A stretch of DNA of 64,000 bases from Clostridiales bacterium (lineage in GTDB: Bacteria; Bacillota; Clostridia; Oscillospirales; CAG-272). A program made the translations under genes and the position numbers. Location: NCBI GenBank assembly GCA_012727435.1, contig JAAYHB010000015.1, positions 1-64,000 on the forward strand, written 5' to 3'. Of the stretch, positions 1-64,000 are shown in pieces (positions within the stretch are counted from its first letter, which is position 1; each line of letters opens with the position of its first letter). The notes beneath the pieces are model-generated. The model searched no databases. It had not been told where the DNA came from and saw nothing but the letters and a program-made list of their open reading frames with translations.

Positions 1-143
1 AACTCGCTTACGCTCGCCCTTGACATCCTCTAATAGAATGCATAAATGTTAAAATTTACTAATTAGAAGAAAGGAGGACCTAACTAAAAAAAACGAAAAA
101 TCTGTCTTGACAATGGGGAGCACTATAGCCCGCACCTATTTAA

Positions 144-168
144 AACGGCGGGAGTATGCCGCTCCCGC
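144..168 (-). terminator. Intrinsic terminator downstream of ptsH
   Basis: GGCGGGAG-tatgccg-CTCCCGCC inverted repeat; T-rich tail (GTTTTAAAT) when read on the minus strand. Confidence 0.65.
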
Positions 169-189
169 CTCTTTGCTATATGTGTATGG

Positions 190-453
190 TTATTCGTTAA
201 AGCCGCTCTCGATAAGCGCGGCCAGACCGTCAATTGCCTCTTCCTCATCCGGCCCTTCGGCACGCAAAGTTATGGTCATTCCCTTGGCAATCCCGAGAGA
301 TAACACGCCGAGCAGACTTTTAGCGCTGACTGTGCGGTCGTCCTTTTCCACCTTAATCACCGAACGATAGCTGTTGGCCTTCTGGACAAAAAAGGTCGCC
401 GGTCTTGCATGAAGGCCGATTTCGTTGGTGATTGTTACATCGCGTGATACCAT
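190..453 (-). CDS. ptsH: HPr family phosphocarrier protein
   Basis: MVSRDVTITNEIGLHARPATFF... carries the HPr His-15 motif (GLHARPA) and a Ser-46-like region (KSLLGVLSLGIAKG); start taken at the internal Met. Confidence 0.9.
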   Translation of the reverse strand: MVSRDVTITNEIGLHARPATFFVQKANSYRSVIKVEKDDRTVSAKSLLGVLSLGIAKGMTITLRAEGPDEEEAIDGLAALIESGFNE

Positions 454-607
454 ATTTATACTCCTATTATTCACAACATGCGTGTCGGTTAGAATTAGTA
501 TAGCAAAACGAGGAGCTAAAATCAATAGTAATTTATTTGTATTTTTTAATGAATTTTCTCATAATGCAGCAAATGTAATGGGGCAATTCACACATATTGC
601 GGTCAAA

Positions 608-1162
608 TCACTGTGCGGGAGATATGCCGGTTATCGTCATTTGAAGGGTGACCGTGTCGGTGTAAAGCGTTATTCTCTGCCCCGGGGCGAGATACTTCTT
701 GCCGTCCAGCAGAAAGTAACCCTCACTGCTGTATGTCCCCCGGCAGATAAAAGCCCCGTCGGCGTCGATCAATGTGAATTCCGGATACGAGGCGTACACC
801 GGCCTGCCGCCGCTGTCGGTTATATACCTTGCTGAAGGCCTGACAATCAGGGTCTCACTTCCGGCAGTTTGCTTTGTGTAGGCCGAGAATTTGGCGACCC
901 CGAGCAGCTCTCCCACCTCGGTCCCGTCGTCAAAATACAGCCTGTCGCCTTCTTTGAGGAATCCCGGCAGAGTGTAGTTGACCCCCTCTATCCGGAAGGT
1001 TACCTGAAAATCGGTCAGCTCCTCCCTGAGGCCGAGGCGGTCCATCAGGGTATACCTGAATACGATCCCGGCAATGCACAAAAGCACGACAAGGATTATT
1101 ATCGCGTCAAGTATATTGAACCTTACCTTGTTTTTTGATTCTTTTTTGCTATCGCCGTTCAT
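608..1162 (-). CDS. DUF4330-like membrane-anchored protein
   Basis: N-terminal charged segment plus one TM helix (FNILDAIIILVVLLCIAGIVFRY), then a beta-rich extracellular part; paralogous to the upstream gene. Confidence 0.6.
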   Translation of the reverse strand: MNGDSKKESKNKVRFNILDAIIILVVLLCIAGIVFRYTLMDRLGLREELTDFQVTFRIEGVNYTLPGFLKEGDRLYFDDGTEVGELLGVAKFSAYTKQTAGSETLIVRPSARYITDSGGRPVYASYPEFTLIDADGAFICRGTYSSEGYFLLDGKKYLAPGQRITLYTDTVTLQMTITGISPAQ

Positions 1163-1725
1163 CTTTCCGCCTCCTCTGTGCCGCCTACAATATAAACCGC
1201 AATACAAGTCCCGGTGCCTGTAAATCCCGGAAAGCAGAGAGTCACCGGCGAGCCCACCGAAATCCGGCTGCCCTTGACCCGGTAGCCGCTGCCGGCGGAG
1301 TAATCGGCGGTTGCCTGTATGGTTATTCTCAATGTCTTCGGGGTGTTTTGGTTGTTGTCCTGCGGATAGGCCACCGCCTCAAGTATACCGAGCTCGGGGT
1401 TATACACATATTTGACCATGTCGGACTTCTTTACCGCCGTCACAACCCCGACGGCGCTCTTGCTGACCGAATCGTAGACTACGTCGCCGTTTCTGACCGA
1501 ATCGGCAAGGCCTGCTTCAACGCCCTCGATTTCCACGGTGTAGGAAATTGTCCTCTGCTCGCTCTTTGAGCCGAAAATGTTCAGCGGCGTGAAGAACGAG
1601 GCGACAAAAAGCGCCGCCAGCAGTATGACGATAATGAAAATTATGTCAAGGACATTGATTCTGCGGTGCAGCGGCTTGTTTTCCCCGGAGTCGCGGCGCC
1701 GCTCGTCGCTGATTGTGTATCCCAT
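1159..1725 (-). CDS. DUF4330-like membrane-anchored protein (paralogue)
   Basis: INVLDIIFIIVILLAALFVASFF TM anchor; same layout as the neighbour; overlaps it by 4 nt. Confidence 0.6.
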   Translation of the reverse strand: MGYTISDERRRDSGENKPLHRRINVLDIIFIIVILLAALFVASFFTPLNIFGSKSEQRTISYTVEIEGVEAGLADSVRNGDVVYDSVSKSAVGVVTAVKKSDMVKYVYNPELGILEAVAYPQDNNQNTPKTLRITIQATADYSAGSGYRVKGSRISVGSPVTLCFPGFTGTGTCIAVYIVGGTEEAER

Positions 1726-1763
1726 GCATACCTCCCGCCGCCCCAGGGCGGCAATTCTGAATT

Positions 1764-3725
1764 TTATCCGATATATAGGCTTATGTCTGCCGAGTCGGGG
1801 CTGAGCTTATCGTAAACCGCCTCGTTCTCATTCCGCGACGCGGTCATATAGGACACGGTGAGCGCCATCATCACCCAGAAAAGGAAGAACACCCGAAAGT
1901 TGTACCAGACGTGATCGAACAGCCCCATGACCAGAATCGAGATAATCCCGCAAAGCCCGGCGGAAACGGTCATCTTATCCTCGGCCGGCGAGACCGAACG
2001 CAGAATAAACTCAAAGCAATTCTGTATAAACAGCAGAATGATTATTATAAGTATCACCAAACCGGAAATTCCGGTTTCGACAAGCACCTGCATTGCAAGA
2101 TTGTGAGCATGCGGGACAAGCTCGGTCCCGGCATATGCAAAGGCTGGGTAAAGCTGTTCAAAGGCGGCCTGCCCCACCCCGATGCCCCCGACCCATGTCT
2201 CGCGCAGCATTTCAAGCACTCCTCGCCAGGTCATCACGCGGTAATAAGTAGAGGAATCGGCAAGATTCCCGATGCTCATAAACCGCCCGACAATGCCCTC
2301 GGGCAGCACATAACCGAGCAGCGGTGTAGTAAGTCCGATGCCGAGCAGCACAGCCAAGGTCTTATAGCTGAATATGAGGAAAAACAACGTGATTCCGATT
2401 AAAAACCCGAGCCATGCCCCGCGAGACCAGGTCCAGACAAGGCAGAAAAGCGAGCTTATCACCGACAAAAATACAAGAAACCGCTTATTTATGCCCCGGG
2501 CATATAGTGCCAGAGCAATCAGCAGCGGGAAAACCAAAATAATGTAGCTTCCGAGCATATTCGGGTTGTCAAAGAAAGCAGTGACCCGCCCCGGGATGTA
2601 TGAAAACATCTCACTGTCAAGCCAGGATGAAGCTGACCCGACACGCCCGAGGATATACTGTGCCATACCGGAAAACGACACGACAACAAGGGTTATTGCA
2701 AGAGCGGCCATAGCATGCCGGCAGTTCTCGCGGGTGCGGATTAAGTTTACTATCAGAAAATACCCTAAGAGAAGGATTGCATACATTGCGGCCGAGGCAA
2801 AAGAGCCTGCACCTCCGACAGATACCATCCCGCCGAGGATCTGATTTATTGCAAACAGCGTGACAAAGCAGCCAAGCAGGCCGAAGCGCATGGTCCTCTT
2901 GCCGCGCAGGTATTTGATAAGATAGCTCAGTGTTGTTATCAGGACGCCGAGGGCCAGCAAAAAGGTCGGATGCTTTGTGACAGACAGAAGCGGGGTTATT
3001 ATAATCAGACCGAGAATACCCGCCTCGGGCTGGTGAAAAATCACCCAGCAGACAACGATAAGGGCAAAGGCCATCAGAATGGCAACCGGGCTTACAAAAT
3101 AGGTCATAAAACCGAAAACCATGCCCAAAATGACCGCCGCGTTGTATTTGGCGTTGCCGCTCCGCAGCTTCTGCGTAAATTTTGCCTCGGGGATTTTGAG
3201 TGCGTCAATGAGCAGGTATCTTGCAATGCGGCTGCCCTGTATGCATTCGGCAAGCGTCTTTTTGCTCGCCAGCATCGGCACCGAAAGCACGACTATTATG
3301 GCACCGGCCATAAAACGGCCGAAATCGACCTGCATACGGAGGGCGTAAACCTGAATTGTATAAATCAGCATGGCATATATGCCGAAAATTATGCTGAAGG
3401 CACCATAGACCCGCAGGCTGCAGCCCAGCATATAATCCGAACCGGCGCCGAGGCCGGCGAGCAGCAGGCTGTTCTCAAAGCTGCCGGCCACACGCCGGCG
3501 CACCTTCTTGTAAAAGGTCTCCCTGCCGCGCACCCGCCGGGTACCAAAGCCCGAAAGGCTACGGGTAAACAGTTCTTCTTCCTTGTTGTAGGAAGTGAGG
3601 ATCGTGCCGAAAAAGCCGCCGCCAATACTCCGGTAAAGCCATAGAGCGGCTTTTCTGAAGGCGTTGACAAGCAGGCTCCGGTCGGCAATTGTTGCCACCC
3701 GGTTTTTCCTTGAATCCGATTTCAA
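1764..3725 (-). CDS. O-antigen ligase / Wzy-type polymerase family membrane protein
   Basis: Multi-TM protein with the O-antigen ligase signature (SRGAWLGFLIGI, PHAHNLAMQVLVETGISGLV). TTG start at 3725 preceded by AAAGGAGG and overlapping the trmD stop. Confidence 0.8.
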   Translation of the reverse strand: MKSDSRKNRVATIADRSLLVNAFRKAALWLYRSIGGGFFGTILTSYNKEEELFTRSLSGFGTRRVRGRETFYKKVRRRVAGSFENSLLLAGLGAGSDYMLGCSLRVYGAFSIIFGIYAMLIYTIQVYALRMQVDFGRFMAGAIIVVLSVPMLASKKTLAECIQGSRIARYLLIDALKIPEAKFTQKLRSGNAKYNAAVILGMVFGFMTYFVSPVAILMAFALIVVCWVIFHQPEAGILGLIIITPLLSVTKHPTFLLALGVLITTLSYLIKYLRGKRTMRFGLLGCFVTLFAINQILGGMVSVGGAGSFASAAMYAILLLGYFLIVNLIRTRENCRHAMAALAITLVVVSFSGMAQYILGRVGSASSWLDSEMFSYIPGRVTAFFDNPNMLGSYIILVFPLLIALALYARGINKRFLVFLSVISSLFCLVWTWSRGAWLGFLIGITLFFLIFSYKTLAVLLGIGLTTPLLGYVLPEGIVGRFMSIGNLADSSTYYRVMTWRGVLEMLRETWVGGIGVGQAAFEQLYPAFAYAGTELVPHAHNLAMQVLVETGISGLVILIIIILLFIQNCFEFILRSVSPAEDKMTVSAGLCGIISILVMGLFDHVWYNFRVFFLFWVMMALTVSYMTASRNENEAVYDKLSPDSADISLYIG

Positions 3726-4438
3726 CTGCCCCCCTCCTCCTTTCTCAGCAGATCGGGGCGCCGCTGGGCGGTCAGCCGCAAAGCCTCTTCCCTGCGCCAT
3801 TTTTCTATGTTTTCATGGTGCCCCGAGAGCAGCACGTCGGGCACCTTAACCCCGTGGAATTCATACGGCCTTGTGTACTGCGGATATTCGAGCATTCCGC
3901 ACGAGAAGCTCTCGTCTTGATGACATTCCTCGGCAGGGAGAACTCCCTCTACCAAGCGCGCCACGCAGTCAACCAGAATGCAGGCCGGAATCTCCCCGCC
4001 GGTGAGCACAAAGTCGCCTATCGAGATTTCCTCGTCGACAATCTCGTCGATTATGCGCTGGTCCACACCCTCGTAATGGCCGCAGAGTATGATGAGCTGG
4101 TCGTAACTGGCAAGCTCCCGGGCGATATTCTGATTCAGTATCCTACCTTTCGGCGACATGTAAATCACCCGGCGCGAAAGGTCTTCGGCCCCCGCGGCTT
4201 TGGTTTCGGCCAGCACCGCCATGTAGCAGTTATAAATCGGCGGCGCCATCATAACCATGCCCCGCCCGCCGCCGTAGGGGGTGTCGTCAACCCGGCGGTG
4301 CTTGTCCTCGGAATAATCCCTTATGTTATGTGTCTTCACGACGATGTGCCCGGCCCGACGTGCCCGGCCGATAATGCTCTCACTGAGCACCGTGTCGACA
4401 AGGTCGGGAAAAAGGGTCATTATATCAAATCTTTTCAT
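3722..4438 (-). CDS. trmD: tRNA (guanine-N1)-methyltransferase TrmD
   Basis: MKRFDIMTLFPDLVDTVLSESIIGRA...DDTPYGGGRGMVM...LCGHYEGVDQRI...DFVLTGGEIPA. Confidence 0.96.
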   Translation of the reverse strand: MKRFDIMTLFPDLVDTVLSESIIGRARRAGHIVVKTHNIRDYSEDKHRRVDDTPYGGGRGMVMMAPPIYNCYMAVLAETKAAGAEDLSRRVIYMSPKGRILNQNIARELASYDQLIILCGHYEGVDQRIIDEIVDEEISIGDFVLTGGEIPACILVDCVARLVEGVLPAEECHQDESFSCGMLEYPQYTRPYEFHGVKVPDVLLSGHHENIEKWRREEALRLTAQRRPDLLRKEEGGS

Positions 4439-4442
4439 AATT

Positions 4443-4958
4443 TCAAGACTCAAACATGCCCTCAATCGGCCTGACGAATACCCCTCTGTCAAGGTCGATC
4501 TCCACAACAAACTCGGCCACCGCCGGCATCATCGTCTCGCCGACGTCGGTTTTGATAACATAAATATCCGACGCGCCGCGGTTGATCACGTCGACAATCT
4601 CCCCGTAAACACGCCGGGTGTCGGCATCTATCACCGGAAGGCCAATGAGGTCAACGATAAAATGCGCGCCTTCCTCAAGAGCTATGTCCCCCCGGGCTGC
4701 GTAAACAATTCTGTTTTTATGGCTCTGTGCGGTGTCAAGGTCTGAAATACCGGCAAGCTTTGCCAGCACGAAATTCTTAAAAACCGAAGCTTTTACAACC
4801 CGAAACTCTGTATACCCATTCCTGTCCCGAAGGAAAAGCCTGCTCAGCCCGGCTAGCACCTGCGGCGTGTCGCACCAGGACTCAAGTTTTAGCGTGCCGT
4901 CGGTGCCGTGTGTGTTTATTATTTTCCCGCATTCAAGATATTCGGCTTTCTTTTTCAT
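4443..4958 (-). CDS. rimM: 16S rRNA processing protein RimM
   Basis: LECGKIINTHGTDGTLKLESW N-terminus, PRC-barrel C-terminal half; immediately upstream of trmD. Confidence 0.92.
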   Translation of the reverse strand: MKKKAEYLECGKIINTHGTDGTLKLESWCDTPQVLAGLSRLFLRDRNGYTEFRVVKASVFKNFVLAKLAGISDLDTAQSHKNRIVYAARGDIALEEGAHFIVDLIGLPVIDADTRRVYGEIVDVINRGASDIYVIKTDVGETMMPAVAEFVVEIDLDRGVFVRPIEGMFES

Positions 4959-5145
4959 TTCACCTCTTGCATTGCCGCATTTTTCGGCCGAAATGCTTTA
5001 GTTTACATGACGGTATGTATGCCGGCATTAAATCAGATAATTAACCTACGATGTGGTTATTATAGCATAGAGTCCCTTTATTTGCAACACTCGGGGCCAT
5101 ATTTTTGATAGCCCGGCGATAAACAGCAAAACATTTTCCAGACTA

Positions 5146-5174
5146 TTGAAAACTCCGGGCTTATCGGTTATAAT
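5146..5174 (+). promoter_or_regulatory. Sigma-A type promoter for yajC
   Basis: TTGAAA-17 nt-TATAAT. Confidence 0.7.
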
Positions 5175-5204
5175 AATAGTGAAGTTTAATCAGGAGGAAT
5201 CAAA

Positions 5205-5531
5205 ATGTACCGATTGCTTGAAGCCGGCACAACCACCACAAATCCGACAGGAACATGGCTCTATTCGGTGGCCATGATTGTCGTCTTATTCGTGGTGTTT
5301 TACTTTTTTGGAATACGGCCTCAGAAAAAGCAGGAAAAACAGCTTGCAGAGATACGAAACTCCCTGCAGGTCGGCGATGAGATTACCACAATCGGCGGTA
5401 TAATCGGCAAGGTTGTCAGCATCAAAGAAGAAACCGCGACAATAGAAACCTCACACGACCGCACGAAAATCCGCATACTCAAAAGCGCGGTGCGTTCTAT
5501 CGACGTTCGTGCCGAAGACGCCGAACCATAA
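5205..5531 (+). CDS. yajC: Preprotein translocase subunit YajC
   Basis: One TM helix followed by FFGIRPQKKQEKQLAEIRNSLQVGDEITTIGGIIGKV; RBS AGGAGG. Confidence 0.95.
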   Translation: MYRLLEAGTTTTNPTGTWLYSVAMIVVLFVVFYFFGIRPQKKQEKQLAEIRNSLQVGDEITTIGGIIGKVVSIKEETATIETSHDRTKIRILKSAVRSIDVRAEDAEP

Positions 5532-5537
5532 TTATTC

Positions 5538-5600
5538 ATAAAACACGCCCCCGGCGAATATTATCTATCAGAGATTATTGTTCGCGGAGGCGTGTTTTAT
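5538..5600 (+). promoter_or_regulatory. Long inverted repeat enclosing the SD and start codon of the next gene
   Basis: ATAAAACACGCC (5538-5549) pairs perfectly with GGCGTGTTTTAT (5589-5600); pairing extends inward to CGAA/TTCG. Confidence 0.6.
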
Positions 5601-6060
5601 GTCAGGCGGGTCACCAAAAAAAAGAAAAAGAAAACCCAAAGGACAATCGGGCGGGCCGCCCTCTGCTTCAAAAAGCCTTTTGCTCGGGTTGCTCTGGGCT
5701 GCGGGCGCTGCGGTGGTTTTGATTTTCATCTTCTCCGCAATAGTTTACGCGACCCCCGACCCCGGCAGTCTGGTGCTGCCGGCGGCGCTTGCCGCGGCTT
5801 ACTTATCGGCATTTGTCGGCGGGTTCGCCTCAGCATGGATAAACCGCGGAGACGCGCTTGCCTGCGGGCTGATTATCGGCACGGCACACTTTGCTCTCAT
5901 TGTCCTGCTCTCGCTGATAGCTCCCGGCGGTGCCGCCTCTGAAGTCGGTTTCTGGGCGTCGGTAGGCCTCCATGCGCTGGTAACAGGCTTCTCTGTCCTC
6001 GGCGCCTTGGCCGGGACCAGTATTCGCGAATCGGGCAGCCGCCGGCCGCGAAGGAAATGA
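5599..6060 (+). CDS. TIGR04086-type small integral membrane protein
   Basis: Lys/Arg-rich N-terminus then four predicted TM segments; adjacency to yajC as in other Clostridia. Confidence 0.7.
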   Translation: MSGGSPKKRKRKPKGQSGGPPSASKSLLLGLLWAAGAAVVLIFIFSAIVYATPDPGSLVLPAALAAAYLSAFVGGFASAWINRGDALACGLIIGTAHFALIVLLSLIAPGGAASEVGFWASVGLHALVTGFSVLGALAGTSIRESGSRRPRRK

Positions 6061-6063
6061 TTA

Positions 6064-6167
6064 TTCGGGGGCGCTGCCCCCGAGCATCCTCTTTTCTTCG
6101 CAGGGCTCCGCCCCGCACCCCGCTCAAGCCCCTTTTTGAAAAAGGGGCTTGAGTATCCCCAAAATTT
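6064..6167 (+). repeat. Dispersed 3' palindromic element, copy A (long form)
   Basis: GGGGGCGCTGCCCCCG ... AGGGCTCCGCCCCGCACCCCG CTCAAGCCCCTTTTTGAAAAAGGGGCTTGAG TATCCCCAAAATTT; shares modules with copies B, C and D. Confidence 0.8.
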
Positions 6168-6296
6168 AAACCTTATTGCTAATAAAGTAGCGCGGGCCCC
6201 ATGACACGGATTAACCCGTGAGATGCTTGCATCTCGTTTCAATAAGTGCAAGGGAAAATATTGTCATAATTATTGTTATATGATGCATAAGGACAG

Positions 6297-6327
6297 TGGC
6301 GGGAGTGAGTCCTCCCGCCGGTTTTTA
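6297..6327 (+). terminator. Intrinsic terminator
   Basis: GGCGGGAG-tgagtc-CTCCCGCC followed by GGTTTTTAT. Confidence 0.7.
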
Positions 6328-6342
6328 TGTGAGAAGTCCGGA

Positions 6343-6371
6343 TTGACAAACATTCGGTCTGTGTGTATAAT
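6343..6371 (+). promoter_or_regulatory. Sigma-A type promoter for the monooxygenase gene
   Basis: TTGACA-17 nt-TATAAT. Confidence 0.75.
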
Positions 6372-6403
6372 TATTCCATGAAACTTCACGGAGGTAGCTT
6401 AAG

Positions 6404-6697
6404 ATGATTGCAACACTTGTTTTTGTCGATGTCCTGCCCGAGCATGTCGAGGCATTCAAGAAAATCACTCTCTATAACCATGAAAACTCGCGCCGCGAGC
6501 CGGGGAATATTAGATTTGACGTGCTCCAGAGCAAAGAGGACCCGACAAAGTTTGTCCTATATGAGGTTTATGCCGACGAGCAGGCCGCCGCCGAGCATAA
6601 AAAGACGCCGCATTACCTGCGCTGGCGGGATGAGGTAGCTCCGTATATGGCGGCACCCCGCCGCGCCCTGCCGACAACCCCGTTGGCTTTTGATTGA
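6404..6697 (+). CDS. Antibiotic biosynthesis monooxygenase (ABM/YgiN-like) domain protein
   Basis: FVDVLPEHVEAFKKITLYNHENSRREPGNIRFDVLQSKEDPTKFVLYEVYADEQAAAEHKKTPHYLRW matches the ABM domain pattern. Confidence 0.88.
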   Translation: MIATLVFVDVLPEHVEAFKKITLYNHENSRREPGNIRFDVLQSKEDPTKFVLYEVYADEQAAAEHKKTPHYLRWRDEVAPYMAAPRRALPTTPLAFD

Positions 6698-6747
6698 CAT
6701 AGGATTTAACTGTGCATATTGAGTCAGCCAAAAAAACAAAGGAAGCA

Positions 6748-6775
6748 AAGCGCGGGACATGTGTCCCGCGCTTCA
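6748..6775. terminator. Hairpin between convergent transcription units
   Basis: AAGCGCGGGACA-catg-TGTCCCGCGCTT. Confidence 0.6.
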
Positions 6776-6791
6776 TGTATTATGTATGTGA

Positions 6792-6894
6792 GTTTTTTAG
6801 GATTCTCAAGGCCCTTTTTTCAAAAAGGGTCTTGAGCGGGGTGCGGGGGGGAGCCCCGCGAAAAAAAGCGGGGTTTCGGGGGCGAAGCCCCCGT
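6792..6894 (-). repeat. Dispersed 3' palindromic element, copy B (long form, minus orientation)
   Basis: Minus strand: GGGGGCTTCGCCCCCG...GCGGGGCTCCCCCCCGCACCCCG CTCAAGACCCTTTTTGAAAAAAGGGCCTTGAG AATCCTAAAAAACT. Confidence 0.8.
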
Positions 6895-6899
6895 ATAAA

Positions 6900-7295
6900 T
6901 CAGTATTGATACACATCAATAATCTTCTCGGTCGCGCCGACTTCGGAGCAGATTGCGCTCATAGCGTCGCAGTATTTGCCGTAAAGCCTGTCGGACAGTT
7001 CCTCGTCCTCGTCGAGCACCAGCATTGCCGCAAGATACAGAGAAGCCGGCCCCAAAAAACGGGGGGAGAGCGAGAAGGGCGAAGCAAGCTCTATCATCAC
7101 CGACCCGAACTCGGGTTGTTTGCCATAACCTTTAGTTTTTCTGTACAGCCGGTCTATTTGAGCGGCCTCGCAACAGAAGGCGGCAAGCAGGTAAGGCGCC
7201 CTCTCGGCGTAATCGGCATTATGCACGGCATTCCTCTCGCCTATCATTGAGAGCGCCGCCTCGTAAATTTCGGTGCAAATTATCCGGTTTTCCAT
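6900..7295 (-). CDS. Phage-cassette small protein, possible head-tail adaptor
   Basis: 131 aa alpha-helical protein directly downstream of the coat gene; LAAMLVLDEDEELSDRLYGKYCDA segment resembles adaptor-type proteins; assignment mainly positional. Confidence 0.5.
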   Translation of the reverse strand: MENRIICTEIYEAALSMIGERNAVHNADYAERAPYLLAAFCCEAAQIDRLYRKTKGYGKQPEFGSVMIELASPFSLSPRFLGPASLYLAAMLVLDEDEELSDRLYGKYCDAMSAICSEVGATEKIIDVYQY

Positions 7296-7349
7296 AGTTA
7301 CTAATCCCTTTTTCAGAATTGCGGCGTGCTGCCGCGATGCCTCGGAAGC

Positions 7350-7377
7350 GCCCGGAGCGTCTAAATGCGCTCCGGGC
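7350..7377 (-). other. Stable hairpin downstream of the coat gene
   Basis: GCCCGGAGC...GCTCCGGGC; no U-tract, so probably not a canonical terminator. Confidence 0.5.
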
Positions 7378-7388
7378 TCAAAACCTGA

Positions 7389-8228
7389 TTATGCAGTTAC
7401 CGGTATACCCAGATTGAGCAATACCACCTCGTCGGGGTAGACCACCTTTGCGCCGTAGAGGTGCAACCCCTTGACCGCGTCGGCAAACCGTTTCTCGGGG
7501 CGGTAGGCGCTGATTTCCGAGAGCTGCTCGGCAAAGGCTATCGCGCGTCTTGTCCGCGCCAGACACTTATAGTAGATTGTCTGATCGGCCGTCTCTGTTG
7601 CGATGTTGTTCGAGACATAGATTTTGCAACCGCCTATCGAACCTATGCAACCGCATTCAAGCTGCTCGCGGTTGTCGGTCGAAAGATCGATTTTGGCTTT
7701 GAGAATAAGCGCCGCTATCTGGGGGGATACCTCAATGACGATGTCCGAAGCGTCGGTCACATCCTTGGTGTAGAGCGCCGTCCGGGCGTCGATTAAGTAC
7801 CCGATGATGTTTGAGGTCGTGGTGTTCGCTTCGGTGATGGTGGTACCGGCGGCCGAATAAAGCGAAAACACATACCTGTCGGCGGCATTGGCCAGCGCCG
7901 CAGACGCCACCTTCATCGCCTCGTCCATAAGTTTCGGGGTGCACTGGGCGCGGTCGATGTCGTCAATCTGAAAATTGAAGGCCTTTGCCTGGTCGATTAC
8001 CAGGGTGCGCAACGTGTCGGATAGCGCCTGCGGAGCCGACATATCGGTGTCCTTGGTATAGTCAAAGACATTGACCGTACCGACGCCGATGATATTGACT
8101 ACCGAGCCCTTCTCCTTGATATCGCCCTCGTAGTCGCGGTTGCAGTGGCTGACCGCGATATACCGGCGGTCGAGCTGAGTGTAGAGGTTTTCGCTCCATA
8201 TTGTCGGAATGAAATTCGAGATAGCCAT
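7389..8228 (-). CDS. Phage major capsid (coat) protein
   Basis: MAISNFIPTIWSENLYTQLDRRYIAVSHCNRDYEGDIKEKGSVVNIIGVGTV...; coat-like N-terminus and position after the scaffold gene. Confidence 0.85.
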   Translation of the reverse strand: MAISNFIPTIWSENLYTQLDRRYIAVSHCNRDYEGDIKEKGSVVNIIGVGTVNVFDYTKDTDMSAPQALSDTLRTLVIDQAKAFNFQIDDIDRAQCTPKLMDEAMKVASAALANAADRYVFSLYSAAGTTITEANTTTSNIIGYLIDARTALYTKDVTDASDIVIEVSPQIAALILKAKIDLSTDNREQLECGCIGSIGGCKIYVSNNIATETADQTIYYKCLARTRRAIAFAEQLSEISAYRPEKRFADAVKGLHLYGAKVVYPDEVVLLNLGIPVTA

Positions 8229-8253
8229 TTTTGTCTTCCTTTCTTTTTTTTAT

Positions 8254-8964
8254 TTAACTCCAGTGTTTCATGGAGTCGATAATCTTTCCATAGTTCTCTT
8301 GCACCTCGGCGGCGCTCATCCGGCGCACCTCGGCGGGTGAGAAATAATCTGACCTGCTCCTGCCGTCTACCGGGCCGGCAGAGTTTTGGCGGTTTTTTAA
8401 ATTGATTTCGGCAGCTATTGCAGCCTCACGCTCCCGGCGCACCTTGTGATATGAATAGGCTGCGGCAAGCGGAATGCCGCGCCTGACCTCCTCCCATACC
8501 TCATCGGGCAGCGAACCGAGCTTTTCGTCGGGAAAAAGCCCGGCAAACTCGGCCGCCTCGCGCGACATACGCAAAAGCGCTTCCTGCTGGGCCGCAAGCT
8601 GCTCGCGCAGCCGCCCCACCTCGGCGCGCAGCTCTGCAAGCTCCTCCTGACCGGTGGTTGCGGCCCTCTGCGGGCTTTCGTCTTGTTCTGCGTCACCGCT
8701 CTCCTCATCGGGCGGCGGCTCTACATCAGATCCGCCGGCTTCTGATTCGGTTTCCTGACAGGACTCTCCGGTGCCTTCCTGTGCGGTTACGGCCGATTCT
8801 TCAGCCTCCCCCGCCGCCTGAGAAATCCCTTCGTTCGGCGAATCTTCCTCCGCGGGTATCTGCTCTCCGGCAGCTCCGGCGATTTCGCCGGCTTTATTCG
8901 GGATTTCCTCGCCCGGGATGTTTTCGGTAATTAATATCGGCATGTCGTGTCCGGCCTCATTCAT
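8254..8964 (-). CDS. Phage scaffolding protein
   Basis: Acidic low-complexity N-terminus, coiled coil, C-terminal YFSPAEVRRMSAAEVQENYGKIIDSMKHW; between portal and coat; overlaps the portal stop. Confidence 0.75.
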   Translation of the reverse strand: MNEAGHDMPILITENIPGEEIPNKAGEIAGAAGEQIPAEEDSPNEGISQAAGEAEESAVTAQEGTGESCQETESEAGGSDVEPPPDEESGDAEQDESPQRAATTGQEELAELRAEVGRLREQLAAQQEALLRMSREAAEFAGLFPDEKLGSLPDEVWEEVRRGIPLAAAYSYHKVRREREAAIAAEINLKNRQNSAGPVDGRSRSDYFSPAEVRRMSAAEVQENYGKIIDSMKHWS

Positions 8965-10531
8965 TGGCCGCCTCCTCCCTTCCCGCATTTTTTGTTGCCT
9001 TGAGTTCCTCAAGCAAGAGGGCGCGGTCGGCAATCAGGCCCGGGGGCAGCCGCTCGATGTACTGCCCGGCGGTGATGTGCCCGCATTCGAGCAGCTTGTT
9101 TAAAATACTCATCGCGCCTGACGCGCCGTAGCGCGCAAACTCGCCGACATCCACCCGCGCCCGAAGCAGCGCCCCCTTGAGCCGGCTTAAGCTGATTCGC
9201 TCGGCGCGCTCTGTTCCTTCTTCCATGTAGGGGAGCAGCCGCTCGTCGGGATAATAGGCGCAGATCATGTCTACCCAGATGTTTGCCAAATCCTCGATGC
9301 ACCGGCAGAGGCTGCGGCGCACCTGGTCGAGCGGGATTCTGGCCGCCTCCTGCAGGGCAAGAATCGCGCTGGTGTTGACAGCCTCTCCCTCTCCGAGCGC
9401 GGTTTCGGTCGCCCCCATCAGCTCCTTGGTCATGTTCACGGCAAGCCCGATAAGCTCGAGGTACCCTTCCTGCAGCTTTCCGACACCTACGACAGACACG
9501 GCGTCGGCCACGTTTGTGCCGCCAAGCACCGCGATTGCCTGTCCCACCTCGTTGCTCCATTCGGGGATCCTTGATTTGTCGTACACCACCTTTGAAAAGG
9601 CGGTGTCGGTCATGTGTTTCATGACCATCGCAAAGGCCCGGTTTATGAACTTCTGGTTGGGGATCAGCCCGGTTATCGGCGAGGTCCCGTGAAAACTGTT
9701 TTTGGTCGGGTACCAGTTCATGTAGGCTACGGGATAGAGGGTCATGTTTGTCTTCTGCCGGCGGATTACAACCTCCTCGGTGGACTTTTCGAAGACCACA
9801 AAGCCGTCTTCCCTCCAGAATTTGATTATGCATGTTGCCTTCCTTTCTCCTTCGTCATCGGCATGAAGCTCGTACTCGGCCATGTCACCCGATTGGTTTT
9901 TAGTCTCGTCATCCGGAACGATTCTGGCAACCGCCTCCTCGGGTACGCGGTTTTTCCTTGCCTGCTCTCGCAGCGACGCGACACTTTCGCGCCCCGAGAG
10001 GATAATGTACTCCTGCGACTGTATATCGGCACGGTTGACGTCGGCCACGAACAGATTTACATTGTCGACAAGCTCTGTCACAATGTCGCCGGTAAATTCC
10101 TGCCCCGAGTCTGCCACAGGGTCCCACCAGCAGTAAAAGACCCCGTCCCCCGAGATTGCAGCGTCATAGAGCAGCGAGTATAGTTTGTAGTCCATTTTGG
10201 CGCGCTCCCAGCGGTATGAGGCGTTTTTTGAAAGCACCTCAACCGCCCGCCGGATGACCGCAGCGCTCCCGGGATCCCGTACAAATGGCAGGTTTTCGTC
10301 GGTGAAGCTGAGCGACACGCTGCCCGGCAACACGCTGCAGATAAGGTAGTCAACTATCCGGCGAATGATGTTGAAAACCGGCTTGGGAAGCTCGGCGCCC
10401 TCCGAACCGTACCACTGGTTGCCGCGGTAGAAGCGCTCGTTCTGGCGAATTGTCTCAAAAAGCCCTATCTTTTGTTTGTACTTAAGACCGGCCTCATACT
10501 GCTGCCATGCTTTGGTTTTAAGTTTCTTCAT
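8957..10531 (-). CDS. Phage portal protein (P22-like)
   Basis: 524 aa; RQNERFYRGNQWYGSEGAELPKPVFNIIRRIVDYLICSV...PISGLIPNQKFINRAFAMVMKHMTDTAFSKVVYDKS. Confidence 0.87.
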   Translation of the reverse strand: MKKLKTKAWQQYEAGLKYKQKIGLFETIRQNERFYRGNQWYGSEGAELPKPVFNIIRRIVDYLICSVLPGSVSLSFTDENLPFVRDPGSAAVIRRAVEVLSKNASYRWERAKMDYKLYSLLYDAAISGDGVFYCWWDPVADSGQEFTGDIVTELVDNVNLFVADVNRADIQSQEYIILSGRESVASLREQARKNRVPEEAVARIVPDDETKNQSGDMAEYELHADDEGERKATCIIKFWREDGFVVFEKSTEEVVIRRQKTNMTLYPVAYMNWYPTKNSFHGTSPITGLIPNQKFINRAFAMVMKHMTDTAFSKVVYDKSRIPEWSNEVGQAIAVLGGTNVADAVSVVGVGKLQEGYLELIGLAVNMTKELMGATETALGEGEAVNTSAILALQEAARIPLDQVRRSLCRCIEDLANIWVDMICAYYPDERLLPYMEEGTERAERISLSRLKGALLRARVDVGEFARYGASGAMSILNKLLECGHITAGQYIERLPPGLIADRALLLEELKATKNAGREEAANE

Positions 10532-10549
10532 ATTTGTGCCCCTTACCTT

Positions 10550-12259
10550 TTATTTGTCGGCCACAACCAGAATGCCGAATATCTTCTGCCGGCCGGGGCC
10601 GCCCGCCCTTATGCGGTACTTTACATGCGATATCCTGCCGGTATACGTGCCGGCCCTCCGGCTCTCGATCCCCGGTCCCGGCCTGCCCTCAAAATGAATC
10701 TCGCACAGCCGACCCCCGCTGTCGTGCAGGCTGACATAAAAATCACTCTCGGCCGTGCTTACCGCCATCACCCGCTTGACCCGCTTCTTCAGCCCGACGT
10801 GCCCCATGTCTGTATACCGGCTCTCGTATTCGGCGACAATTTCGGCGCCGCAGTCTGTGTACTCCTCCTCACCGAACATAAAGATATCCCCGCCATTAGA
10901 GAAGCCGAGCCTGCCGCCGTATCTGAAATAATGTTCTCCGAAAATACCGGTGTGGCAATACCACTTGTCAAGGCGGTAGTTGTAGACAAACACCCGCCCT
11001 TCGGTGTCGGCAGGGTTGGCTATCCAGATTTCGTCGGCCTCGCGGTGATTTATGGCGAGCGCCCCCTCGCCGAAGTTACGGCCAAGCAGCCCCGTGAGCG
11101 GCCCCGAGATTTTTCTCGCGTTGCTCTCGTCGCGCTCGTCGGTGTTTGAGGTCCAGCGATAAATCCCGTCACGGCTCACGGTCACCGGGTCGTTGTCGCA
11201 GAGCACGACGCCGCCGGCCGAAATGCAGCCGACCCCCGAATTTACCGGCCGCTCGGGCATATCCTGATAACTGTCCTCGGACAGGTCGGTCACCCGCGTC
11301 TCATCGGCCGAGAAGAGCAGCAGCCGGTCGTAGTGGCGGCAGATTGCCCGGACATCGGCGCTCCCTGAAGCGACCAAAAAGTCATACCCCACCGGGAAAT
11401 AAAGCCCGCAGGAGGCCGGAACATGCATCTTTGACCTTGCAAGGTCGGCTGCCCCGACATACTTCGAGCGGAACACCCTTGAGCGGTCGGCACCTCCGAA
11501 GCAGTAGACGCTGTTGTCGTATTTCCCGCCGAAAACCGCGGCGCCGGTACAGGCGCTCAATGCGCTTCGCTCGTTGTGGCTGCTGCCGATATGCAGGCAT
11601 ACCTCAATTCTGGTATTTAGCGGATGAGTAGTCCCGAGATTCAACGTTTTACCGTTAAGACTGTAACCGCTTGTAACCCGAGTCCCATTGATAAAGAGGC
11701 TTATCACCGACTGTGCTGCCACCCCGGTATTCACCGACGACGCAGAAGATTCAGACAACACATAGGTTATCCTGATATATTCCGAGAGTTGGTTTATCGG
11801 CTCATTGACCGGCCCGCCGGTGTGCGCCCACTCGCGCCCGTAAAGCGGGATATAGCCCTCGACCGCGGAACCGCCATTCCGCGTCACCGAATACACGTCC
11901 CGCCCGTCGATAAGGTACAGCCTGCCCTCGACCTGAAAAAAGCAGGCTGAACCGTCCGAGGTGCCGACGGTGAGCAGAGCGCTGTATTCCCGGATATCGG
12001 GATTTGCAAGATAAACCGTGTCGCCGGCCAGCACGAACAGGCTCGCCACCCCGTCGACCTCCCCCGACCAGATCGCCCTGACGTCGGCCGGAAGGCTGAG
12101 CGCACGCGCATATCCGCAGCGCTTCTCAAGTGAGCCGTCGGCAAGAATCCTGAAATTCTTAATATCCTGCGCGACATTCGCCTCTCCGATGCATGCCCGG
12201 CGGTCAATGCCGCCGAATTCCCCCGCATACAGCTTTGCAAACAGATTCTTCTTTGCCAT
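10550..12259 (-). CDS. Phage beta-propeller-like protein (gp10-type hub / packaged-DNA stabilisation-like)
   Basis: 569 aa; FGGIDRRACIGEANVAQDIKNFRILADGSLEKRCGYARALSLPADVRAIWSG... repeated beta blades; in the virion gene block. Confidence 0.55.
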   Translation of the reverse strand: MAKKNLFAKLYAGEFGGIDRRACIGEANVAQDIKNFRILADGSLEKRCGYARALSLPADVRAIWSGEVDGVASLFVLAGDTVYLANPDIREYSALLTVGTSDGSACFFQVEGRLYLIDGRDVYSVTRNGGSAVEGYIPLYGREWAHTGGPVNEPINQLSEYIRITYVLSESSASSVNTGVAAQSVISLFINGTRVTSGYSLNGKTLNLGTTHPLNTRIEVCLHIGSSHNERSALSACTGAAVFGGKYDNSVYCFGGADRSRVFRSKYVGAADLARSKMHVPASCGLYFPVGYDFLVASGSADVRAICRHYDRLLLFSADETRVTDLSEDSYQDMPERPVNSGVGCISAGGVVLCDNDPVTVSRDGIYRWTSNTDERDESNARKISGPLTGLLGRNFGEGALAINHREADEIWIANPADTEGRVFVYNYRLDKWYCHTGIFGEHYFRYGGRLGFSNGGDIFMFGEEEYTDCGAEIVAEYESRYTDMGHVGLKKRVKRVMAVSTAESDFYVSLHDSGGRLCEIHFEGRPGPGIESRRAGTYTGRISHVKYRIRAGGPGRQKIFGILVVADK

Positions 12260-12299
12260 TTTCGTATTTCCTTCTGCTTTTGTGTGGTGCCGGCTGTGC

Positions 12300-13667
12300 T
12301 TAAAAATCGTACAGACTTCTGCTCCGCCTGAAGGTGAACGGCGAAAAGGTGGTCTGAGGTTCGGGAGGCTGGGATCTGCTCATCACGGCATACCTGAGCG
12401 TCTCAGGGGCGTGCGTGAGGACGTGCGGCTCCCCGGCGGCATCCTCGGGGCGGGCCGGATCGCAGAGCAGCGACTGCATCGAGTTAATAAGCGTGCTGCA
12501 GCGCTTTGATATATGCAGCGACGGGCCCTTCCCCTCCCGGATAGCCAGATACTCGCGCAGCACCCGCCAGCCTGGTATGCGGCGGTTGTCGGCCGGGCGC
12601 AGCGGGGGCATTCCGGGGGGCGCCTGCATTATCTCGGCGCCGCTCCGCCCGCTGTCCTGCCTGCGGTTCCAGAGGTCGGGAGAGGCAACCGCATATTCGA
12701 CCTCCTGTCCCCGACAGAGTTCTGCCACCCGCCCGGCCGCCTCGCTGAGCGTCAGGTTCGGCTCGCAGCACTCGTCAAGGACCCACAAATCCATGTCAGA
12801 GTCCACCCCAACAAGCAATGCCGCCAACATATCAAAGCCGTAATCCAGTGCGACAAAGCGCCTTGTTTTATTTGGGATAACAGCCGCACCTGTAGCAGCG
12901 TCGAACACATGGACCGACTCGTCAAATTCGGCGAAAAACTGCCCCTCAAATACATCCCAGCGGCCGTGCAGCCAGGCGTCGCGCAGGCGGGCGGGCAGGC
13001 GCTCAAGCTGCCTGACATACCCCGGGTCGGCCGAGAGCAGCACGTCGTTGTCATAGACCAGCGCCGGGATGAAAGAGTAGTCGTCGGGGTGCTCTCCGGG
13101 TCTGAAATTGCGGTCGATAAAAAGGCGCTTGACCCATGCGTGCCCGATTCCGCCGGGGTTGCAGGTCAGGTAAATACGCCGGGGGTAGTTCCCGGTGCCG
13201 CGAAGTGAGGCCGATATTACCGAAAACTGATATTCGCTCAGCTGCGTTGCCTCGTCAACGGCGATAATGTCGTATTCCTGCCCCTGATAGCGCAGCGCGT
13301 CACGGTCGCATAAGCAGTAGCCGAGATCAATTGTGCTGCCGTTTGCCAGCGACAGCCGCTTCTCGCCTTCGCTGTAGTGAAGAAGCGCCCCGTACTCACG
13401 CAGCATAGGTCCGAGATGGTTTGCTTTGAGCTCGGGATATGTCCGCCTGACAAGAAGGCATCGGATGCCGGGATAGCGCAGGCAGAGTGCTATCAGCTTG
13501 CGCCGCAGCGCCCAGGACTTCCCGCCGCCCCTCGCACCTCCGTATGCGGTAAATCGGGTGCGAGAGTTAAAGAAGAGCTGCTGCTTTTTGTTCGGCACAC
13601 CGGGAATTCTGATCACTCTCTCCCCACCCTGCCCTGCTTCACCCGTCACGATAACACGCCCGGTCAT
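12300..13667 (-). CDS. Phage terminase large subunit
   Basis: Walker A GGARGGGKS, Walker B YDIIAVDEATQL, C-terminal RNase-H-like nuclease segment RRFVALDYGFDMLAALLVGVD. Confidence 0.95.
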   Translation of the reverse strand: MTGRVIVTGEAGQGGERVIRIPGVPNKKQQLFFNSRTRFTAYGGARGGGKSWALRRKLIALCLRYPGIRCLLVRRTYPELKANHLGPMLREYGALLHYSEGEKRLSLANGSTIDLGYCLCDRDALRYQGQEYDIIAVDEATQLSEYQFSVISASLRGTGNYPRRIYLTCNPGGIGHAWVKRLFIDRNFRPGEHPDDYSFIPALVYDNDVLLSADPGYVRQLERLPARLRDAWLHGRWDVFEGQFFAEFDESVHVFDAATGAAVIPNKTRRFVALDYGFDMLAALLVGVDSDMDLWVLDECCEPNLTLSEAAGRVAELCRGQEVEYAVASPDLWNRRQDSGRSGAEIMQAPPGMPPLRPADNRRIPGWRVLREYLAIREGKGPSLHISKRCSTLINSMQSLLCDPARPEDAAGEPHVLTHAPETLRYAVMSRSQPPEPQTTFSPFTFRRSRSLYDF

Positions 13668-14113
13668 TCGCCGTCAGACAGGATGTCATGCTCAAAGAAC
13701 ACGCTCAGCCCCGCGCCCTGCCCGTCGCATTTCTTTCGGTCATACCCGAGGCGGGTTTTTAGGTATGCGCCGATAAGCGCCGCCGGCTTCTCGGAATTCA
13801 GTGCCTCGTCCTCAAAGGCGGCCGATATCTGGCTTATTTCCTCGGGATAAAGCTCGGCGAGTTCGAGATACTTCCTGTGGCCGATTCCGAGATAGCGGCA
13901 AAAGCCCGCGATATTGGGGAATCTTTCGGCAGCTTCGCTTTTTTTCGCGCGCCTTTTGCTTCCCCCGGTGCCCTCCTCGCCGCCGTCGCCGCATTCCTGC
14001 CGGTCTGCACTCCCGGAGCTACCGCTCCGGCAGTCAAGTATGTACTGTTCCGCAAGCAGCAGCAATTCGACTCCGGAATACATATCTCTCTCTGACCGGA
14101 TATCCTGCTCCAT
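13664..14113 (-). CDS. Phage terminase small subunit-like protein
   Basis: Helical DNA-binding-type protein overlapping the terL start; FCRYLGIGHRKYLELAELYPEEISQISAAFEDEALN...AYLKTRLGYD; ATG at 14113 with AGGAGG. Confidence 0.7.
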   Translation of the reverse strand: MEQDIRSERDMYSGVELLLLAEQYILDCRSGSSGSADRQECGDGGEEGTGGSKRRAKKSEAAERFPNIAGFCRYLGIGHRKYLELAELYPEEISQISAAFEDEALNSEKPAALIGAYLKTRLGYDRKKCDGQGAGLSVFFEHDILSDGE

Positions 14114-14154
14114 GCCTCCCTGCCTCCTATGGTCTGTACGGCCAGATAATAAAC

Positions 14155-14192
14155 AAAAAAAGAGTGCCACGGGGTGCCGCCCCGTGACACTC
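14155..14192 (-). terminator. Intrinsic terminator for the sugar-isomerase operon
   Basis: Minus strand GAGTGTCACGGGG-cggca-CCCCGTGGCACTC followed by TTTTTTTG. Confidence 0.85.
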
Positions 14193-14209
14193 TGTGCCAC
14201 AAATTTTAT

Positions 14210-15178
14210 TTATGCCCATGTTATTGTTTTGGGTTTTTCCTCGAAAATTATGATACTCCGCAAGAATTCGACCGCCTTTCTTAAGCCCTCGTCCTTGGTC
14301 ATCACGCTGTCCTCGTGCTCGATAGAGAGCACCCCGTCATACCCGCAGAGCCGCAGGTTGCTGACAAAATCGCGCCAGAAGCTCTCGCCGTTGCCGTAGC
14401 CCACAGTGCGGAATATCCATGCGCGCCCCAGTTCGTCTGTGTAATGCTTGGTGTCGAGCACGCCGTTGCGCGCAGTGTTGTATTTGTCTACCTTGGTGTC
14501 CTTGGCGTGCACATGGTAAATGATGCCCTTAAGCTCGCGGATTACCGCCACCGGGTCCATTCCCTGCCAGATAAGGTGTGAGGGGTCGAGGTTGGCGCCG
14601 ATAGTGTCCCCCACCGCCTCACGGAGTCTGAGCAGAGTTTCGGGATTGTAAACACAGAACCCCGGATGCATCTCAAAGGCGATGCGGGTGACTCCATGCT
14701 CGGCGGCAAACGCCGCGGTCTTCTTCCAGTAAGGAATCAGCACCTCATTCCACTGCCACTCAAGAATTTTCAAATAATCTCCCGGCCACGGGCAGGTGAC
14801 CCAGTTGGGGAATTTTGCGCCTTCATGGTCGCCGGGGCAGCCCGAGAACCCTATTATGGTGTTTATCCCCAGCTTCTCGGCGAGCAGCACAGCATTTCTG
14901 AAATCCTCGTCAAAGGATTTGGCAATCGCGGCGTCGGGGTGAACCGGGTTCCCGTGGCAGGCCAGCGCACAGATTTCGACATCATATTTTCTGAAGGTGT
15001 CGACGAATTTCTGATAGGCCGCCTCATCGGCCAGCAGTTCGGCCGGGTTGCAGTGCGCCTTTCCGGGGTACCCGCCGCAGCCGATTTCAACCGTGCGGAT
15101 ACCGAGTCCGGTCAGAATTCTCAATGTTTGCTCAAGCGACTTTGAGCCGTAAAGGTTGGTCAAAACACTCAGTTTCAT
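14210..15178 (-). CDS. Sugar phosphate isomerase/epimerase (AP endonuclease-like TIM barrel)
   Basis: MKLSVLTNLYGSKSLEQTLRILTGLGIRTVEIGCGGYPG...GANLDPSHLIWQGMDPVAVIRELKGIIYHVHAKDT. Confidence 0.9.
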   Translation of the reverse strand: MKLSVLTNLYGSKSLEQTLRILTGLGIRTVEIGCGGYPGKAHCNPAELLADEAAYQKFVDTFRKYDVEICALACHGNPVHPDAAIAKSFDEDFRNAVLLAEKLGINTIIGFSGCPGDHEGAKFPNWVTCPWPGDYLKILEWQWNEVLIPYWKKTAAFAAEHGVTRIAFEMHPGFCVYNPETLLRLREAVGDTIGANLDPSHLIWQGMDPVAVIRELKGIIYHVHAKDTKVDKYNTARNGVLDTKHYTDELGRAWIFRTVGYGNGESFWRDFVSNLRLCGYDGVLSIEHEDSVMTKDEGLRKAVEFLRSIIIFEEKPKTITWA

Positions 15179-15230
15179 CTGTCAAACCCATCCTCCTATG
15201 TTTTTTTCATTAGGGTAATAATGCCTGCCG

Positions 15231-16328
15231 TCAGTCGAACCTGTAAATGTCGCCCGACGCCGCCGACTTGTATATGCCCTCAAGAATACGTGTGACGGTA
15301 AAGGCTTCTTCAGGCAGCACGACCGGCGGTTTGTCGTTCACCACGGCATCAATCCAGAGCCGTGCCTCGCGGTCGCCAGGCGATTCGGCCTTGGCGGCGC
15401 TGTAGAAGGCCGCACCCTTGCCCTCAAGCTGCGGGATGAACATATATTTCTGGTTGTTTCTGATTCCGTTAAAGCGCAGCCCGTCAAGCATGTCGGCGCC
15501 GCCCTTGGTTCCGCAAAGCTGGGTTATTGCCTCGCGGGCATCAAGGATGTTGAGCGCCCAGGAGGCCTCAAGGTAGATTGTCGCGCCGTTCTCCATCACG
15601 ATAAAGCCGAAGGCGCTGTCCTCGACCGTAAACTTATCGACGTCCCAGTTGCCCCAGTCGTTGCCCTGTTCGGTGTCCTTGTTAAGCTTGTGGTATGTCG
15701 TTCCAACACAGTACTTAGGACTGTAGTTGTTCATTGTCCAGAGTGTCAGGTCGAGTGCGTGCGTGCCTATGTCGATAAGCGGCCCGCCGCCCTGCTCGTA
15801 CTCGTTGAGAAATACTCCCCAGGTCGGCACGGCACGCCTGCGAAGCGCGGTAGCCTTTGCGTAATAAATCTCACCGAGGGTGCCTGCTTCCACCTCCTGC
15901 TTTAAATAGATTGAATCGGCTCGGTGGCGGCTCTGGTACCCGAAGGTCAGCTTCTTTCCGGTGCGTGCGGCGGCATCAAGCATTTTCTTCGCCTCAGCCG
16001 TACTTATCGCCATCGGCTTTTCGCACATGACATGCTTGCCGGCCTCAAGTGCGTCGACGGTTATAAAGCTGTGCGAGCGGTTCGGGGTGAGTACATGGAC
16101 GACGTCGATTGTCTTGTCCTCGAGCAGCTCACGGTAGTCTGTACAGACCTTAGCGTCCTCTGTCCCGTACTTCTCTTTTGCGGCTTCGGCCCGCTTTTCG
16201 ATTATGTCGCAGAAGGCGACCATCTCCACATTCTTTAGTTTCTTGAGCGCGGGCATGTGCTTTCCGTTGGCAATGCCCCCGCAGCCGATAATCCCGACCC
16301 GGACAATATCGCTCGGACTGATAGCCAT
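15231..16328 (-). CDS. Gfo/Idh/MocA family oxidoreductase
   Basis: VRVGIIGCGGIANGKHMPALKKLKNVEMVAFCDI...LEAGKHVMCEKPMAIS. Confidence 0.95.
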   Translation of the reverse strand: MAISPSDIVRVGIIGCGGIANGKHMPALKKLKNVEMVAFCDIIEKRAEAAKEKYGTEDAKVCTDYRELLEDKTIDVVHVLTPNRSHSFITVDALEAGKHVMCEKPMAISTAEAKKMLDAAARTGKKLTFGYQSRHRADSIYLKQEVEAGTLGEIYYAKATALRRRAVPTWGVFLNEYEQGGGPLIDIGTHALDLTLWTMNNYSPKYCVGTTYHKLNKDTEQGNDWGNWDVDKFTVEDSAFGFIVMENGATIYLEASWALNILDAREAITQLCGTKGGADMLDGLRFNGIRNNQKYMFIPQLEGKGAAFYSAAKAESPGDREARLWIDAVVNDKPPVVLPEEAFTVTRILEGIYKSAASGDIYRFD

Positions 16329-16364
16329 AACACTTCCTCCGCTTTTTTTAATTATTGTACCTAA

Positions 16365-16393
16365 ATTATACAACTTTATGTTTTATTTTTCAA
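16365..16393 (-). promoter_or_regulatory. Sigma-A type promoter for the oxidoreductase/isomerase operon
   Basis: TTGAAA-17 nt-TATAAT on the minus strand. Confidence 0.7.
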
Positions 16394-16549
16394 GCCAATA
16401 TTATTACATTCACTCTGCACTCCTGCATAATAATCCTTTTCTTTTTGTGCAAATGGCCGAATAGAATTCCGGCGAAAATAAAACAATAACTTGCTGTCAC
16501 CGCACAACATGTCTTTTGTCCCCGATGCACCCGGCCAAGCATTTGGGCG

Positions 16550-16578
16550 TTGACAATCACATTTTGCCATGATATACT
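16550..16578 (+). promoter_or_regulatory. Sigma-A type promoter
   Basis: TTGACA-17 nt-TATACT. Confidence 0.75.
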
Positions 16579-16644
16579 GGATATGACTTAACTTAAAGCA
16601 GTTTGTTGTCATTGCTTATTGTCTTAGTATGTGAGGAAACCGAA

Positions 16645-17172
16645 ATGTTTTGGACTTACCTGCTGGTATTCGCGAGCAGAATACTCGACGTGTCGCTCGG
16701 CACAATCAGAACCATCATGACTGTCCGCGGCAGGCGTGTTGTTGCGGCGCTTTTCGGCTTTGTCGAGGTCATGATCTGGTTTCTGGTTGTCAGGGAAGCC
16801 CTTGATACCGACCTGCCGCCTTTCTTTGTGGCAATTGCATTTGCCGGCGGATTTGCTACCGGCACCTTTATCGGCGGGCTTGTGACAAACCTCATGCTGC
16901 CCTCAGACAGCATCGTGCAGATTATCACCTCAAAGCGCGACCCCGAACTGCTGAAAATTATCAGCGATGCCGGTTATTCCATGACAGTCTCGGATGTTTA
17001 CGGCAGGGATCATCAGGCCGAGAAGTATATGCTCTTTATATGCATAGACGGCAAATATGTTTCAGACCTCAAGGACCTGATTATAAAGCACGATAAATCG
17101 GCCTTCATTACAATAAGCAATAACAAAGCCGCAATAAACGGCAGTATTGTGCCAGTATTTAAAAAGAAATAA
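16645..17172 (+). CDS. UPF0316 / DUF2179-DUF5698 family membrane protein
   Basis: MFWTYLLVFASRILDVSLGTIRTIMTVRGRRVVAALFGFVEVMIWFLVV, C-terminal GRDHQAEKYMLFICIDGK DUF2179-like region. Confidence 0.88.
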   Translation: MFWTYLLVFASRILDVSLGTIRTIMTVRGRRVVAALFGFVEVMIWFLVVREALDTDLPPFFVAIAFAGGFATGTFIGGLVTNLMLPSDSIVQIITSKRDPELLKIISDAGYSMTVSDVYGRDHQAEKYMLFICIDGKYVSDLKDLIIKHDKSAFITISNNKAAINGSIVPVFKKK

Positions 17173-17193
17173 CCAAAGGCGGTGCACCTCCCC

Positions 17194-17272
17194 GCTTTTC
17201 TTCGGGGGCGCTGCCCCCGAACCCCCGCTCAAGGGACTTTGTTAATAAAAGTTCCTTGAGAATCCTCAAAAA
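17194..17272 (+). repeat. Dispersed 3' palindromic element, copy C (short form)
   Basis: TTCGGGGGCGCTGCCCCCGAACCCCCG CTCAAGGGACTTTgttaataAAAGTTCCTTGAG AATCCTCAAAAACTT. Confidence 0.8.
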
Positions 17273-17306
17273 CTTCAATATAAACCACAACCATGAATAC
17301 AGAAAC

Positions 17307-17340
17307 CGAGCCGCCGCGTGAAATATCACGCGGCGGCTCG
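17307..17340. terminator. Bidirectional hairpin between convergent UPF0316 and leuB
   Basis: CGAGCCGCCGCGTGA-aata-TCACGCGGCGGCTCG, 15-bp perfect stem. Confidence 0.75.
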
Positions 17341-17359
17341 ATTGTATTACATCACAAAT

Positions 17360-18409
17360 TCAAATAAATCCGAGTATCTTATCTGTCATTTCGTCTGTCG
17401 TGAGCTGTCCGCCGATATCGCAGGTCATATATCCTGCCTCAAGCGCCTTGTTGACAGCATCTTCAATAGCATCGGCTTCCGCGGCCAGCCCGAAGGAATA
17501 GCGGAGCATCATTGCGGCCGACAGGATCGTCGCCGTCGGGTTTGCAATGCCCCGCCCGGCGATATCGGGCGCCGAGCCGTGTATAGGCTCATACATCCCG
17601 CGGCTCCCCTCACCCAGCGAGGCCGAAGGCAGCATGCCTATCGAGCCGGTGAGCTGTGAGGCCTCGTCCGAGAGGATGTCGCCGAACATATTCGAGGTCA
17701 CGATAACGTCAAACTGCGCCGGATTGCGGACAAGCTGCATTGCGGCGTTGTCGACCAGCATGTCGCTGTACTCGACATCGGGATACTCTGCCGCAAGCCT
17801 GTGCATTGTCTCGCGCCAGAGGCGGGAGCTCTCGAGCACATTTGCCTTGTCAATGCTTGTGACCTTCTTTCTGCGCTTGCGCGCCGTCTCAAAGGCCACT
17901 CTGCCTATCCTCTCAATCTCCATGACGCTGTAGCACTCGGTATCATAGGCCTCCTGTCCGTTTGGGCCTTCGCGCCGCCCGCGCTCGCCGAAATATATCC
18001 CGCCGGTAAGCTCCCTGACAATCACAAGGTCAAAGGTATCCTCAATGCGCAGCGGGCATCTGCCGCGCAGCGCGGGATAGAGCTTTGCCGGGCGGATGTT
18101 TGCATACAGCCCAAGCGCCTTGCGCAGTCCGAGCAACGCGCGTTCGGGGCGCAGATGTCCCGGGAGGGTATCCCACTTCGGGCCGCCCACGGCACCCAGC
18201 AGCACGCTGTCGCTCTCAAGGCACCTGTCTACCGTCGCCTGCGGCAGCGGCTCGCCTAACTCGTCAATCGCACAGCCCCCGGCCAAAAGCTCCGTGCATG
18301 TGATTTGATGCCCGTACTTCTCGGCTACTTTGTCAAGCACCCTGAGCGTGCTGTCGACAATCTCGGGGCCAATCCCGTCACCCTTTACCAGAGCAAGATT
18401 AAGTTTCAT
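17360..18409 (-). CDS. leuB: 3-isopropylmalate dehydrogenase
   Basis: [24 protein letters not shown]...[57 protein letters not shown]. Confidence 0.97.
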
Positions 18410-18473
18410 ATATATTATCCTTTCTTACCCGCGGCACTCCGTGCAGGTCGTCGGCCCGCAGGTATACTCTCCT

Positions 18474-18983
18474 TTATTTTCGGGTCTTATCTCCGATAGC
18501 ACCCGACCTGACCGCGCCTACAAGCCCGCCGGCGGCAATAATCGACTGGATGAAAGCCGGGAAGGGCTGCGCCTTGTATTCCCTGTTCTTTGTTATATTC
18601 CTAATCAGCCCGGTATCAAAATCCATCTCGACTTCGTCACCGGCCTCTATTTCGTCTGCCGCAGCCTCGCACTCGACTATCGGCAGCCCGATGTTTATCG
18701 CGTTGCGGTAGAAAATCCGGGCAAAGCTCTTGGCGATTATAAGGGCAATCCCGCTCTCCTTAATTGCGATAGGCGCGTGCTCGCGCGAGGAACCGCAGCC
18801 GAAGTTGCGCCCCGCGACCATTATGTCGCCCGGCTTCACACGCCTGACAAACTCCCGGTCTATGTCCTCCATGCAGTGGGAGGCCAGCTCCTTTTTGTCG
18901 GCGGTGTTGAGGTATCTTGCCGGGATAATCACGTCGGTGTCTACATTGTCCCCGTATTTGAGAACCCGCCCTTTGACCTTCAT
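18474..18983 (-). CDS. leuD: 3-isopropylmalate dehydratase small subunit
   Basis: [23 protein letters not shown]...[22 protein letters not shown]. Confidence 0.96.
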
Positions 18984-20248
18984 CAGCTTATGACCTCCTT
19001 CGGATGCGAGATTTTACCGGTCACGGCGCTTGCCGCCGCAACATATGGGCTTGCAAGATACACCTCGGACTCGGGGTGACCCATCCTTCCGACAAAGTTG
19101 CGGTTTGTCGTGGCCACCGCCCTCTCGCCTTTTGCGAGTATGCCCATGTGGCCGCCGAGACACGGCCCGCAGGTCGGCGGCGAGACCACCGCCCCCGCCT
19201 CAAGGAATATGCGGAGCAGCCCCATCTCAAGCGCCTCAAGATAAATCTTCGGGGTTGCGGGGATGACAATCGTCCTCACGCCCCTGGCGACCTTCCTGCC
19301 TTTAAGCACTTCAGCAGCCTGGATAAGATCCTCAAGCCGCCCGTTTGTGCAGGAGCCGATAACCACCTGATCTATCTTTATCTCGCCGAACTCATCAAAT
19401 GTTTTCGTATTCCCCGGCAGATGCGGGAAGGCCACCGTCGGCTCGATATTTGACATATCTATTTCAATTACCTGCTCGTATTCGGCGTCCTCGTCGGCCT
19501 CGTATATTACCGGAGGCTTGGCGCCGGCCTTCTTGAGGAATTCAAGGGTCTTTTCGTCAACCGGGAAGATGCCGTTCTTGGCTCCCGCCTCAATTGCCAT
19601 GTTGGCCATGCAGAGCCGGTCACTGACCGACAGCTCGGCCACCCCCGGCCCTCTGTATTCCATCGAGCGGTAGAGCGCGCCGTCCACCCCGATTTTGCCG
19701 ATTATGTGCAGTATCACGTCCTTGCCGGTCACCCACCTGCCGGGCTTGCCGGTCAGGTAGAATTTTATCGCCGGGGGAACCTTGAACCACGCCTTGCCGG
19801 TCGCCATTCCGAAGGCCATGTCGGTCGATCCGATGCCAGTCGAGAATGCGCCGAGCGCGCCGTATGTACAGGTGTGCGAGTCGGCGCCGATTACCACGTC
19901 ACCGGCCGTGACAAGTCCCCGCTCGGGCAGCAGTGCGTGCTCGACCCCCATCTCGCCGCCGTCAAAGAAGTTTTTGATTCGCTTTTCCGCGGCAAACTCG
20001 CGGCAGAGCTTGCACTGCTCGGCGGCCTTTATATCCTTGTTCGGGGCGAAGTGGTCCATGACCAGCGCCACCTTTGAATTATCAAACACCCCCGCCCTGC
20101 CGAACTTTGAGAATTCGTTTATCGCCACCGGGGAGGTGATATCGTTGCCGAGCACCATATCGACATCGACCAGCACTATCTCCCCGGCCCGTACCGAATC
20201 CACGCCGGCATGGGCGGCCAGAATTTTCTGGGTCATCGTCATTTTCAT
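18983..20248 (-). CDS. leuC: 3-isopropylmalate dehydratase large subunit
   Basis: [25 protein letters not shown]...[13 protein letters not shown]...[14 protein letters not shown]. Confidence 0.97.
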
Positions 20249-20260
20249 AAATATGTCTCC

Positions 20261-21823
20261 CTATTTGAGCAGTTTGTATTCTATCGAATCGACAAGGGCG
20301 ATAAGGCTGGCTTCGATGATGTCGTTTGACACGCCCACAGTCGTCCATGTGCTCTTCTCGTCGGTCGTCTCAATCAACACGCGGACTCTGGCGGCGGTGG
20401 TGCAGTTGGATTCAAGCACGCGCACCTTGTAGTCGGTAAGCCTCATCTCCTTGATGGACGGGTAAAACACCACAAGCGCCTTGCGCAGCGCCAGGTCAAG
20501 CGCGTTCACCGGGCCGTTGCCCATGACCGCGGTCATCTCCTCCTTGCCGTCGACCTCGACCTTAATAGTCGCCGAGGCCGGCATTTCGCCTTCCGCCACA
20601 GGGAACTCGCTCATGATTTTATACATCACGAGCCTGAAAGCAGGCTTGTACAGGCCTAGAACCTTCTTGACAAGCAGCTCAAAGCTCGCGTCGGCCGCCT
20701 CAAAATGATACCCGTAATGCTCAAGCTCCTTGAGCTTCTCAAGTATTTCGGAAGTTTCCTTTGAGTTCTTCTCAAGGTGCGGCGCGAAATGCTTGATTTT
20801 CGCCAGCACGGTGCTGCGCCCAGAAACCTCGGACATGAGGAACCTGCGCTTGTTGCCTACCAGCGCCGGGTCGATATGTTCAAATGAGCAGGACTTCTTG
20901 AGCACTCCGTCTATGTGCATGCCGCCCTTGTGGGCAAAAGCGCTCGCGCCTACATACGGCTTTGTGTTGTCAATCTGGGTGTTGGATATCTCGGCTATCT
21001 TTCTTGCGGTATCCGAGAGTATCGACATATCCCGGCAGCACTCAAAGCCGCGCTTTAGCACAAGATTGGGAATGATTGCCGAGAGGTTGGCGTTGCCGCA
21101 GCGCTCGCCTATCCCGATAAAGGTCCCCTGCACATGCGTCGCCCCGGCCTCGACCGCCATCAGAGTGCTGGCGACCGCACAGTCTATATCGTTGTGGCAG
21201 TGGATGCCGATTTTCTTACCGGGAAATGCCTCCACCACCTTCTTTGTGATATTGTAAATATCCGACGGTAGGGTGCCGCCGTTGGTGTCGCAGAGCACAA
21301 GAGTCGTGGCCCCGCCCTCGGCTGCCGCCGATAGCACGCTCATGGCATACGACTCGGAGGCTTTGTACCCGTCAAAAAAGTGCTCGGCGTCGAATATCAC
21401 TTCTTTTGATTCGGACCTTAAGTACTCTATGGTGTCCCTGACCAGCTCAAGGTTTTCCTCAAGACTGATTCTGAGTATCTCGGTCACATGTAATTCCCAC
21501 GCCTTGCCGAAAATCACGACCACCGGCGTGTTGGCAGCCAGGAGCGACTTTATGTTTGCATCGTCGCAGGCCGCCACGTTGTGCCTGCGGGTGCTCCCGA
21601 AAGCGCAGAGCTTTGCGTGCCCGAGTTTTAAGTCCGAGGCCTTCCCGAAAAATTCAAGGTCCTTCGGGTTTGAACCGGGATTTCCGGCCTCGATGAAATC
21701 GATACCGAACTGGACAAGCGTCTCCACAATATTTAATTTATCATTTACCGAAAAGGAAATTCCCTCACCCTGAGCTCCGTCCCTCAGGGTCGAGTCAAGT
21801 ATTTCGATTCTACGACCTTTCAA
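20261..21823 (-). CDS. cimA: Citramalate synthase (CimA type)
   Basis: RRIEILDSTLRDGAQGEGISFSVNDKLNIVETLVQFGIDFIEAGNPGSNPKDLEFF; alpha-IPM-synthase fold with the CimA-type N-terminus and a C-terminal LeuA-type regulatory domain. Confidence 0.9.
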   Translation of the reverse strand: MKGRRIEILDSTLRDGAQGEGISFSVNDKLNIVETLVQFGIDFIEAGNPGSNPKDLEFFGKASDLKLGHAKLCAFGSTRRHNVAACDDANIKSLLAANTPVVVIFGKAWELHVTEILRISLEENLELVRDTIEYLRSESKEVIFDAEHFFDGYKASESYAMSVLSAAAEGGATTLVLCDTNGGTLPSDIYNITKKVVEAFPGKKIGIHCHNDIDCAVASTLMAVEAGATHVQGTFIGIGERCGNANLSAIIPNLVLKRGFECCRDMSILSDTARKIAEISNTQIDNTKPYVGASAFAHKGGMHIDGVLKKSCSFEHIDPALVGNKRRFLMSEVSGRSTVLAKIKHFAPHLEKNSKETSEILEKLKELEHYGYHFEAADASFELLVKKVLGLYKPAFRLVMYKIMSEFPVAEGEMPASATIKVEVDGKEEMTAVMGNGPVNALDLALRKALVVFYPSIKEMRLTDYKVRVLESNCTTAARVRVLIETTDEKSTWTTVGVSNDIIEASLIALVDSIEYKLLK

Positions 21824-21841
21824 GCTATGTTCTCCTTATCG

Positions 21842-23359
21842 TCAGAATTCAAGGAGCTTGTTGATACCGTTTACATAAGCAAGTATGCTCGATTCGATAA
21901 TATCTGTCGAAACCCCGCGGCCGGTGACCACCCGCTCGCCGGCTTTGAGCTTTACCGTCACCTCGCCGAGCGCGTCGTTCCCGCCGGTCACCGAATGAAT
22001 GGTGTAATCCAGCATCTCTTCGCAGAGGTTGCCGGTTATTTTGTCTATGGCATTGTAGGCGGCATTGATAGGCCCGTCGCCCAGCGACACCTCCTCAAGT
22101 ATCTCATCGTCTTTTTTCAACCTGACCACACAGGTTGCCCGGGAGTTCTTGGCGGTGTGGACGTCGAAATATTCAAGCTCATATGTCCGCCCCGAGCGGT
22201 CCTTGTTGTACACTATGGTCTCGATGTCGCTGTGGGTGATGACCTTCTTCCGGTCGCAGAGCTCGATAATTTTTTCATAATACACATCGAGCTCCTCTTT
22301 TGTGAAAGAATAGCCCATTTCCTTCAGATATTCCTCAATAGCATGCCTGCCCGAGTGCTTGCCCAGCACAATCCTATTCCGCGCAAGCCCGATGTCCTCG
22401 GGGGACATGATTTCATAGGTTGTGCGCTCGGCCAACACACCGTGCTGGTGTATGCCGGCTTCATGCGCGAAGGCATTTGCACCGACTATCGGTTTGTTTA
22501 TTGCCGCGGTCTGCCCGATGATGTTGTATACCAGCTTGCTGGTGGGGCTTATCTGCTTTGTGTCGATGCCGGTATAGCAGCCGAAGTAGTTTCTTCTGGT
22601 CTTTATCGCCATGACCACTTCTTCGAGCGCCGCGTTGCCGGCGCGCTCGCCCAGCCCGTTGACAGTACACTCAACCTGAGTTGCCCCCGCCCTGACCGCC
22701 GCCAGCGTATTGGCGGTCGCCATGCCGAGATCGTTGTGGCAGTGCACCGATATTTCGGCCTTGTCGATATTCGAAACCTTCTCGCGCAGGTAGCGTATAA
22801 TCCGGTCCATTTCCTCGGGAACGGCATAGCCTACCGTGTCGGGGATGTTCACAGTCGTCGCCCCGGCAGCAATAGCCGTCTCGACTACCCTGGCGAGGAA
22901 TTCGGGATCACTGCGCATGGCGTCCTCGGCCGAGAACTCGACATTCGAAAGATACTTCTTGGCATACGCGACCGCGGCAGCTGTCCGCTCCAGCACCTCT
23001 TCGGGGGTCATCCTCAGCTTATACTGCATATGTACCGGCGATGTGGCGATGAAGGTGTGAATCCGCGGGGAAACCGCACCCTTTACCGCCTCGTAGGCCG
23101 CATCTATATCCTTTTCGGTCGCACGGGCGAGCGAGGCTACCACGCAGTTCTTTACAGTCTTTGAAATCGCCTCAACCGACTTGAAGTCCCCGGGCGACGA
23201 GATGGCAAATCCCGCCTCAATCACGTCGACCTTCAGGGCCTCAAGCTGTTTTGCAATCTCAAGCTTTTCCTCAAGATTCATGCTGCAGCCGGGAGCCTGC
23301 TCGCCGTCCCTCAGGGTGGTATCAAAAATCTTAATTCGTCTCTCCATGATAATCTCCAT
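21842..23359 (-). CDS. leuA: 2-isopropylmalate synthase
   Basis: IKIFDTTLRDGEQAPGCSMNLEEKLEIAKQLEALKVDVIEAGFAISSPGDF. Confidence 0.96.
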   Translation of the reverse strand: MEIIMERRIKIFDTTLRDGEQAPGCSMNLEEKLEIAKQLEALKVDVIEAGFAISSPGDFKSVEAISKTVKNCVVASLARATEKDIDAAYEAVKGAVSPRIHTFIATSPVHMQYKLRMTPEEVLERTAAAVAYAKKYLSNVEFSAEDAMRSDPEFLARVVETAIAAGATTVNIPDTVGYAVPEEMDRIIRYLREKVSNIDKAEISVHCHNDLGMATANTLAAVRAGATQVECTVNGLGERAGNAALEEVVMAIKTRRNYFGCYTGIDTKQISPTSKLVYNIIGQTAAINKPIVGANAFAHEAGIHQHGVLAERTTYEIMSPEDIGLARNRIVLGKHSGRHAIEEYLKEMGYSFTKEELDVYYEKIIELCDRKKVITHSDIETIVYNKDRSGRTYELEYFDVHTAKNSRATCVVRLKKDDEILEEVSLGDGPINAAYNAIDKITGNLCEEMLDYTIHSVTGGNDALGEVTVKLKAGERVVTGRGVSTDIIESSILAYVNGINKLLEF

Positions 23360-23432
23360 GCCGCCTGTGGCGGCGGTCTGATTTATTCCAGAACTGTCCG
23401 GTTAGCCGGTTATTTTATTATAAGCACAACTG

Positions 23433-25124
23433 TCATTCGTAGTTAATAATCGCTCCCCTGTCGGCAGAGGATACGTTCCTTGAGTACCTGAGGATGTAGC
23501 CCGAGAGCCCGGATTTGACTTTAAGCTGGGTCTCCTTCTTGCGCCGGCGCAGCTCCTCTTCGGGCACTTCAAGGTTAATCGTGTAGGCGGGTATGTCGAT
23601 TGAGATAATGTCGCCCTCCCTGACATATGCAATCGGGCCGCCGCGCGAGGCTTCGGGCGAGATATGGCCTATAGCCGCGCCGCGGGTGGCGCCCGAAAAA
23701 CGCCCGTCGGTAATCAGCGCGACGTCCTTGTCAAGCCCCATGCCGGCAATTGCCGAGGTGGGACCTAACATCTCGCGCATACCCGGGCCGCCCGCCGGCC
23801 CTTCGTAGCGGATGACGACAACGTCGCCCTTGTTGATCCTGCCGCCGTAAATGGCCTTGATTGCCTCCTCCTCGCCGTCAAAGACTCGAGCAGGGCCGCG
23901 GTGGACCAGCATCTCAGGTGCAACGGCGCTGCGCTTGACCACCCCGCCGTCGGGCGCGAGCGAACCGAAGAGTATTGCAAGCCCGCCGGTCTTGGAATAG
24001 GGATTTTCAACCGGCCTGATAACCGTATTGTCGATTACCGGCAGACTGTATGCTCGATTTTTTATGTTCTCCCCCATGGTCCTGCCGGTAATGCTCATAA
24101 CATCCGGGTCATAAAGTCCGGCGTCTATAAGTTTTTCAATTACCTTATACACTCCGCCGGCGTTGTACAGGTCCTGCATGTGGTGCGGCCCGGCGGGGGC
24201 GAGCCGGCAGAGATTCGGAGTCGACTCGCTGACCTCGTTTATGGTCTTAAGGCTAAATCTCACACCCGCCTCGTTTGCTATCGCCAGCAGGTGCAGCACC
24301 GAGTTGGTCGAGCAGCCGAGCGCCATGTCGACGGCCAGCGCGTTCATAAAGGCTTTTTCGGTCAGGATGTCACGAGGCTTTATTCCGAGCTTTAAGGTCT
24401 CTATGACCTGCTCGCCGGCGGCCTTGGCAAGCATAATGCGCTTTGAGAAGACTGCAGGAATCGTGCCGTTGCCCGACAGCGCCATTCCGAGCGCTTCTGT
24501 GAGGCAGTTCATCGAGTTTGCTGTAAACATCCCCGAGCAGGAACCGCAGCCCGGGCAGCAGGAGTCCTCAATTGCCGCAAGCCCGGCCTCGTCAATGGTG
24601 CCGTTCTTGTAAGCCCCGACCGCCTCAAAGGCGCTGTTCAGGTCGAGCGGCCTGCCGACAGCGTCCCTAAGCGAGAGCATCGGCCCGCCCGAGACAAAGA
24701 CCGAGGGGATATTGAGCCTCGCCGCCGCCATGAGCATGGCGGGGACAATTTTATCGCAGTTCGGCACAAAGACCAGTGCGTCAAAGCAATGCGCGCGGGC
24801 CATGCACTCGATGCTGTCGGCGATAACCTCGCGTGAGGAAAGCGAGTACTTCATGCCCTCATGCCCCATGGCTATCCCGTCGCAGACGCCTATGACATTG
24901 AATTCCACAGGCGTGCCGCCGGCGGCAAGAATTCCGTCGTGGACCGCCGCTGCAATACTCCTCAGATGAATATGCCCCGGCACTATCTCGTTAAACGAGT
25001 TGACTATGCCGACCAGCGGCTTTTTAAGCTGGCTGTCGGTATATCCCATCGCCTTGAAGAGCGACCGGTGGGGCGTCCTCTCAACGCCAGATTTTACTTT
25101 ATCGCTTGTCATTGCCGATACCAT
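23433..25124 (-). CDS. ilvD: Dihydroxy-acid dehydratase
   Basis: [15 protein letters not shown]...[36 protein letters not shown]...[20 protein letters not shown]; start at internal Met after AAAGGA. Confidence 0.97.
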
Positions 25125-25203
25125 AAATCCTTTCAAACAAAGTTTGCCGATCTCTGCCCGGCCCGCTTTCCTGATGTATTTCCGAACCAAGAGGCGGTTT
25201 ATT

Positions 25204-26208
<1,005 letters not shown>

Positions 26209-26229
26209 TTATTTATAAAAAATTTTGTA

Positions 26230-26727
26230 TTACAGATTCTGCAGTCCGCGGTTTACCGCCAGCGCCCCCGCGCGGCACATCTCGATAATCATGTCGTTTT
26301 GCTTTGCAAATTCGATGAATGCGCTGAGCTTTGAGGGCTCTCCGGTTATCTCGATAATCATCGAATCGGCGTTGAAGTCAACCACCTTGCCGCGGAAAAC
26401 ATTGACCGCTTCGGTGATTTCGGGTCTGGTGGCAGGCGTCACCCTGAGCTTTATCAGAAGGTGCTCCCGCAAAACCGTCCTGTCGGGGTCCATGAACTCG
26501 ACCTTTTTGACGTCGTGCAGCTTCCGAAGCTGCTTTACTATCTGGTTTTTGACATAATCGTCTCCTCTGGCGATAATTGTCATCCGGGAGTATTCGGGGT
26601 TCTCGGTTTCGCTGACGTTCAGGCTGTCGATATTGTATCCTCTGCGAGAGAAAAGCCCTGACACCCTGGTCAGCACGCCGAAGTGATTGGACACTATTAC
26701 GCCTAATATAAACTGCTCCTTTTGCAT
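26230..26727 (-). CDS. ilvN: Acetolactate synthase small subunit
   Basis: ILGVIVSNHFGVLTRVSGLFSRRGYNIDSLNVSETENPEYSRMTI ACT domain. Confidence 0.96.
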   Translation of the reverse strand: MQKEQFILGVIVSNHFGVLTRVSGLFSRRGYNIDSLNVSETENPEYSRMTIIARGDDYVKNQIVKQLRKLHDVKKVEFMDPDRTVLREHLLIKLRVTPATRPEITEAVNVFRGKVVDFNADSMIIEITGEPSKLSAFIEFAKQNDMIIEMCRAGALAVNRGLQNL

Positions 26728-26741
26728 TTTTGCCCTCCCTG

Positions 26742-28403
26742 CTATTTGACAATTATGTCGTCAATCGACCCGCCGGCCGGAATCATCGGCAGCACGTTCT
26801 CGTCGGTATCTATCCTGCAGTCGATCACAAACGGCCTATCCGCCGCAAATGCGGCTTCAAGCGCCCTGTCAAGCTCGGCTGCCGTCCAGGCCCTCGCTCC
26901 ACCGGCCCCGAAGGCTTCGGCAAGCTTTACGAAATCGGTTTTTCTGTTCAGCGTCGAGTTGGAATAGCGCTGCCCGTAAAAGAGCTTCTGCCATTGTCTG
27001 ACCATTCCGAGCACGCCGTTGTTCATTATGATTATCACAATCGGCAGGTTGTTCGACACGGCGGTCGCAAGCTCGGTGAGGTTCATGCCGAAACTCCCGT
27101 CGCCGGTAAAGAGCACAGTCTTCGCTCCCCCCGACGCAAAGCAACCGCCGATAGCGGCGCCCAGGCCGAAGCCCATGGTGCCGAGCCCGCCGGAAGTCAG
27201 GAGGGTGCGCGGCTTTCTGAACCTGTAATACTGCGCCACCCACATCTGGTGCTGGCCGACGTCGGTCGCGATGACGGTATCCTCATTCGTGTAGCGCTGA
27301 ACCTTCTCGATTATGGCCTTGGGGTGCATTTCCTTTCCGGTCGGATAGAAAGAGATTTCTTCCTCTATCATTTTGGCGACCTCGGCTCTCCACTCGGGCC
27401 GTCTGGCAGGGCTCAGCTTTGCGTTTATCCCCTTTAGTATCTCGCCGACATCCCCGACAAGTCCGATATTTGCCGGGATGTTCTTGTCGATCTCCGCCGC
27501 GTCGATGTCTATGTGTATGAACCTGGCGTTCTGCGTGTATCTCGTCTTGTTGCCGGTGGCGCGGTCCGAGAAGCGGACCCCGACTCCGATTATCAGGTCG
27601 GCCTCCGACTTTGCCTTTGTCGAGGCATAACGCCCGTGCATGCCTGCCATTCCGAGGCAATATTCGTAGTCGCTCGACACCGCCGAGAGCCCCATCATGC
27701 TGAAACCGACTACCGCGTCGGTCAGCTCGGCAAGTTTCTTTACCTCCCCGCCGGCGCCCGAGGCGACAACTCCTCCTCCGCAGTAAATATAGGGCTTTTT
27801 TGACTTTTCGATTAGCTCGACCGCACGGTCGATTTCGTCCTCATCGGGCTTTGGAGTGCTGAACTTCTGTATCGGCCCGCCCGGCGTGTACTCGCACCCG
27901 GCTATCTGAATGTCCTTCGGTATGTCTATTAGCACCGGCCCCGGCCGGCCCGACCGGGCAATCGTGAAGGCCTCCCTGATTATCCCCGCAAGATCCCTGA
28001 CGTCCTTTACAATGTAGTTGTGCTTGGTTATAGGCATCGTGACGCCCATGATGTCTACTTCCTGAAAGCTGTCCTTGCCGAGCAGGGGCAGGGCTACGTT
28101 CCCGGTGATGGCGACAAGCGGCGAGGAATCAAGATATGCGGTTGCAATACCGGTCACAAGATTTGTAGCCCCCGGCCCCGAGGTGGCGATCACAACCCCC
28201 ACCTTTCCCGAGGCACGGGCATAGCCGTCGGCGGCGTGCGCCGCGCCCTGCTCGTGGGCCGAGATGACATGGCGGATGCGGTCGCTCGACTTATACAGTT
28301 CGTCATATATGTTGAGCACGGCACCGCCCGGGTAGCCGAACACGCGGTCGCACCCCAGCTCGATCAATGTCTCAACTATAATCTGTGCTCCGTTCATCTT
28401 CAT
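26742..28403 (-). CDS. ilvB: Acetolactate synthase large subunit
   Basis: MNGAQIIVETLIELGCDRVFGYPGGAVLNIYDELY; ThDP-binding GDGSFGMNLTELATAVSNNLPIVIIIMNN. Confidence 0.97.
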   Translation of the reverse strand: MKMNGAQIIVETLIELGCDRVFGYPGGAVLNIYDELYKSSDRIRHVISAHEQGAAHAADGYARASGKVGVVIATSGPGATNLVTGIATAYLDSSPLVAITGNVALPLLGKDSFQEVDIMGVTMPITKHNYIVKDVRDLAGIIREAFTIARSGRPGPVLIDIPKDIQIAGCEYTPGGPIQKFSTPKPDEDEIDRAVELIEKSKKPYIYCGGGVVASGAGGEVKKLAELTDAVVGFSMMGLSAVSSDYEYCLGMAGMHGRYASTKAKSEADLIIGVGVRFSDRATGNKTRYTQNARFIHIDIDAAEIDKNIPANIGLVGDVGEILKGINAKLSPARRPEWRAEVAKMIEEEISFYPTGKEMHPKAIIEKVQRYTNEDTVIATDVGQHQMWVAQYYRFRKPRTLLTSGGLGTMGFGLGAAIGGCFASGGAKTVLFTGDGSFGMNLTELATAVSNNLPIVIIIMNNGVLGMVRQWQKLFYGQRYSNSTLNRKTDFVKLAEAFGAGGARAWTAAELDRALEAAFAADRPFVIDCRIDTDENVLPMIPAGGSIDDIIVK

Positions 28404-28436
28404 GCCGTTCTTTCATCTTTCCTTTGCCGTAATTAT

Positions 28437-28474
28437 TAAAAAATCTTGCAATGCATTGTGTGTATTGCAAGATT
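28437..28474 (-). terminator. Attenuator terminator upstream of ilvB
   Basis: Minus strand AATCTTGCAAT-acacacaatgc-ATTGCAAGATT followed by TTTTAATAA. Confidence 0.85.
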
Positions 28475-28520
28475 CAATGTTATCTATTCAGTTTAGGTTC
28501 AGTTAGGGTTTACTGAAACC

Positions 28521-28637
28521 TTACTCGATAACAATGCTCTCGAATACACAACCATTATTGCCCGCGACAATAAGTACCCGTAGTACGAGTACGAGTACTA
28601 GTATGGCAATAATAGCTGCAAACGCGAAGAACATCAT
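28521..28637 (-). CDS. Branched-chain amino acid leader peptide (38 aa)
   Basis: MMFFAFAAIIAILVLVLVLRVLIVAGNNGCVFESIVIE*; GAGGAG SD before the ATG pair; 14 of residues 9-25 are Ile/Leu/Val; terminator between it and ilvB. Below the size cutoff of the ORF track. Confidence 0.85.
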   Translation of the reverse strand: MMFFAFAAIIAILVLVLVLRVLIVAGNNGCVFESIVIE

Positions 28638-28666
28638 TATCTCCTCGGGCGCTTTTGATTCTCTAC

Positions 28667-28695
28667 AGTTTAACATAATAATAGTTTTATGTCAA
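28667..28695 (-). promoter_or_regulatory. Sigma-A type promoter for the ilv-leu leader and operon
   Basis: TTGACA (28695-28690), 17-nt spacer, TAAACT (28672-28667), about 30 nt upstream of the leader ATG. Confidence 0.65.
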
Positions 28696-28802
28696 TTGTT
28701 ATAATATCACAATATTAGGCTATGCAAAAGGAAATTTTTTGTTCATAAGATGACACCGGATGTCGGAAATTAACCCAAAAATCCGAAAAATATCGGATGT
28801 GC

Positions 28803-31772
28803 TCACTTCCCTTTTTTAGTAAGGAACCGAATGGGCTTATCAAGGATAATGAGGAGCGCCGGGAGCACGAACACCGTCATGATAACCGCGCATATGCCGC
28901 CGCGCATTATGGCATGCCCCAGCATGCGGACGGTCGGAAAGCTGCTTGTCAGCCCCAGAATAAGCCCGCCAACCGCAAATATGCTGCCGGAGGTCAGAAT
29001 CGAGCGCAGCGAGGTGCTCTGCGCCTCGGCCACGGCGCCGGCCTCGTCAAGCTTTTTCCTCGCCTCAAGGTAATTTGAGGTGAGCAGTATGGCATAGTCT
29101 ATTGTCGCGCCGAGCAGGATATTGCTGATTATGAGATACCCGACAAAGACCATATGCTCGCCGAGCAGGTAGGGTATGCTCATGTTTATCCATATAGCCC
29201 CCTCGATAACCGCTACGAGCATGACCGGAATCAGCGCCGAGCTGAAGCTGAGCGCCACGACCGCCGCGACTGCGGCAATCGAATAGGCAGTTATTCTGTT
29301 GAAATCGACGCTCGTGTGCTCCTCGATGTCGGCCGCGGCGGCCGTGTTGCCGAGCAGGTAGAATTCGTCGGAGCCGTACACGTCCGAAACAGTCTGGCGC
29401 ACCGCCGAAAGCATCTCCCTTGCCTCGTCGCCCTCTTCTTCGCATTCAAGGTACAGAAGCACCCTGTTGAACTTGTCTCTGCCCGTAAACTGGGCCTTCA
29501 GCACGTCGGGTAAAAGCGTGTTCATGCCCGAGTCGGCCATCTGCGCCCACGACACCACGCTCACAACCCTGTCAATGCCGGCCAGCCGCTCGCCGAGGAC
29601 GAGCTCCTTGTGATAGTTTTTTGGCACCAGCACCGCAAGCTGCTCCTGCGTGCCGAAGACCTCCTCGGCGGCCCTGCGATTTTCCAATACTTTACTGTCG
29701 GCCGGCAGGGTGGCAGACCTCCCGTAGGTAAAAGTATTCTGCCCTGCCAGATATGCCGCGGGGACTATCAGGGCAAAGGCAAGGACGACGACCACCCAGC
29801 GGTATTTGACCGAGAATCGCGAGAGCCCGCCGGTACCGAGCTTCAGCGCTTTATGCTCACTCTTTATTATGAGCTTATCGGAATACACGACCAGCCCGGG
29901 CAGAAAGAGGAATACCGTGAGAAAGCTCAGTATTATCCCCTTTGCCATCACGACGCCCATGTCAAATCCCAGCTTGTATTTCATGAATATGACCGTGACA
30001 AAGCAGGCCACGGTTGTAAGCGAACTCGCAAGAATCGGGGCGAGCGAACCTCTCAGCGCCCGTGTCATCGCTTCCTCAGCCTCAACCCCGCCTGCGCGCT
30101 CACGCTTGTAACGGTTGATGAGGAAGACCGCATAGTCAATCGAGAGGGCAAGCTGCAGTATGCTGGCCACGTTCTGGGTGAGATAAGAAACATCGCCGAG
30201 CAGCAGGTTGCTACCCATGTTCAGGATTATGGCCGAGGCTATTGCGGCAATATAGAGCAGAGGCTCAAACCACGACGAGCTGAATATCAGCAGTATGACC
30301 AGCGCGACAATTACCGCCAGTGCTGTCGCCCGGAGTATTTCGCTCCGCTGGTCCTGCCGCTCATAGTATGTGTGCGTCGCGTTGCCGAAAAGATGAAGCT
30401 TCTCTGATATCGAGACGATCTCCCCCACCGCCCGGCTGGTTGCTTCGGCGTAGTCGCCGTCGGAAAAGGCAATTGAAAACAGCGCATGCCCGTCCTTGTA
30501 AAGTCTTCCGACCTCGGTATGAAAGCCGTTGACTATATCGGCATATCCGGCCCCCAGTGGGGAGGAAACACGCATAAGGTCGCCGGCATCCGCATCCCAC
30601 GAGATATCGCCATCATAGAACTCGCCGAGCAACGGCAGAATATATGCAAGCTCTTCCCCGCTGAACTCCCGGGTCAGCGCAAGAAGAAGATCATATACAG
30701 CCGCCCCGTCACCGGTCGGCAGCACACGGGAAAGCCGCTCAAGATAATACAGTGCGTCGCCCCCGCTGAGCGGAACACCCTTGAGGTTCAGCAGGATTAC
30801 ATAGTCGATAATTGCGGGAAGCATCCCCCCATCCGAGAGTACCGGTTCAAGTGAGGTCAAGCTCTCTTTTGCGGCTGAAATTGCCGCCAGCGACTCAGCA
30901 GGAACCGGCATCATAAGAACCTGCGGATCGGAGAGGTCTATGCCCGAAAAATCCATGCCGAGCGAGGAGAGCAGTTGCATTACAACCGGCAGCTCCTGTG
31001 TGGTAAATGCCGCCGCCAGCGCCGAGTAAATATCATAGAAGGTAGTCCCTTCGGCCGACGGGAGGCAGGCTATCGCCTGCATTAAATAGGTTAATGCCTG
31101 ACCGGCCGACAGCCTGCCCGACATATTGACCGCGACCAGGGCGTCGATAAACCCCGGCAGAAACCTGACGATGTCCGAAGCACCCCCGACCTGCCCTGCC
31201 AGCGCCCGGGCGGCACTCAGGTATTCGTCCGGCAGCGGCTCTGTAAGCGCCATCAGGCGCTCAATGTCAAACTCATTTCCGCCATCCGGGAGCATATTGC
31301 CGAGCGAGCCCGAAATAAGCGTCAGCTCATCCTCCGAAAACCTGCTTTTCAAGGCAAGCGCAAGCCCGTATGGCGTTGTATCTTCTTTCTCGGGCAGGGC
31401 TTCCAGCAGCCGCAGAAAAAGTTCGACAACCTGAGAATCCGAAAGTCCGGTATCCTCTGCCAGCGGCAAAAAGATGCTGTCAAGCCAGATGACGCTCTCA
31501 ACGCCCTCAACAGCCTGAATTTCGGCCTTTATCCGCAGGACTTCTTCAATATCTCCCGAGTCAAGCATTGCCTGCGCCGTCCCTACGCCGCCGAATTCGC
31601 CTTCCATGACCAAAAATCCTGCCTTGGTGTTTGACGAGTCGGGCAGGTATTTTGTATCGTCATAATTGACCCTCACATACGGCATACACGCCGCCGAAGC
31701 TATCAGCGCCGCGGCAAAGAGGATACAAAATATCATTCTTTTTTTTACTATAAAGCTGCAGATGCGGTTCAT
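28803..31772 (-). CDS. MMPL/RND-family transporter
   Basis: 989 aa, two halves each with a large extracytoplasmic loop and TM bundle (LSIDYAVFLINRYKRER; GATIDYAILLTSNYLEARKKLDEAGAV). Confidence 0.92.
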   Translation of the reverse strand: MNRICSFIVKKRMIFCILFAAALIASAACMPYVRVNYDDTKYLPDSSNTKAGFLVMEGEFGGVGTAQAMLDSGDIEEVLRIKAEIQAVEGVESVIWLDSIFLPLAEDTGLSDSQVVELFLRLLEALPEKEDTTPYGLALALKSRFSEDELTLISGSLGNMLPDGGNEFDIERLMALTEPLPDEYLSAARALAGQVGGASDIVRFLPGFIDALVAVNMSGRLSAGQALTYLMQAIACLPSAEGTTFYDIYSALAAAFTTQELPVVMQLLSSLGMDFSGIDLSDPQVLMMPVPAESLAAISAAKESLTSLEPVLSDGGMLPAIIDYVILLNLKGVPLSGGDALYYLERLSRVLPTGDGAAVYDLLLALTREFSGEELAYILPLLGEFYDGDISWDADAGDLMRVSSPLGAGYADIVNGFHTEVGRLYKDGHALFSIAFSDGDYAEATSRAVGEIVSISEKLHLFGNATHTYYERQDQRSEILRATALAVIVALVILLIFSSSWFEPLLYIAAIASAIILNMGSNLLLGDVSYLTQNVASILQLALSIDYAVFLINRYKRERAGGVEAEEAMTRALRGSLAPILASSLTTVACFVTVIFMKYKLGFDMGVVMAKGIILSFLTVFLFLPGLVVYSDKLIIKSEHKALKLGTGGLSRFSVKYRWVVVVLAFALIVPAAYLAGQNTFTYGRSATLPADSKVLENRRAAEEVFGTQEQLAVLVPKNYHKELVLGERLAGIDRVVSVVSWAQMADSGMNTLLPDVLKAQFTGRDKFNRVLLYLECEEEGDEAREMLSAVRQTVSDVYGSDEFYLLGNTAAAADIEEHTSVDFNRITAYSIAAVAAVVALSFSSALIPVMLVAVIEGAIWINMSIPYLLGEHMVFVGYLIISNILLGATIDYAILLTSNYLEARKKLDEAGAVAEAQSTSLRSILTSGSIFAVGGLILGLTSSFPTVRMLGHAIMRGGICAVIMTVFVLPALLIILDKPIRFLTKKGK

Positions 31773-31815
31773 TCTTTATTTCCTCCGGAAAAATCGGGAT
31801 TTATCAGATATTGTG

Positions 31816-31844
31816 TTGACTGTTTTTCATAAATTTATTATAAT
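31816..31844 (+). promoter_or_regulatory. Sigma-A type promoter for the TetR-family gene
   Basis: TTGACT-17 nt-TATAAT. Confidence 0.75.
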
Positions 31845-31951
31845 AACATTGTGTTTTAAATTCAACCATCAGTTTATTAAGTTTAGGAAGATAACAAACA
31901 GAGCCGAAATTAGATGTCAATTAAATAACAAATTCAAATTGTAAATTTTTT

Positions 31952-32527
31952 ATGAAGCGAGGGCCGAAAATGTCAACCGACAGGAGAATACGCTACACGA
32001 AAATGGTGCTCCGCGAAAGTCTCATCAAGCTCATGCAGGAGAGGCCGATATCAAGAATTACCGTGAAGGCCATATGCGAGGAGGCCGACATCAACCGGGC
32101 TACTTATTACGCGCACTACAGAGACCCGCACGACCAGCTCAACCAGATCGAAGCGGAGTTCATCGAGGGCATCGAGGAATTTCTCAGAGACATACCCGAG
32201 ACGGTACCGGCCGATATAGTGACGAAAATATTCGAATACATCCGCGAAAACCGTGAACTCTGCCGCACCCTGCTCAAAGGCGATATCGCATTTGAGGACA
32301 GGGTGCTGCAGATTATCCGCGCGGCGGTTTTCAGGTCCTGGAATGGCACAGACGTTGAGGCCGGCTCGCTATATGACTACATTTATACCTACACGTTGGT
32401 AGGCAGCGTAGGGGTGGTCAAGAAATGGCTTGAGGACAAAGCCGGGAAGTTCAGCGCGCGCGACATGGCAAATCTTGTGCTGAACCTGACCGAAAAAGGC
32501 GTCGGCGGCAGCCTGAATCAACCTTGA
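31952..32527 (+). CDS. TetR/AcrR family transcriptional regulator
   Basis: RIRYTKMVLRESLIKLMQERPISRITVKAICEEADINRATYYAHYRDP helix-turn-helix; divergent from the MMPL gene. Confidence 0.92.
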   Translation: MKRGPKMSTDRRIRYTKMVLRESLIKLMQERPISRITVKAICEEADINRATYYAHYRDPHDQLNQIEAEFIEGIEEFLRDIPETVPADIVTKIFEYIRENRELCRTLLKGDIAFEDRVLQIIRAAVFRSWNGTDVEAGSLYDYIYTYTLVGSVGVVKKWLEDKAGKFSARDMANLVLNLTEKGVGGSLNQP

Positions 32528-32561
32528 TAAAAAAAGGGGGCCGACTGCCTCCTTTTTTTGC
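32527..32561. terminator. Intrinsic terminator
   Basis: AAAAAAAGGGGGC-cgact-GCCTCCTTTTTTT. Confidence 0.75.
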
Positions 32562-32686
32562 GTTCGGGTCAAATTTCGTGAAATAACTTGATTTATATCC
32601 GCCCATAGGATATAATTGTATAATGCAGGACAATGCTGTGCGGCGGATATTATCCGCCGGCTCAGAGCAGGAAGGATATTGCCGAG

Positions 32687-33175
32687 ATGGACAGAGTATC
32701 AAAGGATAATTATTATCTTGACATAGCAGAGACGGTAGCCGAGCGCAGCACCTGCCTGCGCCGGAAATACGGCGCCATAATCGTGAAAAACGACGTCATA
32801 GTATCGACCGGATATAACGGCGCCCCCCGAGGGCGGGCCAACTGCTGCGACCTCGGATACTGCATGCGCGACAAGCTCAACATACCGCGCGGCGAGAGGT
32901 ACGAGCTCTGCCGCTCGGTTCACTCAGAGGCAAACGCCATCATCGCCGCCCCCCGCGAGCAGATGCTCGGCTCAACCCTCTATATGGCCTGCGTCTCGCC
33001 CGAAGACGGGCAGCCGGTGCCCGGCACAAACTCCTGCATGATGTGCAAGCGGCTGATTATCAATGCGGGCATATCAAAGGTTATCGTGCGCGACACCCGG
33101 AAGGATTACCGCGTAATCAACGTCGCCGACTGGATTGATAACGACGACTCGCTCAGCGGCAAGTTCGGTTATTAA
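32687..33175 (+). CDS. Deoxycytidylate (dCMP) deaminase family protein
   Basis: DIAETVAERSTCLRRKYGAIIVKNDVIVSTGYNGAPRG...CRSVHSEANAIIAA...NSCMMCKRLIINAGI zinc-binding motifs. Confidence 0.94.
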   Translation: MDRVSKDNYYLDIAETVAERSTCLRRKYGAIIVKNDVIVSTGYNGAPRGRANCCDLGYCMRDKLNIPRGERYELCRSVHSEANAIIAAPREQMLGSTLYMACVSPEDGQPVPGTNSCMMCKRLIINAGISKVIVRDTRKDYRVINVADWIDNDDSLSGKFGY

Positions 33176-33202
33176 TCTTCCAACGAGGGTATAAATAATA
33201 TT

Positions 33203-33832
33203 ATGAAGAGTTTTCGGATTATTATGGCATCTGCCCTGATATTTATGCTCATTCTGTCTTCTGTGTCCTGCGGTATGGGGCTCGGCGTCATGGATTACGA
33301 CAAAGCCACCAATCTTTATACCGACCGCTACACCGGAATATCCTACACAAATGCCCCTTCGGTTTATGAGCCAATGGCGCTCAGTAAAGAATATGCAAGA
33401 TGGAAGAGCCCGGGCGGCCGGGTGGTCTTTTATGAAATCGAGGGCATGGACCCCTCGCTCTGGCTTGCCGAGGAAGGAAAGACCGTCTTTTACTCAACAG
33501 AAGTAACCCTCCCCACCCTCTCTCAGATGGAGCCGAACAGGATACTGATCTGCGTCGAGGAGACCCTGACGGTCGCAATTGCCGAGATAACCGAACCCGA
33601 GGAAATCTCAGCCCTCATTGACATCTGGGAGAACGGCGAGGCGGTCCCCTACCCCGGCACAACGCCCAAAGCAACCTACCGCATCAAATTTCAGTCCGAG
33701 CTCTATCCCGGCCTTCTCTTCAGCCTGATTTATGTCGAATACGATAACGGCGACCGCCTGCTCTACAGCCGCGATGACGGCAGGTGCGTTCCTGCGGGCG
33801 ATATTATCCACAGCTATCTCATGGGCGACTAG
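33203..33832 (+). CDS. Hypothetical lipoprotein
   Basis: MKSFRIIMASALIFMLILSSVSCG signal peptide with lipobox-like cysteine. Confidence 0.65.
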   Translation: MKSFRIIMASALIFMLILSSVSCGMGLGVMDYDKATNLYTDRYTGISYTNAPSVYEPMALSKEYARWKSPGGRVVFYEIEGMDPSLWLAEEGKTVFYSTEVTLPTLSQMEPNRILICVEETLTVAIAEITEPEEISALIDIWENGEAVPYPGTTPKATYRIKFQSELYPGLLFSLIYVEYDNGDRLLYSRDDGRCVPAGDIIHSYLMGD

Positions 33833-33858
33833 GCGTAGTCGGGCTCCGGCATGATTTT

Positions 33859-34320
33859 ATGATGGAAATCGTACGCTTCGGCCCCGAGCATGTAAGCGAG
33901 GCGGCGCACATCGAGACTCTTTGCTTCTCCGACCCCTGGAGCGAGGCCGGACTTGAGTTTCTGACCAGCAAGAGAGCTGTCTCCTATGCCTGCATGGTTG
34001 ACGGTAAACTTGCCGCATATGCCGGAATGCTTTGCGTGCTCGACGAGGGTCAGATACTCAACGTGGCGACCCATCCCGACTATCGCCGGCGGGGGTATGC
34101 GCGGGCTCTGCTCGGGGCTCTGATTGACTATGCCGACAGTCACGGCATTGTCACCCTCTTGCTTGAGGTGCGCGAGTCGAACACCCCGGCAATATCGCTC
34201 TACCGTTCGGCGGGGTTTGTGGCTGTCGGATACCGGCCGCGCTATTACCGCAAACCGGTAGAGGCTGCGGTAATCATGGTGAGAACAAAAAACACAGATG
34301 TAAAGCAACCCAAAGGATAG
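33859..34320 (+). CDS. rimI: Ribosomal protein alanine N-acetyltransferase
   Basis: GNAT fold: ILNVATHPDYRRRGYARALLGALIDYADSHGIVTLLLEVRESNTPAISLYRSAGFVAVGYRPRYY; upstream of tsaD. Confidence 0.92.
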   Translation: MMEIVRFGPEHVSEAAHIETLCFSDPWSEAGLEFLTSKRAVSYACMVDGKLAAYAGMLCVLDEGQILNVATHPDYRRRGYARALLGALIDYADSHGIVTLLLEVRESNTPAISLYRSAGFVAVGYRPRYYRKPVEAAVIMVRTKNTDVKQPKG

Positions 34321-34325
34321 AATAA

Positions 34326-35327
34326 ATGCTTGTATTCGGAATGGAAAGCTCCTGCGACGAAACCTCGGCGGCGGTTGTCGAGATGGGCGAGGGCGTGCGC
34401 AGGATACGCTCGAATATAATCGCCTCTCAGGTCGAGACCCACCGGCTGTACGGTGGTGTGGTCCCCGAGATAGCCAGCCGCGCGCATATCGAAGCGGTGA
34501 CGAGCATCACCCGCCGCGCGCTCGATACGGCCGGGGTTGACATAAAGGATATAGGCGCGGTGGCGGTGACCACACGTCCGGGTCTTATCGGAGCCCTGCT
34601 TGTCGGGGTCTGCTTTGCCAAATCGCTGGCCTATGCAAACAATATTTCGCTGGTCCCGGTTGACCATATAAAGGCGCATGCCGCGGCGGCCTATCTCTCG
34701 CAGCCTGACCTTGAGCCCCCCTTCCTCTGCATAATAGTATCGGGCGGACACACCTCTATATATAAGGTAACCTCATACACGGGTTTTGAGGAAATCGGCA
34801 GCACGCGCGACGACGCGGCCGGCGAGGCTTTTGACAAGATAGGCCGTTTCATCGGTCTGCCCTACCCGGGTGGTGCCGCAATGGATAAACTTGCCGCCGA
34901 CGGAAACCCGAATGCGGTAGATCTCCCCTCCCCGGCGCTCTCGGGGGATACGCTTGATTTTTCGTTCAGCGGCCTGAAAACCGCAACTATCAATTATATA
35001 AACAATCTGCGCCAGCGCGGGGTCGAGCCGCCGCATGCCGACATTGCCGCCTCGTTTACGCACGCGATTGTTTCTGCAATTGTGCAGCGCGCCGAAACTG
35101 CCCTGAAGCTGACCCGCATGAAGACGCTTGTGCTTGCCGGCGGGGTCGCTGCAAACTCGCACCTGCGCCGGGCGCTGACCGAGCTCTGCAAAAAGCTTGG
35201 CGTTGCCTTTGTAGTGCCCCCGGCAGGGCTTTGCGGGGACAATGCCGCCATGGTAGCGGCTGCGGGTTACTATGCTTATCTTGACGGGGTGAGAGCCGAC
35301 CTCTCTCTCAATGCGTCGGCAATTTGA
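34326..35327 (+). CDS. tsaD: tRNA N6-adenosine threonylcarbamoyltransferase TsaD
   Basis: MLVFGMESSCDETSAAVVEMG...HIKAHAAAAYL...GEAFDKIGRFIGLPYPGG. Confidence 0.97.
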   Translation: MLVFGMESSCDETSAAVVEMGEGVRRIRSNIIASQVETHRLYGGVVPEIASRAHIEAVTSITRRALDTAGVDIKDIGAVAVTTRPGLIGALLVGVCFAKSLAYANNISLVPVDHIKAHAAAAYLSQPDLEPPFLCIIVSGGHTSIYKVTSYTGFEEIGSTRDDAAGEAFDKIGRFIGLPYPGGAAMDKLAADGNPNAVDLPSPALSGDTLDFSFSGLKTATINYINNLRQRGVEPPHADIAASFTHAIVSAIVQRAETALKLTRMKTLVLAGGVAANSHLRRALTELCKKLGVAFVVPPAGLCGDNAAMVAAAGYYAYLDGVRADLSLNASAI

Positions 35328-35373
35328 AAGTTCCCGCTCTCCCCGCATTCAGTATATCGAGAGGAGGCTTGAT

Positions 35374-36096
35374 ATGGACAATTTTGATTTTGACAAAATA
35401 TTGTCCAAGGAAAATACAGACGGCGAGCGCAGCTGGGCAGGCAGAAGCGACGTGTCGCCGGCCGTGATTAAAAGGCTGCCGCGCTACTTCCGCTATCTGC
35501 GCGAGCTTATCCGCAACGGCAAAACCCGCATAAGCTCGGGCGAGCTCTCGGAAATCATGCATGTCACAGCCTCTCAGATCCGGCAGGACTTAAACTGCTT
35601 CGGCGGGTTCGGCCAGCAGGGGTACGGCTACAATGTCAACTACCTCTACGCCAAAATCTGCGACATACTCGGTGTGGGAATGGGCTTTCGCGGCATAATC
35701 ATCGGCGCCGGCAACCTCGGCACCGCGCTCATTAAGAACCCGATGTTCGAAAAGCGCGGGGTCGACATAATCGCCATGTTCGATGTTGACCCGAACATTG
35801 TCGGGAAGGTAATTGCCGGCAGAATAGTTTATCATATGGATGACCTTGAAAAATTCTGCAAAGAAAACCGTGTCGACCTTGCGGTGCTGACTCTTCCGAA
35901 GGAACTCGCTCAGGATGCCGCAGAGCGGGCCGTGAGGCTGGGCGTCCGCGGGCTCTGGAATTTCACCGGCAAGGAGTTTTACTTCGATGAGAATGTTGCG
36001 GTTGAAAACGTGCATCTCGGCGACTCTTTGATGACGCTTTGCTATAAGCTCTGTCAGATCAACCATAGAATCGGGGAGCAGTCGGATGAGGATTGA
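35374..36096 (+). CDS. rex: Redox-sensing transcriptional repressor Rex
   Basis: SPAVIKRLPRYFRYLRELIRNGKTRISSGELSEIMHVTASQIRQDLNCFGGFGQQGYGYNV...IIIGAGNLGTAL. Confidence 0.97.
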   Translation: MDNFDFDKILSKENTDGERSWAGRSDVSPAVIKRLPRYFRYLRELIRNGKTRISSGELSEIMHVTASQIRQDLNCFGGFGQQGYGYNVNYLYAKICDILGVGMGFRGIIIGAGNLGTALIKNPMFEKRGVDIIAMFDVDPNIVGKVIAGRIVYHMDDLEKFCKENRVDLAVLTLPKELAQDAAERAVRLGVRGLWNFTGKEFYFDENVAVENVHLGDSLMTLCYKLCQINHRIGEQSDED

Positions 36097-37084
36097 ATTC
36101 GACTTTCAGTCTGGTCGGGCAGCTTTCCCGGCGGTAGCCGCAAAATGCGCCGCCCGGGCGCCGGACATCGCGCTGCGCCTTTTAATCCTGCTTGCCGCCG
36201 AGCCGGCATACCGCGCCGACTTCGAGGCGCACGCCGAAGAGATTACCTCCCTTCTCAAATGCTCCCGCAAAGAGCTCGACATGGCGCTGGGTTTCTGGTG
36301 CGGCGCCGGAGTAGCCGATATCGCAGCCGGCAATCCCGACAGGGTGCCGGAAACAACTGATAACACAGAAACAAGCCCCGCCACAAGAGAGGAAATGCCG
36401 CCGAAGAAAACCGCAAAGCTGATGCGCGCGGCCGGGCTGCCCGAGTACACCAGCGAGGAACTGGCCGATATGCTCGAGCGCGACGCCGCGGCGCTTAGCT
36501 TTGTCGACGAGGCGCAGCGCCGGCTCGGGAGAATGCTCAACCCGCGCGAGATTTCGCTTCTGATCGGCCTGCGCAATTACCTTGAGCTTGAGGACGAATA
36601 CATTTTCATACTGCTCGATTACTGCTCGAGAATCGGCAAGACAAGCATCAGGTATATCGAGACGATGGCCTTCGGATTGTATGACGACGGGGTGACCGAG
36701 ACCGACGCGCTAGCACAGGCGCTTGCCGAGCGTGAGGCTTACCGCGAGCTTGAGGGCAAATTCAAGGCCATGATAGGCGCCCGCGGGCGCAAGCTGACCT
36801 CGAAGGAAACCCGCTTTCTCAACCGCTGGAGCGTCGAGATGAAATACGACTTCAAAATGATTGAGCTGGCCTATGAAATAACCGTCGACTCGCAGCACGA
36901 TTACAACCCCGCTTACATGAACGCGATACTTGAGCGCTGGTATGCCGCCGGAATTACCACCCCAGAACAGGTTGAAGCCGAACGCGCAAAGCGCAAGCAA
37001 AGTGCAGGCGCCGGCAAGAGCTATGATCTCGACGACTTTTTCGAGGCGGCGCTGCGCCGCAGCTACGGGGACTCTGATACATAA
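36086..37084 (+). CDS. DnaD domain protein
   Basis: DnaD-like C-terminal repeats (LNPREISLLIGLRNYLELEDEYIFILLDYC; YNPAYMNAILERWYAAGITTPEQVEAE). Confidence 0.85.
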   Translation: MRIEFDFQSGRAAFPAVAAKCAARAPDIALRLLILLAAEPAYRADFEAHAEEITSLLKCSRKELDMALGFWCGAGVADIAAGNPDRVPETTDNTETSPATREEMPPKKTAKLMRAAGLPEYTSEELADMLERDAAALSFVDEAQRRLGRMLNPREISLLIGLRNYLELEDEYIFILLDYCSRIGKTSIRYIETMAFGLYDDGVTETDALAQALAEREAYRELEGKFKAMIGARGRKLTSKETRFLNRWSVEMKYDFKMIELAYEITVDSQHDYNPAYMNAILERWYAAGITTPEQVEAERAKRKQSAGAGKSYDLDDFFEAALRRSYGDSDT

Positions 37085-37123
37085 CCCCGCGCGTGCCATA
37101 TACACAATATAAAGGAGCTTCGG

Positions 37124-38110
37124 ATGGGATACAACAGGGAAAATTTCCGGCGCATACGCGAGGCTTATGCCGTCAAATACCAGGCCGCACGCGAGCGGGC
37201 CGACCGGCGGCTTGAGGAGGTCTGGGCATCAGTGCCCGGGGTGCGCGAGATAGACATCGAGCTGAGCCGCGTGGGGCTTGAAATCATGAAGGCAATTACC
37301 GCCGGCGGCGAGAACATCACGGCGATGATCGCCGAGGTGCGCAAGAAAAACGAGAAACTTCAGGCCAAAAGAGGTGAGCTGCTCCGGGCGGCCGGGTATC
37401 CCGCCGACTACACAGACGTGAAGTATGAATGCCCCGCCTGCGGCGACAGCGGCTATGTCAACGGGGTGATGTGCGAGTGCATGCGGCGCGAGCTGATACT
37501 TGCCGCCTGCGAGTCTTCGGGCATCTCAGAACTTCTGCGCGAGCAGAATTTTGACAATTTCACGCTCGACTATTACAGCGACAATATAAAAAATTACGAA
37601 ATAATGGAAAATGTCCTGACGAAAGCCTATCAATTTGCAAACGGCTTTTCGGAGGCCGGCTCGGGGAACCTGCTCTTTATGGGAGGCACAGGGCTTGGTA
37701 AGACCCACCTGTCGAGCGCTGTGGCAAAGCGGGTCATCGAGCGGGGGTTTGACGTCGTATATGTGAGCGCGCAGAGGCTTATTTCCGACTTCGAGCGCGG
37801 GCGCTTCGGCAACAGCAGCAATGACGGCATCCGGCAGGTCGAGCGCTACTCTGAGTGCGACCTTTTGATTGTCGACGACCTTGGCGCCGAGGTGACAAAC
37901 CAGTTCACCGTCTCCTGCCTCTACAATGTCATAAACACAAGGCTGAACCTGCGGAAATCAATGATTATAAGCACGAATTTAAATAAAAAAGAGCTTGAGA
38001 GCCGCTACACCGAGCGGATTACAAGCCGGATTTTCGGGGAATTTATCCTGCTCGTGTTTGCGGGAACCGACGTGAGGATGCAGAAGCTGAGGCAAAAATA
38101 CGGTAAATAA
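37124..38110 (+). CDS. DnaC/DnaI-like ATP-binding replication protein
   Basis: YECPACGDSGYVNGVMCEC zinc-ribbon segment; Walker A GGTGLGKTHL; LLIVDDLGAE. Confidence 0.93.
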   Translation: MGYNRENFRRIREAYAVKYQAARERADRRLEEVWASVPGVREIDIELSRVGLEIMKAITAGGENITAMIAEVRKKNEKLQAKRGELLRAAGYPADYTDVKYECPACGDSGYVNGVMCECMRRELILAACESSGISELLREQNFDNFTLDYYSDNIKNYEIMENVLTKAYQFANGFSEAGSGNLLFMGGTGLGKTHLSSAVAKRVIERGFDVVYVSAQRLISDFERGRFGNSSNDGIRQVERYSECDLLIVDDLGAEVTNQFTVSCLYNVINTRLNLRKSMIISTNLNKKELESRYTERITSRIFGEFILLVFAGTDVRMQKLRQKYGK

Positions 38111-38172
38111 AATCACGGGTATGCGCAAATACTAAATGCACATACCCTAATTCTTATTGCGGAGTTTTCAAA

Positions 38173-38625
38173 ATGGAAAAAACAAACGTAACCACCCGCA
38201 CCGCCGAGCTTGCGGGGACAATCTACAAAAACATGAAAACCGGCGCCGACTCGGTGCTCAACCTGCTCTCCAAGGCCGAGGACGATCGGCTTAAATCCCA
38301 CATGACCGGCCTGCTTGACGGTTATGAAAAATTCGCCTCCGAAGCCAAAAAGATTCTCGACAGCGAAGGAGTTGCCCCGAAGGAGGATAATATCATCGAG
38401 AAAATGGGCGCAAAAATGGGCCGGGGCATGAGGACTCTGACCGATTCCTCAACAAGCCGCCTCGGCGAGGTGCTGATGGAGGACGCCACAACGAGCTTCT
38501 GCGAGGCCCTCCGGCTGCTCCATCAATACGAAAACAAGGACTGCCGCCCCGAGGTGCTCCAGCTCGTGCGCGACATCATCGCCTTCGAGGAAAACAACTA
38601 CAACACCGCTAAATCTTTTATATAG
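38173..38625 (+). CDS. Four-helix-bundle protein, DUF2383-like
   Basis: All-helical 150 aa (TRTAELAGTIYKNMKTGADSVLNLLSKAEDDRLKSHMTGLLDGYEKFASEA). Confidence 0.5.
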   Translation: MEKTNVTTRTAELAGTIYKNMKTGADSVLNLLSKAEDDRLKSHMTGLLDGYEKFASEAKKILDSEGVAPKEDNIIEKMGAKMGRGMRTLTDSSTSRLGEVLMEDATTSFCEALRLLHQYENKDCRPEVLQLVRDIIAFEENNYNTAKSFI

Positions 38626-38627
38626 TG

Positions 38628-38693
38628 TTCGGGGGCGCTACCCCCCCGCCAAAACCCCTTTTGAAAAAAGGGGTTTTGGAATCCCCAAAAACT
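38628..38693 (+). repeat. Dispersed 3' palindromic element, copy D (short form)
   Basis: TTCGGGGGCGCTACCCCCCCG CCAAAACCCCTTTTGAAAAAAGGGGTTTTGG AATCCCCAAAAACTTTT. Confidence 0.8.
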
Positions 38694-38720
38694 TTTCAAA
38701 CCATACCACCAAATAAAGAA

Positions 38721-38747
38721 GCGCGGACCCTACATTCCGCGCCTTTT
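38721..38747. terminator. Hairpin between convergent genes
   Basis: GCGCGGA-ccctacat-TCCGCGC followed by CTTTT. Confidence 0.65.
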
Positions 38748-38791
38748 GGTTGTTGGATATTAACCGTTTTATAGATGCGAGGAGTGAAGCC

Positions 38792-39133
38792 TCAGCTTTT
38801 CTCCTCCGGGGGGACTTCCTTATCCTCCTGCTGAGATTTGCCGGCGGCTTCTTTGGTTTTCCGAGCCGCCTTAATATCGCTCTCAAGCTTTTTGATTTTT
38901 GCCCTGAGCCGGTCGATTTCGGCTATCACCGCGTCAATGCCGGCCGAATCTGTCCCCTGCTTATACGATTTGTATGTCAGCCTGCCGAGCTTTTCATATG
39001 CCTCGCAGAGCCGCAGCTTGACACCCTGAAGCTTAATGCGCGCGGTCGCGGCGTCGGCCAGTTCCCCCACTTTGCTCGCTGCCTTGGACGCAATTTTCCC
39101 GGCATTGCTTTTGAATTCATCCCATCCCGACAT
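38792..39133 (-). CDS. Hypothetical coiled-coil protein
   Basis: IAEIDRLRAKIKKLESDIKAARKTKEAAGKSQQE; helical throughout. Confidence 0.55.
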   Translation of the reverse strand: MSGWDEFKSNAGKIASKAASKVGELADAATARIKLQGVKLRLCEAYEKLGRLTYKSYKQGTDSAGIDAVIAEIDRLRAKIKKLESDIKAARKTKEAAGKSQQEDKEVPPEEKS

Positions 39134-39255
39134 AAATAATCAAGACCTCCATAAGTTATTAGGCACAGAAGCAGGCCGCTGACAATATTATATTATTTTT
39201 TCTCCGAAAAGTAAACAGTTTTGGAAAAAATCCGGGCTTATATCCGGCTACCGAA

Positions 39256-39825
39256 TCAGCCAAGAATCCCGTACCCCTCAAGCAGGATTTTTATGCCGAT
39301 GAGAATCAGGATAATTCCGCCGGCAAGCGTCGCCCCCCGCTTGTATTTTGCGCCGAACCTGCAGCCTATAGCCACCCCTGCAACACACAAAACCATGGTA
39401 ACAAGTCCGATTGCCGCCGCGGCCTGCCAGACGTTGATTTTAAAAAAGGCGAAGGTAATTCCGACGGCCAGCGCGTCGATGCTGGTGGCGACCGACATGT
39501 AAAGCAGTTCCCTGTAATCGAGCTTTGTGCAGCATGCGCAGCCGTCGTCCTTGTCTTTTATCAGATCGACTATCATTTTGCCCCCGATAAAGACAAGCAA
39601 CCCGAAGGCGACCCAGTGGTCAAACGCCGTGATGTAGCGCTCGAACCGGCTGCCGAGCAGCCAGCCGAGTATCGGCATGATCGCCTGAAAGCCCCCGAAA
39701 AACAGACCGATGATAAGCGCCTGCGTGTAGTTTATCTTTTTCATACCGAGCCCTTTGCAGATTGAAACCGCAAAGGCGTCCATAGAGAGCCCCAGTGCAA
39801 TGCCGAGAAGCTCAATTTGCCCCAT
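39256..39825 (-). CDS. mntP: Manganese efflux pump MntP
   Basis: ELLGIALGLSMDAFAVSICKGLGMKKINYTQALIIGLFFGGFQAIMPILGWLLG; second repeat SVATSIDALAVGITFAFF. Confidence 0.95.
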   Translation of the reverse strand: MGQIELLGIALGLSMDAFAVSICKGLGMKKINYTQALIIGLFFGGFQAIMPILGWLLGSRFERYITAFDHWVAFGLLVFIGGKMIVDLIKDKDDGCACCTKLDYRELLYMSVATSIDALAVGITFAFFKINVWQAAAAIGLVTMVLCVAGVAIGCRFGAKYKRGATLAGGIILILIGIKILLEGYGILG

Positions 39826-39858
39826 TATATCTTACAACCTCCGCTTTTCCGCCTGCAT

Positions 39859-40040
39859 AAAAAAACATGCATGGCAACGCCATAACATGAGTCTTGTCAA
39901 TTATTAAAGCGGTGTGATGCCGCTTTAACTAGGCAAGCCAGGCAGGCATTGACTCGGCTCCGACAATACTGGGGCACTCATGAATGCTGCCGGATTGTTG
40001 ACTTGCCGCATATTCCTATGCCAGCTACTCCCTCATGCAA
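39859..40040 (-). promoter_or_regulatory. yybP-ykoY-type manganese riboswitch with expression-platform terminator
   Basis: Minus strand begins CATGAGGGAGTAGCTGGC; closing P1 strand CTCATG at 39886-39891, then CATGTTATGGCgttGCCATGCATGTTTTTTT; directly upstream of mntP. Confidence 0.85.
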
Positions 40041-40163
40041 CCATCAAGTTCAATTATTATATCAGCCGCGCCCGACTTTGTCAACCTGAATATACCTTTA
40101 TTCAATATATGTCGCAATAATGCACAAATCACTCCAATTATTTGTTATGCTTATCTTTAATCA

Positions 40164-40192
40164 TTGACAAACCATGAAAATAATGCTACAAT
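40164..40192 (+). promoter_or_regulatory. Sigma-A type promoter for the HPr-like gene
   Basis: TTGACA-17 nt-TACAAT. Confidence 0.7.
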
Positions 40193-40279
40193 GTTTGCAT
40201 AGAAAGTTACCGGCGGGGCGGCCGTTTCCCGGCGGACTTAAAAATCACAAACACCGGCCCACTTAAGGAGGATTTGCAG

Positions 40280-40510
40280 ATGAAGACTATCCAGATTCAA
40301 TTGTCAACAATCCGTGACGTACAGGATTTTGTCGGTATAGCAACCGCATTTGACGGGGATATCGACCTCACCTCGGGTCGTTATGTCGTTGACGCAAAAT
40401 CCATCATCGGGATTTTCAGCCTTGATTTGCTCTCGCCCATCACTCTGAGAATTCACTCCGGGGACGCCGACAAACTCATAACCCAGCTCGACCGCTTTAT
40501 CGTAAAATAA
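40280..40510 (+). CDS. HPr-like domain protein lacking the phosphorylatable histidine
   Basis: MKTIQIQLSTIRDVQDFVGIATAFDGDIDLTSGRYVVDAKSIIGIFSLDLLSPITLRIHSGDADKLITQLDRFI; HPr-like pattern with KSIIGIFSLDL but no GLHARPA. Confidence 0.7.
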   Translation: MKTIQIQLSTIRDVQDFVGIATAFDGDIDLTSGRYVVDAKSIIGIFSLDLLSPITLRIHSGDADKLITQLDRFIVK

Positions 40511-40530
40511 CAGTAAGACTCGATACTCCG

Positions 40531-40560
40531 ATCAGAAGCCGCGGGGCTCTGCCCCGGGCT
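40531..40560 (+). terminator. Intrinsic terminator after the HPr-like gene
   Basis: CCGCGGGGC-tct-GCCCCGGGCTTTGTT. Confidence 0.6.
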
Positions 40561-41172
40561 TTGTTCGTGTTTGAAATTCTAAATTGCCCTAAATAAGGAT
40601 TCGGCTGCAGAGGCTCGGATATGCTCCGGGCCTCTTTTTTCGGCAACACTCAAAAAGCCGGTTAATAAACGCTGATTTCGGCTTTTATTTGCATGATTTT
40701 TTTCGTATGAAAACCGCCCGGCCGGCCGATATTATAATCTGAATAAAGTCCGATACAATTCGCCGGATTTTTCATGAAAAATCCAATTTTCATGGCATAA
40801 TAATGCAATTTCCGGTCAACAGTAATATCGGGTGTATTATCGCAATGCCCGCAAACTTCTGATTTACCCGAGGGAAGTCATGGTCGGCGCGGTGATATGC
40901 TGGACGCGCTTCATCGGCATGTCTTATTTGATTTGTCTTGGGGCACGGCAAAAGTATTATGTCATTTAGCTTTAAACAAAAATATACATATTTTCAGCCC
41001 CGGCAAAAAAAATATTGCCTTGCTCAAATAAATTTGTAAAACATCAAAGCCGCGCCGGCGACACAGATTATTATCGGAGCATTCCGGCGGCATGCCGTAT
41101 GCCGGAAGAGGCCGGCAAAACCGGAAGCCGCTCCAGAGCGATTACAAATTCCCGGAACGAAGGTAAATCCCC

Positions 41173-42300
41173 ATGATTAACAAAACAAAAAAGGCCCAGG
41201 CTTTACTTGCTTCGCTTCTGATATTGATTTCGGTATTCACCGGCGCCGTGAAAGCCGGCGGCGGGGCACACGGCGAGAGCCTCGGAGAAGCACTTCTTGC
41301 ATCGGTTTATGTTAATGATTCGGTCTTTGCGGCAACAAAAAACCTCAATTCGATAAAGCTCTATCCCGGAGGAATGCCGTTCGGAGTCAAATTTTTCACG
41401 GACGGAGTGGTGGTCGTCGGATTCTGTGATATAAACAACGGCTCGGGCGCGCAAAATCCGGCATACAGCGCCGGCATCCGGGTCAAAGATATAATAACCG
41501 CGGTAAACGGCGAGCAGCTTATATGCGCGGCCCAGCTCACCGCCACTATCGAAAAATGCGGCGGAAAGCCAATTACCCTGACCTATAAAAGAGATTCGCG
41601 CGAATATACCGTCACCTTGACACCGGTTTACAGCGAGGCGGACGGCAGGTATAAAACCGGCATCTGGGTGCGAGACAGCGGCGCCGGCATCGGCACCGTG
41701 ACCTTCATTGTCCCACAGGACTATTCCTTTGCCGGGCTGGGGCACGGCGTCTGCGACAGTGAAACCGGAAATCTCATCCCCATGCAGCGCGGCATTGTCA
41801 CGGCTGTGACAATCAGCGGGCTGACCCGCGGGCTCCCGGGCGACCCCGGCGAAATCAAGGGTTATTTCAGCTCAGGCAAGTGCGGGACCCTGCTCGGCAA
41901 CACCGAATACGGCGTGTATGGCATACTCAACGAGCTGCCCCCCAACATCCCCGAAGGCCCCCTGCCCGCCGCCTCGAAATATCAGGTAAAAGAAGGCGCG
42001 GCCTATATCTGGTGCACTCTTGACACAAACACGGTAAGCAAATACACGGTCGAAATCTCGGCGGTAAACACCTCGTCGGACACAAACAAGTGCTTTACCG
42101 TGACGGTCACCGATCCGGCGCTGCTTGAGAAGACCGGCGGAATTATTCAGGGCATGTCGGGCAGCCCGATAATCCAGAATGGCCGCATCATCGGCGCGGT
42201 GACGCATGTGCTGATAAACGACCCGACCCGCGGATACGGGATATTCATCGAGAATATGCTCGACCATATGCCCGACCAGCTAAAGCAGCCCGTGCGGTAA
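41173..42300 (+). CDS. spoIVB: SpoIVB peptidase (S55 family, PDZ-containing)
   Basis: PDZ segment (NPAYSAGIRVKDIITAVNGEQL) and SpoIVB catalytic blocks (SFAGLGHGVCDSETG; GMSGSPIIQNGRIIGAVTHVLINDPTRGYGIFIENML). Confidence 0.93.
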   Translation: MINKTKKAQALLASLLILISVFTGAVKAGGGAHGESLGEALLASVYVNDSVFAATKNLNSIKLYPGGMPFGVKFFTDGVVVVGFCDINNGSGAQNPAYSAGIRVKDIITAVNGEQLICAAQLTATIEKCGGKPITLTYKRDSREYTVTLTPVYSEADGRYKTGIWVRDSGAGIGTVTFIVPQDYSFAGLGHGVCDSETGNLIPMQRGIVTAVTISGLTRGLPGDPGEIKGYFSSGKCGTLLGNTEYGVYGILNELPPNIPEGPLPAASKYQVKEGAAYIWCTLDTNTVSKYTVEISAVNTSSDTNKCFTVTVTDPALLEKTGGIIQGMSGSPIIQNGRIIGAVTHVLINDPTRGYGIFIENMLDHMPDQLKQPVR

Positions 42301-42382
42301 TAAATTAATAAACGCGGCCTTTGGCCTTGCGAATACTATAAAAAACTGAGCCGCCGGCGGCATTCCCCGGCGGCTTTTTGCA

Positions 42383-43036
42383 TTATTTTAATTGTTTCAT
42401 CAGCTTGTCTATATCCTTGTCGGCCCCGATAATCGTAACCTTGTCGCCCTGCGTGAAAACGCGGTCGGGCCGGGGAGAAACATCAACGACACCGTCGGCA
42501 CGTGAGACCGCCACGACGTTGACGCTGAATTTGCGTCGCAGCTCAAGGTCGACAAGGCTCTTGCCCTGCCATTCCCGGGGCACGGAAAGTTCAATTATCT
42601 TATATCCCGAAAACTCGATAAATTCGGTCACGTTGTCCTTTGTCAGCATATAGCCGAGCCTCTCGCCCATATCCTGCTCGGGGAAGACTATCATATCGGC
42701 TCCGATGCGCTCGAGCACCTTCCGGTGTCCTTCGTTGAGCGCCCTGGCAACCACTTTTTTCACCCCGAGCTCTTTCAGCATAATCGTGAGCAGCACGTTT
42801 GCATTGATATTCGTGGTCAGACAGACAATGGCACACTCGTAATCTGTGATGCCGGTCGACCGGAGCACCGACTCGTTGGTCGGGTCGCCTATAACCGCGT
42901 TGGTCACGATGTCTGCCATGGCGGTCACCTTGTCGGCGTCGGTGTCGATTATCATGACCTGGCAGCCCGATTTGGCCAGGGTTTCGGCAAGCGACTGACC
43001 GAACTTCCCGAGCCCTATGACGCAAAAGCTTTTCAT
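42383..43036 (-). CDS. Potassium uptake protein, TrkA/KtrA family
   Basis: SFCVIGLGKFGQSLAETLAKSGCQVMIIDTDADKV Rossmann NAD-binding domain plus TrkA_C. Confidence 0.95.
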   Translation of the reverse strand: MKSFCVIGLGKFGQSLAETLAKSGCQVMIIDTDADKVTAMADIVTNAVIGDPTNESVLRSTGITDYECAIVCLTTNINANVLLTIMLKELGVKKVVARALNEGHRKVLERIGADMIVFPEQDMGERLGYMLTKDNVTEFIEFSGYKIIELSVPREWQGKSLVDLELRRKFSVNVVAVSRADGVVDVSPRPDRVFTQGDKVTIIGADKDIDKLMKQLK

Positions 43037-43066
43037 ATTAATATCCTTCCTTTGAGAATTGCAAAG

Positions 43067-44419
43067 TCAGCCGATCAGCATATGGGCGTCGGGGTAGCTG
43101 ATTGTCGACCGGCTCTCGTGCAGATTCAGCATTACCGAATATGTCACTGTCAGTATTCCGACACGCCCGAGGTACATTAATAACATCACGATTGTTTTGC
43201 CCGTCGGACCGAGCGCCGGCGTGATGTCGAGAGTCAGCCCCACGGTACCGGCGGCAGAGGTAGCTTCAAAAACGGCTTCCATTATACTGCAGTTTATCGA
43301 GTTCAGAATTGCAAGTGTCCCAACGATTATTAATATCAGCTGAAACCCGACGACCGCCACCGCACGCATAAAATTTTCGTTTGAAATTTTCCGTTTGAAG
43401 AGCACAGCTTCTTTATTGCCGATTGAGACCGACCATATCGTATACAACAGCACGCCGACGGTTGCCACCTTGACGCCCCCGGCGGTCGACCCCGAAGCCC
43501 CGCCTATGAACATTAAAAGAATCGAGAGAAGCTGCGAGCTGTCAGACAAGTATGCCTGATTTATAGTTGAAAATCCGGCGGTGCGCAGGGTTACCGACTG
43601 GAATAGCGCAGCGAGCATTTTTTTCCCTGCAGGCAGGCTCCCGATTGTATTGGTATTATTCCATTCAAACACAGCGAAAAGTAAAGTGCCGCCGACAATC
43701 AGCACGGCGGTTACAATCAGCACAAGTCTGGAGTATACCGGCAGGCGCCTTTTTTTGATTATCCTGTCGGCAATGTCGTCCCAGACGATAAAGCCTATCC
43801 CGCCGATTAAAATCAGCAGCATCAGCGTGACACAGACCACAGGGTCGCCCCCGAAGTCATCCATCATTAGGCCGCCGCCCATAAGGTCGAATCCGGCGTT
43901 GCAGAAGGCCGATACAGAATGAAATATGCTCTTATATATCCCGTCCCAGAATCCGTAGCGCGGCACGAATCTTGTCGAGAGCAAAAGAGCTCCCGCCAGT
44001 TCAAAGCATAAGGTGCCCACCGCGATTCTGCGCAGAATGTCGCTGAGCTTGTCATACCTGCCGAGGTTGAAGGACATCCCGAGCAGCATCCGCTCCTTGG
44101 GGGTCACCGCCCGCCCGACCAGCATCGACAGCAGCACCGCCACCGTCATAAATCCCAGCCCGCCTATCTGAATCATGATGAGAATGACAATCTGCCCGAA
44201 TATGCTCCAGTGCTCTGCCGTGTCAAGCGTGACAAGCCCGGTGACGCAGGTGGCGCTGACAGCTGTAAATGCCGCGTCAAGCGGGTTTGTAAAGCTGCCG
44301 TCACTCGACGATACCGGCAGCATAAGCAAAAGAGAACCGGCAAGGATCACCAAAAGAAAACCGGCGGCAATAATGCCGGTCCCGCCTCTCCCCTTTCCCT
44401 GCCGGATTTTGCTTTTCAT
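43067..44419 (-). CDS. Potassium transporter, TrkH/KtrB family
   Basis: TAVSATCVTGLVTLDTAEHWSIFGQIVILIMIQIGGLGFMTVA; SGSTAGGVKVATVG. Confidence 0.95.
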   Translation of the reverse strand: MKSKIRQGKGRGGTGIIAAGFLLVILAGSLLLMLPVSSSDGSFTNPLDAAFTAVSATCVTGLVTLDTAEHWSIFGQIVILIMIQIGGLGFMTVAVLLSMLVGRAVTPKERMLLGMSFNLGRYDKLSDILRRIAVGTLCFELAGALLLSTRFVPRYGFWDGIYKSIFHSVSAFCNAGFDLMGGGLMMDDFGGDPVVCVTLMLLILIGGIGFIVWDDIADRIIKKRRLPVYSRLVLIVTAVLIVGGTLLFAVFEWNNTNTIGSLPAGKKMLAALFQSVTLRTAGFSTINQAYLSDSSQLLSILLMFIGGASGSTAGGVKVATVGVLLYTIWSVSIGNKEAVLFKRKISNENFMRAVAVVGFQLILIIVGTLAILNSINCSIMEAVFEATSAAGTVGLTLDITPALGPTGKTIVMLLMYLGRVGILTVTYSVMLNLHESRSTISYPDAHMLIG

Positions 44420-44523
44420 TCAGAATACGCCTACCCTTCTGGCAGATTGTCCCTTCCGTTTTATATATAGTATACCTTCAACCCCGATTTGTCAAGCCCC
44501 GATCTGGCAGGCGAAAAATTCGG

Positions 44524-46401
44524 CTATTGGTCGAATTGCGAGTTGTAGAGAGAACTGTAAAATCCGCCCGCGGCCATTAGCTGCTCATGATTTCCCTGCT
44601 CTATGACGTTGCCGTCCTTGACCACCAGTATCACATCGGCGTTTTGTATGGTTGAGAGCCGGTGGGCGATTATAAAGCAGGTTCTGCCCTTCATGAGCCC
44701 GCGCATCGCCTCCTGTATTTTGATTTCGGTGCGCGAGTCGACGTTTGAGGTCGCCTCGTCGAGTATCAGCATCGGCGCTTTGGGCAGCATCGCCCGTGCC
44801 ATGGTAATAAGTTGCTTCTGGCCCTTTGAGATGTTTATCCCGTCGTCTGTAATCATTGTGTTGTAGCCGTCGGGAAGCGACTCGATAAAGGAATGGATTT
44901 TGGCAGCCTTGGCTGCGGCAACAACCTCCTCCATCGTGGCGTCTTCCTTGGCATAGGTGATGTTCTCATATATCGTGCCGCCGAAAAGCCATGTATCCTG
45001 CAGAACCATGGTATAGGCACGCCTCAGGCTCTTGCGCGTCAGGGTCCTTATCTCTTTATTGTCTATGAAAATCCTGCCCGAATCGACGTCATAAAAACGC
45101 ATGAGCAGGTTTATTATCGTGGTCTTGCCGGCACCGGTCGGCCCGACGATGGCTACCGTGCTCCCGGGCGGCACGTCGATCGACAAATCGTGAATTATGG
45201 TTTTTCCGGGCAGATATCCGAATTTAACATGGTCAAGTTTAACATGCCCCCTGACATCGGTAAGTTCGGTGCTGCCCGAATAGCCGCGATTGCCCGGCTT
45301 CTCGGCACTAACCTCGTCTTCGGTCTTCTCGTCGATAATTCTGAAAACCCTCTCGGCGGCGGCCAGCGCCGACTGCAGGTCGCTCAGAATATTGGCAAAC
45401 TCGTTTATCGGGCCGGCAAACTTGCGGGAATACTGCACAAATGCCGTTATGCCGCCGAGCGTCATGAAGAACACCGACCCCTCGGCTATCGCGCCGCTCT
45501 GTGAGAACATGAAGAATATGCCGCCGAAGATTATCACAAAGGCAATAGAGAGGTTGTTTATAAAGTTTACTCCCGGACCGATTATCGCGCCGTGGTATTC
45601 GGCCTCATAATAGGCGTTGACCGCATCGGTGTTGCGCTCGTCAAACCGGCGGGTGATGACCTCCTCGCGGCCGTATGCCTTGATGACCCGCTGGCCCGAA
45701 AGCATCTCCTCGGCAAAGCCGTTCAGAATCCCCAGCTTTATCGAGCGCTTCTTGAACAGCGGCCTGATTTTTTTGCTCTTGTAACGCGTGAAGACAATCG
45801 AAGCCGGAACTGTTATAGCAAATATCCCGACCAGCGTGGGGGAAATCGATACCATCATGATAAGCGAACCGGTCACAGTTATGATACTTACGCACACCTG
45901 TATGAGGTCATGCGAGAGCGAGGCGTTGACGGTATCGACGTCATACGACATGTGACTGATAATATCGCCGGTTGCGTGAGTGTCGAAAAAGCTGACCGGA
46001 AGGTCGACCAGTTTGTCGAATATCTGCCGCCGCATGGTGTAGATGATCTTCTGGCTCAGCCTAATCATCACGACGGCAAGCATATACGAAAGCACCGCCG
46101 ACGCCGTGTAAAAGGCCAGCATCAGCCCGCAATAGTAAAAGACCCGATCAAGCTTTACCGGCTCGTCCCCGTAGCCTATGGCGTCAACCGCCAGTCCCGA
46201 CAGCTTCGGGCCGACCAGCGCCAGAAGGTTTGAGGCAATCATGAGCCCCATGGCCAATATGACCAGCCATTTGTGCCTGAGCAAATATCGAGCCAGCCGG
46301 AGAAGCACCCGGGTCTTTGTCTTTTTGTCTATTTTCTCCTCGGGCTTGGGGCTGTTCAGCGAACGCGAACGTCCGAGCCCGCCGCCGCCTCCGCCCACCA
46401 T
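44524..46401 (-). CDS. ABC transporter, fused permease/ATPase (MDR type)
   Basis: Type-1 exporter TM domain; Walker A GPTGAGKTTI; signature ISKGQKQ; Walker B MLILDEATSNVDSRTE. Start approximate. Confidence 0.93.
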   Translation of the reverse strand: MVGGGGGGLGRSRSLNSPKPEEKIDKKTKTRVLLRLARYLLRHKWLVILAMGLMIASNLLALVGPKLSGLAVDAIGYGDEPVKLDRVFYYCGLMLAFYTASAVLSYMLAVVMIRLSQKIIYTMRRQIFDKLVDLPVSFFDTHATGDIISHMSYDVDTVNASLSHDLIQVCVSIITVTGSLIMMVSISPTLVGIFAITVPASIVFTRYKSKKIRPLFKKRSIKLGILNGFAEEMLSGQRVIKAYGREEVITRRFDERNTDAVNAYYEAEYHGAIIGPGVNFINNLSIAFVIIFGGIFFMFSQSGAIAEGSVFFMTLGGITAFVQYSRKFAGPINEFANILSDLQSALAAAERVFRIIDEKTEDEVSAEKPGNRGYSGSTELTDVRGHVKLDHVKFGYLPGKTIIHDLSIDVPPGSTVAIVGPTGAGKTTIINLLMRFYDVDSGRIFIDNKEIRTLTRKSLRRAYTMVLQDTWLFGGTIYENITYAKEDATMEEVVAAAKAAKIHSFIESLPDGYNTMITDDGINISKGQKQLITMARAMLPKAPMLILDEATSNVDSRTEIKIQEAMRGLMKGRTCFIIAHRLSTIQNADVILVVKDGNVIEQGNHEQLMAAGGFYSSLYNSQFDQ

Positions 46402-46411
46402 AAAGCCGGGG

Positions 46412-48139
46412 TTAGTCAATGAAAGCACCCCCCATCTGTGAATTGCTGATTTCGCGGTAGACCTCGCATTCGCGCAGCAGTTCCTCATGCCTGCCCGCGC
46501 CGATAATCCTTCCTTCGTCAAGCACTATTATCATGTCGGCGTTCATCACCGAGCTGACGCGCTGCGCGACGATTATCGTGGTCATCCCGCCGCCGGCCTG
46601 AGCTATGGCGCGGCGGAGCTTTGCGTCGGTTTTATAGTCAAGCGCAGATGACGAGTCGTCAAGCAAAAGGATTTTCGGGTTACCGGCAAGCGCGCGGGTG
46701 ATAAGCAGCCGCTGCCGCTGCCCGCCGCTGAGATTGGTGCCCTTTTGGGTCAGCATATGCTGCCAGCCGTCCTCAAAGGAATTAATAAATTCGGCGGCCT
46801 GCGCGATTTCGGCGGCCCTCTCCATATCACAGCGTGAAATATCCCGTCCGAACTTCACGTTTTCCTCTATCGTGTCGGCATAGAGAAAGTCACTCTGCAT
46901 GGCAACACCGAACATGCTGTGAAGTTCGTGCTGCGGGATTGTCCTCACATCCCGCCCGTCGATAAGGATTCTGCCCGAGTCTACGTCATAAAACCGCATG
47001 AGCAGGCGCAGGATTGTCGATTTCCCGCTACCGGTCGCGCCGATGATCCCGAGCGTGCCGCCGCGCTTCACCGAAAAACTGATGTCGGCAAGGTCGTATT
47101 TCTTTTTGTTGTAGGAAAAGTAAACCTTATCGAATACTATGTATCCTTCGGGCCGGGGCCGGCGCGGGATAGCTGTTAGCGGCAGCACCGGCAGATCCTC
47201 GCCGGTATTCAGCACCTCAGCAATTCTTTTGGCCGATGCGCTGCTGCGGGTATACATGACAAACATCCGCGTGATTCCGAGCATCGCCTGCGAAATCATG
47301 GTAAAATACTGCGTGAAGGCGATGATTTTACCGGTCTGCGTCTGCCCGCGGTCGACAAGCAGCGCTCCGACCGAAATTACTGCTACAATACCAAGATTCA
47401 TTATTAAGGTCATGAGCGGGTTTGAGGCAGCCATGGTTATACCGGCCTTCTGCTCGACCTGCATCAGCGCCACATTTGCCTTGTCAAAGCGCCGCCGCTC
47501 GTAGTCGGATTTTGAGAGAGCCTTAATGACCCTGATTCCCTGCGCGTCCTCGCGGACCACCCGCGTCATGTTGTCGACAGACTTCTGCACCTCGGTATAT
47601 AGCGGTATGCCTCGCCTGGAAATAAAAAAGACCGACAGAGTTATCAGCGGCAGTATCGAGAACATGATAAGCGACAGACGCCAGTCGATTATCAATGTGA
47701 TAACAAGCCCGCCGAAAAGCAGAATAGGCGCGCGTACCCCTATGCGCTGTATACTGTTTAAGAAGCTGTGGAAATGGTAGGTATCGCTTGTAAGCCTTGA
47801 CTCAAGGCTGGGTATTGTGAATTTATCGACCTGCGCGCCAGAGAGCTGCATGGTCTTGGCAAACAAATCATGCCTGACAAGCCTGCTGGTATCGCGCGCC
47901 ACTTTTGATGCCATTCGGTTGGCCGTGACGTTCATTGTCACGGCGGCGAGCGCGCAGGCAATCATCAAAACGCCCCCGATAATGATCTTTCCGACACTTC
48001 TCTGAGGTACAATTTCATCAATTATGTAGCTTAAAATATAGGGTATAAAAAGCTCGACGAGGGTTCCCAGAACCTTAATGGTAAAACCCCACGCCATGCG
48101 CTTGTAAAAGGGTTTGAGATATCGTAGTAAGTACTTCAT
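46412..48139 (-). CDS. ABC transporter, fused permease/ATPase (MDR type)
   Basis: Walker A GATGSGKSTI; LSGGQRQRL; ILLLDDSSSALDYKTD. Confidence 0.94.
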   Translation of the reverse strand: MKYLLRYLKPFYKRMAWGFTIKVLGTLVELFIPYILSYIIDEIVPQRSVGKIIIGGVLMIACALAAVTMNVTANRMASKVARDTSRLVRHDLFAKTMQLSGAQVDKFTIPSLESRLTSDTYHFHSFLNSIQRIGVRAPILLFGGLVITLIIDWRLSLIMFSILPLITLSVFFISRRGIPLYTEVQKSVDNMTRVVREDAQGIRVIKALSKSDYERRRFDKANVALMQVEQKAGITMAASNPLMTLIMNLGIVAVISVGALLVDRGQTQTGKIIAFTQYFTMISQAMLGITRMFVMYTRSSASAKRIAEVLNTGEDLPVLPLTAIPRRPRPEGYIVFDKVYFSYNKKKYDLADISFSVKRGGTLGIIGATGSGKSTILRLLMRFYDVDSGRILIDGRDVRTIPQHELHSMFGVAMQSDFLYADTIEENVKFGRDISRCDMERAAEIAQAAEFINSFEDGWQHMLTQKGTNLSGGQRQRLLITRALAGNPKILLLDDSSSALDYKTDAKLRRAIAQAGGGMTTIIVAQRVSSVMNADMIIVLDEGRIIGAGRHEELLRECEVYREISNSQMGGAFID

Positions 48140-48267
48140 TATATCCTCATGCCGCGGCTTGCGGATTTTTCTTTCTTGGGGTCGGGGCCGACTGAGGTCC
48201 CGCCGGTTACATGTCAGCTCCTGCGCTACAGGTTTCCGAAATGCCGGGGTTCAAGCCGGCAGCAATT

Positions 48268-48723
48268 TCAGTGGTCGAGCGGTGAGTTTTCCTCAAATTC
48301 CTTGTTGACCGCGTCGGTCGCCCGCCGGGCAATTCTGTCGAGCATGGCGTTGAACTGCTCCATTTCCTCGTCACTGAAACCCTCGGTGAGGTATTCGTTC
48401 CAGTCTCGTATCAAGGCGGTCAACTCCGGCAGCACGTCATAGGCCTTTTGGGTGGGATAGACAAGCTGCTCCCGCCGGTCCTTTTCATTCTGCCTGCGCT
48501 CGACAAACCCTTTTTGCTCAAGCTGTGCCAGATGGCGGGTCACGTTGCTTTTATTGATGTAAATATGCCGGGCTATCTGCTCCTGCGACATTCCCGGATG
48601 CCGGCAGAGGGCCAGGATATAGCTGAGGTGGACGCCGCCAAGACCGGTGTCCTTAAGCTTTTCAGCACGGTACATCATGGCACAGCGGCTTATGATGCTT
48701 ATTTTTCTCATAAAAGACGGCAT
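48268..48723 (-). CDS. MarR family transcriptional regulator
   Basis: LALCRHPGMSQEQIARHIYINKSNVTRHLAQLEQKGFVERRQNEKDRREQLVYPTQKA winged helix. Confidence 0.94.
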   Translation of the reverse strand: MPSFMRKISIISRCAMMYRAEKLKDTGLGGVHLSYILALCRHPGMSQEQIARHIYINKSNVTRHLAQLEQKGFVERRQNEKDRREQLVYPTQKAYDVLPELTALIRDWNEYLTEGFSDEEMEQFNAMLDRIARRATDAVNKEFEENSPLDH

Positions 48724-48761
48724 GGAGAAATCTCCTTTTCCACTTTATATACAATAAAAAA

Positions 48762-48805
48762 GTTGCGTCCGCAACATATTATATCACACATCACGCCATT
48801 GTCAA
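48762..48805 (-). promoter_or_regulatory. marR promoter and overlapping operator palindrome
   Basis: Minus strand TTGACA-16 nt-TATAAT then GTTGCG-ga-CGCAAC (48775-48762) at the expected start site. Confidence 0.7.
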
Positions 48806-48956
48806 TAGTTTGTCATTTAATAAAATGCACCACACAGAAAAAACAGCGCCGCCTGCCGCCGGCCTGTCCGGCAGCTTTGTGCGGCGCCATTTCTGCAAAG
48901 TTCGTTTTAGTCTGTTTTGCCGGCAATTGAGCCTTGGCAAATTCCCGGCAGGGCGC

Positions 48957-49193
48957 TCAGCATGTGGCGCTGTTCATCCCCGACTCGCGCCCGACTACCT
49001 CGGCTATAATTTCCTTGTCTATTTCTGTAAAGTCATCATTTATCGACATGCTTCCCTGCGCGTTTTTTAAGGTTCCTGCCTGCTTGGCCCGTCTTGTGCC
49101 GTTACTTGATCTGCCGGCCGCATAGCCAATGGCTCCGGCGGCTGCAAGCCCCGCCGCAACCGCACCTATGGTTAACAAAAAATTGTTTTTCAT
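48957..49193 (-). CDS. Small membrane-anchored hypothetical protein
   Basis: MKNNFLLTIGAVAAGLAAAGAIGYAAGRSS TM segment. Confidence 0.5.
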   Translation of the reverse strand: MKNNFLLTIGAVAAGLAAAGAIGYAAGRSSNGTRRAKQAGTLKNAQGSMSINDDFTEIDKEIIAEVVGRESGMNSATC

Positions 49194-49282
49194 TTTGCTT
49201 CCTTCCTGCTTTTTCTGTTCTTACGGATATTTCAAGTAGCCGATGAGCATAAAAGCCCCGCATATAATATCTTGTCGCAATA

Positions 49283-49678
49283 TCACAAATCGTATTCTTT
49301 TTTTGAAAAACTCCGATACTTTATCGCCGCGTATTCGAGTGCCCTGCGCTTTAGCCTGTATGCACTGCGCCGCGAGATTTTCAGCAGCTCGGCGCACCTC
49401 TCGACAGTCTCGCACCTGATGTAATGGTAATAGAGAAACAATTTTCGGTCGTCCGGTGGCAGCGAGGTCACAAATCTTTTGATTTCAAACATTTTCGCCT
49501 TAATATATGCCTCGTCGTCCTCGCCTATTGCTCCGCCTCCGACGTCCCGGTTGTCACGCCCCATGAAGTATTCTTTTTCGTACCTGTTTATTTCTATCAT
49601 TTTGAGTCCGAAGCGGTAGTTATCAAGATACTCGGCCATCTCAGCCACAGCGCTTGATCTGTCATCGGTATAGTTCAT
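49283..49678 (-). CDS. Sigma-70 region-4-like / phage-type sigma-like HTH protein
   Basis: SLPPDDRKLFLYYHYIRCETVERCAELLKISRRSAYRLKRRALEYAA resembles sigma region 4 HTH. Confidence 0.6.
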   Translation of the reverse strand: MNYTDDRSSAVAEMAEYLDNYRFGLKMIEINRYEKEYFMGRDNRDVGGGAIGEDDEAYIKAKMFEIKRFVTSLPPDDRKLFLYYHYIRCETVERCAELLKISRRSAYRLKRRALEYAAIKYRSFSKKEYDL

Positions 49679-49935
49679 TTTTCGCCCGCTTTCCTTTCCT
49701 CCGGCAGAAAAATCCTGCTCGGCAACAAGTCATCAAAATCCTTCCTTAGCGTGCCCTAAATCGATCCTTCCATCAGATTCCGAATACAGTCGGTTCCCCC
49801 GTAAGTTATTTTGCAATTCTGACAAGAAAACCGCGAACATTTGTTCTGGCTTGTATAATTATACTATATTTCCTAAATTGTGTCAACAGTTTTTCGACAT
49901 TATTATGGAATTTTTTACCGTGATGCGTCAAAATA

Positions 49936-49969
49936 CAGCCCTCAGACGGGGACTTCCGTCTGAGGGCTG
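49936..49969 (-). terminator. Intrinsic terminator of the rnf operon
   Basis: CAGCCCTCAGACGG-aagtcc-CCGTCTGAGGGCTG then TATTTTG on the minus strand. Confidence 0.8.
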
Positions 49970-50000
49970 AAATAATTCCAAAAAGTGCTTATGTAAACTC

Positions 50001-50846
50001 TTACTTCGCTTTCTCTTCGGGCATCTCGCGGTTTATGACCAGCCGGCCGCCTTCAATTCTGGCAGACCAGATTGTGTGCTGCGGGCATTTCTCAACACAT
50101 ATGTTGCAGCCGGTACACTTATCATAATTAATTTTGGCAAGGAAGTTTGAAACTTCAATTGCCTTTGTGGGGCAGTTGCGCTCGCATATTTTGCAGCCGA
50201 TGCAGCCCACCCGGCACTGAGTTCGGGTCACCGCGCCCTTTTCCTGTGACTTGCAGGCTACCCACTGAGTCGCGCCGTAGGGTATCATCTCGATAAGCCC
50301 GCGCGGGCAGGAATTCACGCAGGCGCCGCAGCCGCGGCATTTTCTGCTGTCAACAACAGCCACGCCGTCGACTACTTCAATGGCGTCGTACGGGCAGGCA
50401 GCCACGCAGGTCCCCAGTCCGATACAGCCGTAGGAGCAGAGCTTGTCGCCCCCGCCGAGCAGTGCGGCGGCGCAGTCGGCGACACCTTTATATACATACT
50501 TCTTTGTTGCCAGATTGCCGGTGCCCGAGCACATCACCTGTGCTCTTTTCCTCACGGTCCGCTCAACCTCGACCCCCATTACTTTGCCGATGGCTTCGGC
50601 AACCTCATTGCCGCCGACACTGCAGGCGTTCGGGCTTGCCTCGCCCTTTGCAATGGCCTCGGCAAGCTGGGCGCAGCCCGAGTATCCGCAGCCGCCGCAG
50701 TTTGCGCCCGGTAAAAGCTCGGCTATCGCGGTTATCCGCTCGTCGGTTTTGACCGCAAATACTTTTGCGGCAATGGCAAGCAGGACACCGAAAACCAGCC
50801 CCAGTCCGCCAAGCACCGCTACGGGAATAAGTATAATATCCTTCAT
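50001..50846 (-). CDS. rnfB: Rnf electron transport complex subunit B
   Basis: LLPGANCGGCGYSGCAQLAEAIAKGEASPNAC plus multiple CxxCxxCxxxCP clusters. Confidence 0.96.
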   Translation of the reverse strand: MKDIILIPVAVLGGLGLVFGVLLAIAAKVFAVKTDERITAIAELLPGANCGGCGYSGCAQLAEAIAKGEASPNACSVGGNEVAEAIGKVMGVEVERTVRKRAQVMCSGTGNLATKKYVYKGVADCAAALLGGGDKLCSYGCIGLGTCVAACPYDAIEVVDGVAVVDSRKCRGCGACVNSCPRGLIEMIPYGATQWVACKSQEKGAVTRTQCRVGCIGCKICERNCPTKAIEVSNFLAKINYDKCTGCNICVEKCPQHTIWSARIEGGRLVINREMPEEKAK

Positions 50847-50858
50847 CTCAAGTCCCCC

Positions 50859-51446
50859 TTATGTGAAGCTGATTCCCGAGAATCCCGCAAAGGCCATTGC
50901 CAGAAGACCGGCGGCAATGAGGGTAATCGGAAATCCGCGGAAGGCGCGCGGCATCTCTGCCTCGACCAGCCTTGCGCGCAGACCCGCAAAAATCACGATT
51001 GCAAGCGTAAATCCGGTCGCCGCAGCAAAGCCGAAGCAGACCGAGGTTATAAAATTATATCGGTTCTGGATATTGAGCAGCGCTGTGCCGAGAACCGCGC
51101 AGTTTGTGGTGATGAGCGGCAGGTAAATGCCCATAGCACTGTAGAGCGCCGGCACGAACCTGCGCAGGAACATTTCGATGAACTGCACCAGCGCGGCGAT
51201 TACCAGAATGAAGGCCACCGTCCGCAGGTATTCAAGCCCCAGCGGCTCGAGCAGCAGGTAATAAACCGCCCAGGTCGTGCCGCTTGCAATTGTTATGACG
51301 AATATAACCGCCATTCCCATGCCGAGCGCGGTGGCCGGCTTTTCGGATACGCCGAGGAAGGGGCAGATACCGAGGAACTTTGAGAAAATGAAGTTCTCGA
51401 CTAGTATCACGCCGAACATTATGAGTAATACATCGGTAAAGCTCAT
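50859..51446 (-). CDS. rnfA: Rnf complex subunit A
   Basis: VENFIFSKFLGICPFLGVSEKPATALGMGMAVIFV...YLPLITTNCAVLG. Confidence 0.96.
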   Translation of the reverse strand: MSFTDVLLIMFGVILVENFIFSKFLGICPFLGVSEKPATALGMGMAVIFVITIASGTTWAVYYLLLEPLGLEYLRTVAFILVIAALVQFIEMFLRRFVPALYSAMGIYLPLITTNCAVLGTALLNIQNRYNFITSVCFGFAAATGFTLAIVIFAGLRARLVEAEMPRAFRGFPITLIAAGLLAMAFAGFSGISFT

Positions 51447-52123
51447 TCCTGCACCTCCTTTGCGGCCGCCTGCGCAGCGTTTGCGACTGCCTCTGCGACA
51501 GCTTCTTTTTCAGATTTTTTGGCGTCGGCCTTGTTTTTCAGCGTTTGAACGGCGGCAATGACACAGCCGAGTGTCAGGAAAGCGCCGGCAGGCAGGATAA
51601 ACACCACGGCCGCCGGGTAGTTCTCACCGAACACCTGAAAACCGAGGAATGTCCCGTTTCCGAGCAGCTCTCGTATCGAAGCTACAACAATCAGCGCCAG
51701 CGTAAAGCCGATGCCACAGGACAGGCCGTCAATGGCGCTGGGCAGCACCGGGTTCTTTGAGGCAAAAGCCTCGGCGCGCGCCAGTATGATGCAGTTGACT
51801 ACTATGAGCGGGAGGAATATTCCGAGCGCACCGTAGAGCTCATAAAAGTAAGCCTTCATAAGCAGCTCGACTGCCGTCACGAATCCCGAGATGATCACGA
51901 TGAATACCGCAATTCTCACCTGCTTGGGTATGAATTTGCGGAGCAGCGAGATAAGTATGTTTGAGCAGGTCAGGACGACCGTCGCCGCCAGCCCCATGCC
52001 GATGGCGTTCGACACAGAGGTGGTGGTCGCCAGCGTCGGACACATCCCGAGCAGCTGAATGAGCACCGGGTTGTTGTCCACAATACCGCTTCTGAACTGC
52101 TTTGCAAGTCCCGACAGCGTCAT
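51443..52123 (-). CDS. rnfE: Rnf complex subunit E
   Basis: NNPVLIQLLGMCPTLATTTSVSNAIGMGLAATVVLTCSN. Confidence 0.96.
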   Translation of the reverse strand: MTLSGLAKQFRSGIVDNNPVLIQLLGMCPTLATTTSVSNAIGMGLAATVVLTCSNILISLLRKFIPKQVRIAVFIVIISGFVTAVELLMKAYFYELYGALGIFLPLIVVNCIILARAEAFASKNPVLPSAIDGLSCGIGFTLALIVVASIRELLGNGTFLGFQVFGENYPAAVVFILPAGAFLTLGCVIAAVQTLKNKADAKKSEKEAVAEAVANAAQAAAKEVQE

Positions 52124-52680
52124 TTTCCTTCACCTCCCACGTCAATCATTCCGGCTCCGGCAAGTATGTCGCGCGCCGTGTTTATGCCGGATTTGAGCGC
52201 ATTCGAGCTGATTGTCGCGCCCGAGATGGCGTCGACCTCGTCAGCCGAGGCTTTGCCCTTGAACTTTGCAAGGAAGCTCTTCTCAAACACTTTTGTCCCG
52301 ATACCCGGGGTCTCGGAATGCGAAATTACGCTGACGCCGGCAATACTGCCGCCCTTGTCAAAGGTCGCCAGTATGTTCACGTCCCCGCCGAAGCCCGCGG
52401 ATAAAACGCTGATGCAATAATAGGTTTCACCGTTATATGTAATCTCGTAGATTGCCTCGGCGCCTTCGGGCAGGTCGCCGAGCGTTTTGTAGCTTACGCC
52501 CTCCCCGAACATTTCGACAAAGGAACGGCGCATATCTTCCTCAAGATTTTCGGCAATTCTGTCCTTTGTAAGAGAGTTCACGGTCGAGAGCAGACCTGCG
52601 GTCAGAGCGGTTGTCAGAAAGAGCACCAGCACCATTTTAACCGCCTGCGGCAGGGATTTTTTATTCATTACTTCAGGCAT
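52120..52680 (-). CDS. rnfG: Rnf complex subunit G (FMN-binding)
   Basis: FMN-binding domain ending DEVDAISGATISSNALKSGINTA (SGAT motif); start ambiguous (52680 or 52668). Confidence 0.93.
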   Translation of the reverse strand: MPEVMNKKSLPQAVKMVLVLFLTTALTAGLLSTVNSLTKDRIAENLEEDMRRSFVEMFGEGVSYKTLGDLPEGAEAIYEITYNGETYYCISVLSAGFGGDVNILATFDKGGSIAGVSVISHSETPGIGTKVFEKSFLAKFKGKASADEVDAISGATISSNALKSGINTARDILAGAGMIDVGGEGK

Positions 52681-53773
52681 GCTTCTTTTTCGCACCTCCG
52701 AACACTCTGGGTCTTGTGATACGCTCTATGTACCAGACCAGCGAATTCATCACGAGTATCGAGAAGGATACGCCCTCGGGATAGCCCCCGAAATACCGGA
52801 TAAAGACCACTAAAATCCCGGCGCCGGCGCCGAATATCACCCGCCCCCACGAGGTGGACGGGGAGGTCACATAGTCTGTCGCCATGAAGAAGGCGCCGAG
52901 AATCAGCCCGCCGGCGAGCACCTCGTAGAGCATGAACTCCCATCTTGCCACACCGTCAATCTGCGGGAAGAGGAAGGTCAAAAGAGCAACCGTGCCTATA
53001 TATGCGACCGGAATTTGCCATGTGATGATTTTGCGGATAAGCAGGTATACCCCGCCGAGCAGCAGGAACAGAGCCGATACCTCGCCGATGGTCCCCCCGA
53101 TTTTTCCGAGGAACATATCGAGCAGCGAGGCGTCGGGCAGCGCGCCGTGCTTGAGTGATGCCAGCGGGGTCGCCGAGGCGACGGCGTCGGCCGAGGAGAA
53201 CAGCAGCCTGTCAAACGGCGCGGTGAAGTTTGTCATATAGGACGGCCAGGCCATGGTGAGAAAGACTCGCGCGGCAAGCGCGGGGTTGAATACATTGTGC
53301 CCCAGCCCGCCGAAAAGCTGCTTGACTATCACGATAGCAAAGACCGAGCCGACAATGGCCAGCCAGGCAGGGGCGGTTGCCGGCAGGTTCATTCCGAGAA
53401 GCAGCCCAGTGAGCAGCGCCGAGCAGTCGCTTACGGTTATCGGGCGCTTCAGTATCAACTGGGTCACATATTCGGCGATGTAGCAGCTTCCGGCGCATAC
53501 GATGCAGACCAAAAGCGCCCGAAGGCCGAACACATATGTACCCCAGAGCAGCGCGGGAAGCAGCGCAAATATCACCTCAAGCATGATTGTCCGCGTGCTG
53601 TCACGGTGGCGGAGGTGGGGAGAGGAGGTTACGGTGAGCAGTTCCGGAACGGTTATTTTTTCGGACTCCTCTACCTTGGTTTCGGACTTTGACTCAACCT
53701 TGGCCTCAGGTTTTGACTCAACCTTTGCCTCGGCCTCGGCAAGTACAATATTATCCTTTTTTATATCGTTCAT
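52673..53773 (-). CDS. rnfD: Rnf complex subunit D
   Basis: VTSSPHLRHRDSTRTIMLEVIFALLPALLWGTYVFG...DYVTSPSTSWGRVIFGAGAGI. Confidence 0.95.
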   Translation of the reverse strand: MNDIKKDNIVLAEAEAKVESKPEAKVESKSETKVEESEKITVPELLTVTSSPHLRHRDSTRTIMLEVIFALLPALLWGTYVFGLRALLVCIVCAGSCYIAEYVTQLILKRPITVSDCSALLTGLLLGMNLPATAPAWLAIVGSVFAIVIVKQLFGGLGHNVFNPALAARVFLTMAWPSYMTNFTAPFDRLLFSSADAVASATPLASLKHGALPDASLLDMFLGKIGGTIGEVSALFLLLGGVYLLIRKIITWQIPVAYIGTVALLTFLFPQIDGVARWEFMLYEVLAGGLILGAFFMATDYVTSPSTSWGRVIFGAGAGILVVFIRYFGGYPEGVSFSILVMNSLVWYIERITRPRVFGGAKKKHA

Positions 53774-53786
53774 TATCTGCCTCCCG

Positions 53787-55109
53787 TCAACGTTTTCCGG
53801 CGGCATAAAGCGCATTTTTCGCCTGCCGGATGTACTGGACTATGTCAACCCGGCCCGGGCAGACATAAGAGCAGGTTCCGCACTCAAGGCAGTCGTTGAC
53901 ATTATAATCATAGCACCCGTCGTAATCCCGGGCTCCTGCCATTCTGGCAAGATAATTCGGCATGAGCCGCATGGGGCAGTGCCTGACACAACGCCCGCAG
54001 TTGATACAGCAGGAAGGCAGGTCATCGCACTTTCCGCCCGAGAGCGCCAGCAGCGCAGACATGCCCTTTTTCAGACCGTATTTCAGATCCCAGAGCGCCG
54101 TGCCCATCATCGGGCCGCCGTTTATGATCTTCTCGGGTGTCTTTACAAAGCCACCGCAGAATTCAATTAGCTCGCTCACCGGAGTGCCGATGCGCGCGAG
54201 CACATTCTTCGGGGTTTTGATGCAGTCGCCGGTGACGGTTACTACCCGTTCAATCAGAGGCATACCCTCGACGCAGGCTCGGTATATCGCCACGCAGGTG
54301 CTGGCATTGAATATGATAAATCCCAAATCGGCCAGCCGCGCGCTGCGGGGAGGTTCGGTTTTGCAGAGCGCGTTTATAATCATGCCCTTATCGCCCTGCG
54401 GGTATTTGGTCTTAAGCAGTCTGACCTCTATATCCCCCCGGTCCTTCAGCAACCCGGCCAGCATCGCGGCCGCGTCGGCCTTGTTGTCCTCAACCGCAAT
54501 ATAGGTGCGCTCAATTCCCATCGCACGAATAATTATATCGACTCCGCCGAGCAGTTTTTCGGGATATTCAAGCATAGCCCTGTGATCGGCGGTTATATAG
54601 GGTTCGCATTCAGCGCAATTGATAAGCAGGGTTTTGGCTTTGACAAGTGAGTTTGCTATTTTTGCATGTGCCGGGAATGCCGCGCCCCCCAGCCCGACCA
54701 CCCCGGCTTCTTTGATGGCCGAGATAATTTCGTCGGTCGTCATGTCCTGGGGATCCTTTTTTTGCTCCTGCGCCTTGAGAATCGACTCGTCGAGGGTGTC
54801 AAGGCCGTCGTTTTCAACGACAACCGCCTCAACCAAAGCCGCCTTTTCAGGGTCGTAATATTTCTCAATGGCGCTGACTTTCCCGGAAACACTTGAATGA
54901 AGGGGGCAGGCAAATTTCCAATCAGACATGCCGATTACCTGTCCGAGGCAAACCTTGTCGCCGGGAGCGACCGTCGCCTTCATCGGGGGGCCGCTGTGCT
55001 GTGCAAGCGATATTCTGACTACCCCCGGGGCCGGCATGACTTCGATCGGAGACTTGCCGGTTTCCTTATGTCCGGCAATATGTATCCCGCCCCGAAAAGT
55101 CGGGTTCAA
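53787..55109 (-). CDS. rnfC: Rnf complex subunit C
   Basis: FRGGIHIAGHKETGKSPIEVMPAPGVVRISLAQHSGPPMKATV...CINCGRCVRHCPMRL...CLECGTCSYVCPGRVD. Confidence 0.96.
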   Translation of the reverse strand: MNPTFRGGIHIAGHKETGKSPIEVMPAPGVVRISLAQHSGPPMKATVAPGDKVCLGQVIGMSDWKFACPLHSSVSGKVSAIEKYYDPEKAALVEAVVVENDGLDTLDESILKAQEQKKDPQDMTTDEIISAIKEAGVVGLGGAAFPAHAKIANSLVKAKTLLINCAECEPYITADHRAMLEYPEKLLGGVDIIIRAMGIERTYIAVEDNKADAAAMLAGLLKDRGDIEVRLLKTKYPQGDKGMIINALCKTEPPRSARLADLGFIIFNASTCVAIYRACVEGMPLIERVVTVTGDCIKTPKNVLARIGTPVSELIEFCGGFVKTPEKIINGGPMMGTALWDLKYGLKKGMSALLALSGGKCDDLPSCCINCGRCVRHCPMRLMPNYLARMAGARDYDGCYDYNVNDCLECGTCSYVCPGRVDIVQYIRQAKNALYAAGKR

Positions 55110-55243
55110 CTTAGTACTTCCTCCTTTTTGTTATGTTGCATCGCCGAAACTGACGCACACTTCAATATATTATATAACCATATTACGTTTTTTTCAATAG
55201 GAAAATTAAAACAAGTTAGCCCAGTGTTGTTAAGGCATAGTTA

Positions 55244-55282
55244 TAGGCTGCCACAAATATATCATGTATCCGTGGCAGCCTA
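55244..55282 (-). terminator. Inverted repeat downstream of the cysteine desulfurase gene
   Basis: TAGGCTGCCAC...GTGGCAGCCTA; weak U-tract. Confidence 0.45.
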
Positions 55283-55325
55283 CCATACTTTTCTTTGCCC
55301 GACCTATGGTCGCGGCAATATATTC

Positions 55326-56492
55326 TTATAATTCCGCGGCTCTCACAAGTGTAGCTATTCCCTCGCTCAGAGCCGAGCAGAGCGCGTCAACATCATCCTT
55401 TGTGTTTGTGCGGCAAAGGCTAATGCGGAGCGAGCAGGCAGCCTCATGCCGCTCGAGCCCGAAGCCGAGCAGGGCGGCCGACACCTTTTCGCGGCGCGAC
55501 GAGCAGGCCGACCCGCCGGAGACCGCAATCCCCTTTGAGGACAGAAAATTAACCATCGTCTCGCTCTTAATCCCGGGCAGGGTCAGGCTGATTATATGCG
55601 GCGCCCGCATGCCCCGCGGCCGGTTGATGCGTATGCCGGGAAGTTCCTCAAGCTTTTTTTCGGTGTAATCGCGCAGGGCGGCAATATCTTTGGCATATTC
55701 CTCCGCCCGGGGCGCATACTCCGCGGCGGCCCCGCCGAAGCCGGCGATACAAATAAGGTTTTCGGTCCCCGAGCGGAATTCCTCCTCCTGCCCGCCGCCG
55801 AGGATTATCGGCACGATAGCCTTTCTCTTTTTAATTTCGGGCGACACAGAAAGCGCCCCGACGCCCTTCGGCCCGTGAATTTTATGTGCGCTGATTGTGA
55901 CCAGGTCGGCCTTGATTTTCTGGGGCGTAAAGGCAAACTTTAGATACCCCTGCGTCGCGTCGCAGTGGGTTATCACGCCGGGGCAGAGCTGCTTTGCAAG
56001 ATCAAACATCCCGGCAACATCATAGACCGCCCCGGTTTCGTTGTTCACCATCATTACAGTCACCATATAAGCCCCGCGCAACAGTTCCTCGCGGTACTCG
56101 TCAAAGTCGATTACCCCGCCCCGGGTGTGTAACCTGACAATCGTAAGCCCCGCTTCCTCAAGCCTGCCGAGCGGCTTGCTTACCGAAGGGTGCTCGGAGT
56201 CTGTTGTGATAATCCGATCTGATACCCGCCGCTGTTTTGCCGCGGCACATCCGAGAATCGCCAGGTTGTTAGCCTCGGTGCCCGAGCCGGTAAAAATCAG
56301 CGAATAGCCGCTCCCCGGCCTTATCCCCAGCGAATCGCAGACTGTTTCTCTGGCCTCCTCAAGCAGTCTTTGGGCTTCAAGTCCCATAGAATGAAGCGAC
56401 GACGGGTTGCCATAGCATCCCATCGCCTCAGTCATTTTTTCTATTGCTCCGGCGCACAGCCGGGTGGTTGCACTGTTGTCGAGATATATCAT
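55326..56492 (-). CDS. Cysteine desulfurase (NifS/IscS-like)
   Basis: MIYLDNSATTRLCAGAIEKM...VTISAHKIHGPKGVGAL...SGGSACSSRREKVS. Confidence 0.95.
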   Translation of the reverse strand: MIYLDNSATTRLCAGAIEKMTEAMGCYGNPSSLHSMGLEAQRLLEEARETVCDSLGIRPGSGYSLIFTGSGTEANNLAILGCAAAKQRRVSDRIITTDSEHPSVSKPLGRLEEAGLTIVRLHTRGGVIDFDEYREELLRGAYMVTVMMVNNETGAVYDVAGMFDLAKQLCPGVITHCDATQGYLKFAFTPQKIKADLVTISAHKIHGPKGVGALSVSPEIKKRKAIVPIILGGGQEEEFRSGTENLICIAGFGGAAAEYAPRAEEYAKDIAALRDYTEKKLEELPGIRINRPRGMRAPHIISLTLPGIKSETMVNFLSSKGIAVSGGSACSSRREKVSAALLGFGLERHEAACSLRISLCRTNTKDDVDALCSALSEGIATLVRAAEL

Positions 56493-57010
56493 CTGAACTC
56501 AAATACTCCAATCATTCCGTTGACCTCATCAAGATGGGAGTCGAAATTTTCGGGCAGCGATGTGTATGTTAGCACATAGAAATAATTTTTGTATGTGGTA
56601 ATCACCTGCATGACCTTATAGTGCCCTTCGCCTATTGTGGCGGTAAAGACACAGCGCAGGGCGTCCCGCCCGCCGAGGGTGGTCTCGCTCTTCTCGATAA
56701 ATTCGTAATCGCCGTATATGTCCTTGTACTTCTGTTCGGTGTAATCCCAGAATCCGGCTATGGTGTCGAGCCCTTCCTCGGGCACATATGTGGTGATTAT
56801 GACCATCGAGCGGTCGTCAATCGAGTAATACGCCATGGGATTACCGGTACCGGTGCCGACACTCCACTGCGTGGGTGCATAAAACCGGTAGGGTACGTCA
56901 TCCCCCGAGACCAGCTTGTAGCCCTTGGGAACCTCCACATTATCCCCCGAGCAGGCCGCAAGTGCCAGACACAAAACCAACGCAAGAAGCGCGAAAGCTG
57001 CTTTTCTCAT
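56489..57010 (-). CDS. Hypothetical lipoprotein
   Basis: MRKAAFALLALVLCLALAACSGD lipobox; PsbP-like beta-rich remainder. Confidence 0.65.
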   Translation of the reverse strand: MRKAAFALLALVLCLALAACSGDNVEVPKGYKLVSGDDVPYRFYAPTQWSVGTGTGNPMAYYSIDDRSMVIITTYVPEEGLDTIAGFWDYTEQKYKDIYGDYEFIEKSETTLGGRDALRCVFTATIGEGHYKVMQVITTYKNYFYVLTYTSLPENFDSHLDEVNGMIGVFEFR

Positions 57011-57177
57011 CTATCTGAGCATGTCCTTTCAATATATCAACGCGGCAGACCGAACTCAAGGCCGCCTGAAATAAATTACCTGTGATTAATTATAACAGAA
57101 AAACCGGGGTTGTCAATAGCCGCAGGAAAAGTAATGGCATCCTAAAAGCCCTAAAATTCCCGCATGCGGGACTCTCC

Positions 57178-58416
57178 TCAGACGCCCATAGCGGCCGCGG
57201 CTGCAAGAATCCCGATTTTCCCCGACTCGTATGTCAGCCCGCCCTGAAAATACACCCTGTACGGCGGGCGCAGCGGACCGTCGGCACTCAACTCAATTGA
57301 AGCGCCCTGCACGAAGGTACCGGCGGCCATAATTACCGGGTCGGCATAGCCCGGCATATCCCACGGCTCGGGAGTGACGAAGGAATCGACCGGCGAGGCA
57401 GACTGAATCCCGCGGCAGAAGGCGCAAAGAGCCTCGGGGCTCCCGCACTCAACCGTTTGAATAATATCCGAGCGGGCTTCGTCCCAGCCGGGGTCAACCC
57501 GGTACCCGAGACTTTTGAATATATACGCGGCAAAATGCGCGGTTTTCAGAGCCTGCGCGGTTGTATGCGGGGCGTAAAACAGCCCTTTGAGCATATTTCT
57601 GGTCTGGCCGAGCGATGCGCCGACTTTGCTGCCTGTCCCGACCGTCGTCAGCCGAAATGAGGCAAGCTCTACCGCCCGCGCGCTGCCGGCTATATACCCG
57701 CCAGTATCCGCCATCCCGCCGCCGGGGTTTTTTATCAGAGAACCGATGAGAAGGTCGGCCCGCGGCTCGCGCTCCTCGGTAAATTCGCCGTAGCAGTTGT
57801 CGACCACGACATATGCACCCGGCAGCTTTTTGTGAACATAATCGGTAAGCTCGCTGATTTCGTCGGCAAATAAAGTGCGCCGGTCCGAATACCCCCGCGA
57901 CCTCTGGACATAAAGTACTTTAACTCTGCCCCCGAGCCTGTTCAGCGCCCTGTCAAGCGCGGCATAGTCAATTCTCCCGTCGTCAAGCTCTATCTGCTCA
58001 TATCCGATGCCGAAATCGAAAAGCGAGCCCTCCCCGCTCCGCCCGCCTATCACCTCGTCGAGCGTGTCATAAGGCCGACCGGTGACCGACAGCATAATGT
58101 CGCCCGGACGGAGCAGTCCGAACAGCCCTACCGCGAGCGCGTGGGTCCCGCTCACGAAATTGTGGCGCACCAGCGCCGCCTCGGTTCCGAACACCTCGGC
58201 CCAGATGAGGTCGAGCGTGTCGCGCCCCCGGTCGCCGTAGCCGTAGCCGGTGCCCGGCAGGAACATGGTATCAGACACGCGGTGAACCCTAAAGGCCTCG
58301 AGCACCCGCGCGGTGTTCTCAAATGATATTCTGTCAATCCGGGCAAAGTGAGGGGCAAGCGCCGCCTCGGCCTCGGCACTAAGTTTTAACAGTCTTTCTG
58401 AAAAAATCATTTCCAT
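57178..58416 (-). CDS. Methionine gamma-lyase-like PLP enzyme ('aluminium resistance protein' family)
   Basis: FLPGTGYGYGDRGRDTLDLIWAEVFGTEAALVRHNFVSGTHALAVGLFGLLRPGD. Confidence 0.92.
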   Translation of the reverse strand: MEMIFSERLLKLSAEAEAALAPHFARIDRISFENTARVLEAFRVHRVSDTMFLPGTGYGYGDRGRDTLDLIWAEVFGTEAALVRHNFVSGTHALAVGLFGLLRPGDIMLSVTGRPYDTLDEVIGGRSGEGSLFDFGIGYEQIELDDGRIDYAALDRALNRLGGRVKVLYVQRSRGYSDRRTLFADEISELTDYVHKKLPGAYVVVDNCYGEFTEEREPRADLLIGSLIKNPGGGMADTGGYIAGSARAVELASFRLTTVGTGSKVGASLGQTRNMLKGLFYAPHTTAQALKTAHFAAYIFKSLGYRVDPGWDEARSDIIQTVECGSPEALCAFCRGIQSASPVDSFVTPEPWDMPGYADPVIMAAGTFVQGASIELSADGPLRPPYRVYFQGGLTYESGKIGILAAAAAMGV

Positions 58417-58477
58417 CCAAACAACATCTTCTCCGCAAAGCCGCGCCGCACGAACAGGGCTATTTTGCGGGTTTGTG

Positions 58478-59479
58478 TCAATCCTTTTTCAGCAGGTATT
58501 TTACCGACAGCTCAACCGTCGCCTTGATATCGCCGAGGTCGGCCATCTCGACGCCCGAGTGGATGTAGCGCGTCGGAATCGAGAGGGCGGCCGCGCGGCA
58601 GCCGGCGCCGCTCATCTGAATCGAGCTTGTGTCGGTCCCGCCGGCAACCAGTATCTCGCACTGGTACTTGATTTTGTTGTCCTTTGCAACTCGAGTCAGT
58701 TCCTCGACTGTACCGGCATGACAGATCACCGAGGCGTCCTTGATTTTTATCGCCGTCCCCTCCCCGAGCTTGACTGCCATAGGCTTTGCCTCCGGGGTGT
58801 CCCCGGTTGAGGTGACGTCGTATACCAGCGCAAGGTCGGGGGAAATCTCAAACGCCGCCGTCTTCGAACCCCGGCAGCCGACCTCCTCCTGAACCGAGAA
58901 AACGTAATAAATATCGTCGGGGCAGCCCTCTTCTGCCAGCCGCTCGGAAATCATGACGAGGATTGCGCAGCCCAGCCGGTCGTCAAAGGGTCTGCCGGCT
59001 ATCCGCCGCCCGGCAAGCTTTTTCACATAGGGCTCCTGCACAAACGAGTCGCCGACAGACACCAGCCTTTCGGCTTCCTTCCTGTTTTTCGCCCCTATGT
59101 CAATATAGCACTTGTCAAAGGTGATTTCGCCGGTCTTAAGCCCGCTCTCGGGGACCAGCACGCCCGGCACCCCGCGGCCCGATACCACGTTGGTGTACGA
59201 GGCCGAAATATAGTTTATCCCGCCGATGTTTGAGAACCTGATGTTGCCATTGTCCTCAATACAGGTCACCATGTAGCCGATTTCGTCCATGTGGGCGCAG
59301 AGCATTATTTTCCTGCGCCCTTCACCCGAGCCCGACTTCACGGCAATAAGGTTCCCGAGCGTGTCGTTGTAGCAGTAGTCGACGTAAGGCGAGATGGCCT
59401 TCTGTATCACCGCCGAGACCTGTTTTTCGCTGCCCGAGAGGCCGTGGCAGCAGGTTATCTTTTTAATCAGATTCAGCAT
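58478..59479 (-). CDS. M42 family metallopeptidase
   Basis: LCAHMDEIGYMV, FDDRLGCAIL, FSVQEEVGCRGS, GGTDTSSIQMSGAG metal-site motifs. Confidence 0.95.
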   Translation of the reverse strand: MLNLIKKITCCHGLSGSEKQVSAVIQKAISPYVDYCYNDTLGNLIAVKSGSGEGRRKIMLCAHMDEIGYMVTCIEDNGNIRFSNIGGINYISASYTNVVSGRGVPGVLVPESGLKTGEITFDKCYIDIGAKNRKEAERLVSVGDSFVQEPYVKKLAGRRIAGRPFDDRLGCAILVMISERLAEEGCPDDIYYVFSVQEEVGCRGSKTAAFEISPDLALVYDVTSTGDTPEAKPMAVKLGEGTAIKIKDASVICHAGTVEELTRVAKDNKIKYQCEILVAGGTDTSSIQMSGAGCRAAALSIPTRYIHSGVEMADLGDIKATVELSVKYLLKKD

Positions 59480-59493
59480 TTTTTGTTTCCCCC

Positions 59494-60573
59494 TTAAAAT
59501 TTCCAGCCGCAGAGCATTGCTATAATTAAGTCTTCCATGGCAAAAATGTCCGGGAGCGCAGCCACGGCCGACGGACCGTGAATATATCTTGCCGGAGCAG
59601 AGAGCGCCAGCGCCCGCACGCCACGTCCCGAGCGCTGGATATGCGCGGCGTCATTTGAGCCCGACACATACCGTTTCACCTGAGCCTTAATATTGTTTTC
59701 TTTTGCGACAGAGAGCGCAAATTCGGCAAACTCGCGGTCGTAGATTGTTCCCTTGTCGGCATAGGAAATCACGCCGCCCTCGCCGACTTTTGCCACCTTT
59801 GCGGCCTCGGGCACCCCGGCAAGATCGGCGACCGCCGTCGCCTCGACGACAATCGAGAAGTCGGGACAAAGCGCATTTGCCACGGTTCCGGCGCCCGAAT
59901 AACCGGTCTCCTCGCGCACGGTAAAGCAGAAGTACAAATCAAACGGCATTTTTTCCCCGGTGTCCTTCAGCCGCCTCATCACCTCGATCAAAACAGCGCA
60001 GCCCAGACGGTCGTCGATGGCCTTGCATTTGACAAACTTGTCCTCCGAGCCGAATATCACAAAATCAGAATCGAACACCCCGAAGTCACCGAGATCTACA
60101 TATTTTTGAGCTTCTTCTTTATCCTTAGCGCCTATGTCGATATACAATTTATCGGCCTTGACTATCTTCTTGCGCTCCTCGGGCGACTGCAGGTGAATGG
60201 CCTTCGAGCCGATTACTCCCTTCACCCGCTTTTCCTCGTCACCGAGCAAAACACCCCGGCCGGGGAGTACCCTCGGGTCAATTCCGCCTATACAGACGAA
60301 CTTCAGACAGCCCTCCTCGGTTATATCGTTTATCATGAAACCGACCTCGTCCATGTGCGCCGAAATCATGATTTTTCGGGGACTCCCCGGGTCATACCCC
60401 TCACCGCCGCCGCGAATGCGCGCGATAATGTTGCCCATGTTGTCGGTGCGGCAGTCGTCATAGGTCCCGGCTATCCGGTCGAGTATCAAGCCTGCCACCT
60501 GCCCCTCGCAGCCCGACGGGCCGAAGGCAAGACAGAGCTCGCGCAAAAGGTCAACTCCGCTAAATCTTTTCAT
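59494..60573 (-). CDS. M42 family metallopeptidase
   Basis: ISAHMDEVGFMI, IDDRLGCAVLIE, FTVREETGYSGA, GSNDAAHIQRSGRG. Confidence 0.94.
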   Translation of the reverse strand: MKRFSGVDLLRELCLAFGPSGCEGQVAGLILDRIAGTYDDCRTDNMGNIIARIRGGGEGYDPGSPRKIMISAHMDEVGFMINDITEEGCLKFVCIGGIDPRVLPGRGVLLGDEEKRVKGVIGSKAIHLQSPEERKKIVKADKLYIDIGAKDKEEAQKYVDLGDFGVFDSDFVIFGSEDKFVKCKAIDDRLGCAVLIEVMRRLKDTGEKMPFDLYFCFTVREETGYSGAGTVANALCPDFSIVVEATAVADLAGVPEAAKVAKVGEGGVISYADKGTIYDREFAEFALSVAKENNIKAQVKRYVSGSNDAAHIQRSGRGVRALALSAPARYIHGPSAVAALPDIFAMEDLIIAMLCGWKF

Positions 60574-61627
60574 GTCCGAACTCCCCCGCAATCCTGCCCG
60601 AAGAGACAAAGGCCGAAATCAGCTTTGCGGTCTCGATGCAGTCCTCGATGCAGATTATTTCGTTGTATGTGTGCATGTTCTTCATCGGCAGCCCGACATC
60701 GACCACCGGCACGCCGGCACGGGTCAGCCCGACCGCCGGCGAGTTGGTTCCGGTTCCGGGCGAGGATACAGTATACTGGTACTTGATTCCCTTCTCACCG
60801 GCAAGCTCGGCGGTCATTCTGGTCAGCCGCCGGTCGGTAGCCGGCGAGTGGGTTATTGCCGGCCCACCCCCGAAAACCGTGGTCTCTCCCCTCGACGTAT
60901 CGGGCACCTTTGCATGGCAGACATCGACCACCATGGCGTAGTCGGGCTCAATTCTGTAGGTCCCGGCCGCAGCGCCCCCGACCCGCCGGGTCTCCTCAAA
61001 TGCTGAAAGCATAAGATAGACGTCCCCGGCAAGCTCGTCCTTCGGAAGCCCGGCAAGAGCGTAGACCGTGCAGGCGGCGCAGGCCTTGTCGTCAAAGCTT
61101 TTGCCAGAGATGCTGCCGCCGAGCAGGTCGGTGTATTTGGGCAGAAAGCCCACCGGCATGCCGACCCTGACAAAGCCCTCAAGCTCTTCCTTGGTGTAGC
61201 CGGTGTCGATTAAGAATTCATGAATCTCGCCGGGCTTCTCAGCGTCCTCGGGCTTTTGCAGGTGCGGCGGCGTCGAGGCGATGACGCCGTAAATCTGTTT
61301 GTCGCCGTATATTATCACCTCGGCGGCGTTGAGAATCCTCGTATCAAGCCCGCCGATGTTGACAAACGAGAGGAACCCGCCCTCCTTTATGTCGGCGACA
61401 TACATCCCGACCTCGTCAAAGTGGGTGTCGATAAGAATCTTAGGAGCGTTTTCCCGTCCGCAGTACCTGACGAACACCTGATTGCCGACATCATCGGCAT
61501 AGTACTCATCAAAATACCCGCCGACAAGCGAGAGCAGTTTCCTGCGCTCGTGTGTCTCCCGGCCGGAGACCGACATCAGCCCGGCAAGTCCGACTACAAG
61601 CTCCTTTAAATCAATTTCGGTTTTCAT
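60560..61627 (-). CDS. M42 family metallopeptidase
   Basis: IDTHFDEVGMYV, FDDKACAACTVYAL, SAFEETRRVGGA, GTGTNSPAVGLTRAG; most divergent of the three. Confidence 0.92.
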   Translation of the reverse strand: MKTEIDLKELVVGLAGLMSVSGRETHERRKLLSLVGGYFDEYYADDVGNQVFVRYCGRENAPKILIDTHFDEVGMYVADIKEGGFLSFVNIGGLDTRILNAAEVIIYGDKQIYGVIASTPPHLQKPEDAEKPGEIHEFLIDTGYTKEELEGFVRVGMPVGFLPKYTDLLGGSISGKSFDDKACAACTVYALAGLPKDELAGDVYLMLSAFEETRRVGGAAAGTYRIEPDYAMVVDVCHAKVPDTSRGETTVFGGGPAITHSPATDRRLTRMTAELAGEKGIKYQYTVSSPGTGTNSPAVGLTRAGVPVVDVGLPMKNMHTYNEIICIEDCIETAKLISAFVSSGRIAGEFGHEKI

Positions 61628-61653
61628 TTTCGGTCGACTCCAATCGTTATATT

Positions 61654-63090
61654 TCAAAAGCCGTTTACAATGTTTTTAAAGAAATTCCCGCGCTCCTCGA
61701 AGTTATGAAACCTGTCAAAGCTGGCGCAGGCGGGTGAAAGCAGCACAATCCCGCCGGGTCGCGCCAGCTCCCTCGCGCGCCACACCGCGGCCTCAAAGTC
61801 TGGCTCGATTACAGTCGGCAGCAACTCTGGGTCATACCCGTCGCGGACCTCGAGCGACGCCTTTATTTTTTCTGCCGTGGCTCCGGTCAGAACCACCGCC
61901 GCGGCGCGCTCAACCAGCACCGCGGCAAGCGGACCGAAGGGGATTTTCTTGTCATACCCGCCGCAGATGACCACAGGCTTTTCGGGCAGGGCCGAGAGCG
62001 CCGCGGCGGTGCGGGTCGGGCTTGAATCTATCGAGCTGTTATAATACCTCACCCCGTCAAGCTCGCGGACAAACTCCAACCGATGCTCGACACCCCGAAA
62101 AGTCTTTGCAATTTCCGAAAAAATATCACGACTCACAATACCATAAACCAGCGACATTGCGGCCATATAATTTTCAATATTGTGACGTCCGGGGAGAAGA
62201 ATATCCGATACCCTCATAAGTTCCTCTTCATTTTCCCCGTCGCAACGGACAATCATACCGTCCCGCTCAAAAACCGCTGTTGCATTGTTTTTTTCTTTTG
62301 GCACAATTTCAGCATAGCTTTTTTTCGTCGAAGAAAAGAAGGTGACATCCAGCGGCGAGCCGAGACCGATTTTTCTGGTTATCTCATTGTCGGCATTAAC
62401 TACAAGCCGCCGACACCCCGGATGCGAGCAGATATTGAGCTTTGCGGCAGTGTATTCCTCCATGCTTTTGTGCCAGTCGAGGTGGTTTGGCGTGATGTTG
62501 GTTATTGCCGAGAACTCGGGTGAGATTTTCATGCTCATGAGCTGAAAGCTTGAGAGCTCGACCACCGCCAAGTCTCCGGGGTTCATTTTCCCCACACGCG
62601 GCAGCAGCGGGGCACCGATGTTGCCGCCGACATAAGCCCTACCCCGCCCGCTTCTTTGGCACTGAAGGTCGAGCATTTTGTATGCGAGGGTGGTCGTGGT
62701 GGTTTTTCCGTCGCTGCCGGTGATTCCTATGACATGTGCCGGGGTGAGCTCCATGAAAAGCTCCATCTCGGAGGTGACCAGCGCGCCGCGCGCCTCGGCG
62801 GCGCGAAGCTCGGGCAAATCCGGCCTCATGCCCGGCGTGCGGAATATAACATCCTCGCAAAGGTCCTCAAGATACCGTTCACCGAGCACCAGCCTCACCC
62901 CGCGCGACTCGAGCAAATCGGCGCAGTTTCCGAGCTGCCCGCGCTCTTTTTTGTCTCTTGCGGTGATTACGGCTCCAAACCCGAGCAGAAAATCTATAAG
63001 CGGCAGGTTTGATATCCCGATGCCGCAAACCGCCGTCCTGCCGGCTGCAATCCGGCGGATAGTTTCGTTGTTGTCAAATGATTTGACCAA
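61654..63090 (-). CDS. murD: UDP-N-acetylmuramoylalanine--D-glutamate ligase
   Basis: GITGSDGKTTTTTLAYKML; NITPNHLDWHKSMEEY; YYNSSIDSSPTRTAAAL. Confidence 0.95.
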   Translation of the reverse strand: MVKSFDNNETIRRIAAGRTAVCGIGISNLPLIDFLLGFGAVITARDKKERGQLGNCADLLESRGVRLVLGERYLEDLCEDVIFRTPGMRPDLPELRAAEARGALVTSEMELFMELTPAHVIGITGSDGKTTTTTLAYKMLDLQCQRSGRGRAYVGGNIGAPLLPRVGKMNPGDLAVVELSSFQLMSMKISPEFSAITNITPNHLDWHKSMEEYTAAKLNICSHPGCRRLVVNADNEITRKIGLGSPLDVTFFSSTKKSYAEIVPKEKNNATAVFERDGMIVRCDGENEEELMRVSDILLPGRHNIENYMAAMSLVYGIVSRDIFSEIAKTFRGVEHRLEFVRELDGVRYYNSSIDSSPTRTAAALSALPEKPVVICGGYDKKIPFGPLAAVLVERAAAVVLTGATAEKIKASLEVRDGYDPELLPTVIEPDFEAAVWRARELARPGGIVLLSPACASFDRFHNFEERGNFFKNIVNGF

Positions 63091-63314
63091 TTAAATGCCC
63101 CCGTCTGTGTTTGTACTTGGAAATATTATATTCCAAATTCTGCAGCATTGCAAGCTAAAAATGCTAATAACTCAAATTCATCAGGCGCATTAGTGCATGC
63201 TCGGTATTTCCCACTTGTTATGCACGCATTTTTCTGATATAATTATTTATGGCAACATCATTATATTTATAGCAATATTATCCGCGACCCAGTGCGCGAT
63301 TATGTGGAGGGAAA

Positions 63315-64000
63315 ATGGCAAAGTATAAAACCGAAACAATGAAGACGACCGGGTATAACGACCAGAGCATCAAAGCGCTCAAGGGCGCCGACCGCGTCAG
63401 AAAGCGGCCGAGCGTCATTTTCGGCTCGGACGGGCTTGAGGGCTGCCAGCAGTCATTCTTTGAAATTCTGGCCAACTCGGTTGACGAGGCGCGCGAGGGC
63501 TACGGGAATGTAATAATAGTCACGGTTTACAAAGACCACTCTCTCAAGGTCGAGGACTTCGGGCGAGGGGTTCCGCTCGGCTACAACGAGCGCGAGCGGC
63601 GCTGGAACTGGGATCTGATTTTCAACGAGCTCTACGCCGGCGGCAAATACGACAACAACAAGGCAAACAGCGCCTATGAATACTCGCTCGGGCTCAACGG
63701 CCTGGGTGCATGCGCCACGCAGTACAGCTCGGAGTTCATGGATGTTTACTCATACGACGGCACGCACGAGCACAAAATCAGCTTCAAAAAGGGCAAACCG
63801 GTAACCCAGCTCACCTCCCGCGAGCTCGACAAAAAGGAAAGGCGCACCGGCACAATTATCCACTGGCGGCCTGACCTTGAGGTATTTACCGACATAAATA
63901 TCCCGTTTGAGTATTTTGACAGGGTCCTGCACCAGCAGGCGGTAGTCAACTCCGGAATAAAGTTTGTGCTGCGGTTCGAGAAGGATGACGGTAAATTTTC
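63315..64000 (+). CDS. Type IIA topoisomerase subunit B (GyrB/ParE family), divergent; runs off the window
   Basis: GADRVRKRPSVIFGSDGLEGCQQSFFEILANSVDEAREG (GHKL ATPase); LKVEDFGRGVPLG; AYEYSLGLNGLGACATQYSSEF. Open to the window end. Confidence 0.85.
   Translation, partial: MAKYKTETMKTTGYNDQSIKALKGADRVRKRPSVIFGSDGLEGCQQSFFEILANSVDEAREGYGNVIIVTVYKDHSLKVEDFGRGVPLGYNERERRWNWDLIFNELYAGGKYDNNKANSAYEYSLGLNGLGACATQYSSEFMDVYSYDGTHEHKISFKKGKPVTQLTSRELDKKERRTGTIIHWRPDLEVFTDINIPFEYFDRVLHQQAVVNSGIKFVLRFEKDDGKF

Follow-up and report, generated by a model that had tools for sequence, protein, structure and literature searches.

An Ile/Leu/Val-rich leader peptide and a predicted ribosome-mediated attenuator upstream of the ilvBNCD-leuA-cimA-leuCDB operon in an uncultured member of the Clostridia

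Organization of the operon and its leader

The window analysed here is a stretch of 64,000 nucleotides from a draft genome (G000; 1.78 Mb in 27 contigs, about 94% complete), the host being an uncultured, probably gut-dwelling member of the class Clostridia. Its minus strand carries nine consecutive genes, ilvB-ilvN-ilvC-ilvD-leuA-cimA-leuC-leuD-leuB, separated by intergenic gaps of -1 to 85 nt. The first gene of this operon, ilvB (26742-28403), encodes the large subunit of acetolactate synthase (TIGR00118), and the remaining genes, ilvN to leuB (17360-26727), were likewise assigned by NCBIfam. Together the nine genes cover the synthesis of Ile, Leu and Val, with citramalate synthase representing the isoleucine route.

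Upstream of ilvB the minus strand harbors a short open reading frame (28521-28637) with the translation MMFFAFAAIIAILVLVLVLRVLIVAGNNGCVFESIVIE. This ORF and its peptide are exactly as given in a preliminary description of the locus, and the Shine-Dalgarno sequence GAGGAG (28646-28641) and the sigma-70 type promoter TTGACA-17-TAAACT (28695-28667) reported along with it were likewise found. The promoter is the top promoter-like match of the leader region and has a perfect -35 box; both hexamers are identical in a second genome of the same genus (G002), where GGGAG occupies the place equivalent to the Shine-Dalgarno sequence. Only the start codon has to be reconsidered. The preliminary description used the first ATG (28637, giving 38 aa), whereas the second ATG (28634, giving 37 aa and an ORF of 28521-28634) is the likelier start, since the first one is replaced by ATA in G002 and since the Shine-Dalgarno sequence is spaced 6 nt from the second but only 3 nt from the first.

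The central part of the ORF (28566-28613) is formed by the putative regulatory codon run ATT ATT GCC ATA CTA GTA CTC GTA CTC GTA CTA CGG GTA CTT ATT GTC, which encodes mainly Ile, Leu and Val and contains two rare CTA codons. When both strands of the whole window are considered, no other Shine-Dalgarno-preceded ORF of 12-60 aa has 11 Ile, Leu or Val residues out of 12. The runner-up, located within the neighbouring transporter gene, reaches 8 of 12, and this value was not exceeded in the corresponding ORFs of 15 simulated windows of matched dinucleotide content. As the run is unique in the window and without equal in the simulated ones, it lies beyond chance expectation.

Immediately upstream of the leader lies the gene of a 989-aa MMPL/RND-type transporter (28803-31772), followed further on by a divergent 191-aa ORF (31952-32527), which by eye resembles a TetR-type regulator. 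A terminator-like site of its own is present at the end of the MMPL-family transporter gene (28798-28781), which makes it most likely that the leader is transcribed separately from the upstream transporter, from a promoter of its own.

Predicted secondary structures of the leader

The leader ORF is separated from the ilvB start (28403) by an intrinsic terminator, GAATCTTGCAATACACACAATGCATTGCAAGATTTTTT (28475-28438), with a strong stem and a U-run, which is kept in G002. Neither this terminator nor the competing antiterminator was reported in the preliminary description, yet both are present. The terminator was found by folding; a simple terminator scan misses it because its loop is longer than 8 nt. 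The full-length leader folds into a protector hairpin and the terminator with a free energy of -74.3 kcal/mol compared to -47.6 kcal/mol in shuffled sequences (z = -6.65). The predicted protector hairpin (1:2; 28527-28641, -49.5 kcal/mol), which represents the ribosome-free state, extends over nearly the whole ORF.

If folding is begun 3' of the Ile/Leu/Val run, a different pairing is obtained. Region 2, the 3' part of the ORF (TTGTGTATTCGAGAGCATTGTTATC, 28551-28527), then serves as 5' strand of an antiterminator and pairs with region 3 (GATAACATTGAATCTTGCAATACACA, 28484-28459), which shares sequence with the terminator 5' arm and thereby withdraws it from the terminator stem. Between the stall site and the terminator loop, the RNA is predicted to adopt this antiterminator fold with z = -4.42, and none of 200 shuffles equals it. 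In a model that omits the RNA covered by the ribosome and discards all RNA 5' of it, the probability of the terminator is 0.94-0.96 in the ribosome-free state, 0.25-0.49 with a ribosome stalled in the run and 0.95-0.96 with the ribosome at the stop codon. In the latter position the ribosome hides just part of region 2, which begins 28 nt upstream. Such an equilibrium switch is clear only in the source species and in a Ruminococcus MAG (L057). For most relatives, the terminator remains the favoured equilibrium fold when the ribosome is stalled as well, and a switch there would therefore rest on co-transcriptional kinetics. The structure predictions, together with the coevolution across 16 lineages described below, argue for an antiterminator that is mutually exclusive with the terminator and would be freed by a stalled ribosome.

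The same anatomy could in principle serve a different purpose, namely an action of the leader peptide on ilvB translation or mRNA stability by uORF coupling, in which case the terminator would be of secondary importance. Alteration of the regulatory codons before ilvB of Streptomyces coelicolor was reportedly without effect (PMC1262725), thus similar anatomy need not mean classical attenuation. Nevertheless, we consider coupling very improbable for the present leader in view of the strength of the terminator stem, its U-run and its conservation; furthermore, the fold displays only the protector, antiterminator and terminator, although the folded stretch excluded the ribosome site of ilvB.

Rare leucine codons

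The codon CTA accounts for 2% of the Leu codons across the window but for two of the five in the leader, and it is missing from all 139 Leu codons of the adjacent membrane transporter. In the first set of leaders compiled, 13 CTA codons were observed where 1.0 was expected from the genes of the same loci, and in 16 lineages CTA makes up 20 of 73 leader Leu codons and is present in 12 of them. The Salmonella leu leader contains CUA codons as well, and their replacement by CUG is reported to cost it its sensitivity (PMC1183508). The enrichment across Clostridia lineages agrees with theory and with the Salmonella data on CUA-sensitised Leu attenuators (PMC1183508). From this enrichment and the Salmonella precedent we infer that Leu, via the rare CUA codons, is most likely the main signal, with Val (GTA) and Ile being tested by the run in addition.

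Conservation in related genomes

Promoter, frame of the Ile/Leu/Val core, region 2, region 3 and terminator are all retained in G002. Within the core, the two sequences differ only by synonymous, Ile to Leu or Val to Ala changes, and the single gap of 3 nt is in frame and located before the core. G002 lacks the C-terminal tail of the peptide but keeps the pairing segments and the terminator. The preliminary description would have taken a coding frame not conserved in relatives as evidence against a leader peptide; in fact the core frame is intact in G002, and many relatives have a comparable ORF, with Shine-Dalgarno sequence and terminator, before ilvB. Shine-Dalgarno sequence, Ile/Leu/Val run and terminator are found before ilvB in genera g1, g3, g4, g9, g22, g36, g95 and g99 of the same family, and leaders are also present before ilvB in two further families of the order (G067, G084). 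Named Clostridia with a leader include Oribacterium sinus (L051) and Ruminococcus MAGs (L057 and, weaker, L073).

In a survey of 114 regions upstream of ilvB within the family and order, which used simple rules anchored on ilvB only, 21 regions were classified as leader, 31 as T-box by an approximate text pattern and 62 as neither, the last class including some operon-internal cases in which ilvB is not the first gene. Two additional leaders (L118, L119) were found by hand beyond the rule-based calls. At a stage where a terminator was not yet required, a score of at least 7 was reached by 19 of 110 real regions and by 5 of 110 reverse-complemented ones, and given this background the single weak cases L116 and L163 are uncertain.

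These comparisons also bear on the possibility of a functional small membrane protein encoded by the ORF, with an unrelated terminator downstream. The 37-aa peptide is indeed very hydrophobic, and hydrophobic small proteins of about this size exist. However, the peptide matches no Pfam family, the peptides diverge and vary in length outside the Ile/Leu/Val run, and in G002 the tail of the protein disappears where the pairing segments of the RNA stay. The enrichment of a rare Leu codon fits sensing and not protein yield, and similar leaders recur before ilvB with a terminator in between. A membrane protein function is very improbable.

Coevolution of the ORF end and the terminator

As the leaders are too divergent in length and sequence outside the pairing segments for a covariance model, the predicted pairing of regions 2 and 3 was analysed by a swap test, in which each ORF end was combined in silico with the terminator 5' arm of its own and of every other lineage, and row and column means were removed. 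For 16 lineages the cognate combinations exceed the permuted ones in stability (-41.6 versus a standard deviation of 8.7, that is about 4.8 standard deviations), with none of 20,000 permutations being as low (p<5e-5). Subsets of six lineages carrying an S-C-[A/V] coda yield p = 0.04-0.06. Tested locus by locus, the pairing is mostly non-significant; the support is collective.

The peptide coda [N/D]S..SC[A/V], intact or degenerate, is found in g1, g3, g4, g22, G067 and L037 and is situated inside the pairing segment. It is conceivable, and we put it forward tentatively, that the leaders of this Clostridia family represent one homologous class of ilvB attenuators, which has been repeatedly swapped with T-boxes, even within one genus. 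The hallmarks of this class would be rare CUA codons in nearly all members and an [N/D]-S-x-x-S-C-[A/V] coda, the codons of which at the same time form the antiterminator. In general, sensing systems are known to be exchanged (PMC2965389).

T-boxes and leaders before ilvB

No match to the T-box (RF00230) was obtained in the leader at either the gathering or a relaxed threshold, and no Rfam family was matched at the leader site. The hits returned by Rfam at relaxed threshold (eukaryotic snoRNA and miRNA families, an archaeal-type sRNA and one enterobacterial sRNA) were rejected as chance. The source genome contains six T-boxes, all of them away from the ilvB leader. One is located before valS (L032, G000:C23:72630-72905), so that in the source species valS apparently relies on a T-box and ilvB on a leader peptide. 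No CodY gene was found in the source genome (about 94% complete), which speaks against a CodY-regulated ilv-leu operon.

In many relatives ilvB is controlled by T-boxes. In G001, another member of the genus, ilvB is 58% identical and is placed in a different operon (ilvA ... leuD-leuB-ilvB, with putative continuity from ilvA to leuD). The ilvA gene is preceded by two tandem T-box matches (L201, 4737-5167) of 69.6 and 40.3 bits (E = 5e-15 and 2e-7), both below the gathering score. A single family, and even a single genus, contains ilv-leu operons with either type of sensor. One region (L200) had been assigned to both T-box and leader by the text pattern; the T-box assignment proved to be a false positive, as the covariance model finds no T-box there, and the leader is present.

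A T-box or other ligand-binding RNA with the ORF as a chance by-product, as the T-boxes at ilvB of many relatives and the six in the source genome itself (including that before valS) might suggest, is hardly probable given the lack of any T-box match in the leader at both thresholds, the constrained coding frame and the outcome for L200.

Proposed mechanism of attenuation

The ORF, its Shine-Dalgarno sequence, the promoter, the terminator, the mutually exclusive pairings and their conservation can be read directly from the DNA. On the basis of sequence and modelling, the leader of the ilvBNCD-leuA-cimA-leuCDB operon is very probably a classical ribosome-mediated transcription attenuator. The terminator and antiterminator, the kept frame and the comparable ORFs before ilvB of relatives all support the preliminary description in its reading of the locus as leader-peptide attenuation.

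Transcription would begin just 5' of the ORF, and a ribosome would follow the RNA polymerase while translating the leader. With ample charged Leu-, Val- and Ile-tRNA, the ribosome would reach the stop codon and cover region 2, so that region 3 could not pair with it, the terminator would form and transcription would stop before ilvB. Upon shortage of Leu-, Val- or Ile-tRNA, the ribosome would stall within the Ile/Leu/Val codons and open the protector hairpin; region 2 would be freed to pair with region 3, that is with the 5' arm of the terminator, and the polymerase would read through into the operon. In the absence of translation the protector hairpin would form and the terminator would win. 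The translation of the leader, the stalling, the termination and the response to starvation are inferred from this anatomy, and the leader resembles a classical starvation sensor where relatives employ a T-box RNA.

Comparison with known systems

In its layout the leader is comparable to the attenuators of ilvGMEDA, ilvBN and leu in E. coli and Salmonella, which share a short ORF enriched in codons for the end products of the operon itself as well as protector, antiterminator and terminator hairpins. Contrary to these, a single leader precedes a combined ilv, leu and cimA operon here, and it does so in Clostridia. Within the Bacillota, a leucine-rich peptide ORF and a terminator before the ilv-leu operon of Staphylococcus aureus provide a closer parallel, with genetic evidence for attenuation (PMC5794164). 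That peptide consists of 26 aa and is located before ilvD, with CodY acting in addition (PMC5794164), whereas no CodY was found in the source genome. Furthermore, the S. aureus antiterminator pairs with the U-run (PMC5794164), whereas the one described here takes the terminator 5' arm.

ORFs rich in branched-chain residues and followed by a terminator before ilvB are also known from the Corynebacterium ilvB-II motif and ilvBNC attenuator and from the ilvB-OMG and Leptospira ilvB motifs; for Corynebacterium ilvBNC a three-hairpin model has mutational support (PMC10272879, PMC11857589). Corynebacterium and Leptospira belong to other phyla, and the present leader is without an Rfam match in a library that may not include ilvB-OMG. 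The T-box riboswitches of ilv-leu operons in Bacillota, relatives of the source species among them, control the same genes but sense tRNA directly and without an ORF, whereas the present leader has an ORF and no T-box.

The kind of mechanism is therefore already known, and the leader and its counterparts in relatives are a new set of such attenuators. The statement in the preliminary description that a peptide attenuator would be notable in this phylum is overstated, since leader peptides for branched-chain amino acids have already been described or predicted for Staphylococcus, Lactococcus, Streptococcus and Corynebacterium (PMC5794164, PMC10272879), as well as predicted ones of his operons for Eubacteriales (PMC9413887). 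The Corynebacterium study considered that uORF attenuation of ilvB may be common (PMC10272879). For uncultured gut Clostridia, which are usually associated with T-boxes, the present set adds well-supported leader-peptide attenuators for branched-chain amino acids. As the ORF has no Pfam match and the RNA no Rfam match, automatic annotation likely misses leaders of this type.

Leaders in distant lineages

Leaders before ilvB were also found outside the Bacillota, namely in the Lentisphaerota Oligosphaera ethanolica (L039) and Lentisphaerae bacterium SIG80 (L044). Phage records contained nothing resembling the leader. In Brachyspira pilosicoli (L115) an Ile/Leu-rich short ORF, MKSFFKHFNQTNISIILLSLIIIL, is located 193 nt before ilvB, with no terminator detected. 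In Lentisphaerae bacterium SIG80, two Ile/Val-rich leader ORFs are arranged in tandem 426 to 98 nt before ilvB, each of them followed by a terminator, and this arrangement possibly constitutes a double attenuator.
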